NCBI RefSeq assembly: GCF_000380165.1
Contig: NZ_KB904683.1
Coordinates: 1 to 44,320 of the forward strand
Source: Wenjunlia vitaminophila DSM 41686
GTDB lineage: Bacteria > Actinomycetota > Actinomycetes > Streptomycetales > Streptomycetaceae
Length of the DNA: 44,320 nucleotides
Direction: 5' to 3'
A program made the position numbers and the translations under genes. This document shows positions 1-44,320 of this stretch, piece by piece (position 1 is the stretch's first letter; each line of letters starts with the position of its first letter). Below the pieces are notes generated by a model. It searched no databases. It had not been told where the DNA came from and saw nothing but the letters and a program-made list of their open reading frames with translations.

Positions 1-405
1 CAGGCTGCCTTGGAGTTCGGCGCGGAGGTCGGGGGTGAGGACGGTTCCTGCCCGGTCGACCAGGAGTGCCATCTCGTAGCCGACCAGGCCGATGTCGCAC
101 TCGGGGTGGGCGAGTACGGCCAGGGAGGAGCCGTCGGAGATGGCCATGATGAACAGGAACCCGCGTTCCATCTCCACCACGGTCTGGTTGACGTGTCCGC
201 CTTCGAAGATGCGGGAGGCTCCGGCGGTGAGGGAGGTCAGGCCGGAGGCGACGGCGGCGAGCTGGTCGGCGCGGTCACGGGGGAAGCCCTCGGACATGGC
301 CAGCAGCAGACCGTCCGCGGAGACCACCACGGTGTGGGAAACACCCGGGGTGTTGTCCACGAAGTTGGTGATCAACCAGTTCAGGTTCTGCGCCGCCTGG
401 CTCAT
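1..405 (-). CDS. cvnB: Roadblock/LC7-domain protein of a conservon (CvnB), C-terminus cut by window edge
   Basis: The reading frame starts at an ATG at 405 (MSQAAQNLNWLITNF) and stays open to base 1, giving 135 residues. Homologues are about 137 residues, so very little is missing. Roadblock/LC7 proteins are small alpha/beta proteins that pair with Ras-like GTPases. In actinobacterial conservons the order is CvnA (sensor kinase-like), CvnB (roadblock), CvnC (DUF742) and CvnD (GTPase), thought to form a membrane-associated, G-protein-like complex. Visible family features are the N-terminal amphipathic segment, a central AVASGLTSLTAGASRIFEGG helix and a hydrophobic FLFIMAISDGSSLAVLA strand pair. 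It lies 9 bases after the stop of the upstream cvnA on the same strand, so the two are surely co-transcribed; cvnC and cvnD should lie left of the window. Identification is firm; the exact role is not known from sequence. Confidence 0.85.
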   Translation of the reverse strand, partial: MSQAAQNLNWLITNFVDNTPGVSHTVVVSADGLLLAMSEGFPRDRADQLAAVASGLTSLTAGASRIFEGGHVNQTVVEMERGFLFIMAISDGSSLAVLAHPECDIGLVGYEMALLVDRAGTVLTPDLRAELQGSL

Positions 406-414
406 GGCACTCAA

Positions 415-3400
415 CTAACGCTCCTGGTGATTGGGACTGAAACCGCGGCCGTCGGTACCACCGGCCTGCCGGCCCTGCTGGATGCCGCGGCGGAGGTTCG
501 TCAGCCGACCGCGCACCTCGTCGGGCGCGCGGGAAACCTGGGGCCCGCTTGGCTGGGCCTGCTGCTCCTGCTGTGCCCTGCCCGGGACCAGGTTGGCCCG
601 GGGCACCCGGCGGGGCAGGCCCGAGGAGGTGACTCCGCCGGCCTGGGGCTCGCGGACCTGCTCGGCCCGACGCCACCGCTCGTCGTTGGCGGAGGGTCGC
701 CACTGCGCCGAAGCGGTGTCGGGGACCGCGGCCTGCGGCTGCGCCTGGGGTGCGCTGGACGGCTCCTGTTGGCTCCGGGGGGAACGGCTGGGCAGGGGCG
801 GACGTCCGGCGGCGGGCTGTGCGGCGGGTGCCTGCGCCCGCTGGGGGGCGGGTGCGGGCGGCGGCGGCGTGGGCCGTGCCGCGTCGGTGGTTCCCGGCAC
901 CTCGTGCGCGGCCTCGTGGCTCTGCGCCGCCGCCAGACGGTCGGCCCGACCGGTGCGGGAACGGAACCAGTTCGACTCCATGGTGTCGAAGATCGGGGTC
1001 CGCTCGTCGGCGTTGCTCGGCGCCGGAGGCAGCGCCATCGGCTCGGCGGCAGCGGGGAGCTGCGGATCCGGGCGGCGCTGCTCGAAGGGGTGCTGCTCCG
1101 GCTGGTGCTGCTCGGGCCGCAGCGGCTGGGGCAGCGGCGGTTCGGGCCGGTGTACCTCGGCCCGGTGCGGGGGTTGGCTGGGGAACGGCTGCGGCGTCGG
1201 CGGTTCCGGCCGCTGGGGCACGGGACGTTCCTCGTCGCCGCCGCGCACCGCCTCGAACTGCAGGGTGGACTCCACCCGGCCATGCCCGTCCTGGGCCCCC
1301 GCGGGCTCGGCCCAGCCCGGGTGCCCGGGAACGGGGGTGCCGTCCGGCGGGGTCGCGGTCCGCTCGGGCGCGTCCCGGAAGAGCCCGGCCCAGGGGGCCG
1401 CGTCAGCGGGCTGCTGACCGCGCGGGGAGTGCGCCTGCGGTGGGACCGGCGGGTCGGACGGGTCCTGCCGCGGGCGGCTCGGGGGCGCCTGCGGGGGTGC
1501 GACGTGGGCCGACTGCGGTGCCGGTTGGGGACGGGCCGGATGCGACCTGGTGGGCAGCGGGGGCGGAGGCAGGGTGCGGTTCGGCGGCTGGCTCCCGGAC
1601 TGGGGGTTCCCGTCGCGCTCGGAACGGTTGTCGTTGCGGTCCGCGGCGACCGGCGCCGGACCGGTCCTGACCGGTCCGGACTGGGCCCGGTTGTCGGCGT
1701 TCTGGCGCTGCGACGACTCGGGGCCGCGGCCGGCCGGACCCGCGCCGGCACCGGCCGGGAACGCCCCGGGCTGGCCCTGCTGGGGGCCGCCCGCGGCCGG
1801 GGCCTGCTGCCGGTTGCCGCCGGGCCGCGGGGCGCTGCCGCCCTGGGTGATGTCCACCGGCAGCATGACCAGCGCCGTCGTGCCGCCCGAGTCGCTGGGG
1901 CGGAGCTGGATGCGGATGCCGTGCCGCAGGGAGAGCCGACCGACCACGAACAGGCCCATGCGGCGGGAGACCGACACGTCCACGGTCGGCGGGTTCGCCA
2001 GCCGCTCGTTGATGTCGGCCAGGTCCTCGGGGGACAGGCCGATCCCGGTGTCGTGGATCTCGATGAGCACCCGCCCGTCGGGAAGGGCGTGACCGGTGAC
2101 CCGCACCCTGGTCTGGGGACTGGAGAACGAGGTCGCGTTCTCCAGCAGCTCGGCGAGCAGGTGCACCAGGTCGTTGACCACACGACCGGCCACCTCGGTC
2201 GAGGGCACCGCGGTCAGTTCGATCCGCTCGTACTGCTCCACCTCGGAGGCGGCGGCGCGCAGCACGTCCACCAGCGGGACCGGGCGGGTCCACCGGCGCC
2301 CCGGCTCCTCGCCCGCGAGGACCAGGAGGTTCTCGCCGTTGCGGCGCATGCGGGTGGCCAGGTGGTCCAGCTTGAACAGGCTGGAGAGCTGGTCCGGGTC
2401 GGCCTCGCGGCTCTCCAGCTCGGAGATGAGGCTGAGCTGACGCTGGATGAGGCCCTGGCTGCGCCGGGAGAGGTTGGTGAACATCGCGTTGACGTTTCCG
2501 CGGAGCAGCGCCTGCTCCGACGCCAACCGGACGGCCTCGCGGTGCACCTCGTCGAAGGCCTTGGCCACCCGCCCGATCTCGTCGCGGGAGTTCAGGCCGA
2601 TGGACTGCACACTGGTGTCGATCTCCTGTGGATCGGCCTCTGACAGGTGCTTGACCAGTTCCGGGAGCCGGTGCTGCGCGACCTCCTGGGCGGTGTCCTG
2701 GACCCGCCGCAGCGAGCGGATCATGGAGCGGGCCACCACGGCGGCGCCGACCACCGCCACCCCCAGGACGATCAGGATCATCGCCCCGTTGAGCAGTGCC
2801 TCCCGCTGCGCCTCGTCGCGGAGCTTCTTGGCCTGCTTGGCCATCTGGGAGAGCAGCTCGGTCTGGACCGCCTCCATCGCCTCCATCTTGGCGGAGGAGC
2901 GGTCGATCCAGTCCAGGTACGACATCTTCTCGGACTTGATGCCGTTCTCGTAGTTGACCGCGCGCTCGCGGAACTTGTCCGCGAGCTTGATGTCCACCAC
3001 GTCACCGTCGACGCCCTTGAGCAACTCGTCGGCGTCGTCACCGTAGATGGCCTCGAACCGGCTCCGGGCGCTGCGCTCGGTGGTGTAGGTGGTGCGGGCG
3101 AAGTACCGGTCGTTCTCGCTGAGCGCGGGGCCGTCGTCCCTGGCGAGGGCCGCGGCCAGGATGGCGCGCTGCACCGAGTACGCCTCCTTGGAGGAGGAGA
3201 AGGCGCTCAGCGCGCGGGTGCGCTGGATCATCTCGGGGCTGCCGGAGGCCTGGGCCATGTCCTGGGAGAGGGACAGGAGTCCCTCGACGAGCTGGCTGTA
3301 GCCCTCGGCGGTGGGGGACACGTAGCTCGGGTTGTCGTAGGCCCGGGCACGGATCCGGTTGAGTTCGTGGAGCTGGTTCTCGATCTGCACCAGCGTGTTG

Positions 3401-3930
3401 CGGACACCCGTCAGGTTGTCGTCGTCCTCCGGGACCGCCTCGCTGGCGTTGTGGAAGGACTCCGAGGCCTTGTCCGTCGCGTTCCGGCTGGCCTTGATCT
3501 GGTCGTCGCTCTTCCGACCGCGGATCAACGGCCCGGCCGTCATGTCCCGCTCTGCCTGGAGGGCGTCGGCGAGCTTGGTGGCCCGCTCGGTCAACGTGGT
3601 GAGCTGGTCCATGTGCTCGAGCTTGTCCACCTCCTCCAGCGAGCTCTGGATGCGCAGCGCGCCCAGGGAGGTGGCGGCGACCACGGGGAGGGTGAGCAGC
3701 GCCACCAGGCGCGTGCTGATCCGCCAGTTCCGCAGCCGTATTCGCGACACCGGCCGGTCCAGTGGGTCGATCGGTGCGGCACCGCCGTTCTCACCGTCCG
3801 AGCCCTTCGGCTTCGGCGTTGCCGCGGCATCGGCAGCCGGTGCGACCTGCGGCGCGGCGTCAGGGCCTGCCCCGCCGCGCTGCTCCGGGTCGCCCGCAGC
3901 GCCGCCATCCTTCTTGATACGTCCCTGCAC
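415..3930 (-). CDS. cvnA: Conservon sensor kinase-like protein CvnA (NIT sensor, HAMP, HATPase_c)
   Basis: This is a membrane protein of about 1171 residues. From the N-terminus: a cytoplasmic lead, a transmembrane helix (STRLVALLTLPVVAATSLG), an extracytoplasmic helical nitrate/nitrite-sensor-type (NIT) domain, a second membrane helix (GAMILIVLGVAVVGAAVVA), a HAMP linker, and an HATPase_c domain with an N-box (LLAELLENATSFSSP) and G1 box (IHDTGIGLS). The last 450 or so residues are a Pro/Gln/Arg-rich tail of low complexity. No clear phospho-acceptor H-box is seen before the ATPase domain, in line with CvnA proteins, which are kinase-like but whose phosphotransfer is unproven. I chose the GTG at 3930 because VQGRIKKDGG matches the start I remember for Streptomyces homologues and an AGAGG lies 11 bases upstream. 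ATGs at 4068 and 4164 are also in frame, but the latter overlaps a likely -10 element. Heads the conservon with cvnB. Confidence 0.85.
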   Translation of the reverse strand: MQGRIKKDGGAAGDPEQRGGAGPDAAPQVAPAADAAATPKPKGSDGENGGAAPIDPLDRPVSRIRLRNWRISTRLVALLTLPVVAATSLGALRIQSSLEEVDKLEHMDQLTTLTERATKLADALQAERDMTAGPLIRGRKSDDQIKASRNATDKASESFHNASEAVPEDDDNLTGVRNTLVQIENQLHELNRIRARAYDNPSYVSPTAEGYSQLVEGLLSLSQDMAQASGSPEMIQRTRALSAFSSSKEAYSVQRAILAAALARDDGPALSENDRYFARTTYTTERSARSRFEAIYGDDADELLKGVDGDVVDIKLADKFRERAVNYENGIKSEKMSYLDWIDRSSAKMEAMEAVQTELLSQMAKQAKKLRDEAQREALLNGAMILIVLGVAVVGAAVVARSMIRSLRRVQDTAQEVAQHRLPELVKHLSEADPQEIDTSVQSIGLNSRDEIGRVAKAFDEVHREAVRLASEQALLRGNVNAMFTNLSRRSQGLIQRQLSLISELESREADPDQLSSLFKLDHLATRMRRNGENLLVLAGEEPGRRWTRPVPLVDVLRAAASEVEQYERIELTAVPSTEVAGRVVNDLVHLLAELLENATSFSSPQTRVRVTGHALPDGRVLIEIHDTGIGLSPEDLADINERLANPPTVDVSVSRRMGLFVVGRLSLRHGIRIQLRPSDSGGTTALVMLPVDITQGGSAPRPGGNRQQAPAAGGPQQGQPGAFPAGAGAGPAGRGPESSQRQNADNRAQSGPVRTGPAPVAADRNDNRSERDGNPQSGSQPPNRTLPPPPLPTRSHPARPQPAPQSAHVAPPQAPPSRPRQDPSDPPVPPQAHSPRGQQPADAAPWAGLFRDAPERTATPPDGTPVPGHPGWAEPAGAQDGHGRVESTLQFEAVRGGDEERPVPQRPEPPTPQPFPSQPPHRAEVHRPEPPLPQPLRPEQHQPEQHPFEQRRPDPQLPAAAEPMALPPAPSNADERTPIFDTMESNWFRSRTGRADRLAAAQSHEAAHEVPGTTDAARPTPPPPAPAPQRAQAPAAQPAAGRPPLPSRSPRSQQEPSSAPQAQPQAAVPDTASAQWRPSANDERWRRAEQVREPQAGGVTSSGLPRRVPRANLVPGRAQQEQQAQPSGPQVSRAPDEVRGRLTNLRRGIQQGRQAGGTDGRGFSPNHQER

Positions 3931-4155
3931 TAGCGTCGCAACCTCTGGACCAGGCGTCCCCCGCGCGGGCGGCGGGACGGTGTCGAGTCTTGAGGGCTCG
4001 TGCCCATCCGTTGGCCGAGCGGCCGACACGTGCCCTGTTGGACCGCCTCCCGGGTCGTCGCGCTCCATATCGCGCGAGCGGGGTAGTGAGTCGGCGGTCC
4101 GTGGAATTCCAGCACAGGCCAGCAGCGCCAACAAGGGCGGAGGTAGAGCGAGCGG

Positions 4156-4186
4156 ATTATGCAACGTTCCGCACGTGAACTGTCAC
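4156..4186 (-). promoter_or_regulatory. Possible cvnA promoter
   Basis: On the minus strand a -35-like GTGACA (4181-4186) and a -10-like CATAAT (4156-4161) are separated by 19 bases, slightly longer than ideal. They sit just upstream of the kinase gene in unusually AT-rich DNA. Inferred from pattern only. Confidence 0.35.
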
Positions 4187-4562
4187 TGTTGGTGGAGGTC
4201 TCTCTGACAGATATTGTCACTTTGTGGACACTCCGGACTCGGCGAACTCCTGTCCCACAGCTCTTTTGGGAGCGTGGAAGGCGACGCTCGAGGGTAATGC
4301 CGGGATCATCCCCATGTCCGGTATGATGGGTTTCTTGGGTGTTTGCCGTTCCCTGGGTGAGCAAAATCACAGCGTCGCAGTGGCGAATGTCACGGTGCTG
4401 GGGTGTTACGCAGGTTTAGCGTGCTGGTTTACGTGAGGGCGGTTGCTGTCCACCGAAGCTGGCTCGTCGCCCGTTCCCGACGCGAGCCCCCTGCATGAAC
4501 CTGGTCCGGCACGACCGTTTCCCATGACCGTTCCCGACACGACACGAGGTTGACTCCGCGCG
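4187..4562. other. Intergenic regulatory stretch between cvnA and the 71-residue ORF
   Basis: This stretch of about 375 bases is clearly less GC-rich than its surroundings and I see no supported gene in it. It holds two small perfect dyads: TGACA-GATAT-TGTCA at 4205-4219 and GGGAT-C-ATCCC at 4302-4312. A TATGAT hexamer (4322-4327) could be a plus-strand -10, but no convincing -35 precedes it. A 15-base motif, ccgttcccgacRcga, occurs at 4471-4485 and again at 4528-4542, 57 bases apart, just upstream of the small ORF. The dyads could be binding sites for a regulator of the divergent transcripts; this is inference. Confidence 0.4.
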
Positions 4563-4778
4563 ATGAAGACCACGCTGAACTCCCGGTCCATAGCCAACCC
4601 CCGGCGCACCACCCTGGCGCACCTGGAGAAGGGCGCACTGGACAAGGTCAGCCTGTCAGGCGGTGTCACCCAGGACGGCGCGGACCCGGCGGTTGAGCAG
4701 GCTCCGCCGGCGGTGGAGACCCCGCTGACCACGGCCAACCCCAACCGCACCGTCGTGGTGGACGCCCCCGCGGCCTGA
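4563..4778 (+). CDS. Unrecognised 71-residue protein, no cysteines, acidic C-terminal half
   Basis: I do not recognise this gene. It starts at an ATG at 4563 (an in-frame stop lies 12 bases upstream, so this is the earliest start) with GAGG 13 bases before it, a long spacing. It is probably real: 65 of 71 codons end in G or C, as in neighbouring genes, which is unlikely for a random frame. The N-terminal third is basic (KTTLNSRSIANPRRTT); the rest is acidic and rich in Pro, Ala, Val and Thr (ADPAVEQAPPAVETPL), ending in PAA. There is no signal peptide, membrane helix or cysteine. It is followed by FAH after 116 bases and preceded by the divergent conservon. A leader-core arrangement as in peptide natural products is possible but no modification enzyme is seen nearby. 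Confidence 0.5.
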   Translation: MKTTLNSRSIANPRRTTLAHLEKGALDKVSLSGGVTQDGADPAVEQAPPAVETPLTTANPNRTVVVDAPAA

Positions 4779-4894
4779 ACCGCCGGCTCCGGCAGCGCCG
4801 CCCCGATCGTTAACCTAGGGCCGACAGGACACGGGTCCCGCATTCCGGGGGCCCGTGTCCCGGCGTCCATCGACCGAAGGGGCGGCAGCGAGCC

Positions 4895-5692
4895 GTGCGC
4901 ATTGCCAGGTTCTCCATCGACGGGACCGTCGGGTTCGGAGTGGTCGAGGGTGACCGCTCGGCGACGGCTCCCGCTGACGCGGACGATCTCGTCCTCGACA
5001 TCATCAAGGGGCATCCGTTCGGTGACTTCACCACCACCGGCCGGAAGGTCCCACTGGGCAAGGTCCGCCTGCTCCCCCCGGTGCTGCCGAGCAAGGTCGT
5101 CGCCATCGGGCGGAACTACGCCGAGCACGCCGCGGAGCTCGGCAACGAGGTTCCGGAACGCCCCATCGCCTTCTTCAAGCCGTCCACCTCGGTGATCGGC
5201 CCGGGCGACCCCATCACCTACCCCGCGTTCTCCACCGAGGTGCACCACGAGGCCGAGCTGGCCGTGGTCATCGGACGGATGTGCAGGGAGGTGCCGCCGG
5301 AGCGGGTTCCGGACGTGATCCTCGGCTACACCTGCGCCAACGACATCACCGCCCGCGACGTGCAGAAGGCGGAGAAGCAGTGGGCCCGGGCCAAGGGCTT
5401 CGACGGCTCCTGCCCGCTGGGGCCCTGGATCGAGACCGCGCTCGACCCCGCCGACCTCGCGATCACCTGCACGGTCAACGGCGAGCTGCGCCAGGCCGGC
5501 CGCACCGCGGAGATGATCCACTCGATCAGTGACCTGATCGTGCACATCACCGAGGCGATGACGCTGTTGCCCGGTGACGTCCTGCTCACCGGAACCCCCG
5601 CCGGTGTCGGCCCCGTCACCGCGGGTGACGAGGTCGCGGTCTCCATCGAGGGCATCGGCACGCTGACCAACCAGGTGGTCTCCCGCTCCTGA
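4895..5692 (+). CDS. Fumarylacetoacetate hydrolase (FAH) family protein
   Basis: A protein of 265 residues with a GTG start at 4895, preceded by GAAGGGG. It belongs to the large FAH superfamily of metal-dependent C-C hydrolases, isomerases and decarboxylases acting on 2-oxo acids. The N-terminal part is the short DUF2437-like cap; the catalytic fold carries the family metal ligands in HHEAELAVVIG (the E-x-E pair) and the aspartate of YTCANDITARD, plus KGFDGSCPLGPW and the C-terminal LLTGTPAGVG loop. These residues are intact, so the enzyme should be active. The true substrate cannot be read from sequence; homologues are often misnamed as 2-hydroxyhepta-2,4-diene-1,7-dioate isomerase. In Streptomyces a homologue lies directly upstream of gltX; here gltX does not follow and a terminator and tRNA promoter come next. 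Confidence 0.85.
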   Translation: MRIARFSIDGTVGFGVVEGDRSATAPADADDLVLDIIKGHPFGDFTTTGRKVPLGKVRLLPPVLPSKVVAIGRNYAEHAAELGNEVPERPIAFFKPSTSVIGPGDPITYPAFSTEVHHEAELAVVIGRMCREVPPERVPDVILGYTCANDITARDVQKAEKQWARAKGFDGSCPLGPWIETALDPADLAITCTVNGELRQAGRTAEMIHSISDLIVHITEAMTLLPGDVLLTGTPAGVGPVTAGDEVAVSIEGIGTLTNQVVSRS

Positions 5693-5722
5693 CCGCCGGC
5701 GGACCGGGCCGGATGCCGGCGG
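5693..5722 (+). terminator. Terminator of the FAH gene
   Basis: An 8-base perfect stem, CCGCCGGC (5693-5700) with GCCGGCGG (5715-5722), with a 14-base loop starts directly after the stop codon and is followed by GTTATT. Confidence 0.6.
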
Positions 5723-5733
5723 GTTATTCGATT

Positions 5734-5761
5734 TTGGAGCGCCCGCCGGATCGGGTAATGT
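5734..5761 (+). promoter_or_regulatory. Promoter of the tRNA-Gln gene
   Basis: TTGGAG (5734-5739) and TAATGT (5756-5761) with a 16-base spacer, about 95 bases before the tRNA. The block TTTTGGAG...GGGTAATGTTC resembles tRNA promoters I remember from streptomycetes. Confidence 0.5.
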
Positions 5762-5856
5762 TCTTCCTGCGCCACCGAGGCGGCCACCAGGTCGCAGCGG
5801 AGACGCAAGCCAAGCGACATCCCTCGGGGAGATTCAGTGTCCCGGGGATGGAGCAG

Positions 5857-5928
5857 TGGGGTATGGGGTAATTGGCAGCCCGACGGATTCTGGCTCCGTT
5901 AGTCTAGGTTCGAGTCCTGGTACCCCAG
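5857..5928 (+). tRNA. tRNA-Gln (anticodon CUG)
   Basis: The 7-base acceptor stem TGGGGTA (5857-5863) pairs perfectly with TACCCCA (5921-5927). The anticodon stem ACGGA/TCCGT encloses TTCTGGC, so the anticodon is CTG and it reads CAG. The T arm is CTAGG-TTCGAGT-CCTGG. CCA is not encoded. A strong hairpin, CCAGCGGGA/TCCCGCTGG (5925-5944), overlaps the 3' end and may direct processing of the trailer. Actinobacteria normally charge this tRNA with Glu through GluRS and then amidate it with GatCAB. Confidence 0.93.
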
Positions 5929-6038
5929 CGGGAGTTCCCGCTGGTCGCACCCTCTGTAGCTGTCGCTCTCGAGTCGCCTGTGCGCGATGGGAGTGGCAGA
6001 TGTGAAGGGGGTGGCCGAGTGTGAAGTTCCAAGGTAGG

Positions 6039-6111
6039 GCCCCCGTTGTGTAGCGGCCTAGCACGCTGCCCTCTCAAGGCAGTAGCGCCGGTTCGAATCC
6101 GGTCGGGGGTA
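6039..6111 (+). tRNA. tRNA-Glu (anticodon CUC), copy 1
   Basis: Acceptor GCCCCCG pairs with CGGGGGT; anticodon stem CTGCC/GGCAG encloses CTCTCAA, giving anticodon CTC; T arm CCGGT-TCGAATC-CGG type. The gene is 110 bases after tRNA-Gln with no clear terminator between them, so they may be co-transcribed. Confidence 0.93.
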
Positions 6112-6235
6112 CAGATCCTCTCCTTCTCCCAGGCGGGCCAAGGCCCGGGGGGAAGGTGCGCACCGTCACCATCCGGATGACAGTCCTGCCGCACGGCATC
6201 ACTTTCCCGGAGGCGATGAGCACAGGATCGCCAGG

Positions 6236-6308
6236 GCCCCCGTTGTGTAGCGGCCTAGCACGCTGCCCTCTCAAGGCAGTAGCGCCGGTTCGAATCCGGT
6301 CGGGGGTA
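6236..6308 (+). tRNA. tRNA-Glu (anticodon CUC), copy 2
   Basis: Identical over all 73 bases to the copy at 6039-6111, with unrelated flanks beyond a few bases on each side, 124 bases apart. A hairpin terminator follows. Confidence 0.93.
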
Positions 6309-6336
6309 CCACAGGAACGCGCACGACAGGCAACAG

Positions 6337-6374
6337 AAGGCCCCGGACCGGCTTACCGCCAGGTCAGGGGCCTT
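6337..6374 (+). terminator. Terminator of the tRNA cluster
   Basis: AAGGCCCC (6337-6344) pairs with GGGGCCTT (6367-6374), and the stem continues inward with GACC/GGTC after one mismatch. Followed by GTTGCTG, so no real T-tract. Confidence 0.6.
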
Positions 6375-6523
6375 GTTGCTGTGCGGCGCGCGTCGGCTCA
6401 ACACCGTGATCACCGCACTTCGGCGGGCCGCGGCCGGGCCGGTGCGGGGCTCCTCGGCAGCGCCGGGAGCGGGACGCCGGCCGGGGCCTTCCCGTCGTCG
6501 GAACGGCGCCTGGGTGTGCGCAC

Positions 6524-7237
6524 CTAGCCGCGGCGCAGCGACTCGGTGAGGCGGCCCGCCGCGTCCATCACGGCCTGGGCGTGCATCCGACCCGGGTGCC
6601 GGGTGAGCCGTTCGATGGGGCCCGACACGGAGACCGCGGCGACCACCCGGTTCGACGGGCCGCGCACCGGGGCGGAGACCGAGGCCACGCCCGGCTCGCG
6701 CTCACCGATGGACTGAGCCCAACCCCGGCGCCGCACCCCGGACAGCGCGGTGGCGGTGAACCGGGCGCCCTGGAGCCCGCGGTGCAGCCGCTCCGGCTCC
6801 TCCCAGGCCAACAGCACCTGGGCGGCGGACCCCGCCTTCATCGGCAGGGTGCTGCCCACCGGGACGGTGTCCCGGAGCCCGGAGAGCCGTTCCGCGGCGG
6901 CGACGCAGATCCGCATGTCGCCCTGGCGCCGGTAGAGCTGGGCGCTCTCACCCGTGACGTCCCTCAGGTGGGTCAGCACCGGGCCGGCCGCGGCGAGCAG
7001 CCGGTCCTCACCGGCGGCCGCGGCCAGCTCGCCGAGCCTCGGCCCCAGGATGAACCGGCCCTGCATGTCCCGTGCCACCAGTCGGTGGTGCTCGAGCGCG
7101 ACCGCGAGCCGGTGTGCCGTGGGACGGGCGAGACCCGTCGCGGCGACCAGTCCGGCGAGCGTGGCCGGACCGGATTCCAGCGCTGCCATCACCAGCGCAG
7201 CCTTGTCGAGAACTCCGACGCCGCTAGAGTTGTCCAT
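6524..7237 (-). CDS. ndgR: IclR-family regulator NdgR (leucine biosynthesis)
   Basis: A 237-residue IclR-type regulator. Residues 1-60 form the winged helix-turn-helix (PATLAGLVAATGLARPTAHRLAVALEHHR), followed by the GAF-like effector domain, with the family segment GSAAQVLLAWEEPERLHRGL near 140. I chose the ATG at 7237 because MDNSSGVGVLDKAAL is the start I know from NdgR; the frame also opens 7 codons earlier. NdgR of S. coelicolor and LtbR of Corynebacterium control leuCD and other amino-acid genes and affect nitrogen-dependent growth. Here it is divergent from leuCD with 188 bases between starts, which strongly supports that leuCD is its target. The recognition helix and wing look intact. 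Confidence 0.9.
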   Translation of the reverse strand: MDNSSGVGVLDKAALVMAALESGPATLAGLVAATGLARPTAHRLAVALEHHRLVARDMQGRFILGPRLGELAAAAGEDRLLAAAGPVLTHLRDVTGESAQLYRRQGDMRICVAAAERLSGLRDTVPVGSTLPMKAGSAAQVLLAWEEPERLHRGLQGARFTATALSGVRRRGWAQSIGEREPGVASVSAPVRGPSNRVVAAVSVSGPIERLTRHPGRMHAQAVMDAAGRLTESLRRG

Positions 7238-7254
7238 GAGCCGATACTGAGGTC

Positions 7255-7265
7255 TCACATCGTGA
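7255..7265. promoter_or_regulatory. Dyad in the ndgR-leuC divergent region, possible NdgR operator
   Basis: TCAC-ATC-GTGA (7255-7265) is followed at once by GAAACGCAAGTTC (7264-7276), a second dyad with GAA/TTC ends. The pair sits in the less GC-rich segment just upstream of ndgR, where an autoregulatory and leuCD operator would be expected. Binding is inferred from position and symmetry only. Confidence 0.35.
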
Positions 7266-7425
7266 AACGCAAGTTCATTTCTCGAGGGAAGCCGTCAATC
7301 TTGGGAGAAAGCTCGGGGAACACCCCGCACGCACCGCTTCGCCCGCTGGTGAACCCACCGGTCGGGCCGCTGCCGGTGCACACGCCACGAGCAGGCCGGC
7401 AGCGACGCCGGCCGGAGGGAATGTG

Positions 7426-8847
7426 ATGGGACGGACACTCGCGGAGAAGGTCTGGGATGACCATGTCGTGCGGCGCGCCGACGGCGAGCCCGACCTGCTC
7501 TACATCGACCTGCACCTCCTGCACGAGGTCACCAGCCCGCAGGCGTTCGATGGGCTGAGGCTGAGCGGCAGGAAGGTGCGGCGCACCGACCTCACCCTTG
7601 CGACCGAGGACCACAACACCCCCACCCTCGACATCGACAAGCCCATCGCCGACCCGGTGTCCCGCGCCCAGCTCGAGACGCTGCGCCGGAACTGCGCCGA
7701 GTTCGGGGTGCGGCTGCACTCGCTGGGCGACGTGGAGCAGGGCGTGGTCCACGTCGTCGGTCCCCAGCTCGGGCTGACCCAGCCGGGCACCACCGTGGTC
7801 TGCGGAGACAGCCACACCTCCACCCACGGCGCGTTCGGCGCGCTGGCCTTCGGCATCGGGACCAGCCAGGTCGAGCACGTGCTGGCCACCCAGACGCTGC
7901 CGCTGTCCCCTTTCCGGACCATGGCGATCACCGTCGAGGGCGAGCTGCCCGCGGACGTCACCGCCAAGGACCTGATCCTGGCGATCATCGCCAGGATCGG
8001 CACCGGCGGGGGCCAGGGGTACGTGATCGAGTACCGCGGCTCGGCCATCCGCGCGCTGTCCATGGAGGCGCGGATGACCATCTGCAACATGTCCATCGAG
8101 GCCGGCGCGCGGGCCGGCATGATCGCCCCTGACGAGACCACCTTCGAGTACCTCAGGGGTCGGCCCCACGCGCCCGAGGGCGCGGAGTGGGACGCCGCGG
8201 TGGAGTACTGGAAGACCCTGCGGACCGACGACGACGCGGTCTTCGACCACGAGGTGTTCATCGACGCCGCCGAGCTGGCCCCGTTCGTCACCTGGGGCAC
8301 CAACCCTGGCCAGGGCGCTCCGCTGAGCGCCTCCGTGCCGGACCCGGCCTCGTTCGACGACGCCAGCGACCGCCTGGCGGCGCAGAACGCCCTGGAGTAC
8401 ATGGACCTGACTCCGGGTCAGCCGCTCCGGGAGGTGAGGGTGGACACCGTCTTCGTCGGCTCCTGCACCAACGGACGGATCGAGGACCTGCGCTCTGCGG
8501 CCTCGGTGCTGAAGGGGCGCAGGGTCGCTGACGGGGTGCGGATGCTGGTCGTCCCCGGGTCGGTACGGGTCGCGCTCCAGGCGGTGGACGAGGGTCTGGA
8601 CCGGGTGTTCACCGAGGCCGGTGCCGAGTGGAGACACGCCGGGTGCTCTATGTGCCTGGGGATGAACCCGGACCAGCTCTCCCCCGGGGAGCGCTCCGCG
8701 TCCACCTCCAACCGCAACTTCGAGGGCCGCCAGGGCAAGGGCGGACGCACCCACCTCGTCTCCCCTCAGGTCGCCGCCGCCACCGCGGTCCGCGGGCGGC
8801 TGTCCTCCCCGTCCGACCTTGACGCGACGACCACCGTGGAGGTGTGA
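7426..8847 (+). CDS. leuC: 3-Isopropylmalate dehydratase large subunit
   Basis: LeuC and LeuD together isomerise 2-isopropylmalate to 3-isopropylmalate in leucine synthesis, using a 4Fe-4S cluster. The 473 residues carry the aconitase-family cluster ligands C347 (GSCTNGR), C407 and C410 ([10 protein letters not shown]) at the same numbers as in E. coli LeuC, plus [13 protein letters not shown] and the C-terminal [11 protein letters not shown] substrate loop. GGAGG at 7414-7418 is 7 bases from the ATG at 7426, which decides the start over the in-frame GTG one codon earlier. leuD starts 5 bases after the stop. Transcribed divergently from ndgR, its probable regulator. I see no T-box or leucine-rich leader peptide upstream. 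Confidence 0.97.
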
Positions 8848-8852
8848 GCAGC

Positions 8853-9461
8853 ATGGAAGCGTTCACCACACACACCGGCCGGGCCGTGCCGCTGCGCCGC
8901 AGCAACGTCGACACCGACCAGATCATCCCGGCCCACTGGCTGAAGAAGGTCACCCGCACCGGCTTCGAGGACGGCCTGTTCGAGGCGTGGCGCAAGGACC
9001 CGGAGTTCGTGCTCAACCAGCCCGAGCGGCAGGGGGCGACCGTGCTGGTCGCCGGCCCCGACTTCGGCACCGGGTCGTCCCGGGAGCACGCGGTGTGGGC
9101 GTTGCAGAACTACGGCTTCAAGGCCGTGATCTCCTCGCGCTTCGCCGACATCTTCCGGGGCAACTCGCTGAAGAACGGGCTGCTCACCGTGATCCTCCCG
9201 CAGGAGACGGTGGACGGGCTGTGGGAGCTGACCGAGTCGGAGCCGGACGCGCGGTTCACCGTTGACCTGGTCGAGCGCCAGGTGCGTGCGGTCGCCGCCG
9301 ACGGAACGGAACTGGTCGCCGACTTCGAGCTGGACGACAACGCCCGCACACGGCTGTTGCAGGGGCTCGACGACATCAGTCTCACCCTCCGCGAGGAGGA
9401 GCTCATCGCGGCGTACGAGGCGACCCGCGCCTCGTTCAAGCCCCGGACCCTGACAGTCTGA
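8853..9461 (+). CDS. leuD: 3-Isopropylmalate dehydratase small subunit
   Basis: A 202-residue partner of LeuC that supplies the swivel domain closing over the active site. Family motifs are [13 protein letters not shown] near the N-terminus and [17 protein letters not shown], the loop that contacts substrate. The ATG at 8853 has GGAGG (8838-8842) 10 bases upstream, within the end of leuC. An in-frame GTG at 8844 overlaps the leuC stop and is a less likely alternative. Forms an operon with leuC, closed by the hairpin at 9525. Confidence 0.96.
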
Positions 9462-9524
9462 GGGATCACGGACCCCGATCCCACCGTCGCCCGGCCGAGT
9501 TGGCGGCCGGACGAGGACACGCAA

Positions 9525-9550
9525 AGGCGCCCCGCTTCGGCGGGGCGCCT
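9525..9550 (+). terminator. leuCD terminator
   Basis: AGGCGCCCCG(C) pairs perfectly with (G)CGGGGCGCCT around a TTCG tetraloop (11 base pairs). The following bases are GC-rich, as is usual for actinobacterial hairpin terminators. Confidence 0.75.
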
Positions 9551-9606
9551 CGCCGTTGGGGGACCGCCCACACCGGACAACCCGTGCGAGCTGCCACAAT
9601 CGGCGC

Positions 9607-9843
9607 ATGGACCGCGGCGAGGACGACCTGGAGCTCTACGCGGTGTTCGCCGCCCGGTTGAAGCAGGCCCATGCCCGGGTGCGGGCCTTGGACCTCCCCG
9701 AGCCGGCAGCGGCGACCCTGACCCGGAGGCTGCTGGTGATCACCGCGGCCGCGAAGCACGATCTCGCCCACGCGGCACGGCGCCTTGACCGACTCATGCA
9801 GGAGCTCGACGAGGCCGGTCCCGACGTCACAAAGCGTCCCTGA
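9607..9843 (+). CDS. Conserved small hypothetical protein (78 residues)
   Basis: No function is known to me. The frame begins at an ATG at 9607 (MDRGEDDLELYAVFAARL); an upstream in-frame ATG at 9556 would overlap the spacer after the leuD terminator and has a non-coding composition. Third codon positions are mostly G or C, which supports coding. The protein looks all-helical, with heptad-like Leu/Ala spacing (RALDLPEPAAATLTRRLLVI), and has no cysteine, signal peptide or membrane segment. A small helical protein occupies the same place between leuD and hupS in Streptomyces as far as I recall. It stands alone, between the leuCD terminator and the hupS promoter region. Confidence 0.65.
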   Translation: MDRGEDDLELYAVFAARLKQAHARVRALDLPEPAAATLTRRLLVITAAAKHDLAHAARRLDRLMQELDEAGPDVTKRP

Positions 9844-9969
9844 CAGCCGAATCCGTTGCGTCAGTAGGGTGACTCGTCCGTTCAGTGATTGATTTGGTGG
9901 TTTATATCTGCCTAACGTGCAAAAAAGCCTGAACGGAATGTTCGTGGCGTGGTTTCCGAAGGGGAAGAC

Positions 9970-10566
9970 GTGAACAAGGCGCAGCTTGTCGAGGCGGTGG
10001 CCGATCAAGTAGGAGGGCGAAAGGCCGCCGCCGACGCGGTCGATGCCGTCCTCGACGTCATCGTCCGCGCGGTGGTCGCGGGTGAACGGGTCTCTGTCAC
10101 CGGCTTCGGTTCGTTCGAGAAGGTGGACCGGCCGGCCCGTTACGCACGCAATCCGCAGACCGGGGAACGGGTGCGGGTGAAGAAGACCTCGGTGCCGCGT
10201 TTCCGTGCGGGCCAGGGGTTCAAGGACCTCGTCAGCGGATCCAAGAAGCTGCCGAAGACCGGTCCCTCGGTGAAGAAGGCGCCCAAGGGCAGTCTCACCG
10301 GCGGCGTTTCCGCCCGGACCACGACCAAGGCGGCGGCGAAGCGGGCCGCGGCGAAGAAGGCCCCCGCCAAGAAGGCGACGGCCAAGACCACCGCGGCCAA
10401 GACCACCGCGGCCAAGAAGGCCACGGCGAAGAAGACGACCGCCAAGAAGACGGCGAAGAAGACCACGGCCAAGAAGGCCCCGGCCAAGAAGAGCACCGCC
10501 AAGAAGGCCCCCGCCCAGCGGTCATCCGCACGGAAGATGACCGCGAAGCGCGCCGCCAGACGCTGA
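9970..10566 (+). CDS. hupS: HU-type nucleoid protein with lysine-rich C-terminal tail (HupS)
   Basis: 198 residues in two parts. Residues 1 to about 92 are a complete HU domain (NKAQLVEAVADQVGG, VSVTGFGSFEK, and the DNA-binding arm ARNPQTGERVRVKKTSVPRF). The rest is a histone H1-like tail made of many degenerate AKK-x-(A/P/T) units, ending in AKRAARR. The GTG at 9970 is chosen because VNKAQLVEAV is the classic HU start and AAGGGGA lies just upstream. Such two-part HU proteins occur in actinobacteria. In S. coelicolor HupS accumulates during sporulation and compacts spore nucleoids; mycobacterial HupB is similar and its tail is acetylated. The AT-rich DNA at 9885-9945 probably holds its promoter, but I cannot define the hexamers. 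Confidence 0.93.
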   Translation: MNKAQLVEAVADQVGGRKAAADAVDAVLDVIVRAVVAGERVSVTGFGSFEKVDRPARYARNPQTGERVRVKKTSVPRFRAGQGFKDLVSGSKKLPKTGPSVKKAPKGSLTGGVSARTTTKAAAKRAAAKKAPAKKATAKTTAAKTTAAKKATAKKTTAKKTAKKTTAKKAPAKKSTAKKAPAQRSSARKMTAKRAARR

Positions 10567-10587
10567 CCCTCCAACGACAGCCGCCTT

Positions 10588-10621
10588 CGGGCCGGGCTCG
10601 CCCCGACGGGTGTCCGGCCCG
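10588..10621. terminator. Hairpin between convergent hupS and the 73-residue gene
   Basis: CGGGCCGG (10588-10595) pairs with CCGGCCCG (10614-10621), with a loop that can fold further (CCC-GA-CGGG). The position between convergent genes suggests a two-way terminator. Confidence 0.5.
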
Positions 10622-10676
10622 CGGCGCCGGTCGTGAACGCCCCGCCGCCGGACCCGGGTCGGGCGGCGAGTCCCCT

Positions 10677-10898
10677 TCAGTCGGCCTCCGGATCGGGGAA
10701 CGTCGCCAGGGTGACGAACACCACGCGGCGGGCGTCCCCCGCACCCTCGGTCCTGACGCGCACCCGCTGCCCGGGGCGCAGTCGCAGCAGCCCCCCGGAG
10801 TCGAACGCCGCTGCGTCGAACGGCACCGGGGTGCCGTCGTCGAGCAGCACGCTGCCGCAGCGCGTGTCCTGGGAGAACGTGTAAGCCGTGGCCTGCAT
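10677..10898 (-). CDS. Conserved small beta-rich protein, OB-fold-like (73 residues)
   Basis: MQATAYTFSQDTRCGSVLLD at the N-terminus, then DGTPVPFDAAAFDSGGLLRL and a GQRVRVRTEG strand. The pattern of short strands and glycines resembles cold-shock or translation-factor OB folds, but RNP motifs of true Csp proteins are missing, so function is unassigned. The ATG at 10898 is preceded 7 bases upstream by a TAGGCT (-10-like, minus strand 10911-10906), which would allow a leaderless transcript. The gene also lies 10 bases after the cofC stop codon, so read-through from cofC is equally likely. Convergent with hupS. Confidence 0.7.
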   Translation of the reverse strand: MQATAYTFSQDTRCGSVLLDDGTPVPFDAAAFDSGGLLRLRPGQRVRVRTEGAGDARRVVFVTLATFPDPEAD

Positions 10899-10908
10899 GG
10901 CCAGCAGC

Positions 10909-11625
10909 CTAAGGGCTCGCGCCGTCAACGGTCAGCGGCGCCGCGGCGGCCCGGGTGCACGGCCCCACCCCGAGCAGCCACGCCTGGCGCAGGTCATCCC
11001 CGGTGTCCACGTCCCGTCGCACCGAATCCACCCGCGGCAGTGTGATCTCCCTCGCTCCGGAGGCCCGGTGCCGCTCCCGGGACGCCCCGCCGAACGCCGG
11101 CCGCAGCGCCACCCCGGGGGCCGCGGTGAGCAGCGTCGTCCCCACCCCCGCCGCGTCGGCGAGGAACGCCCGCCGAGGGCCCCGTGCCGCCGCGAGCACC
11201 CGCCCCAGCTCCGCCGGCCGCAGTGCCGGCAGGTCGGCGGAGAGCGCCCCCACCGGCGCCTCCGGGCGCGCCTCCCGGAGCAGGGCCGCCCCGTGGGCCA
11301 GCGCCGCGTTGAGCCCGCTGCCCGGGGCGTCGGGCACCACCAGCGCACCGAGTGCCGCCAGCGCCTCCCGCGCCGCTGGGTCGTCGGTGACCACGAGCAG
11401 CCGCTCCACCGCCGGACAGCGCAGCGCCGCGGCCACCGTGTCCTTGGCGAAGGCCAGCGCAAGCCCCGGACGCAGGGGCCCGGCGTAGTCGGTCAGCCGG
11501 CTCTTGGCCACGGCCAGCGGCTTCAGCGGCAGCACCAGGGCCCACCCGTCGGTCCCGTGGTCACGGGCGGCGCGTGGCACGGTGGCCGGCTCTTGCGGCG
11601 CGGACGAGTGCGACATCGCGCCCAT
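10909..11625 (-). CDS. cofC: Phosphoenolpyruvate/2-phospholactate guanylyltransferase (F420 synthesis)
   Basis: 238 residues with the CofC/FbiD nucleotidyltransferase fold: LVLPLKPLAVAKSRLTDYAG is the GTP-binding N-terminal loop with conserved K, SR and L; LLVVTDDP, ALSADLPAL (metal-binding D) and PAFGGASRERH follow. The enzyme activates phosphoenolpyruvate (actinobacteria) or 2-phospho-L-lactate (archaea) with GTP, giving the precursor joined to Fo in coenzyme F420. The first ATG at 11625 has a GAGG nearby; an ATG three codons later is an alternative. The first 25 residues are probably disordered. fbiA, fbiB and fbiC are not in the window. Divergent from plsC across 233 bases. Confidence 0.9.
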   Translation of the reverse strand: MGAMSHSSAPQEPATVPRAARDHGTDGWALVLPLKPLAVAKSRLTDYAGPLRPGLALAFAKDTVAAALRCPAVERLLVVTDDPAAREALAALGALVVPDAPGSGLNAALAHGAALLREARPEAPVGALSADLPALRPAELGRVLAAARGPRRAFLADAAGVGTTLLTAAPGVALRPAFGGASRERHRASGAREITLPRVDSVRRDVDTGDDLRQAWLLGVGPCTRAAAAPLTVDGASP

Positions 11626-11858
11626 TGTCCTCGCCCCGCCCCCGCCCCGCTGCCTGCCTCCCGTCCCTCCCGTCCCGCCCGTGGCTTCCGGCTCGCCGTC
11701 CCCGTGCCGTCGCCTGGGCGGGGAGTTACCGTGGCTGCTCTGGAACAGACCGCGGATCCCGGCCCCGAACGGGCCCCGGCGGCTCCGGTCCGCCCGGCCG
11801 CCGTCGCCCGGGCCGCCCCGGGTGCGCCGTCCGCGGGGACGTGAGGAGGACGTTCGCC

Positions 11859-12662
11859 GTGCCCCGCCGCAGGATCGGCTTCTGGTACCGCCTGGCCGTG
11901 GGGGTGTGCAAACCGCCGCTGCTGCTGTTGTTCGCGCGGGACTGGCGGGGAATGGAGCACATTCCCGACGAGGGCGGATTCATCGCCGTGGTCAACCACA
12001 ACTCGTATCTCGATCCGTTCTCCTACGGTCACTTTCAGTACAGCACCGGTCGGGTGCCCCGATTCATGGTGAAGGCCGAGCTTTTCCGGACCCCGTTCGT
12101 CGGGAGGGTGCTCCGCGGCGCCGGACAGATCCCGGTCCACCGGGGGACCGCGCGGGCGGCGGACGCGGTCCGCGATGCGGTGGCCGCGGTGGACTCCGGC
12201 GAGTGCGTGGTCGTCTATCCTGAGGGCACCCGGACCCTGGACCCCGACCAGTGGCCGATGACCGGAAAGACCGGTGTGGCGCGGATGGCGCTGAGCACCC
12301 GGGCCCCCGTCATCCCGGTCGCCCAGTGGGGGGCGAACGAGGCCCTGCCGCCGCACACCGGACGTCGGCGGGTGTGGTTGCTGCCCCGCAAGACACTGCG
12401 GGTGCTCGCGGGACCACCGGTGGACCTTTCCGCCTACCTGGACCGGGAACCCACCCCCGAGGTGCTGCGCGCCGCCACTGACACGATCATGGACGCGGTG
12501 ACCGAACTCCTCGCCGAGCTGCGCCAGCAGCCCGTCCCGGCAAGGCGGCGTGCCGCCAACCCACAGACGTGGACCCGGACGTCCGCGTCCCGGCCCCCCA
12601 CGGGACCGCCGGGTACTCGAACACCGCAGGACCCGCAGGCGAGGAACGAGGAGACGCAGTGA
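11859..12662 (+). CDS. plsC: 1-Acyl-sn-glycerol-3-phosphate acyltransferase (PlsC family)
   Basis: A 267-residue acyltransferase. The catalytic NH-x4-D motif is NHNSYLD around residues 46-52, and the phosphate-binding motif is VVYPEGTR, with RGAGQIPVHRG between them. It transfers an acyl chain to lysophosphatidate, giving phosphatidate. The start is a GTG at 11859 with GAGGAGGA 9 bases upstream. The last 40 residues are Pro/Arg/Thr-rich and probably disordered. It overlaps gpsA by four bases (GTGA at 12659-12662), so the two steps that supply and use glycerol 3-phosphate are translationally coupled. Confidence 0.93.
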   Translation: MPRRRIGFWYRLAVGVCKPPLLLLFARDWRGMEHIPDEGGFIAVVNHNSYLDPFSYGHFQYSTGRVPRFMVKAELFRTPFVGRVLRGAGQIPVHRGTARAADAVRDAVAAVDSGECVVVYPEGTRTLDPDQWPMTGKTGVARMALSTRAPVIPVAQWGANEALPPHTGRRRVWLLPRKTLRVLAGPPVDLSAYLDREPTPEVLRAATDTIMDAVTELLAELRQQPVPARRRAANPQTWTRTSASRPPTGPPGTRTPQDPQARNEETQ

Positions 12663-13660
12663 CGCGTGTGGCCGTTTTCGGCACCGGATCCTGGGGGACG
12701 GCGTTCGCCGTGGTCCTCGCCGACGCCGGCTGTGAGGTGACGCTGTGGGGGCGTCGGCCCGAGCTCGTCGAGGCCCTGAACGCCACCCGGGCCAACCCGG
12801 ACTACCTCCCCGAAGTCGCCCTGCCGGAGCGGGTGCGGGCGACCACCGACCCGTCCGCCGCGGCCGAGGGCGCGGAGTTCACCGTGCTGGCCGTGCCCGC
12901 GCAGACCCTGCGCGGCAACCTGGCGGCCTGGACGCCGGTGCTGTCCCCCAAGACCGTGCTGGTCTCGCTGATGAAGGGGATCGAGCTGGGCACGGCGAAG
13001 CGGATGAGCGAGGTGATCGCCGAGGTCACGGGCGCGCCGGCCGAGCGGGTCGCGGTGCTCAGCGGCCCCAACCTGGCCAGGGAGATCGCCCACCGCCAGC
13101 CGGCGGCGAGCGTGGTCGCCTGCCGCGACGAGGCCGTGGCCCGGCGGCTGCAGACCGCCTGCCACACCCCTTACTTCCGTCCCTACACCAACACCGACGT
13201 CACCGGCTGCGAACTGGGCGGCGCGGTGAAGAACGTGATCGCGCTGGCCGTCGGCATCGCGGACGGGATGGGCCTGGGTGACAACGCCAAGGCCTCCCTG
13301 ATCACCCGCGGACTCGCCGAGACCACCCGGCTCGGCGTGGCGCTGGGGGCCGACCCGCTCACCTTCTCCGGGCTCGCCGGCCTCGGTGACCTCGTCGCCA
13401 CCTGCGCCTCCCCGCTCTCCCGCAACCACACCTTCGGTACCAACCTCGGCCGTGGGATGACCGTGGATCAGGTGGTGGCGGTCACCAGACAGACCGCCGA
13501 GGGGGTCAAGTCCTGCGAGTCCGTGCTCGATCTGGCCCGGCGGCACGCCGTGGACGTGCCGATCACCGAGACGGTGGTGGACATCGTGCACCACGGGAAA
13601 CCACCGCTGGTGGGCCTGAAGGAGCTGATGTCCCGCTCGGCCAAGCCGGAACGGCACTGA
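12659..13660 (+). CDS. gpsA: Glycerol-3-phosphate dehydrogenase [NAD(P)+]
   Basis: 333 residues. The N-terminal Rossmann fold has VAVFGTGSWGTAFAVVLADAG (the G-x-G-x-W-G signature of GpsA); the C-terminal all-helical domain carries the catalytic lysine in CELGGAVKNVIALAVG and the typical TFSGLAGLGDLVATC segment. It reduces dihydroxyacetone phosphate to glycerol 3-phosphate for phospholipid synthesis in the cytoplasm. The GTG start at 12659 overlaps the plsC stop and is preceded by GAGGAGA. A short gap leads to ddl. Confidence 0.97.
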   Translation: MTRVAVFGTGSWGTAFAVVLADAGCEVTLWGRRPELVEALNATRANPDYLPEVALPERVRATTDPSAAAEGAEFTVLAVPAQTLRGNLAAWTPVLSPKTVLVSLMKGIELGTAKRMSEVIAEVTGAPAERVAVLSGPNLAREIAHRQPAASVVACRDEAVARRLQTACHTPYFRPYTNTDVTGCELGGAVKNVIALAVGIADGMGLGDNAKASLITRGLAETTRLGVALGADPLTFSGLAGLGDLVATCASPLSRNHTFGTNLGRGMTVDQVVAVTRQTAEGVKSCESVLDLARRHAVDVPITETVVDIVHHGKPPLVGLKELMSRSAKPERH

Positions 13661-13709
13661 CGTGGCGGACCGGAACACCCGCGGCCGGTCAGGGTAGTCT
13701 CGTCGCGTC

Positions 13710-14861
13710 ATGAGCAACCAGCACCCTTCTCCCGGTCAGGATCCCGGTCGCAAGCCGCGGGTCGCGGTCATCTTCGGCGGACGCAGTTCCGAACACGGGG
13801 TGTCGGTGGTCACCGCCGCCAGCGTGCTGCGGGCCATCGACCGGTCCGTCTACGACGTGCTGCCCATCGGCATCACCACCGAGGGACGCTGGGCGCTGAC
13901 CGCCGACGCACCCGAACGCATGGCCATCGTCGAGCGCTCCATGCCCCGCGTCGAGCAGGTCGCCGACCACGAGGGCGCGATCGCCCTGCCGGTCGATCCC
14001 GGGATCAGGGAGGTGCTGTACTCCGAGCCGGGCACGGTGCCCAAGGTGTTGGGCGAGGTGGACGTCGTCCTGCCGTTGCTGCACGGTCCGTACGGCGAGG
14101 ACGGCACCCTCCAGGGCATGCTTGAGCTCTCCGACGTCCCCTACGTCGGTTCCGGGGTGCTGGCGAGCGCGGTCGGCATGGACAAGGAGTACATGAAGCG
14201 GGTCTTCGCCTCGTTCGGGCTGCCGATCGGCCCCTACCTGGTGATCCGTCCCCGGGAGTGGGAGCGGGACCCGTCCGCGGCCCTGGCCCGGGTGGTGGAC
14301 TTCACGGCCGACAACGGCTGGCCGGTCTTCGTCAAACCGGCCCGTGCCGGGTCCAGCATGGGCATCTCCCGGGTGGAGGACGTGGCCGGTCTCGAGCCGG
14401 CGATCGAGGAGGCCAGACGGCACGACCCCAAGGTGCTCGTCGAGGCGCACCTGAACGGCCGGGAGATCGAGTGCGGCGTCCTGGAGTTCGAGGACGGCCC
14501 CAGGGCCAGCGTCCCCGCGGAGATCCCACCGGTCAGCGAGCACGACTTCTACGACTTCGAGGCGAAGTACATCGACTCCGCCGAGTGCCTGGTGCCCGCC
14601 CCGCTCACCGGAGAACAGACCGCCCGGGTGCAGGAGCTGGCCGTCGCCGCGTTCGACGCCATGTCCTGCGAGGGGCTGGTCCGCGCCGACTTCTTCCTGC
14701 TGGAGAACGGCGAGTTCGTGCTCAACGAGATCAACACCATGCCGGGGTTCACCCCCATCTCCATGTACCCGCGGATGTGGCAGGCCAGTGGCGTGTCCTA
14801 CCCGGAGCTGGTGGACCGGCTGATCCAGGCGGCGTTGCGGCGGCGGACCGGGCTGCGCTGA
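13710..14861 (+). CDS. ddlA: D-alanine-D-alanine ligase
   Basis: 383 residues, the standard length of actinobacterial Ddl. The ATP-grasp ligase has GGRSSEHGVSVVTA (first substrate site), LHGPYGEDGTLQG, FVKPARAGSSMGIS (ATP-binding lysine and serine loop), FYDFEAKY and LNEINTMPGF (metal-binding N and E). The KY of FYDFEAKY corresponds to the K215-Y216 pair of E. coli DdlB. The tyrosine is kept, so this should be a normal D-Ala-D-Ala enzyme rather than a D-lactate (vancomycin-resistance) type. A TAGTCT hexamer at 13695-13700 lies 9 bases before the ATG, suggesting a very short leader. Follows gpsA by 49 bases. Confidence 0.96.
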   Translation: MSNQHPSPGQDPGRKPRVAVIFGGRSSEHGVSVVTAASVLRAIDRSVYDVLPIGITTEGRWALTADAPERMAIVERSMPRVEQVADHEGAIALPVDPGIREVLYSEPGTVPKVLGEVDVVLPLLHGPYGEDGTLQGMLELSDVPYVGSGVLASAVGMDKEYMKRVFASFGLPIGPYLVIRPREWERDPSAALARVVDFTADNGWPVFVKPARAGSSMGISRVEDVAGLEPAIEEARRHDPKVLVEAHLNGREIECGVLEFEDGPRASVPAEIPPVSEHDFYDFEAKYIDSAECLVPAPLTGEQTARVQELAVAAFDAMSCEGLVRADFFLLENGEFVLNEINTMPGFTPISMYPRMWQASGVSYPELVDRLIQAALRRRTGLR

Positions 14862-14887
14862 CCCCGTGCCCCCGGGGCCGTGCGGCG

Positions 14888-15394
14888 TCACAGCCGTGTC
14901 GGCACCGTGCGGCGGACCGCCGTGGCGAGGTCCACCAGGGGGGCGGTCACCTCGGCCCCGGGGGGCTTCGGCACCCACACCTGCACCAGGGCCCTGCGGC
15001 CCACCGTGGTGAACCTCACCCCGTCGGCCTCCTGCTCGGGCAGCCAGTCCACGCCCTCCACCCCGACCGCCTCGGTCGTGGGGTCGTAGGCGTCGCCGTA
15101 GGGGTCGAGCACCGGCGGCAGTTCGGTGCCGCAGCGCAGCACCACGGCGGGGTCGCCCCAGGCGGCGGTGTACGGGGAGTCCGGCTCGACATCCCGCGCC
15201 CTGTCCCCGTCCACCGTCTTGGGCAACGCGACGTGCAGCGCCCGGCAGAGCTCGGCGGCCGGCCCCTGCGGGGACGGTGGCTGCACCTCCAGGGCGGTCG
15301 GGAAGCAACCGGCCAGCGCCGGGGCCGCCACGGCGCACAGCAGGACGGTCCCCGCCGTTCGACGGAACCGGCCAGGGGTGCGCAGATGTCTCAC
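14888..15394 (-). CDS. DUF3515 family lipoprotein
   Basis: A secreted lipoprotein of about 168 residues: basic start, hydrophobic stretch (TVLLCAVAAPALAG) and a lipobox LAGC, so it should be lipid-anchored on the outside of the membrane. The mature part has two further cysteines (AELCRAL and VLRCGTE), which could form a disulfide, and matches the actinobacteria-specific DUF3515 family of unknown role. I chose the GTG at 15394 because TATGCT lies six bases upstream in the sense of transcription, a leaderless pattern; a GTG at 15415 is in frame. It is convergent with ddl and lies downstream of the Lrp-domain gene on the same strand. Confidence 0.8.
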   Translation of the reverse strand: MRHLRTPGRFRRTAGTVLLCAVAAPALAGCFPTALEVQPPSPQGPAAELCRALHVALPKTVDGDRARDVEPDSPYTAAWGDPAVVLRCGTELPPVLDPYGDAYDPTTEAVGVEGVDWLPEQEADGVRFTTVGRRALVQVWVPKPPGAEVTAPLVDLATAVRRTVPTRL

Positions 15395-15478
15395 CCACCG
15401 AGCATACTGAGCCACTGGGTCAGCGGCCCCGTGGCCCCCGCGCCGCGGGGGAGGGAGCGCCGCTGAGGGAGCACGACG

Positions 15479-15712
15479 TCAGATATGGACAACCGGGCAG
15501 GTCAGCGTGCGGGTGATCCCTTCCACCTGCTGCACCTTGGCGACCACGATCCGGCCCAACTCGTCCACACTCTCGGCCTGTGCGCGCACGATCACGTCGT
15601 AGGGACCGGTGACGTCCTCCGCGGTGAGCACACCGGTGATCGAAGAGATGGTCTCAGCCACGGCCGACGCCTTGCCGACCTCGGTCTGGATCAGGATGTA
15701 TGCCTGTACCAC
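15479..15712 (-). CDS. Stand-alone Lrp/AsnC ligand-binding (RAM) domain protein
   Basis: 77 residues matching only the C-terminal alpha/beta sandwich of Lrp/AsnC regulators (VQAYILIQTEVGKA, GPYDVIVRAQAESVDELGRI, VEGITRTLTCPVV). There is no helix-turn-helix, so it cannot bind DNA by itself; such proteins form ring-like oligomers that bind amino acids or modulate full-length Lrp proteins. The GTG at 15712 has a GGAGG six bases upstream. The DUF3515 gene starts 84 bases downstream on the same strand, and thiL is divergent. Confidence 0.9.
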   Translation of the reverse strand: MVQAYILIQTEVGKASAVAETISSITGVLTAEDVTGPYDVIVRAQAESVDELGRIVVAKVQQVEGITRTLTCPVVHI

Positions 15713-15855
15713 GTAGGACCTCCAGGCAGGGGAAACGGGGGATCATGCGGGTGGGGACGCAACCGTACCGCGTCACTGATCGGGGCGGGGAGACCCCGCG
15801 CAACGGGTGGCGCCCGGCGTGCCGCCCGGACACGACACTCGGGAGAGGCATGGAG

Positions 15856-16818
15856 ATGAAGGGCACCGTCGGCGAGCTGGGCGAGTTCGGGCTGATCCGG
15901 GAGTTGACCGCCGGGTTGCCGCGCACGTCCGCGGTCGAACTCGGCCCGGGCGACGACGCGGCGGTGGTGGCCGCGCCCGACCAGCGCGTGGTCGCCACCA
16001 CCGACGTCCTGGTCGAGGGGCGGCACTTCCGCCGTGACTGGTCCACCGCCTACGACGTGGGCCGCAAGTCCGCCGCGCAGAACCTCGCCGACGTGGTCGC
16101 CATGGGCGCGGTGCCCACCGCGCTGCTGCTCGGTCTGGTGCTCCCCGCCGACCTGCCCGCCACCTGGGCCGTGGAGTTGATGGACGGCATCAGGGACGAG
16201 TGCCACGTGGCGGGGGCAGCCGTGGTCGGCGGTGACGTGACGCGGGGGGACGCGATCACGGTGGCGATCACCGCGCTCGGCGACCTCGCCGGCGCCGCAC
16301 CGGTGACCCGCTCCGGCGCGCGACCCGGCGACGTGGTCGCGGTCACCGGCTGGCTCGGGTGGTCGGCGGCCGGCCACGCGGTGTTGTCCCGCGGGTTCCG
16401 CTCCCCACGGGCCTTCGTGGAGGCGCATCGCCGGCCGGAGCCGCCGTACCACGCGGGACCGGCCGCGGCCAAGCTCGGTGCCACCGCGATGACCGACGTC
16501 AGTGACGGCCTGGTGGCCGACCTGGGGCACGTGGCGGAGGCCAGCGGGGTGCGGATCGACCTGCGCGGCGCGGACTTCGACGTCCCGGCGCAGATGGCGG
16601 ACATCGGACAGGCGGTCGGGGTGGACCCGCTGCGCTGGGTGCTCTCGGGAGGCGAGGACCACGCGCTGGTGGCCACCTTCCCCGCGGACGCCAAGCTGCC
16701 CGCCCGCTGGCGGGTCGTCGGTGAGGTGCTCGCGCTGGCGGGCGGACGCGCCGAGGTCACCGTGGACGGGGTCAGGTGGGACGCCCCGGGCGGATGGGAC
16801 CACTTCGCCACGGAGTAG
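15856..16818 (+). CDS. thiL: Thiamine-monophosphate kinase
   Basis: 320 residues of the AIR synthase-like ATP-binding fold. Motifs: LGPGDDAAVV (metal-binding aspartates), VATTDVLVEGRHF, SAAQNLADVVAMGAVP (ATP site) and VVGGDVTRG; the C-terminal half has TDVSDGLVADL. It phosphorylates thiamine monophosphate to the cofactor thiamine pyrophosphate. Of two nearby ATGs, 15856 is preferred since AGAGG is 7 bases upstream; 15850 would leave only one base. Close to thiD, which acts earlier in the pathway. I see no TPP riboswitch upstream. Confidence 0.95.
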   Translation: MKGTVGELGEFGLIRELTAGLPRTSAVELGPGDDAAVVAAPDQRVVATTDVLVEGRHFRRDWSTAYDVGRKSAAQNLADVVAMGAVPTALLLGLVLPADLPATWAVELMDGIRDECHVAGAAVVGGDVTRGDAITVAITALGDLAGAAPVTRSGARPGDVVAVTGWLGWSAAGHAVLSRGFRSPRAFVEAHRRPEPPYHAGPAAAKLGATAMTDVSDGLVADLGHVAEASGVRIDLRGADFDVPAQMADIGQAVGVDPLRWVLSGGEDHALVATFPADAKLPARWRVVGEVLALAGGRAEVTVDGVRWDAPGGWDHFATE

Positions 16819-16844
16819 GGCGGAGCCGACACGGCGCCGGCCGG

Positions 16845-16850
16845 TAGATT
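16845..16850 (+). promoter_or_regulatory. -10 element giving a probably leaderless thiD transcript
   Basis: TAGATT lies 7 bases before the thiD ATG, and no ribosome binding site is visible. That spacing puts the transcript start at or next to the start codon, as is common in actinobacteria. The -35 region is not recognisable. Confidence 0.45.
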
Positions 16851-16857
16851 GCCGGTC

Positions 16858-17673
16858 ATGCACATACCACCACGTGTCCTGACCATCGCCGGCTCCGACT
16901 CCGGCGGTGGTGCGGGCATCCAGGCCGACCTGAAGACGATGCTCGCCCTCGGCGTCCACGGCATGAGCGTGGTCACCGCGGCCACCGCGCAGAACTCGCT
17001 GGGCGTCCAGGGGTTCTGGGAGCTCCCGGTGGAGGCGGTGCGCCAGCAGTTCCGCAGCGTGGTGGACGACATCGGGGTGCAGGCTGTGAAGACCGGAATG
17101 CTCGCCTCCGCCGAGCTGGTCGAGACGGTCGCCGACCTGCTCGCGGAGTTGGACGTGCCGGTGGTGGTGGACCCGGTCGGCGTCTCCAAGCACGGGGACT
17201 CCCTGCTCGCCGCGGACGCCCTGGACGTCCTGCGCCAGAAGCTCCTGCCGGTGGCCACCGTGGTCACCCCCAACCTGCACGAGGTGGAGCAGCTCACCGG
17301 GACCAGGGTGACCGACGAGTCGGAGATGCGCAGGGCCGCGGAGGCGGTGCTCGCGTTCGGCCCACGCTGGGTTCTGGTCAAGGGCGGGCACCTGTCCGGG
17401 GAGGCCGCCGACCTGCTGTTCGACGGGGACCGGGAGCACTGGTACCGCAGCCCCCGGTTGGACAACACGCACACCCACGGGACCGGCTGCACCCTGGCCA
17501 GCGCACTGGCCTCGTTCCTGGCCGGCGGGGACGAGCCGCCGCGGGCCATGGAGCGGGCCAAGGCCTACCTCACCCGCGCCATCGAGGGCGGGTTCCCGCT
17601 GGGCGGCGGGGTAGGACCGGTGGACCACGGCTGGCGCTGGCGGGACGGGGACCGACCGGCGGGCGGCGGCTGA
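16858..17673 (+). CDS. thiD: Hydroxymethylpyrimidine/phosphomethylpyrimidine kinase
   Basis: 271 residues of the ribokinase-like fold. N-terminal [20 protein letters not shown] is the ThiD signature; [28 protein letters not shown] and the anion-hole motif [20 protein letters not shown] with catalytic aspartate region follow. It phosphorylates HMP and HMP-P, making the pyrimidine half of thiamine. The usual D of DTxGTGC-type motifs is represented here by N-T-H-T-H-G-T-G-C, the same as in other bacterial ThiD proteins. Starts 39 bases after thiL. Confidence 0.95.
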
Positions 17674-17685
17674 CCGTTGCCGTGG

Positions 17686-17714
17686 CGCGGGTCGCCGGCC
17701 GCCGGCGACCCGCG
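17686..17714 (+). terminator. thiD terminator
   Basis: CGCGGGTCGCCGGC (17686-17699) and its exact complement GCCGGCGACCCGCG (17701-17714) lie one base apart, so the hairpin forms with a few central bases open. It starts 13 bases after the thiD stop. Confidence 0.7.
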
Positions 17715-17747
17715 TCCGGGCGAGGACACGCGCGGAACGCCCCTGTT

Positions 17748-17787
17748 CCGGACCCTGCCCGGCAACGCCGGACCCTGCCCGGCAACG
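17748..17787. repeat. Perfect tandem duplication of a 20-base unit
   Basis: The unit ccggaccctgcccggcaacg occurs twice in a row (17748-17767 and 17768-17787) between the two convergent terminators. Confidence 0.85.
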
Positions 17788-17792
17788 TCAGA

Positions 17793-17820
17793 GCCGGTCC
17801 GTCCCGAAGGACGGACCGGC
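17793..17820 (-). terminator. rpmB terminator
   Basis: GCCGGTCCGTCC (17793-17804) pairs perfectly with GGACGGACCGGC (17809-17820) around a CGAA loop (12 base pairs). It lies 50 bases beyond the rpmB stop. Confidence 0.75.
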
Positions 17821-17870
17821 CCGAGTGTCGGTCACCGGGGCACAGGGACCCGGCGGTGGTTCCGACGCCG

Positions 17871-18062
17871 TCAGACGGCGCGCATGACCTTTCCGGCCTT
17901 GATGCACGAGGTGCAGACGTTCAGCCGCTTCGGCGTCCGACCAACCACCGCGCGCACCCGCTGGATGTTGGGGTTCCAGCGACGGCGGGTACGGCGGTGT
18001 GAGTGCGAGATGCTGTTGCCGAAGCCCGGCCCCTTGCCGCAGACATCGCAGTTGGCAGCCAC
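17871..18062 (-). CDS. rpmB: 50S ribosomal protein L28, zinc-binding type
   Basis: 63 residues: [30 protein letters not shown] and [13 protein letters not shown]. Two CxxC pairs (C5/C8 and a C-terminal pair) make this the zinc-ribbon form. Many actinobacteria carry a second, cysteine-free paralogue in the Zur regulon used under zinc shortage, but none is in this window. Alone on the minus strand, divergent from the DAK2-domain gene, as in Streptomyces. Confidence 0.96.
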
Positions 18063-18342
18063 GGGTCACTCCCAGACGGATCGTCCCCGCTCCAGCGGGG
18101 TACAGGCGTTTACGGTGGACTCCCGGCAGTTCCGTGCAGACGACGACGTGACCAATGACAGCATGACCAACGACGGCGTGACCGGCAGTACCGAGGGATT
18201 CACGGGCCCGACCTGGATCGGGCAACCGGAGCAGCATACAACGGCCACTCCTGTCCACTGAAACTACCACGACCGACCGGCTCCTCGGCTCCTCGGCCCG
18301 GCGACTAGCATCGGCCCCGCCGGGCCGACGGGAGGAGACCAG
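18063..18342. other. Divergent intergenic region with a 15-base repeat
   Basis: 280 bases between rpmB and the DAK2 gene. At 18148-18192 a 15-base unit occurs three times with decay: gtgaccaatgacagc, atgaccaacgacggc, gtgaccggcagtacc. A TAGCAT at 18305-18310 may be the -10 of the DAK2 gene, 32 bases before its GTG. A short minus-strand open frame across the region has no coding character and I do not call it. No clear Zur box was seen. Confidence 0.4.
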
Positions 18343-20037
18343 GTGCCTGACACCCTCGATGCCCCCGTCGTGCGCACCTGGTGCCACCTGGCCCTGGACG
18401 CGCTGGGACGGGCCCGTGAGCAGATCGACGCGATCAACGTCTACCCCGTCCCCGACGGGGACACCGGCACCAACCTCTACCTCACCTGGGAGTCCGCGAC
18501 CCAGGCCGTCGAGGCGGTGTTCACCGGCCATGACGCCGCACGCTCCGAGCCCACGGTGGCCGACACCGTGCGGGCGTTGGCGCACGGCGCGCTGATCGGC
18601 GCCCGTGGCAACTCGGGGGTGATCCTGGCCCAGGTGCTGCGCGGCATGAGCGAGGTGCTGGCCCCCACGACGGACGACGCCGAACCCACCGCCCCCGCCG
18701 CCGGGCCCCCGGCGCCGACCCACGCCGAGGTGCTGCGCCGGGCGCTGCGCCGCGCCGCGACCTCCGCCTACCAGGCCGTGGCCCGCCCCGTGGAGGGCAC
18801 CGTGCTCACCGTCGCCGCTGCCGCCGCCGACGCCGCGGAGGGCACCGCGGGAGACCTGGCCGCGGTGGCCGAGGCCGCCCACCGGGGAGCTGCCGGCGCG
18901 CTCGCCGAGACGCCCGGCCTGCTGGAGCCGCTGCGCCGGGCGTCCGTGGTGGACGCCGGCGGCCGCGGCCTGGTGGTGGTGCTCGCGGCGCTCGCGGACG
19001 CCCTCGCGGGGAACCCCCCGATCAGGCCGCCGGGGCGGCCCTGGCCGCCGGTCACCGCCCAGGTGACGCCCGCCGGGTGCGAGCACGGCGACCCGCACCT
19101 GGTGCCCGGGGGGCCGGCGTTCGAGGTGACGTACCTGCTCGATGCCGCGGACGGTGCGGTGCCGGCGCTGCGCGCCCGGCTCGACGGGCTCGGTGACTCT
19201 CTGGTGGTCGTCGGCGGGGGCGGGTTGTGGAACGTCCACGTGCACGTGGACGACGCGGGCGCCGCGGTGGAGGCCGGGATCGAGGCCGGTCGGCCGCACC
19301 GCATCCGGATCACCCACTTCGGCGACGCCGCGCCGGCCGTTCCCCGCCCCCCGGGTGTGGGCGGTGCCGGCGAGCACCGGGTGCGGGCGGTCGTCGCCGT
19401 GGTCCGGGGCGAGGGCCTGGCCCGGCTCTGTGCCGAGGCCGGTGCCGTCGTGCTGCGGGCCCAGGCCGACGAGCCCCCGTCCAGCGGCGAACTCGCCGGT
19501 GCGGTCAGCCGGGCCAGGGCCGGGGAGGTGGTGCTGCTGCCCAACGACGCGGAGCTGCGTGCCGCCGCCGGGGCAGCGGCGGAACGCGCCCGCCAGGACG
19601 GCGTCCGGGTCGCCGTGATCCCCACCAGGGCCGTGGTCCAGGGCATCGCGGCGCTCGCCGTGCACGAGCCCGCCCGCCGGTTCGAGGAGGACGTGGTGGC
19701 GATGACCGCGGCGGCCGGGGCGACCCGGCACGCCGAGCTCACGGTCGCCGAACGTCGTTCCTTCACCACCGCCGGGGTGTGCCAGGCCGGGGACGTCCTC
19801 GGGCTCGTGGACGGTGACGTCGCGGTGATCGGGGACGACCTGACCGAGGTCGCCCGGACCGTGCTCGACCGGATGCTGGCGGCAGGCGGCGAACTGGTCA
19901 CGTTGGTCCTCGGCGCCACCGCCCCGCCTGACCTCGCCGACCGGCTCGGCGCGCACGTCCGCGCCACCCACCTCGCCGTGGACACGGTGGTCTACCACGG
20001 CGACCAGCCGTCCCCGCTGCTGGTCGGAGTGGAGTGA
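18343..20037 (+). CDS. DAK2-domain protein (YloV/FakA-like kinase subunit)
   Basis: 564 residues. The N-terminal third is a DhaL/DAK2 ATP-binding domain: INVYPVPDGDTGTNLYLT holds the aspartates that bind two magnesium ions, and HGALIGARGNSGVILAQVLRG is the second family loop. A middle DegV-like part and a C-terminal domain follow (GDQPSPLLVGVE at the end). In Firmicutes this protein is FakA, which phosphorylates fatty acids delivered by FakB (DegV) proteins; in actinobacteria the substrate is unproven. The GTG at 18343 has GGAGGAG 6 bases upstream. It lies directly upstream of recG, a position conserved across Gram-positive bacteria. Confidence 0.88.
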   Translation: MPDTLDAPVVRTWCHLALDALGRAREQIDAINVYPVPDGDTGTNLYLTWESATQAVEAVFTGHDAARSEPTVADTVRALAHGALIGARGNSGVILAQVLRGMSEVLAPTTDDAEPTAPAAGPPAPTHAEVLRRALRRAATSAYQAVARPVEGTVLTVAAAAADAAEGTAGDLAAVAEAAHRGAAGALAETPGLLEPLRRASVVDAGGRGLVVVLAALADALAGNPPIRPPGRPWPPVTAQVTPAGCEHGDPHLVPGGPAFEVTYLLDAADGAVPALRARLDGLGDSLVVVGGGGLWNVHVHVDDAGAAVEAGIEAGRPHRIRITHFGDAAPAVPRPPGVGGAGEHRVRAVVAVVRGEGLARLCAEAGAVVLRAQADEPPSSGELAGAVSRARAGEVVLLPNDAELRAAAGAAAERARQDGVRVAVIPTRAVVQGIAALAVHEPARRFEEDVVAMTAAAGATRHAELTVAERRSFTTAGVCQAGDVLGLVDGDVAVIGDDLTEVARTVLDRMLAAGGELVTLVLGATAPPDLADRLGAHVRATHLAVDTVVYHGDQPSPLLVGVE

Positions 20038-20043
20038 GGCGGC

Positions 20044-20080
20044 CCTGCCGGTGGCGCCCAACGTCGGCCCGGCCGGCAGG
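20044..20080 (+). terminator. Possible terminator or leader hairpin between the DAK2 gene and recG
   Basis: CCTGCCGG (20044-20051) pairs with CCGGCAGG (20073-20080). The rest of the 177-base gap to recG is extremely GC-rich and shows no gene. Confidence 0.4.
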
Positions 20081-20214
20081 CCCCCCGCGGCCCGGCCGGC
20101 GAAGGTGACCGCGGGCCCGGGCCGCGACGGCACCGGGGGCGTGGCCGAGGGGCGGGCGGGGCACGCCGCGGATGGTCCGCCGGGCGTCGGTGCCATGGTG
20201 TGGAATGGGCGACG

Positions 20215-22443
20215 ATGCCTGGACTGGACGAACGACTGAGCACACTGGTCGGCGACCGCACCGCCAAGGTGCTCGCCGACTCCCTCGGCCTGCGCACCGT
20301 CGGTGACCTGCTGCACCACTACCCGCGGCGGTACGCCGAACGCGGGGAGCTGACGAGCCTGGACGACCTGGCCGTGGACGAGCACGTGACCGTGGTGGCC
20401 AGGATCGCCAAGGTCACCAGGGTGCCGTTCCGGGGCCGCAGGGGCGACCGCCTCGACGTGGTGGTCACCGACGGCCGGGGCTCCCTCACCCTGGTGTTCT
20501 TCAACCAGTCCTGGAGGGAACGGGACCTGCGCCCCGGGCGCAGGGGCCTGTTCGCCGGCAAGGTCACCGTCTTCAACCGCGTCCGGCAGCTCGCCCACCC
20601 GGACTACAAGCTGCTGGACGAGGAGGACGGCTCCCAGGCCGCCCGGGACTTCGCCAACCAACTGATCCCGGTCTACCCGGCGTCGGCCAAGATGCAGTCC
20701 TGGAAGATCGCCCAGTGTGTCGAGGTGGCGCTGGACTCCCTGGCCGCCTCCGGGTGGGCCGGGGTGGGCGAACCACTGCCGGCCGCGCTGCGCGACTCCC
20801 GCGGCCTGATCCCGTTGCCCGAGGCGCTGGAGAAGGCGCACCGCCCGCGCACCAGGGCGGAGGCGGAGCAGGCCCGCCAGCGGCTGAAGTGGGACGAGGC
20901 GTTCGTGCTCCAGGTCGCCCTGGCCCAGCGCCGCCGCGCCGAGGCCAACCTGCCCGCGGTGCCCCGGGTCCCCCGGCCCGGCGGCCTGCTGGACGCGTTC
21001 GACGCCCGGCTCCCGTTCACCCTCACCGAGGGCCAGCGGCACGTCTCCGCGGAGATCTTCACCGACCTGGCCACCGAACACCCCATGCACCGGCTGCTCC
21101 AGGGAGAGGTGGGCTCGGGCAAGACCCTGGTCGCCCTGCGGGCCATGCTCGCCGTGGTGGACAGCGGCGGGCAGGCGGTCCTGCTGGCGCCCACGGAGGT
21201 GCTGGCGCAGCAGCACCACCGCTCCATCGTGGAGATGATGGGCCCGCTGGCGGAGCAGGGCGTGTTGGGCGGCGCCGCGGAGGGGACGAAGGTGGCGTTG
21301 CTCACCGGGTCCGCCGGGGCGGCCGTCCGCCGGCAGGTCCTGCTGGACCTGGTCACGGGCGAGGCCGGGATCGTCGTCGGCACCCACGCGCTGATCGAGG
21401 ACCGGGTGCGGTTCCACGACCTGGGCCTGGTCGTGGTGGATGAGCAGCACCGCTTCGGGGTGGAGCAACGGGACGCGCTGCGGGCCAAGGCGGACCGGCC
21501 GCCCCACCTGCTGGTGATGACCGCCACCCCGATCCCGCGCACGGTGGCGATGACCGTCTTCGGCGACCTGGAGACCTCCGTCCTGGACCAGTTGCCGGCG
21601 GGGCGGTCTCCGATCGCCAGCCACGTGGTGCCCAACAGGGAGAAACCGCACTTCCTGGCCCGCGCCTGGGAGCGGGTGCGGGAGGAGGTGGCCGCCGGGC
21701 ACCAGGCGTACGTGGTGTGCCCGCGGATCGGGGACGACGAGGACCGGCCGGCCGGCCGACGCGGCCCGGACCCCGACGAGGTGGACGGCTCCGGGGCGGA
21801 CGGCTCCGGGGCGGGCGAGGAGGAACGCCGCCCGCCGCTCGCCGTGGTGGACGTCGCGGGGCAGCTCCGGGACGGGCCGCTGCGCGGACTGCGGATCGAG
21901 GTGCTGCACGGCAGGTTGGCCCCCGACGCGAAGGACGACGTCATGCGCCGGTTCGCCGACGGCGGCGTGGACGTGCTGGTGGCCACCACGGTGATCGAGG
22001 TCGGGGTGAACGTGCCCAACGCCACCGCCATGGTCATCATGGACGCCGACCGGTTCGGCGTCTCGCAGTTGCACCAGCTCCGCGGTCGGGTCGGCCGGGG
22101 CTCGGCGCCGGGGCTGTGCCTGCTGGTCAGCGACGCCCCGGAGGGGACCCCGGCCAGGGAGCGACTTGGCGCCGTGGCGGCGACCCTGGACGGGTTCGCC
22201 CTGTCCCGGATCGACCTCGAGCAGCGCCGCGAGGGGGACGTCCTCGGCCAGGCGCAGTCCGGCAGCCGCTCGTCGCTGCGGATGCTGACGGTGATCCAGG
22301 ACGAGGACGTGATCGAGGCGGCGCGCGAGGAGGCCACAGCCCTGGTCGCGGCCGACCCGGAACTCGCCGGCCACCCCGACCTGCGCGGCGCCCTGGCCAG
22401 CCTGCTGGACGCGGAACGCGCCGAGTTCCTGGAGAAGGGCTGA
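20215..22443 (+). CDS. recG: ATP-dependent DNA helicase RecG
   Basis: 742 residues. The N-terminal wedge/OB domain, which splits branched DNA, is followed by two RecA-like motor domains. Motif I is LLQGEVGSGKTLVAL (about 295-309), motif II VVVDEQHRFG near 409, motif III MTATPIPRT, and motifs V-VI TVIEVGVNVPNA and QLRGRVGRG. RecG drives branch migration of Holliday junctions and remodels stalled forks. The second motor domain has an acidic, Gly-rich insert with a DGSGADGSGAG repeat after VVCPRIGDDED, typical of actinobacterial RecG. I chose the ATG at 20215 (MPGLDERLST); a GTG five codons earlier is possible. Confidence 0.96.
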   Translation: MPGLDERLSTLVGDRTAKVLADSLGLRTVGDLLHHYPRRYAERGELTSLDDLAVDEHVTVVARIAKVTRVPFRGRRGDRLDVVVTDGRGSLTLVFFNQSWRERDLRPGRRGLFAGKVTVFNRVRQLAHPDYKLLDEEDGSQAARDFANQLIPVYPASAKMQSWKIAQCVEVALDSLAASGWAGVGEPLPAALRDSRGLIPLPEALEKAHRPRTRAEAEQARQRLKWDEAFVLQVALAQRRRAEANLPAVPRVPRPGGLLDAFDARLPFTLTEGQRHVSAEIFTDLATEHPMHRLLQGEVGSGKTLVALRAMLAVVDSGGQAVLLAPTEVLAQQHHRSIVEMMGPLAEQGVLGGAAEGTKVALLTGSAGAAVRRQVLLDLVTGEAGIVVGTHALIEDRVRFHDLGLVVVDEQHRFGVEQRDALRAKADRPPHLLVMTATPIPRTVAMTVFGDLETSVLDQLPAGRSPIASHVVPNREKPHFLARAWERVREEVAAGHQAYVVCPRIGDDEDRPAGRRGPDPDEVDGSGADGSGAGEEERRPPLAVVDVAGQLRDGPLRGLRIEVLHGRLAPDAKDDVMRRFADGGVDVLVATTVIEVGVNVPNATAMVIMDADRFGVSQLHQLRGRVGRGSAPGLCLLVSDAPEGTPARERLGAVAATLDGFALSRIDLEQRREGDVLGQAQSGSRSSLRMLTVIQDEDVIEAAREEATALVAADPELAGHPDLRGALASLLDAERAEFLEKG

Positions 22444-22607
22444 TCCGGCGCTGCCCACCGGGTCCCACCGGACCGCCACGGGCACTGCGGGTGACCACCG
22501 GCGGGCAGGGCGTGCCCGGTGCGATGTCAGACCCCCGCGAGAGAATGGACCCAGTCCGCGCCGATCCGCAGTGGAATCAGCGCAGTTGGACCTTTGGGGG
22601 CTGCATC

Positions 22608-23144
22608 ATGGCGTTTCGTCATCTCAACGAACTTCCGCTCGGCGACAAGCTGTTCCGGATCGAACTCGCCAGCGACGACGACAGCACCGTCACCCTCACC
22701 CTCACCGGCTGGCAGGACGACGCCTCCGGTGGTTCCGAGCCCGTCGCCACCGGCGAGCTGCGCCTGCCCATGCAGGACGTGGCAGCGCTGCGCATCGCGC
22801 TGAACCGCGCCCTGCGCGCCCTGGCGATCGTGGCCGAGGTGGCCGAGCCCATCCCGGACCGCGACGTGCTCCGCGAGCTGTTCCCCGGGCACGGGGCTCC
22901 CTGGGTGCCGCAGCACGAGGAGGAGCTGGTCCGGCGGTTCCACGACGGCGAGACCATCGCCCGGATAGCCGCCCGCTTCGGCCGCACCCCGGACTCGGTC
23001 CGCACCAAGCTCCGGGAGCTGGGGCACGACCCGCGTCGCCCGGAGTACTGCCCGCCCGACGGCTGCCTGTCCTGGTCGCGTTACGCCTCACCGGCCGTGC
23101 TCGGCGGCACCGCCCCCGCGGAGCTGTCCGAATCCGGAAGCTGA
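22608..23144 (+). CDS. Unassigned protein with C-terminal helix-turn-helix-like segment (178 residues)
   Basis: I do not recognise this gene. Two parts are visible. Residues 1 to about 80 are beta-rich with alternating hydrophobic strands (KLFRIELASDDDSTVTLTLT) ending in a helix (LRIALNRALRALAIVAEV); this layout is reminiscent of PC4/p15-like single-strand binders, a guess from pattern only. Residues 105-145 look like a helix-turn-helix of the homeodomain/sigma type (EEELVRRFHDGETIARIAAR then GRTPDSVRTKLRELG). The tail has two cysteines (YCPPDGCLSW). The ATG at 22608 has GGGGG 7 bases upstream; in-frame ATGs at 22545 and 22524 would add residues with weaker coding bias. Stands alone between recG and rsmD and is closed by a strong hairpin. 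Confidence 0.75.
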   Translation: MAFRHLNELPLGDKLFRIELASDDDSTVTLTLTGWQDDASGGSEPVATGELRLPMQDVAALRIALNRALRALAIVAEVAEPIPDRDVLRELFPGHGAPWVPQHEEELVRRFHDGETIARIAARFGRTPDSVRTKLRELGHDPRRPEYCPPDGCLSWSRYASPAVLGGTAPAELSESGS

Positions 23145-23150
23145 CCCGGC

Positions 23151-23197
23151 CCGGCCCCGCCGCCCGCCGGAGGGCCCCCGGCGGGCGGCGGGGCCGG
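23151..23197 (+). terminator. Perfect 20-bp hairpin after the helix-turn-helix gene
   Basis: The 20-base arm at 23151-23170 is exactly complementary to 23178-23197 around the loop agggccc. It begins 7 bases after the stop codon. No T-tract follows. Confidence 0.75.
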
Positions 23198-23214
23198 CAA
23201 CGGGCCGCTGGTCG

Positions 23215-23258
23215 GTCCCCGCGGCGCGCGCCCGGCACCGGGCGCGCGCCGCGGGGAC
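23215..23258. repeat. Second perfect inverted repeat (21-base arms)
   Basis: The arm at 23215-23235 (starting GTCCCCGCGG) is exactly complementary to 23238-23258 (ending CCGCGGGGAC), with two bases between, so the tip will be open. It lies 17 bases after the previous hairpin and just before a GATAAT hexamer (23266-23271) that may be the rsmD -10 element. Confidence 0.8.
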
Positions 23259-23360
23259 GCCCGGCGATAATGAACCGATGGGCGTCCGCGTGTCGGCGGG
23301 AGCCCACGGGCACGGCCGCCGGTGGTGCGGCCGTCCGAGCCACGAGGAAGAGTCGCATCC

Positions 23361-23924
23361 ATGACCCGCGTGATCGCCGGAGCCGCGGGCGGCCGGCGCC
23401 TGGCCGTGCCACCCGGGCAGGGCACCCGTCCCACCTCCGACCGGGCGCGCGAGGGACTGTTCTCCACCTGGGAGTCGCTGCGCGGAGGCCTGTCCGGGGC
23501 GCGGGTGCTCGACCTGTACGGCGGCTCCGGCGCGGTGGGTCTCGAAGCGCTGTCCCGGGGGGCGGAGTACGCACTGCTGGTCGAGGCGGACCCACGGGCT
23601 GCCCGCACCCTGCGGTCCAACGTCCGCGCGGTCGGTCTGCCCGGGGCCGAGGTCCGGGTGGACCGTGCGGAGCGGGTCCTGGCGTCGCCCGCTCCCTCCC
23701 GCCCCTTCGACGTGGTTTTCCTCGATCCGCCGTACCGGGTGACCGACGATCAGGTGCGCGAGATCCTTCTCACACTCGCCTCTGGAGGGTGGATCAGGAG
23801 CGGCGCGCTGGCCACGGTGGAACGCGGAACCAGAGGCGGGGAGTTCGTGTGGCCCCCTGGTTTCGAGGGGCTGCGGGCCCGTCGTTACGGCGAGGGCACG
23901 CTTTGGTACGGTCGCGCCGCATGA
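23361..23924 (+). CDS. rsmD: 16S rRNA (guanine-966-N2)-methyltransferase RsmD
   Basis: 187 residues. MTRVIAGAAGGRRLAVP and TRPTSDRAREGLFSTWE are the family N-terminus; VLDLYGGSGAVGLEALSRGA is the SAM-binding motif I, and FLDPPYR near 122 is the catalytic DPPY of N2-guanine methyltransferases. It modifies G966 of 16S rRNA in the 30S head. AGGAAGAG precedes the ATG. coaD follows after 44 bases on the same strand, a pairing conserved in many bacteria. Confidence 0.95.
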   Translation: MTRVIAGAAGGRRLAVPPGQGTRPTSDRAREGLFSTWESLRGGLSGARVLDLYGGSGAVGLEALSRGAEYALLVEADPRAARTLRSNVRAVGLPGAEVRVDRAERVLASPAPSRPFDVVFLDPPYRVTDDQVREILLTLASGGWIRSGALATVERGTRGGEFVWPPGFEGLRARRYGEGTLWYGRAA

Positions 23925-23968
23925 CCTGCGGGGGCCGTTGGCACGCGTCGGAGAGCGAGGAGACACCA

Positions 23969-24454
23969 GTGCGCCGAGCCGTCTGCCCGGGGTCGTTCGA
24001 CCCGATCACCAACGGCCATCTGGACATCATCGCGCGGGCGAGCAGGTTGTACGACGCCGTCTATGTCGCTGTGATGATCAACAAGTCCAAACAGGGCCTG
24101 TTCACCGTCGAGGAGCGGATCTCCCTCATCGAGGACGTCACCCAGCAGTACGACAACGTCCGTGTCGAGGCGTTCCACGGCCTGCTGGTGGACTTCTGCA
24201 GGGAACGGGAGATCCCGGCCATCGTCAAGGGCCTGCGCGCGGTCAGCGACTTCGACTACGAACTGCAGATGGCCCAGATGAACAACGGCCTCTCCGGGGT
24301 GGAGACCCTGTTCGTGCCGACCAACCCGACGTACAGCTTCCTCTCCTCCAGCCTGGTCAAGGAAGTGGCGGCCTGGGGCGGGGACGTCTCGCACCTGCTC
24401 CCGCCCCCGGTGCTCGCCGCGCTCACCCAGCGGCTTGCCCGCCCTGACCGGTAA
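23969..24454 (+). CDS. coaD: Phosphopantetheine adenylyltransferase
   Basis: 161 residues, the normal length. RRAVCPGSFDPITNGHLDII contains the nucleotidyltransferase GSFDPxTxGH motif; KGLRAVSDFDYELQMAQMN and TYSFLSSSLVKEVA bind phosphopantetheine and ATP. It makes dephospho-CoA in the fourth step of coenzyme A synthesis. The GTG at 23969 has GAGGAG 8 bases upstream. Confidence 0.97.
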   Translation: MRRAVCPGSFDPITNGHLDIIARASRLYDAVYVAVMINKSKQGLFTVEERISLIEDVTQQYDNVRVEAFHGLLVDFCREREIPAIVKGLRAVSDFDYELQMAQMNNGLSGVETLFVPTNPTYSFLSSSLVKEVAAWGGDVSHLLPPPVLAALTQRLARPDR

Positions 24455-24566
24455 ACCGCCCACCGGCGCCCGCCGGGTCGTAGAGTCAGGAGCCGACCCG
24501 GCCGGACCCGGCCGGACCACCGCCCCCGCCGTTACGGCGGGGCACCGAGGAAAGACTTGAGCCGTA

Positions 24567-25790
24567 GTGGACGTGCAGAAGAAGCTCGACGAGATCGTCG
24601 CGGCGGTTGAGGGCGCTCGTTCCATGCCGATGTCGGCCTCCTGCGTGGTCAACCGCGCCGAACTCCTCACCATGCTCCAGGAGGTCAGGGAGGCCCTTCC
24701 CGGCTCTCTGGCGCAGGCGCAGGCGGTGCTCGGCGACCGCGAGGAGGTGCTCGCCGAGGCCAGGCGGGAGGCCCAGCGGATCGTCGAGTCCGCGCATGCC
24801 GAGCGCGGCTCGCTGATCTCCGACACCCAGGTGGCCCGACAGTCCCAGGACCAGGCGGACCGGATCCTCGATGACGCCCGCAGGGAGGCCGAGGAGGTCC
24901 GCGCCGAGGCCGACGACTACGTGGACAGCAAGCTGGCGAACTTCGAGGTGGTGCTCACCAAGACGCTCGCCGCGGTGGACCGGGGCCGGGAGAAGCTGCT
25001 CGGCCGCGGGCCCGGTCTCGACGAGCACGGCGAGCCGGACGCCGAGCTCCCCGAGCGGTCGAGCGACCCCGACGAACTGCGCCGGCAGGCCGACGCCTAC
25101 GTGGACGCCAAGATGGCCAGCTTCGAGGCCGTGCTCGGCAAGACCCTGGAGGCCGTCGGCCGGGGCCGGCTCAAGCTGCTCGGCCGCCGCCCCATCGACG
25201 ACCTGGCCGACTACACCGCGCTCGCCGACCAGCAGCAGGTCTCCGTGGGCCCGCACCAGAGCGACGCCGAGTTCGTGGCCGCCCTGGCCGGCCAGGGCCC
25301 CGCCGCGGCCCCCGTGCCACCCCGGCCCCAGGCGGCGCCCGCCGGGTACGACACCGGTTACGGCGACGCCTACCAGGACGGGTACGACTACGGCTACGCG
25401 CAGCCGGACGGCTATGCCGCGGGTGGCGCGCCGCAGCCGGGCCAGCAGCCCGACCAGGTCCAGCAGCCGCCGCAGCCCGCGTACGCCCCCGAGGGGTACG
25501 GGCAGGACGAGTACGGCGCCGCGGACGCCTACGGGACGCAGCCGGGCTACGCCCCGGGGTACGGCTGGCAGCCCGGCTACGACCAGGGCGCCTACCAGAC
25601 GACCGGCTACGACCAGCCCGCTGACGGCGGCTACCCGGGGGACCCGCGTGCCACCGGCCAGCACGACCAGCCGGCCCCGCCCGCGGCCCAGCCGGCCCCT
25701 GGCTACGGCGGCAGCCTGGACGAGACCAGCTTCTTCGACACCTCGGTGATCGACGTGGCCCAGCTCAGGGAGCTGGACCAGCGGTCCTAA
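24567..25790 (+). CDS. DivIVA-like coiled-coil protein with Tyr/Gly/Gln-rich tail
   Basis: 407 residues. Residues 1-210 are mostly coiled coil (AEARREAQRIVESAHAERG, ILDDARREAEEVRAEADDY). An internal duplication is plain: ADDYVDSKLANFEVVLTKTL near 114 and ADAYVDAKMASFEAVLGKTL near 175, each followed by V-x-RGR-x-KLLGR. From about 235 the chain is low-complexity, rich in Tyr, Gly, Gln and Pro (YDTGYGDAYQDGYDYGYAQP), then ends in a conserved-looking acidic peptide (DETSFFDTSVIDVAQLREL). Streptomyces homologues are annotated as cell-division initiation proteins; the role is unproven. The GTG at 24567 is chosen for the conserved MDVQKKLDEIVAAVEGARSM start; no good ribosome site is visible. TAGAGT at 24481-24486 may be its -10. 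Confidence 0.85.
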   Translation: MDVQKKLDEIVAAVEGARSMPMSASCVVNRAELLTMLQEVREALPGSLAQAQAVLGDREEVLAEARREAQRIVESAHAERGSLISDTQVARQSQDQADRILDDARREAEEVRAEADDYVDSKLANFEVVLTKTLAAVDRGREKLLGRGPGLDEHGEPDAELPERSSDPDELRRQADAYVDAKMASFEAVLGKTLEAVGRGRLKLLGRRPIDDLADYTALADQQQVSVGPHQSDAEFVAALAGQGPAAAPVPPRPQAAPAGYDTGYGDAYQDGYDYGYAQPDGYAAGGAPQPGQQPDQVQQPPQPAYAPEGYGQDEYGAADAYGTQPGYAPGYGWQPGYDQGAYQTTGYDQPADGGYPGDPRATGQHDQPAPPAAQPAPGYGGSLDETSFFDTSVIDVAQLRELDQRS

Positions 25791-25972
25791 CCCGGCGGGG
25801 TGGCGTCGCCACCCGGTACCGGTTTGGGTGGACGGACGCCGTCCAGTATCCTGATGGCTCCGGCCTGACCATGTGCCGGCGCTGTCGGCTGCCCCGGTGC
25901 CCTGCGCCGCGGGGTACGCCGCAGACCCGGACCCGCTCCCGCGGGGCGGGCCCGCACCGCAACACCCACACC

Positions 25973-26632
25973 GTGGGGACGTTCCAGGTCCCCGCCGCCC
26001 GAGAGCAGGAAGCCCTGAACCGCCTAGACCACCGAAGCCCGCTCGTGTTCGACACACGCGAGCTGGGGCGGCGTCCTGGGTCGATGCGGCGGCTCTCCCG
26101 CACCGTTCCGGCCCCTGGGGGCCTGGGCATCGAGGTGATAGGGGTCCCGCAGGGCGCGACGGTCGAGCTGGAGCTGCGACTCGAGGCGGTGATGGAAGGC
26201 GTGCTCGTCACGGGCACGGCCCAGGCACCTCTCGAGGGAGAGTGCGTGCGGTGCCTGGAGCCGCTCGAGCGGCAGTTCGCGGTGGACTTCCAGGAGCTGT
26301 ACTCCTACCCCGGCGCCGAGGGGCCAGGCGGCGACGCCGGCGAGGGCGACGAGGAGGAGACGCTGACTCTCGAGGGCGAGATGTTCGACCTCGAGCCCGT
26401 GCTGCGGGACGCGGTGGTGCTGGCACTGCCGTTGCAGCCGGTGTGCCGGGACGACTGTCCGGGCCTGTGCCCCGAGTGCGGGGCGCGGCTCGCGGACGAA
26501 CCGGACCACCACCACGAGGCCGTCGACCCCCGGTGGGCGGCCCTGCAGGACCTCGTCGCCCCGCCCGGGGCCGGCGAACAGGACGGACGCACCGACGCCG
26601 GCGACGGCGTCGACGAGAACCAGGAGAAGTAG
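25973..26632 (+). CDS. DUF177 (YceD) family protein, 23S rRNA/L32-linked
   Basis: About 219 residues from the GTG at 25973, but the conserved part begins with LNRLDHRSPLVFDTRELGRR, whose CTG codon at 26015 has AGGAAG just upstream and may be the true start. Family signatures are VMEGVLVTGTAQAPLEGECVRCLEPL and a cysteine cluster, VCRDDCPGLCPECGARL, which probably binds zinc. YceD proteins are encoded with rpmF throughout bacteria, and the plant homologue acts in 23S rRNA accumulation. It ends two bases before rpmF, so the two form an operon that continues to rnc. Confidence 0.88.
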   Translation: MGTFQVPAAREQEALNRLDHRSPLVFDTRELGRRPGSMRRLSRTVPAPGGLGIEVIGVPQGATVELELRLEAVMEGVLVTGTAQAPLEGECVRCLEPLERQFAVDFQELYSYPGAEGPGGDAGEGDEEETLTLEGEMFDLEPVLRDAVVLALPLQPVCRDDCPGLCPECGARLADEPDHHHEAVDPRWAALQDLVAPPGAGEQDGRTDAGDGVDENQEK

Positions 26633-26634
26633 CC

Positions 26635-26808
26635 GTGGCTGTTCCGAAGCGGAAGATGTCGCGCAGCAACACGCGTCACCGCCGTGCGCAGTGGAAGGCT
26701 GCGGTCCCGGCGCTCGTCGCGTGCGACCGCTGCCGCGAGCCGAAGCTGGGGCACGTCGCGTGCCCGAGCTGCGGCACCTACAACCGTCGTCAGGTCCTCG
26801 AGGTCTGA
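26635..26808 (+). CDS. rpmF: 50S ribosomal protein L32
   Basis: 57 residues: [20 protein letters not shown] then a zinc ribbon with CDRC and CPSC. The GTG at 26635 has AGGAGAAG 4-5 bases upstream, inside the end of the DUF177 gene. rnc starts 20 bases after the stop. Confidence 0.97.
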
Positions 26809-26827
26809 TCGGCGGGTGGCAGGTTCG

Positions 26828-27778
26828 ATGCCAGACGGCACAGCGCCGAAGAAGCGCTCTCCCCGTGCGAGCGGGGATGGAACGCCGGACCAGGCCTCGT
26901 CCCACACGCTGCTGGAAGGGCGGCTCGGGTACACGCTCGAGCCCGCCCTGGCGGTGCGTGCGCTGACGCACCGCAGCTATGCGTACGAGAACGGCGGCCT
27001 GCCGACCAACGAACGTCTGGAGTTCCTCGGGGACGCCGTGCTCAGCCTGGTGGTCACGGACACGCTGTACCGCGTGCACCCGGACCTGGCCGAGGGGCAG
27101 CTCGCCAAGCTGCGGGCCGCGGTGGTCAACGCCCGGGCGCTCGCCGGCGTGGCCCGGGGCCTGGACCTCGGCCGGTTCGTCCGGCTGGGACGCGGTGAGG
27201 AGGGCACCGGTGGCCGGGACAAGAACTCGATCCTCGCCGACACCCTGGAAGCCGTCCTCGGCGCGGTCTACATCGACCGTGGGCTGGACGCGGCGTCGGA
27301 GCTGATCCACCGGCTCTTCGACCCGTTGATCGAGGCGTCGTCCAACCTCGGCGCGGGCCTGGACTGGAAGACCAGCCTCCAGGAGCTGACCGCCACGGCC
27401 GGGATCGGTGTGCCCGAGTACGGCGTCACCGAAGAGGGGCCGGACCACGAGAAGACGTTCACCGCCACCGCGCGGGTGGGCGGCGAGGCCTACGGCACCG
27501 GGACCGGTCGCAGCAAGAAGGAGGCCGAGCAGAAGGCGGCGGAGACCGCCTGGCACGCCATCCGCGAGCAGTACGGCAGCAAGGACGAGGACGCGTCCAC
27601 CGGGTCCGCACCAGGGGCCAGGGGCGGCGCAGCCAAGGGCAGCGAGACCAAGTCCACGGGAGCTGCGGTCAGGCACCAGCAGCTCGCCGGGGCCCAGGAC
27701 ACCGGGACCCCGAACGCCGGGAGCACCTCCGGGGACGAGCCCGACGCATCCGGCACCGCGGAGCCCGCACCGCTCTGA
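26828..27778 (+). CDS. rnc: Ribonuclease III
   Basis: 316 residues, longer than the typical 225-270. The catalytic domain has [18 protein letters not shown] (the RNase III signature with metal-binding E and D) and [15 protein letters not shown] (second acidic site). The double-stranded RNA-binding domain follows ([14 protein letters not shown] to [16 protein letters not shown]). The last 70 residues are a disordered, Ser/Thr/Gly-rich tail with no known role. It cuts double-stranded RNA in rRNA maturation; in S. coelicolor the homologue (absB) also affects antibiotic production. Third gene of the DUF177-rpmF-rnc operon. Confidence 0.96.
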
Positions 27779-27787
27779 ACCCTCGCC

Positions 27788-27808
27788 CCGCCCCCACCGG
27801 GGGGGCGG
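27788..27808 (+). terminator. rnc terminator, first hairpin
   Basis: CCGCCCCC (27788-27795) pairs with GGGGGCGG (27801-27808), 10 bases after the rnc stop. Confidence 0.55.
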
Positions 27809-27825
27809 CTGGGTATCCGCGCCAT

Positions 27826-27849
27826 CCCACCGCTCGCCCGGGCGGTGGG
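27826..27849 (+). terminator. rnc terminator, second hairpin
   Basis: CCCACCGC (27826-27833) pairs with GCGGTGGG (27842-27849), followed by TTTCTGCGTT, which gives it a better T-tract than most hairpins in this window. Confidence 0.65.
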
Positions 27850-27900
27850 TTTCTGCGTTGTCGCCCCGGCCACCGCGGCGCCGTCGCACGCCCGGACCCA

Positions 27901-27922
27901 CCCCGCCACCGCGGTGGCGGGG
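27901..27922. repeat. Perfect 22-base palindrome upstream of mutM
   Basis: CCCCGCCACCG/CGGTGGCGGGG, two 11-base halves with no spacer, ending 32 bases before the mutM ATG. With no loop it is a poor terminator and looks more like a dyad binding site or a leader element. Confidence 0.7.
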
Positions 27923-27954
27923 CGTCACCACCGTTCGCCCCGCCTGGAGGAACC

Positions 27955-28818
27955 ATGCCCGAGTTGCCCGAGGTCGAAGTGGTCAGACGCGGCCTGGAGC
28001 GCTGGGTCCGTGGGCGCACCGTGGGCAGCGTCGAGGTGCTGCACCCGCGGGCGGTGCGCCGCCACGCGGCCGGGGCCGCGGACTTCGCCGGTTGGCTGAC
28101 CGGCCGTCGGATCGTGGCGGCCCACCGGCGCGGCAAGTACCTGTGGCTGCCGCTGGAGGGCACCGGCAGATCGGTCCTCGCCCATCTGGGCATGAGCGGG
28201 CAGCTCCTGGTGCGCCCGGCACAGGCGCCCGCGGAGACGCACCTGCGGATCAGGGTGGTGTTCGAGGACCAGGGCACCGAACTGCGGTTCGTGGACCAAC
28301 GGACCTTCGGCGGCATGTCGGTGCACGAGGCGGCTCCCGGTGACCCGGAGGGCACCCCGCTGGCGATCGCGCACATCGCCCGGGACCCGATCGACCCGGC
28401 TTTCGACGAGGAGGCCTTCCACCGGGCGCTGCGTCGCCGCCGCACCGGGCTCAAGCGGGCGTTGCTCGACCAGTCGCTGATCAGCGGGGTGGGGAACATC
28501 TACGCCGACGAGGCGCTGTGGCGCGCCAGGCTGCACTATGACCGCGCGACCTCGACGATGACCCGTCCCCGCACCGCCGCCCTGGTCACCGCGATCCGGG
28601 AGGTGATGACGGACGCGCTGGCGGCCGGTGGAACGAGCTTCGACAGCCTGTACGTCAATGTCAACGGGGAGAGCGGGTACTTCGGGCGCTCGCTCGACGC
28701 CTACGGCCGCGCCGACGAGCCGTGCCGCCGCTGTGGCACGCCGATCCGCCGACGGGCCTTCATGAACCGTTCCAGCTACTTCTGTCCCCGGTGCCAGCGG
28801 GAGCCGAGGGCGAGCTGA
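27955..28818 (+). CDS. mutM: Formamidopyrimidine-DNA glycosylase (MutM/Fpg)
   Basis: 287 residues. [17 protein letters not shown] gives the catalytic P2 and E3; [10 protein letters not shown] carries the beta-turn lysine; the helix-two-turn-helix is [20 protein letters not shown], and the C-terminal zinc finger is [11 protein letters not shown]...YFCPRCQ. The enzyme removes 8-oxoguanine and formamidopyrimidines and nicks the backbone. TGGAGGAACC precedes the ATG. acyP follows after 61 bases. Confidence 0.97.
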
Positions 28819-28879
28819 CCCTTCCGCGTGCCGGTGACGCCGGCGTGAACCGCCCCTGGCCCACCGATAGCGTGCGGGT

Positions 28880-29158
28880 ATGAGTGACAACGTCCGGCTC
28901 ACCGCCTGGGTGCGGGGCCAGGTGCAAGGGGTGGGGTTCCGGTGGTGGACGCGGTCCCGCGCGTTGGAGATCGGCCTCCTCGGTTACGCGAGCAACCTCG
29001 CCGACGGCCGGGTGGAGGTGGTGGCGGAGGGGCCACGTCAGGACTGCGAACGTCTGCTCGAACATCTGCGTGCCGGTGACCCGCCCGGTCGCGTCGAGGG
29101 CGTCACCGACCTGTGGGGCGAGGCCAGGGACAGCTACGAGGGCTTCGTCGTGCGGTGA
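28880..29158 (+). CDS. acyP: Acylphosphatase
   Basis: 92 residues with the complete family signature: [20 protein letters not shown] (phosphate loop with catalytic Arg) and [20 protein letters not shown] (catalytic Asn). It hydrolyses carboxyl phosphates such as 1,3-bisphosphoglycerate. GATAGCGT lies 9 bases before the ATG and there is no clear ribosome site, so a leaderless start is possible. Same strand as mutM. Confidence 0.95.
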
Positions 29159-29516
29159 CGGTGAGGTGGGGCGAAAGGGGGGCCGGGTTCGGTGATACCG
29201 GGGCTTCTCGTTCCGGGTCGCCGTGGGAGTGTTGCCTTTGCCCGACCTTCGTGCTTAACTCCGGCCCTGAGGATGATCTCTGTGCACCCCTGGGCACTCC
29301 TCCACTCGGGGGATGAAAGGTGCTGGTCCACGGCACGCCCGAATGACGGGCTGTGATCGTGTTGACCCTCAAAACATTTGGTGAGACTCTGAAAGCCCCG
29401 CGCATGCCGCTGTCTGCTGCTTCAGAGCTCCGGTGATGCCGCACCACAGCGGATGCGACCCCTTCTCGAACCAACCGCTACCCCGGTCGGTCACTCAGCG
29501 TGGAGGACCATCCATC
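29159..29516. other. Intergenic region before the 67-residue coiled-coil gene
   Basis: 358 bases without a supported gene. It becomes less GC-rich towards its centre. TTGACC at 29360-29365 is a good -35, followed by CTCAAAACATTTGG, but no clear -10 stands at 16-18 bases. Upstream lies a patch of complementary short blocks (gcacccctgggcactcctcc, 29283-29302) that may fold. No hairpin terminator for acyP stands out. Confidence 0.35.
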
Positions 29517-29720
29517 ATGGCAAAGGCGCTTCTCGGTTACGTCGGCGGCCCCGACCCGCGACTCCTCTCCGAGATGCGAAGGCTCCAGCAGCGTGTTCAG
29601 GACCTGGAATCCGAGCTCGTCCGGATGCGGGCCGAGAACGACGCGCTGGCCGCGGCATCCCGTGAAGACGAGCTGCTGCGCAGCATCGACGTATCCCAGG
29701 CGGAGCCGGCGCTCACCTGA
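29517..29720 (+). CDS. Conserved 67-residue coiled-coil protein
   Basis: MAKALLGYVGGPDPRLLSEM is followed by a single heptad-rich helix (RRLQQRVQDLESELVRMRAE) and ends in QAEPALT. A near-identical protein sits in the same place in Streptomyces, as I remember; its function is unknown. The ATG at 29517 has GGAGG 11 bases upstream. The N-terminal GYVGG-x-DPRLL block is the most conserved part and could be a docking peptide. Closed by the TTCG-loop hairpin at 29790; smc follows. Confidence 0.85.
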   Translation: MAKALLGYVGGPDPRLLSEMRRLQQRVQDLESELVRMRAENDALAAASREDELLRSIDVSQAEPALT

Positions 29721-29789
29721 ACCGTCCCCTGACGGGGCCGGATCGGACTGGGTCGCTGCTCACTCGCCCTGTGCGAGGAAGACCTGTAC

Positions 29790-29811
29790 AAGGGACGCTT
29801 CGGCGTCCCTT
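29790..29811 (+). terminator. Hairpin terminator with TTCG tetraloop
   Basis: AAGGGACGC (29790-29798) pairs with GCGTCCCTT (29803-29811) around TTCG, about 70 bases after the 67-residue gene. Confidence 0.75.
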
Positions 29812-29812
29812 C

Positions 29813-29851
29813 GTCGTGCGGCCTGCAGGTCGTGCGGTCTACAGGTCGTGC
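29813..29851. repeat. 16-base tandem repeat, about 2.4 copies, upstream of smc
   Basis: gtcgtgcggcctgcag (29813-29828), gtcgtgcggtctacag (29829-29844), then gtcgtgc (29845-29851). The remaining 230 bases to smc hold a TAGAGT hexamer (29982-29987), a possible -10, and no gene. Confidence 0.75.
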
Positions 29852-30083
29852 CCCGAACGCGACCACGTCCCGGTGTGCTCCGGTGCCCTTGCTCTCCCAC
29901 CCCCTGACGCTCTCCCCTTTGACTTCTGATGTGCCCCCCGGTCACCGCGGTGAAACCGCGATGTTGACGGTGCCGAGCGGTAGAGTCCGACACCTGCGCA
30001 CATGCCGGGAACGCGCCGGTACGGAGCGAACCGGCTGGTAAGGAAAGGCCAGCTCTGCGGGGTCGGCAGGAGGAGAGCTCGAC

Positions 30084-33000
30084 GTGCACCTGAAGAGCCT
30101 CACCCTTCGGGGCTTCAAGTCGTTCGCCTCCGCCACCACCCTGCGGTTCGAGCCGGGCATCACCTGTGTGGTCGGTCCCAACGGTTCGGGCAAGTCCAAC
30201 GTGGTGGACGCCCTCTCCTGGGTGATGGGTGAACAGGGGGCCAAGTCGCTGCGTGGCGGGAAGATGGAGGACGTCATCTTCGCCGGCACCACGGGGCGGC
30301 CCCCGCTCGGCCGGGCCGAGGTGAGCCTGACCATCGACAACGCCGACGGCGCGCTGCCGATCGAGTACAGCGAGGTCACCATCACCCGGACGATGTTCCG
30401 CAACGGCGGCAGCGAGTACCAGATCAACGGGGACACCTGCCGGCTGCTGGACATTCAGGAACTGCTGTCCGACTCCGGGATCGGCCGGGAGATGCACGTC
30501 ATCGTCGGTCAGGGCCAGCTCGACTCCGTGCTGCACGCCGATCCCGCGGGGCGGCGGGCCTTCATCGAGGAGGCGGCCGGGGTGCTCAAGCACCGCAAGC
30601 GCAAGGAGAAGGCGCTGCGGAAGCTGGACGCGATGCAGGCCAACCTCGCCCGCGTGCAGGACCTCACCAACGAGCTGCGCCGCCAGCTCAAACCGCTCGG
30701 TCGGCAGGCCGCGGTGGCCCGCCGGGCCGCGGTCATCCAGGCCGACCTGCGCGACGCACGGCTGCGGCTCCTCGCCGACGACCTGGTCCGCCTGCGGGAA
30801 GCGGTGCGGGCCGAGGTCGCTGACGAGGCCGCGCTGAAGGCCCGCAAGGAGGCCGTGGAGCAGGACCTTGCCGCGGCCGTCGAGCGGGAGGCCGCCCTGG
30901 AGGCCCAGGTGCGGGAGTTGAGCCCACGGGTGGCAGGGGCCCAGGAGACCTGGTACCGGCTCTCCCAGCTCGCCGAGCGGGTGCGGGGGACCGTCCAACT
31001 GGCCGGGGAACGGGTCAGGCACGCCACTGCGCCCCTCCCGGAGGAGCGGCGGGGCCGGGACCCGGAGGACCTGGAACGGGAGGCGGCCCGGGCCAGGGCA
31101 CAGGAGTCCGAGCTGGTGGAGGCGCTGGAGGCCGCCAGGGCCGGGCTTGAGGACGCGGTGGAGCGGCGCGGCAGGCTGGAGCGCGAGCTGGCCCAGGAGG
31201 AACAGCGGCTGCGGGCGGCGGCACGGGCGCTGGCCGACCGGCGCGAGGGCATCGCCCGGTTGAACGGCCAGGTCAACGCGGCGCGCAGCCGTTCGAGCGC
31301 GGCCGAGGCAGAGATCGGTCGGCTCCGCTCGGCGCAGCAGCAGGCCGGGGAGCGGGCGGACGCCGCACAGGAGGAGTACGTCCGGCTCCAGACCGAGGTG
31401 GACGGCCTGGACGCCGAGGCAGACCTGGGGGACGCCCACCGGGAGGCGGGCGCGGAGCTGGCCCTGGCCGAGGAGGCGCTGGCCAGGGCCCGGGACGAGC
31501 GGGTGGCGGCGGAACAGCAGCGGGCCGCGGTGTCGGCGCGTCGCGACGCCCTGGCCCTGGGACTTCGGCGCAGGGACGGCACGGGGGCGCTGTTGGCCCA
31601 GGACGAGCTCGAGGGGTTGCTCGGGCCGGCCGCGGAGCTGCTGACGGTGGCCGACGGCTACCAGGTGGCGGTGGCCGCCGCGCTCGGGGCGGCTGCCGAC
31701 GCGGTGGCGGTGACCGGGCCCGGTGCCGCGGTACGGGCGCTGCGGCTGCTGCGCAAGCAGGACGCGGGGCGGGCGGCGCTGCTCCTCGCCGGAGCCCCGG
31801 AGTCGTCGCCCGACATGGGCACCGCACGGCCCGAGCTGCCCTCCGGCGGCCGGTGGGCGGACGGTCTGGTGGACGCGCCGGAGGCGTTGCGCCAGGCAGT
31901 GCGGCGTCTCCTCGACGGGGTGGCGGTGGTGGCCAGTCTGGAGGACGCCGAAGCGCTGGTCCGTGCCCATCCCCGGGTGACGGCGGTGACCACCGAGGGC
32001 GACCTGCTGGGCGCGCACCTGGCACACGGCGGTTCGGCCGGGGCGCCGAGCCTGCTGGAGACCCGGGCGGCGGTGGACGAGGCGGAGGAGCAACTGGAAC
32101 AGCTCCGGGTGCGGTGCGCGGAGGCGGAGGGGGAGCAGGAGGCGGCCTCCCTCGCGGTGGCGGCCGCCCGGGAGCGGGTGGAGGAGCTGGCCGGTCGGCG
32201 CACGGCGGCGGAACGGCAGCGGGCCGCCTTCGCCGAGGCGCTGGGGCGGCTCTCCGGCCAGGCGAGGGCCGCGGCGGGGGAGGCCGAGCGGCTGGCCGCG
32301 GCGGCGCAGCGGGCCGAGGAGGCGCTGGGGCGGGCGGTGACCGAGGCGGAGGAGCTCGCCGCCCGGATGGAGTACCTGGAGGAGACGTCGGTCGAGGAGG
32401 AGCCGGACACCGCGGACCGTGACCGGCTGGCCGAACAGGCGGCGGAGGCCCGGCAGGGCGAGATGGACGCCCGTCTGGCGGTGCGCACCCACGAAGAACG
32501 CGTCCGGGGGTTGGCCGGGCGGGCGGACAACCTGGACCGGGCGGCCCGGGCCGAGCGCGAGGCCCGGGCGCGGGCCGCGGCGCGCAGGGACCGGATGGCC
32601 CGGGAGGCGGCTGTGGCCGGCGCGGTGCTCTCCGGGGCCGGGACGCTGTTGGCCCACGTGGAGGACGCGCTGGCCGGCGCCGAGCGGGAACGGGAGCTGG
32701 CGCAGCGGCTGCGGGCTGAGCGGGAGCAGGAGCTCGGCGCCGAACGCTCCAGGGCGCGGGACCTGAAGACCGAGCTGGACAAGCTGACCGACTCGGTGCA
32801 CCGGGGGGAGGTGCTGGGGGCGGAGAAGCGGCTGCGGATCGAGCAGCTCGAGGAGAAGGCGCTGCAGGAGCACGGGATCGAGCCGGAGGGGCTGGTGGCC
32901 GAGTACGGTCCTGGCGAGCTGGTTCCGCCGTCGCCCCCCGCGGACGGTGAGCAACTGCCCGAGGACCCGCTGCATCCGCGGAACCAGCCGCGCCCCTTCG

Positions 33001-33671
33001 TCCGGGCGGAGCAGGAGAAGCGCCTGCGGGCGGCCGAACGGGCCCACGCGCAGCTCGGCAAGGTGAACCCGTTGGCGCTCGAGGAGTTCGCGGCCCTGGA
33101 GGAGCGGCACAACTTCCTCACCGAGCAGCTCGCGGACCTGAAGAAGACCCGGGCCGGCCTGCTGGACGTCGTCCGGGACGTGGACGACCGGGTCAGGGAG
33201 GTCTTCGCCGCGGCCTACCGGGACACGGCGCGCGAGTTCGAAGGCGTCTTCTCCCGCTTGTTCCCCGGCGGTGAGGGACGCCTGGTGCTCACCGACCCGG
33301 AGGACATGCTGGCCACCGGGGTGGAGGTGGAGGCACGTCCGCCCGGCAAGAAGGTCAAGCGGCTGTCGCTGCTCTCCGGTGGCGAGCGCTCACTCACCGC
33401 GGTGGCGCTGCTGGTGGCCATCTTCAAGGCCCGGCCCAGCCCGTTCTACGTGATGGACGAGGTCGAGGCCGCGTTGGACGACACCAACCTCCAGCGGTTG
33501 ATCGGCATCATGCGGGAGCTCCAGGAGAGCTCGCAGCTCATCGTGATCACCCACCAGAAACGCACCATGGAGGTGGCCGACGCGTTGTACGGCGTGTCGA
33601 TGCAGGGTGACGGGGTATCCAAAGTCATCAGTCAGAAACTGGCAGCAGAGAGGCCACAACGATCAACCTGA
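30084..33671 (+). CDS. smc: Chromosome segregation protein SMC
   Basis: 1195 residues with full SMC architecture. The N-terminal ATPase half has the Walker A GPNGSGKSN at 31-39 and FKSFAS near the start; two long coiled coils flank a hinge around 505-660; the C-terminal half carries the ABC signature LLSGGERSLTA near 1097 and Walker B FYVMDEVEAALDD near 1121. SMC dimers with ScpA and ScpB load at ParB-bound sites and align the chromosome arms. The GTG at 30084 has AGGAGGAGAG 7 bases upstream. scpA and scpB are not nearby, which is normal. Confidence 0.98.
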   Translation: MHLKSLTLRGFKSFASATTLRFEPGITCVVGPNGSGKSNVVDALSWVMGEQGAKSLRGGKMEDVIFAGTTGRPPLGRAEVSLTIDNADGALPIEYSEVTITRTMFRNGGSEYQINGDTCRLLDIQELLSDSGIGREMHVIVGQGQLDSVLHADPAGRRAFIEEAAGVLKHRKRKEKALRKLDAMQANLARVQDLTNELRRQLKPLGRQAAVARRAAVIQADLRDARLRLLADDLVRLREAVRAEVADEAALKARKEAVEQDLAAAVEREAALEAQVRELSPRVAGAQETWYRLSQLAERVRGTVQLAGERVRHATAPLPEERRGRDPEDLEREAARARAQESELVEALEAARAGLEDAVERRGRLERELAQEEQRLRAAARALADRREGIARLNGQVNAARSRSSAAEAEIGRLRSAQQQAGERADAAQEEYVRLQTEVDGLDAEADLGDAHREAGAELALAEEALARARDERVAAEQQRAAVSARRDALALGLRRRDGTGALLAQDELEGLLGPAAELLTVADGYQVAVAAALGAAADAVAVTGPGAAVRALRLLRKQDAGRAALLLAGAPESSPDMGTARPELPSGGRWADGLVDAPEALRQAVRRLLDGVAVVASLEDAEALVRAHPRVTAVTTEGDLLGAHLAHGGSAGAPSLLETRAAVDEAEEQLEQLRVRCAEAEGEQEAASLAVAAARERVEELAGRRTAAERQRAAFAEALGRLSGQARAAAGEAERLAAAAQRAEEALGRAVTEAEELAARMEYLEETSVEEEPDTADRDRLAEQAAEARQGEMDARLAVRTHEERVRGLAGRADNLDRAARAEREARARAAARRDRMAREAAVAGAVLSGAGTLLAHVEDALAGAERERELAQRLRAEREQELGAERSRARDLKTELDKLTDSVHRGEVLGAEKRLRIEQLEEKALQEHGIEPEGLVAEYGPGELVPPSPPADGEQLPEDPLHPRNQPRPFVRAEQEKRLRAAERAHAQLGKVNPLALEEFAALEERHNFLTEQLADLKKTRAGLLDVVRDVDDRVREVFAAAYRDTAREFEGVFSRLFPGGEGRLVLTDPEDMLATGVEVEARPPGKKVKRLSLLSGGERSLTAVALLVAIFKARPSPFYVMDEVEAALDDTNLQRLIGIMRELQESSQLIVITHQKRTMEVADALYGVSMQGDGVSKVISQKLAAERPQRST

Positions 33672-33723
33672 GTTGAAAGGCCAACCAACCCGCTCGGCGC
33701 GGCCGGGCTGCGAGGAGCCCACG

Positions 33724-35250
33724 TTGACTGCCACCGCGAAGGCGCGGACGGGGGACCACGCCGCTCATCTCGACCATTTGGGTCACGTCGTCTTCATCAC
33801 CGCCGCCGCGGCCATGGGCGGGTTCCTGTTCGGCTACGACAGCGCCGTGATCAACGGCGCGGTCACCGGCATCCAGGAGCACTTCCAGGTGGGCAGCGGC
33901 GCCACCGGCCTGGTGGTCTCCTCCGCCCTGCTGGGCTGCGCCGGAGGCGCGGCGACCGCGGGGCGGCTGGCCGACCGCATCGGCCGGGTCCAGTCCATGC
34001 GGGTCGCCTCGGTGCTGTTCACCGCGAGCGCGATCGGCTCCATGTTCCCGTTCGGCATCTGGGACCTCGGCTGCTGGCGGGTGATCGGCGGTCTGGGCAT
34101 CGGCATGGCCTCGGTGATCGCCCCGGCCTACATCGCCGAGGTCGCCCCCACCGCCTACCGCGGCCGGCTCGGCTCGTTCCAGCAGCTCGGCATCGTCGTC
34201 GGCATCGTCATCTCCCAGCTCGCCAACTACACCATCGCCCAGACGGCCGGCGGGAAGACCACCAACCACGTGCTGGGCATCCAGGCGTGGCAGTGGATGC
34301 TCGGGGTGATGGCCGTGCCCGCGGTGCTCTACGGGGTCCTCTCCGTCGCGATCCCGGAGTCGCCCCGCCACCTGGTCGCCGTCGGCCGGGAGGAGCAGGC
34401 CCGCAAGGTCCTCGCGGAGGTCGAGGGCTCGCGGGTGGACCTCACCGCCCGGATCAGGGAGATCCGCGAGTCGCTGCGCCGTGAGCACAAGCCGGCCTTC
34501 TCCGACCTGCTCGGGGGCGGCCGGTTCCGACTGCTCCCGGTGGTCTGGATCGGGATCGGCCTGTCGGTCTTCCAGCAGTTCGTCGGCATCAACGTGATCT
34601 TCTACTACTCCTCCGCGCTGTGGCAGTCGGTGGGCATCAACGTGGAGAAGTCGCTGTTGATCAGCCTGTCCACGTCGATCATCAACCTGCTGGGCACCTT
34701 CATCGCCATCGCCCTGGTGGACCGGGTCGGCCGCCGGCCGCTGGCCATGGTCGGCTCCGTGGGGATGACGGCGGCGCTGGCGACGGCGGCCTGGGCGTTC
34801 TCGTTCAAGTCGGGGACCGGCAACAACATCACCATCCCGAACACGCAGGGCGCGGTGGCCCTGGTGGCCGCGCACGCGTTCGTGTTCTTCTTCGCGCTGT
34901 CCTGGGGCGTGGTGGTGTGGGTGTTCCTGGGGGAGATGTTCCCCAACCGCATCCGTGGCGCGGCCCTGGGAGTGGCCGCCTCGGCGCAGTGGATCGCCAA
35001 CTGGGCCATCACGGTGAGCTTCCCGGCGCTGTCCGACTGGAACCTGTCCACCACCTATGCCGCCTACTCGGTCTTCGCCCTGGTGTCCCTGGTGTTCGTG
35101 TGGAAACTGGTGCCCGAGACCAAGGGCAAGAAGCTGGAGGAGATGGACGAGGTCCCGGAGACCAAGGGGATCGCGGCGCCGGGGATCGACACGGCACCCC
35201 AGCCCGGGGGCGCCACCTCGAAGGGGATCGACGAGGCCCCTGGCACCTGA
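33724..35250 (+). CDS. glcP: Sugar-proton symporter of the major facilitator superfamily (GlcP-like glucose permease)
   Basis: 508 residues with 12 predicted membrane helices. Sugar-porter signatures: GFLFGYDSAVINGA (helix 1), GRLADRIGR (loop 2-3), IPESPRHL, QQFVGINVIFYYSSALW (helix 7), DRVGRRPL and the C-terminal PETKGK. In S. coelicolor the glucose permease GlcP1 lies at the same spot between smc and ftsY, so glucose is the likely substrate. I chose the TTG at 33724 because GAGGAG lies 6 bases upstream and the frame before it overlaps smc. The C-terminus has a short internal echo: VPETKGIAAPGID and GATSKGIDEAPG. Confidence 0.9.
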   Translation: MTATAKARTGDHAAHLDHLGHVVFITAAAAMGGFLFGYDSAVINGAVTGIQEHFQVGSGATGLVVSSALLGCAGGAATAGRLADRIGRVQSMRVASVLFTASAIGSMFPFGIWDLGCWRVIGGLGIGMASVIAPAYIAEVAPTAYRGRLGSFQQLGIVVGIVISQLANYTIAQTAGGKTTNHVLGIQAWQWMLGVMAVPAVLYGVLSVAIPESPRHLVAVGREEQARKVLAEVEGSRVDLTARIREIRESLRREHKPAFSDLLGGGRFRLLPVVWIGIGLSVFQQFVGINVIFYYSSALWQSVGINVEKSLLISLSTSIINLLGTFIAIALVDRVGRRPLAMVGSVGMTAALATAAWAFSFKSGTGNNITIPNTQGAVALVAAHAFVFFFALSWGVVVWVFLGEMFPNRIRGAALGVAASAQWIANWAITVSFPALSDWNLSTTYAAYSVFALVSLVFVWKLVPETKGKKLEEMDEVPETKGIAAPGIDTAPQPGGATSKGIDEAPGT

Positions 35251-35420
35251 GACCGGCTCGGTCCGTGATACTGGTCGGGTTGTGACCCGGACCCCCGGGA
35301 CGGGGGACACCTGGCCGACGTGGTGGTCCACGACGGCCCGAGTGATCGACACCGCGCGGGTGCGAGCACAGTACGTGGCGAAGGTGACGTCGATGCGTCA
35401 TCGGGACCGGGGTTTGCGCG

Positions 35421-35440
35421 CCGCCGGCCCCGGCCGGCGG
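35421..35440 (+). promoter_or_regulatory. Leader hairpin just upstream of ftsY
   Basis: CCGCCGGC (35421-35428) and GCCGGCGG (35433-35440) around CCCG, ending 20 bases before the ftsY ATG and next to its GAAGGAG. It may be a glcP terminator or an element in the ftsY leader. Confidence 0.4.
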
Positions 35441-35460
35441 TTCCCTGCGAAGGAGTAACG

Positions 35461-36720
35461 ATGGATCTGGTGATCCTCGCCGTAGTGATCGCGGCGGTGA
35501 TCGTCGTCGTGGCCGGCACCAGCCTGGTGGTCAGCCGGCGGCGCCGCAAGGAGGTGACCGCACCTCCGCCCACCCGGCAGGCCCCCCCGCCGCAGGCCCC
35601 CGAACCGCAGGTCGGAGAGGAAGCCGCGCCGACCAAGGACGAGCCGAGACGCACCATCGACTCGATCGACCTGCCCGACACCGACGTGGACACCGGGCTG
35701 GCCCCGGGGCCGACGGCCGAGGCTCCCCCCGAGGTGTCCATCCCGCCCGCTCCTCCGGTCCCCGAGCCGACCATCCCCGAGGTCGAGGTTCCGGAGCCCA
35801 CCGCCGGCCGGCTGGTGCGACTGCGCTCCAGGCTGGCGCGGTCGCAGAGCTCGCTGGGTCAGGGACTGCTGTCCCTGCTCTCCCGGGAGCACCTGGACGA
35901 GGACACCTGGGAGGAGATCGAGGACACCCTGCTCACCGCGGACGTCGGCGTCGCCCCCACCCAGGAGCTGGTGGAACGACTGCGTACCCGGGTGAAGGTG
36001 CTCGGCACCCGGACCCCCACCGAGCTGCGCGAACTGCTCCGGGACGAGCTGGTCCAGCTCATCGGCCCGGACATGGACCGCTCGCTGAGCACCACGCGGT
36101 CGGCCGAGGGGCGGCCCGCGGTGGTGCTGGTCGTCGGGGTCAACGGCACCGGCAAGACCACCACCACGGGCAAGCTGGCCCGGGTGCTGGTCGCCGACGG
36201 GCGTCAGGTGGTACTCGGGGCCGCCGACACCTTCCGGGCGGCCGCCGCGGACCAGCTCCAGACCTGGGGCGAGCGGGTGGGGGCGCAGATCGTGCGCGGC
36301 CCGGAGGGCGGCGACCCCGCATCGGTGGCTTTCGACGCGGTCAAGGAGGGCATCGCGCTCGAGGCCGACACGGTGCTGGTGGACACCGCCGGTCGGCTGC
36401 ACACCAAGACCGGCCTGATGGACGAGCTGGGCAAGGTCAAGCGGGTGGTGGAGAAGCACGGCCCGGTCAGCGAGGTGCTGCTGGTGCTCGACGCCACCAC
36501 AGGGCAGAACGGACTGGTCCAGGCGCGGGTCTTCGCCGAGGTGGTCGACATCACCGGGATCGTGCTGACCAAGTTGGACGGCACCGCTAAGGGCGGCATC
36601 GTGGTGGCCGTCCAGCGTGAGCTCGGGGTGCCGGTGAAGCTCGTCGGCCTGGGCGAGGGCGCGGACGACCTGGCGCCGTTCGAGCCGGAGGCGTTCGTGG
36701 ACGCGCTGGTCGGAGAGTGA
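35461..36720 (+). CDS. ftsY: Signal recognition particle receptor FtsY
   Basis: 419 residues. An N-terminal membrane helix (VILAVVIAAVIVVVAGTSLV) replaces the amphipathic targeting sequence of E. coli, followed by an acidic, Pro-rich linker and the NG GTPase core. Motifs: G1 GVNGTGKTTTTGKLA near 226, GAADTFRAAAADQL, G3 DTAGRLHTK, G4 TKLDGTAKGG. It receives ribosome-SRP complexes at the membrane. AAGGAG precedes the ATG. Ffh would be expected a few kb downstream, beyond the window. Confidence 0.97.
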   Translation: MDLVILAVVIAAVIVVVAGTSLVVSRRRRKEVTAPPPTRQAPPPQAPEPQVGEEAAPTKDEPRRTIDSIDLPDTDVDTGLAPGPTAEAPPEVSIPPAPPVPEPTIPEVEVPEPTAGRLVRLRSRLARSQSSLGQGLLSLLSREHLDEDTWEEIEDTLLTADVGVAPTQELVERLRTRVKVLGTRTPTELRELLRDELVQLIGPDMDRSLSTTRSAEGRPAVVLVVGVNGTGKTTTTGKLARVLVADGRQVVLGAADTFRAAAADQLQTWGERVGAQIVRGPEGGDPASVAFDAVKEGIALEADTVLVDTAGRLHTKTGLMDELGKVKRVVEKHGPVSEVLLVLDATTGQNGLVQARVFAEVVDITGIVLTKLDGTAKGGIVVAVQRELGVPVKLVGLGEGADDLAPFEPEAFVDALVGE

Positions 36721-36803
36721 ACCGGCATCCGTCCCGTCCGACGGTATGACCGTCCGACGATCATAAGAAATAACAGGCCTGGTCGAGCGCCCCGGCCGGG
36801 CCC

Positions 36804-36855
36804 GTTGCTGTCCCTCGCTGTCGGCCCGCCGAGGCCCGGTCGACCCGACAGCAAC
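36804..36855. terminator. Inverted repeat between convergent ftsY and the primase-like gene
   Basis: GTTGCTGTC (36804-36812) pairs with GACAGCAAC (36847-36855); the loop can itself fold. Just upstream, CCGTCCGACG occurs at 36734-36743 and 36750-36759, the first copy within the dyad CCGTC-C-GACGG, before an AT-rich patch. Confidence 0.45.
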
Positions 36856-36897
36856 CCGGGGGACGGTCCTACTCGGCCCCGCGGGGTCCCGCGAGCC

Positions 36898-37575
36898 TCA
36901 GGACGGCACCAGCCAGCGGTCGCGCTCTACCGGTCGCCGGTCACGGTGGCAGACGTAGGCCAGGGCGCCGAGGACCAGTCGCGCCTCCGGCGGGTGCGGG
37001 GCCGTGTCCGGGGTGGGCGGGCGCAGCCAGCGGGCACTCAGGGCGCTCGACGCCGACGGGGGAGCCGTCACGTGGTCGCCGAGCCCCAACGGGCGAAGGT
37101 CCAGCTCGGGGTCGTCCCAGCCCATGGTGTACAGCAGGTCCGGGAGTTCGGCGGCGGCCCCGGGGGCGACGAAGAACAGCGCCCTTCCGCGCGGGGCGGC
37201 CAGCACGGGCCCGAGGCGGGTGCCCATCCGCTCCAGGCGGACCATCGCCCGCACGGCGACACGCTCGGACACCTCCACCGCGTCGAACGAGTGCCCTGCC
37301 GGCAGGAGCGCGGACGCACCGGGGAACCGGGCCCACACCGCGTGGACGTCCTCGGCGGTGGCCCCGGGGCCGACCTGGTCGGCCCCGGCCAGCGGGTGGC
37401 GCCCGGGAGCCGGGCACCCGTGGTCGCCGCACGAGCACCGACCGCCCCGGGTCAGACGGGCCCCGGGCGTGACCACCCAGCCCCACCGCCTGGCGTACTC
37501 GGCCGCAGCCGCGCCCACCGTGGCCCGGGCGCGGTGGCGCGCACCGGACATGAGGTCGGCCAACGAGATGCGCAT
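36898..37575 (-). CDS. Bifunctional primase/polymerase N-terminal domain protein
   Basis: 225 residues. The N-terminal half matches the prim-pol family: ATVGAAAAEYARRWGWVVTP, then a cysteine/histidine-bearing loop CSCGDHGCPAPGRHP shared by this family in actinobacteria. The C-terminal half has FDAVEVSERVAVRAMVRLE and ends in a hydrophobic helix. The conserved acidic pair of active AEP primases is not clearly recognisable (E in FDAVEV may be one), so polymerase activity is doubtful. There is no helicase partner. The protein lies between ftsY and nsdA in Streptomyces as well, which argues for a chromosomal rather than a plasmid origin. Confidence 0.75.
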   Translation of the reverse strand: MRISLADLMSGARHRARATVGAAAAEYARRWGWVVTPGARLTRGGRCSCGDHGCPAPGRHPLAGADQVGPGATAEDVHAVWARFPGASALLPAGHSFDAVEVSERVAVRAMVRLERMGTRLGPVLAAPRGRALFFVAPGAAAELPDLLYTMGWDDPELDLRPLGLGDHVTAPPSASSALSARWLRPPTPDTAPHPPEARLVLGALAYVCHRDRRPVERDRWLVPS

Positions 37576-37944
37576 GTCACCCCCAACTGGTCATGGTAGC
37601 CCATGGTTACGGGTCGGTGACGCTGTGTCCATAGGGTCCCGGCGGGTGATGGGTGGCCGCGGGGTGCGAGGGCGTCGCGTCCGGTCGCCCGTGCGCGGCG
37701 CGGTTCGCGTTCCCGCCGGGCGCGCTGCCCCGTTCGCCCGCCGTCCAGGGGCGCCGAGAGCGGCGCCGGAGCGCCGGGGTGGCGAATGGTGGCGTTTCCC
37801 CTGGCCCCATTCGCCGTTGGGTGATCGTGAGGTTACTTTCAGTTCGCGAACCGGAATGCCGCGGACCGCTGGGGCGTCGCGCAGGGCACCGGGCCGGTTC
37901 GCCGACCGACCCGGAGGACACGCCACCGGGCGGCCAGAGCCGGG
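37576..37944. other. Divergent region between the primase-like gene and nsdA
   Basis: 369 bases without a supported gene. The left 60 bases are less GC-rich and have catggt repeated (37593-37598, 37603-37608) near the primase-like start. The middle is strongly GC-rich. A perfect 9-base inverted repeat, GGCGAATGG (37781-37789) and CCATTCGCC (37807-37815), sits about 130 bases before nsdA, followed by a lower-GC segment (GTGAGGTTACTTTCAGTTCGCG) that probably contains the nsdA promoter. Confidence 0.4.
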
Positions 37945-39426
37945 ATGGGGGTGCTTCTGGTGGGCGACAAGCGGCCCAACGTCCAGTTGAACTCGTGGTT
38001 CGTGCGCAGCGGCTGGTCCAAGGGCGAGCTCGCACGCCAGGTGAACCGCAGGGCGCGTCAGACGGGGGCGCACCACGTCAGCACCGACACCTCCCGGGTG
38101 CGCCGGTGGCTCGACGGCGAACAGCCCCGCGAACCGATCCCCCGCATCCTTTCCGACCTGTTCTCCGAGCGGTTCGGCTGCGTGGTGTCCGTGGAGGACC
38201 TCGGGTTGCCCCCGCAACCCGGCCCCCCGCAGGGTTCCGGGGTCGACCTGCCCTGGGCCGGGCCGCAGACACTGCGACTGATCGGTGAGTTGTCCCGCAG
38301 CGACCTGATGCTCAACCGCCGGGGGTACCTGAGTGGCTCACTGGTGATGTCCGCGGGCCCGGCCCTGCTCGAGCCGATGCAGCGGTGGCTGGCCACGCCG
38401 GCGTGCGCCTCCGCGCGGGTGTCGTCCCAGGAGCACCGGGCGCGCGGCGGCCGGCTGTCCGAGCCGGAACTGGAGCTGCTGGAGGCCACCACGCAGATGT
38501 TCCGCAGGTGGGACGCCCAGTGCGGCGGTGGGCTCCGGCGCAAGGCGGTGGTGGGACAGCTCCACGAGGTCACCGAACTGCTCCAGGAACCACACCCGCC
38601 CCGGGTGTCCAGGCGGCTGTTCCGCATCGCGGCCGAGCTCTCCCACCTCGCCGGCTGGATGACCTACGACATGGGCCTGCACCCCAGTGCCCAGAGGTAC
38701 TTCGTGCTTGCCCTGCACGCCGCGAAGGAGGCACGGGACCGGCCGCTCGGCGCCATGGTGCTCTCCGACATGGCCCGGCAGATGACCCACCTCGGCCGCC
38801 CGGAGGACGCGCTCGAGCTGGTCCACCTGGCCCAGTACGGCAGCCGGGACACCGCGGGCGCCAGGACCCGGTCGATGCTCTACGCGCTGGAGGCCCGCGC
38901 CCACGCCAACGCCGGCGAGGTCAACAGGTGCCGCCGCGCGGTGGGCATGGCCGAGGACGTCTTCACCGAGGCGGGCTCGTCCGAGGACCCCGACTGGATC
39001 CAGTTCTTCACCGAGGGCGAGCTGTACGGGGAGATCGCCCACTCCTACCGTGACCTCGCCAGGACCTCCGGGCGGGGCCCGGCCCACGCGTCCCTCGCCG
39101 AGCCGGTGATGCAGCGGGCGGTGCGGTACTTCAGGGACGACGTGACACAGCAACGCACCTACGCGCTGAACCTGGTCGGCATGGCCACCGTCCACCTGCT
39201 CCAGGGAGACGGTTCCCAGGCGGCCTCCTGCCTCGGCGAGGCGGCGGGCACGGCCGGACGCATTCGTTCCGAACGGGTCAACAGCCGGCTCCGCCAGGTG
39301 ACCGAGGAGGCGTTGCGCCGGCACGGGACGTTGCCCGAGGTGAGGGAGCTGCCGGAACGGCTGGCCGGTGCGCTCCCCGAGGCTCCCGGGCTCTCCGAGC
39401 CGGCGCGGAGGCGGCACGCCGGCTGA
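37945..39426 (+). CDS. nsdA: NsdA-like developmental regulator
   Basis: 493 residues. The N-terminal part resembles a helix-turn-helix segment of regulators: NSWFVRSGWSKGELARQVNR, then VSTDTSRVRRWLDGEQPREP and ILSDLFSERFG. The rest is all-helical with TPR-like repeats (AAELSHLAGWMTYDMGLHPS, RRALGMAEDVF-type). It matches NsdA, which in S. coelicolor represses sporulation and actinorhodin production. The start is uncertain: ATG 37945 or GTG 37951 or 37960 are all in frame; a GGGGG patch favours the later ones. Placed just before amtB, as in Streptomyces. Confidence 0.88.
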   Translation: MGVLLVGDKRPNVQLNSWFVRSGWSKGELARQVNRRARQTGAHHVSTDTSRVRRWLDGEQPREPIPRILSDLFSERFGCVVSVEDLGLPPQPGPPQGSGVDLPWAGPQTLRLIGELSRSDLMLNRRGYLSGSLVMSAGPALLEPMQRWLATPACASARVSSQEHRARGGRLSEPELELLEATTQMFRRWDAQCGGGLRRKAVVGQLHEVTELLQEPHPPRVSRRLFRIAAELSHLAGWMTYDMGLHPSAQRYFVLALHAAKEARDRPLGAMVLSDMARQMTHLGRPEDALELVHLAQYGSRDTAGARTRSMLYALEARAHANAGEVNRCRRAVGMAEDVFTEAGSSEDPDWIQFFTEGELYGEIAHSYRDLARTSGRGPAHASLAEPVMQRAVRYFRDDVTQQRTYALNLVGMATVHLLQGDGSQAASCLGEAAGTAGRIRSERVNSRLRQVTEEALRRHGTLPEVRELPERLAGALPEAPGLSEPARRRHAG

Positions 39427-39568
39427 GGCCCCGCGCCGTCGGCCGGGCCCGTCCCCGCGGCGGTCCGCCGGTGCTCCGGCGCGGTGAGGCGGGCGTCACC
39501 ACGGCCCGCCGGGCCCCACAAGAGCCGGTCGGCGGAGTTCACCTCGCCTTAACACCCCGGTGGCCTTC

Positions 39569-39606
39569 GTCACGGGCGCGAAACACCGTGTCCGGTTGAC
39601 CGAAAC
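39569..39606 (+). promoter_or_regulatory. GlnR box upstream of amtB
   Basis: GTCAC-n6-GAAAC-n6-TCCGG-n6-GAAAC. The first a and b sites and the second b site match the Streptomyces GlnR consensus (GTnAC-n6-GAAAC, twice) exactly, with exact 6-base spacings; only the second a site (TCCGG) is degenerate. It ends 98 bases before the amtB ATG. GlnR activates amtB-glnK-glnD under nitrogen limitation in S. coelicolor. Confidence 0.8.
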
Positions 39607-39703
39607 GCAGGTGGACCACTCTCGAGAGGACAACCGGTCCGCGCGGACGTCCCCCCGACGTCCCACACCCCGCGCGGGCCGGATCGAGAGATCGGAGCCA
39701 TCG

Positions 39704-44069
<4,366 letters not shown>

Positions 44070-44320
44070 GCCGTGTCCGTAAAGTCGGTTGCTCGTTGGT
44101 TGGTTCGTGGTGCGTCGTCATGAGTTGACTGATGAGTCGTGGGCGGTGATCGGGCCGTTGCTGGCCCCTCCCCGGATGGGCCGGCCGGTGCGGGACCGCC
44201 GCCAGGTGGTGAACGGGATTCTGTGGAAGCTGTCCACGGGTGCGGCCTGGCGGGACCTGCCCGAGCGCTACGGGCCGTGGAAGACGGTCTACGAGCGCTT
44301 TCGGCGCTGGTCGGCCGACG
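44070..44320. mobile_element. Left end of an IS5-type insertion sequence, cut by window edge
   Basis: The sequence right after the glnD stop, gccgtgtccgtaaagtcggt, looks like the terminal inverted repeat of Streptomyces IS5/IS402-like elements, and a transposase frame follows about 40 bases later. The right end is outside the window, so length, target duplication and the exact first base cannot be fixed. Confidence 0.75.
44107..44320 (+). CDS. IS5-family transposase, N-terminal part (DUF4096)
   Basis: 71 codons run to the edge: RRHELTDESWAVIGPLLAPP, MGRPVRDRRQVVNGILWKLS and GAAWRDLPERYGPWKTVYER. This is the DUF4096 domain at the N-terminus of IS5-family DDE transposases of the IS402 type. 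Starts at 44107 or 44110 (two adjacent GTG codons). The first catalytic aspartate should lie just beyond the window. Many such elements need a -1 or +1 frameshift to make the full enzyme; that part is not visible. Confidence 0.9.
   Translation, partial: MVRRHELTDESWAVIGPLLAPPRMGRPVRDRRQVVNGILWKLSTGAAWRDLPERYGPWKTVYERFRRWSAD

Follow-up and report, generated by a model that had tools for sequence, protein, structure and literature searches.

The window, the 44,320-nucleotide stretch of Wenjunlia vitaminophila DSM 41686 DNA (contig NZ_KB904683.1) analysed here, carries a small open reading frame that begins with ATG and ends with TGA. The proposal made from the letters alone, that this ORF lies between a conservon gene and an FAH gene, is borne out by Pfam, which finds NIT (E 3.6e-36), HAMP and HATPase_c domains in the kinase encoded on the minus strand and FAA_hydrolase in the product of the gene downstream (Table 1). 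The window contig ends before the remaining three conservon genes; at a related locus of S. violaceorubidus (L154) Pfam places Roadblock/LC7, DUF742 and ATP/GTP-binding genes after the same kinase gene, which makes up the full conservon set. Pfam also matches an IclR-type regulator and an aconitase-family (LeuC) gene among the neighbours, as well as a class I Glu/Gln tRNA synthetase. The labels cvn, ndgR, leuC, leuD and gltX are our own, leuD being assigned from sequence.

Table 1. Coordinates of the features at the small-gene locus, numbered from the first letter of the window.
Feature	Position	Strand	Remarks
CvnA-type kinase, divergent neighbour	415..4164	-	Pfam NIT, HAMP, HATPase_c; start codon approximate
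Palindrome GTGAGCAAAATCAC, candidate operator	4357..4370	.	GTGA-N6-TCAC
TTTAGCGTGCTGGTTTACG block, candidate -10 (TAGCGT 4417-4422)	4415..4433	+	TAGCCT in most relatives
GAGG, candidate ribosome-binding site	4546..4549	+	13 nt before ATG; from sequence
Small ORF, putative SCO5545 family	4563..4778	+	71 aa; [I/T]ANPRRTTL-linker-TANPRRTxL
First motif IANPRRTTL	4590..4616	+	residues 10-18
Rare codon ATA for Ile10	4590..4592	+	kept in most members
Second motif, degenerate in window: TANPNRTVV	4731..4757	+	residues 57-65; family form TANPRRTxL
TAACCT, candidate separate -10 of FAH gene	4811..4816	+	
Inverted repeat between small gene and FAH, possible terminator	4819..4868	.	21-nt arms, 81% complementary
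FAA_hydrolase / Rv2993c-like, downstream neighbour	4895..5692	+	Pfam

The ORF is a real gene. Its coding status is strongly supported because a search with the single sequence against 61 genomes, which preceded the use of a 15-row profile, recovered homologues from the same bacterial family that are full-length and have intact frames. Most counts given below refer to 81 members, that is, the window and the best 80 of at least 549 matching loci, a set that leans towards the window's sequence. The sequence-only reading had held that the gene would fall if close relatives had no intact homologue or if substitutions gave no sign of protein-level selection; the intact homologues were found, purifying selection is seen on both of the motifs described below, and the gene stands. 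Several other descriptions in that reading proved correct. In the ORF 65 of 71 codons end in G or C (0.915), much as in the real genes around it (0.906 in cvnA, 0.932 in FAH and 0.945 in leuC), and the protein has a basic N-terminal third (five Lys or Arg and one Asp or Glu in residues 1-24), an acidic remainder (two and six, respectively) and no cysteine, a residue absent from all of the 81 members. The statement that it resembles nothing known also holds, since neither NCBIfam, PADLOC, PHROGs nor the PDB, searched by sequence, returned anything meaningful and Pfam had no match in the window protein. With 29 members Pfam gave five matches, each to one member (best E 0.032) and none of them GAF or P450, and the NCBIfam matches were likewise weak and confined to single members (best E 0.043). 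Ahead of the start codon the 81 members have a peak of A and G at -16 to -13.

The protein family is built on two copies of one short motif. Its members are 56-84 residues long among the 81 and follow the layout MKTTmmfRnIANPRRTTLAHLkDA, linker, LPxqTANPRRTxLmdaP. The ANPRRTTL of the first motif is invariant in 81 of 81 members; in the second, TANPRRT is exact in 74 and TANP[RKN]RT is present in all 81, so that each member of this set (the window and the best 80 loci) has two NP[RKN][RK]T motifs. The two lie 33 or 34 residues apart in 55 of the 81, with a range of 32-47. In the window the second copy has decayed, with R61 and L65 lost, which hid the repeat from the sequence-only reading. Uncorrected pN/pS over all pairs was 0.24 for residues 2-21, 0.81 for the linker and 0.35 for residues 53-69, and the window against its best 80 relatives gave 0.42, 0.84 for the linker and 0.79 for the part with the second motif, values that are comparative only, as synonymous sites here are codon-biased and partly saturated. 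By these ratios both motifs are under purifying selection at the protein level and the linker hardly at all. The protein is probably intrinsically disordered, as judged from an AlphaFold2 model (29 rows) with a mean pLDDT of 60.5 and a pTM of 0.13, on which DSSP returned nothing.

The gene is single-copy, the profile finding only this locus in its own genome at E <= 10. A degenerate DNA pattern matched four places, two of them in this ORF, and one of the other two, L161, read by eye, has no family ORF; second profile matches in five genomes (E 0.002-0.007), which fall in other frames of 123-1231 aa, were taken as chance. Within the genomes sampled, the family is restricted to one bacterial family, Streptomycetaceae, to which Wenjunlia belongs. 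In a sample of the order the profile matched all 278 genomes of the same family, most of which belong to a single genus, and none of the 15 from other families. In a genus-diverse sample it matched 24 of 28 genomes; three of these matches were weak (E 7e-6 to 4e-5) but were confirmed by two TANPRRT motifs, and reading the FAH-upstream DNA of three genomes that the profile had missed (G002, G018 and G028) disclosed an ORF with two TANPRRT motifs in each, which brings the count to 27 of 28. The exception, G015, has no family ORF in its FAH-upstream DNA, though FAH, cvnA and the upstream palindrome are present. Of 396 genomes across the phylum, 20 gave a match at E <= 0.01, 12 of them strong and from the same family; the eight others were weak (E 4e-4 to 0.01) and were dropped. 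Seven of the eight were read, and the NEPRRGIG..TTLAHLE common to the long frames of L071-L073 was taken as a chance likeness. A strict two-motif DNA pattern, which finds 27 of 40 listed family members and thus misses about a third, occurs in 27 of 394 genomes of the class, all from one genus of Streptomycetaceae, and with that same sensitivity the motif pair was found in 0 of 354 class genomes outside Streptomycetaceae. There was no family match in the plasmids and phages searched, and in eight genomes of the order from outside the family both a cvnA match and the motif were absent from the 1.5 kb fetched at the FAH locus.

In all of the best 80 loci cvnA is the divergent neighbour (79 by a frame-based test and L139 by HSP), and FAH is present in 76 of the 80. 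Of the four exceptions L115 is uninformative, its sequence ending six bases after the last sense codon of the ORF. At the other three, L089 (Streptomyces albus), L105 and L109, the small gene and cvnA are together and FAH is not in the 8 kb fetched downstream, where the next match is a convergent gene for an acyl-CoA carboxylase epsilon subunit (Pfam ACC_epsilon for L105). The gene is therefore separable from FAH and not from cvnA in these loci; the loss on the FAH side may be a single rearrangement. FAH itself may be transcribed from a separate -10 element, as TA[GA][CG][CA]T occurs in 70 of 76 relatives' spacers between the ORF and FAH, mostly 48-58 nt before the FAH match. A terminator scan, which needs a T run, found none at the inverted repeat in the window's own spacer, and in L089, read by eye, a hairpin, TTTT and then the convergent gene lie 3′ of the small gene.

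A further observation concerns the FAH side. Between FAH and the genes for tRNA-Gln, tRNA-Glu and tRNA-Glu (5857-6311) the window has no gltX (5692-5857), a gene present in 75 of the best 80 relatives' loci; one GltX-like frame lies elsewhere in the genome (G000:C34:42237-43625), is 44% identical to that of W. tyrosinilytica and is perhaps a replacement.

The DNA between cvnA and the small gene is conserved in its own right, the 320 nt before the gene containing words strongly shared among relatives. A less GC-rich stretch had been noticed there, and the 100-base bins over 4150-4449 do have 53-58% G+C against 65-75% in most of the flanks. The 15-base repeat noticed with it is real as a sequence, with copies at 4471 and 4528, 57 bases apart and identical at 14 of 15 positions; it is not a conserved part of the region, because in a 32-row upstream alignment the other rows almost wholly lack the stretch with the first copy. 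What is conserved is the GTGA-N6-TCAC palindrome, found within 400 nt upstream in 104 of 105 rows (100 of 101 distinct ones, four genomes having been counted twice; L021 has none) and in 0 of 105 control windows taken 1-1.4 kb further up. From its start to a TAGCCT-type box downstream the distance is exactly 60 nt in 72 of the 81 members and 59 or 61 nt in five more. Allowing one mismatch, the site GTGAGCAAACTCACA was found in 25 of the 26 genomes from a single genus, 24 of which have one copy, compared with one match for a reversed control, and the genome without such a site is 79% complete. In the four comparable genomes G009, G061, G134 and G245 the palindrome begins 124-162 nt before the gene match.

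We read the palindrome as a DNA site rather than an RNA hairpin, because the would-be hairpin loses its fifth pair through changes such as ..AAAATCAC and because none of the six pairs in an RNA structure test of the upstream region was covarying. Rfam had nothing near gathering score over 3900-5000. As GTGAGCAAACTCAC, it fits the consensus GTG(N)8CAC of GlxR-type CRP sites (PMC10033298) and is a candidate site of that kind. The Crp consensus reported for S. coelicolor, GTG(N)6GNCAC, agrees with the palindrome, with both strands considered, in no more than 4 of 104 rows, and the BldD box TNAC-N5-GTNA differs in that the palindrome has TGAG..CTCA instead. The TTTAGCGTGCTGGTTTACG block is a candidate promoter from its sequence and position, at which a generic sigma-70 scan placed none, and the small gene probably has its own transcript. 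Since G015 keeps the palindrome (GTGACGAAAATCACA, before FAH at L228 1362-1375) without the ORF, it may serve cvnA as well or instead. Six further loci were checked for GTGA-N6-TCACA: L211 (g10) has it, and three g2 and two g5 loci do not, although the ORF is present in these five.

The small gene appears to be the counterpart of SCO5545 in S. coelicolor, which occupies the same place, divergent from cvnA1. This identity is supported, short of proof, because the intergenic region of L154 contains GGAATGATGGCTTCAGGCGTGTAA, three letters off the listed ScbR2 site GGAATGATGCCTTCAGGTGTGCAA. ScbR2 binds the sco5544-5545 region in EMSA, and Table 2 of the same paper gives fold changes of 1.024 for cvnA1 and 0.952 for sco5545, which amount to no effect of ScbR2 on expression, and describes sco5545 as a 'putative uncharacterized protein' (PMC4595836); in the parts of that source that concern the locus, SCO5545 is a label with no family, motif or function attached. 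A table row in PMC3224560 places SCO5546 in 42 of 44 actinomycetes, which fits FAH. The neighbouring gene, cvnA1, is a BldC and BldD target, WhiAB is said to bind its promoter, and mutation of cvn1 impairs aerial mycelium (PMC6428758); the cvnA1 promoter was enriched with WblC (PMC7157823), and CvnA1 is reported to act positively on antibiotics and aerial mycelium (PMC9739842). The small gene thus adjoins a promoter region that these sources list as a target of BldC, BldD, WhiAB, WblC and ScbR2. Searches of the literature for TANPRRT, ANPRRTTL and IANPRRT, and for SCO5545 as one word, returned nothing, and in the literature searched the family is described by that one table row; what is new here is a family with two motifs, a conserved palindrome, a rare ATA codon and low synonymous change at the tested codons 3-12.

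Our results lead us to a tentative interpretation, to which we would give somewhat less than an even chance, that the gene encodes a disordered two-motif adaptor or modulator belonging to the developmental regulon, with Cvn1 as its most likely target. The product would be an intrinsically disordered interaction protein whose two ANPRRTxL motifs, mostly 33-34 residues apart on a freely evolving linker, would allow one molecule to engage a symmetric, dimeric partner or a pair of partners simultaneously. Two-handed adaptors are usually built in this way, with two near-equal motifs carried on a free linker by a disordered chain. The earlier suggestion of a small signalling or interaction protein thus fits the architecture, while any partner is deduced from the neighbourhood. 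A protein pocket is favoured over charge contacts because Ala, Asn, Pro, Thr and Leu of the motif are as strict as Arg. Control would come from the conserved intergenic region common to cvnA, with the palindrome 60 nt before the -10-like box, and the most likely client would be the divergently encoded Cvn1 G-protein system, on which the protein would act during development. Cvn1 is the likeliest system because the gene and cvnA have that region in common and remain paired at the loci without FAH; that the neighbour is also the partner is our inference. If the protein does act on Cvn1, it would offer a small, easily mutated handle on how conservon G-protein systems work.

Accessory proteins of conservons have a precedent in CvnF, a GAF-domain protein, and CvnE, a P450, both tied to CvnA proteins without an extracellular sensory domain (PMC13343842). 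Like them, the small protein is an extra conservon-linked protein and a possible modulator of CvnA. It differs in having no domain match, in that the CvnA encoded here has a NIT domain, and in that its gene, although beside a cvn gene, is divergent rather than in an operon with it.

An alternate explanation, to which we would give the same chance, is that the disordered two-motif protein has a partner unrelated to Cvn1 and that the neighbourhood is inherited synteny. The adjacency to cvnA lies within a block whose FAH, ndgR-like and leuC/leuD genes are also syntenic in relatives, and conservon systems are reported from many actinobacterial orders while the motif pair was found in one family only, by the pattern whose sensitivity is given above. 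A comparison with the CvnA tail, described below, was not significant either. The three loci in which the gene and cvnA persist together without FAH, and the single conserved intergenic region that the two genes have in common, argue against it.

It is unlikely, in our estimation, that the protein is a nucleic-acid binder in which the paired NPRRT motifs make minor-groove or RNA contacts of the S/TPRR type, for example on the ribosome or the nucleoid. NPRRT can be likened to S/TPRR minor-groove and RNA contact motifs, and the two Arg pairs beside Pro would suit such a role. The family is, however, not strongly basic, with a median pI of 6.7 among the 81 members (window and best 80 loci) although the range is 4.9-11.3, and in the first motif Arg is no more invariant than Ala, Asn, Thr or Leu.

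The codon for Ile10 is unusual. Among the 78 of the 81 members with Ile at this position it is ATA in 60, whereas the FAH, ndgR, leuC and leuD genes of those loci use ATA at 10 of 3195 Ile positions. Nine of those ten fall among the 404 Ile codons of the homologues of the IclR-type regulator gene that we label ndgR (6527-7258 in the window), and the other three flanking genes have 1 ATA in 2791. On a tree of FAH from 76 loci, ATA and other Ile codons exchange in 6 changes, where shuffling gave a mean of 15.5 and a minimum of 12; ATA was therefore inherited and kept rather than gained often. GCC encodes the adjacent Ala11 in 79 of the 81 members but Ala58, in the second motif, in 58. On the same tree the tested codons 3, 4, 8, 10, 11 and 12 have 1-7 synonymous changes each, and later four-fold codons mostly 10-22, with lower values at Arg15 and Arg62 (6) and Ala28 (5); among two-fold codons His20 has 5 changes and Asp27 and Asn59 have 3. 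In S. griseus, ATA has been listed among the codons with relatively high ribosome pausing. The conserved ATA can be put to the test as well, as a possible rare-codon signal distinct from the known one of TTA and bldA.

One could imagine, though we think it quite improbable, that the small protein, soluble and with two motifs, competes with the CvnA1 C-terminal tail and titrates a Cvn1 component, its synthesis being tuned by the ATA codon. The CvnA C-terminal tail (415-645) has two strongly conserved Arg-pair motifs, GLPRRVPRANLV and VRGRLTNLRRGIQQGRQAG, and by our own count GLPRRVPRANLV stands about 38 residues before TNLRRG. In this competitor reading GLPRRVPRANLV and RLTNLRRGIQQG, about 38 residues apart in the CvnA1 tail, would be what the small protein mimics. 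The likeness between the two proteins amounts to a weak shared PRR pattern, which hhalign did not find significant (probability 0.3%, E 0.18), and we rejected it. Were the reading true, tuning by ATA would resemble that of bldA targets by the TTA codon, and the protein would be a new switch on an actinobacterial G-protein system.

We hold it to be very unlikely that the ORF is instead a cis-acting, leader-like element in which translation through the rare ATA matters and the product does not. The retention of ATA at codon 10 and the few synonymous changes at the tested codons 3-12 are what such a leader would produce; protein-level selection on motifs towards the C-terminal end, the -10-like box that FAH has for itself, the lack of covarying RNA structure, and the arrangement of L089, in which the hairpin, TTTT and convergent gene leave nothing downstream to attenuate, all speak against it.

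The sequence-only reading rightly rated a modified peptide precursor as less likely. That the ORF encodes a two-core precursor from which a modified or secreted peptide is made, as its small size and internal repeat might suggest, is hardly credible given the absence of Cys from all 81 members, the lack of a signal peptide evident by eye or of any recognised modification enzyme among neighbours up to about 9.5 kb of the window, the weak single-member Pfam and NCBIfam matches, and a layout with both ends conserved and a variable middle where a RiPP precursor has a conserved leader and a variable C-terminal core. In G006 (L222, about 4935) an extra TANPRRT is readable in frame 5′ of the start, and could be a third motif, part of a longer protein or chance.
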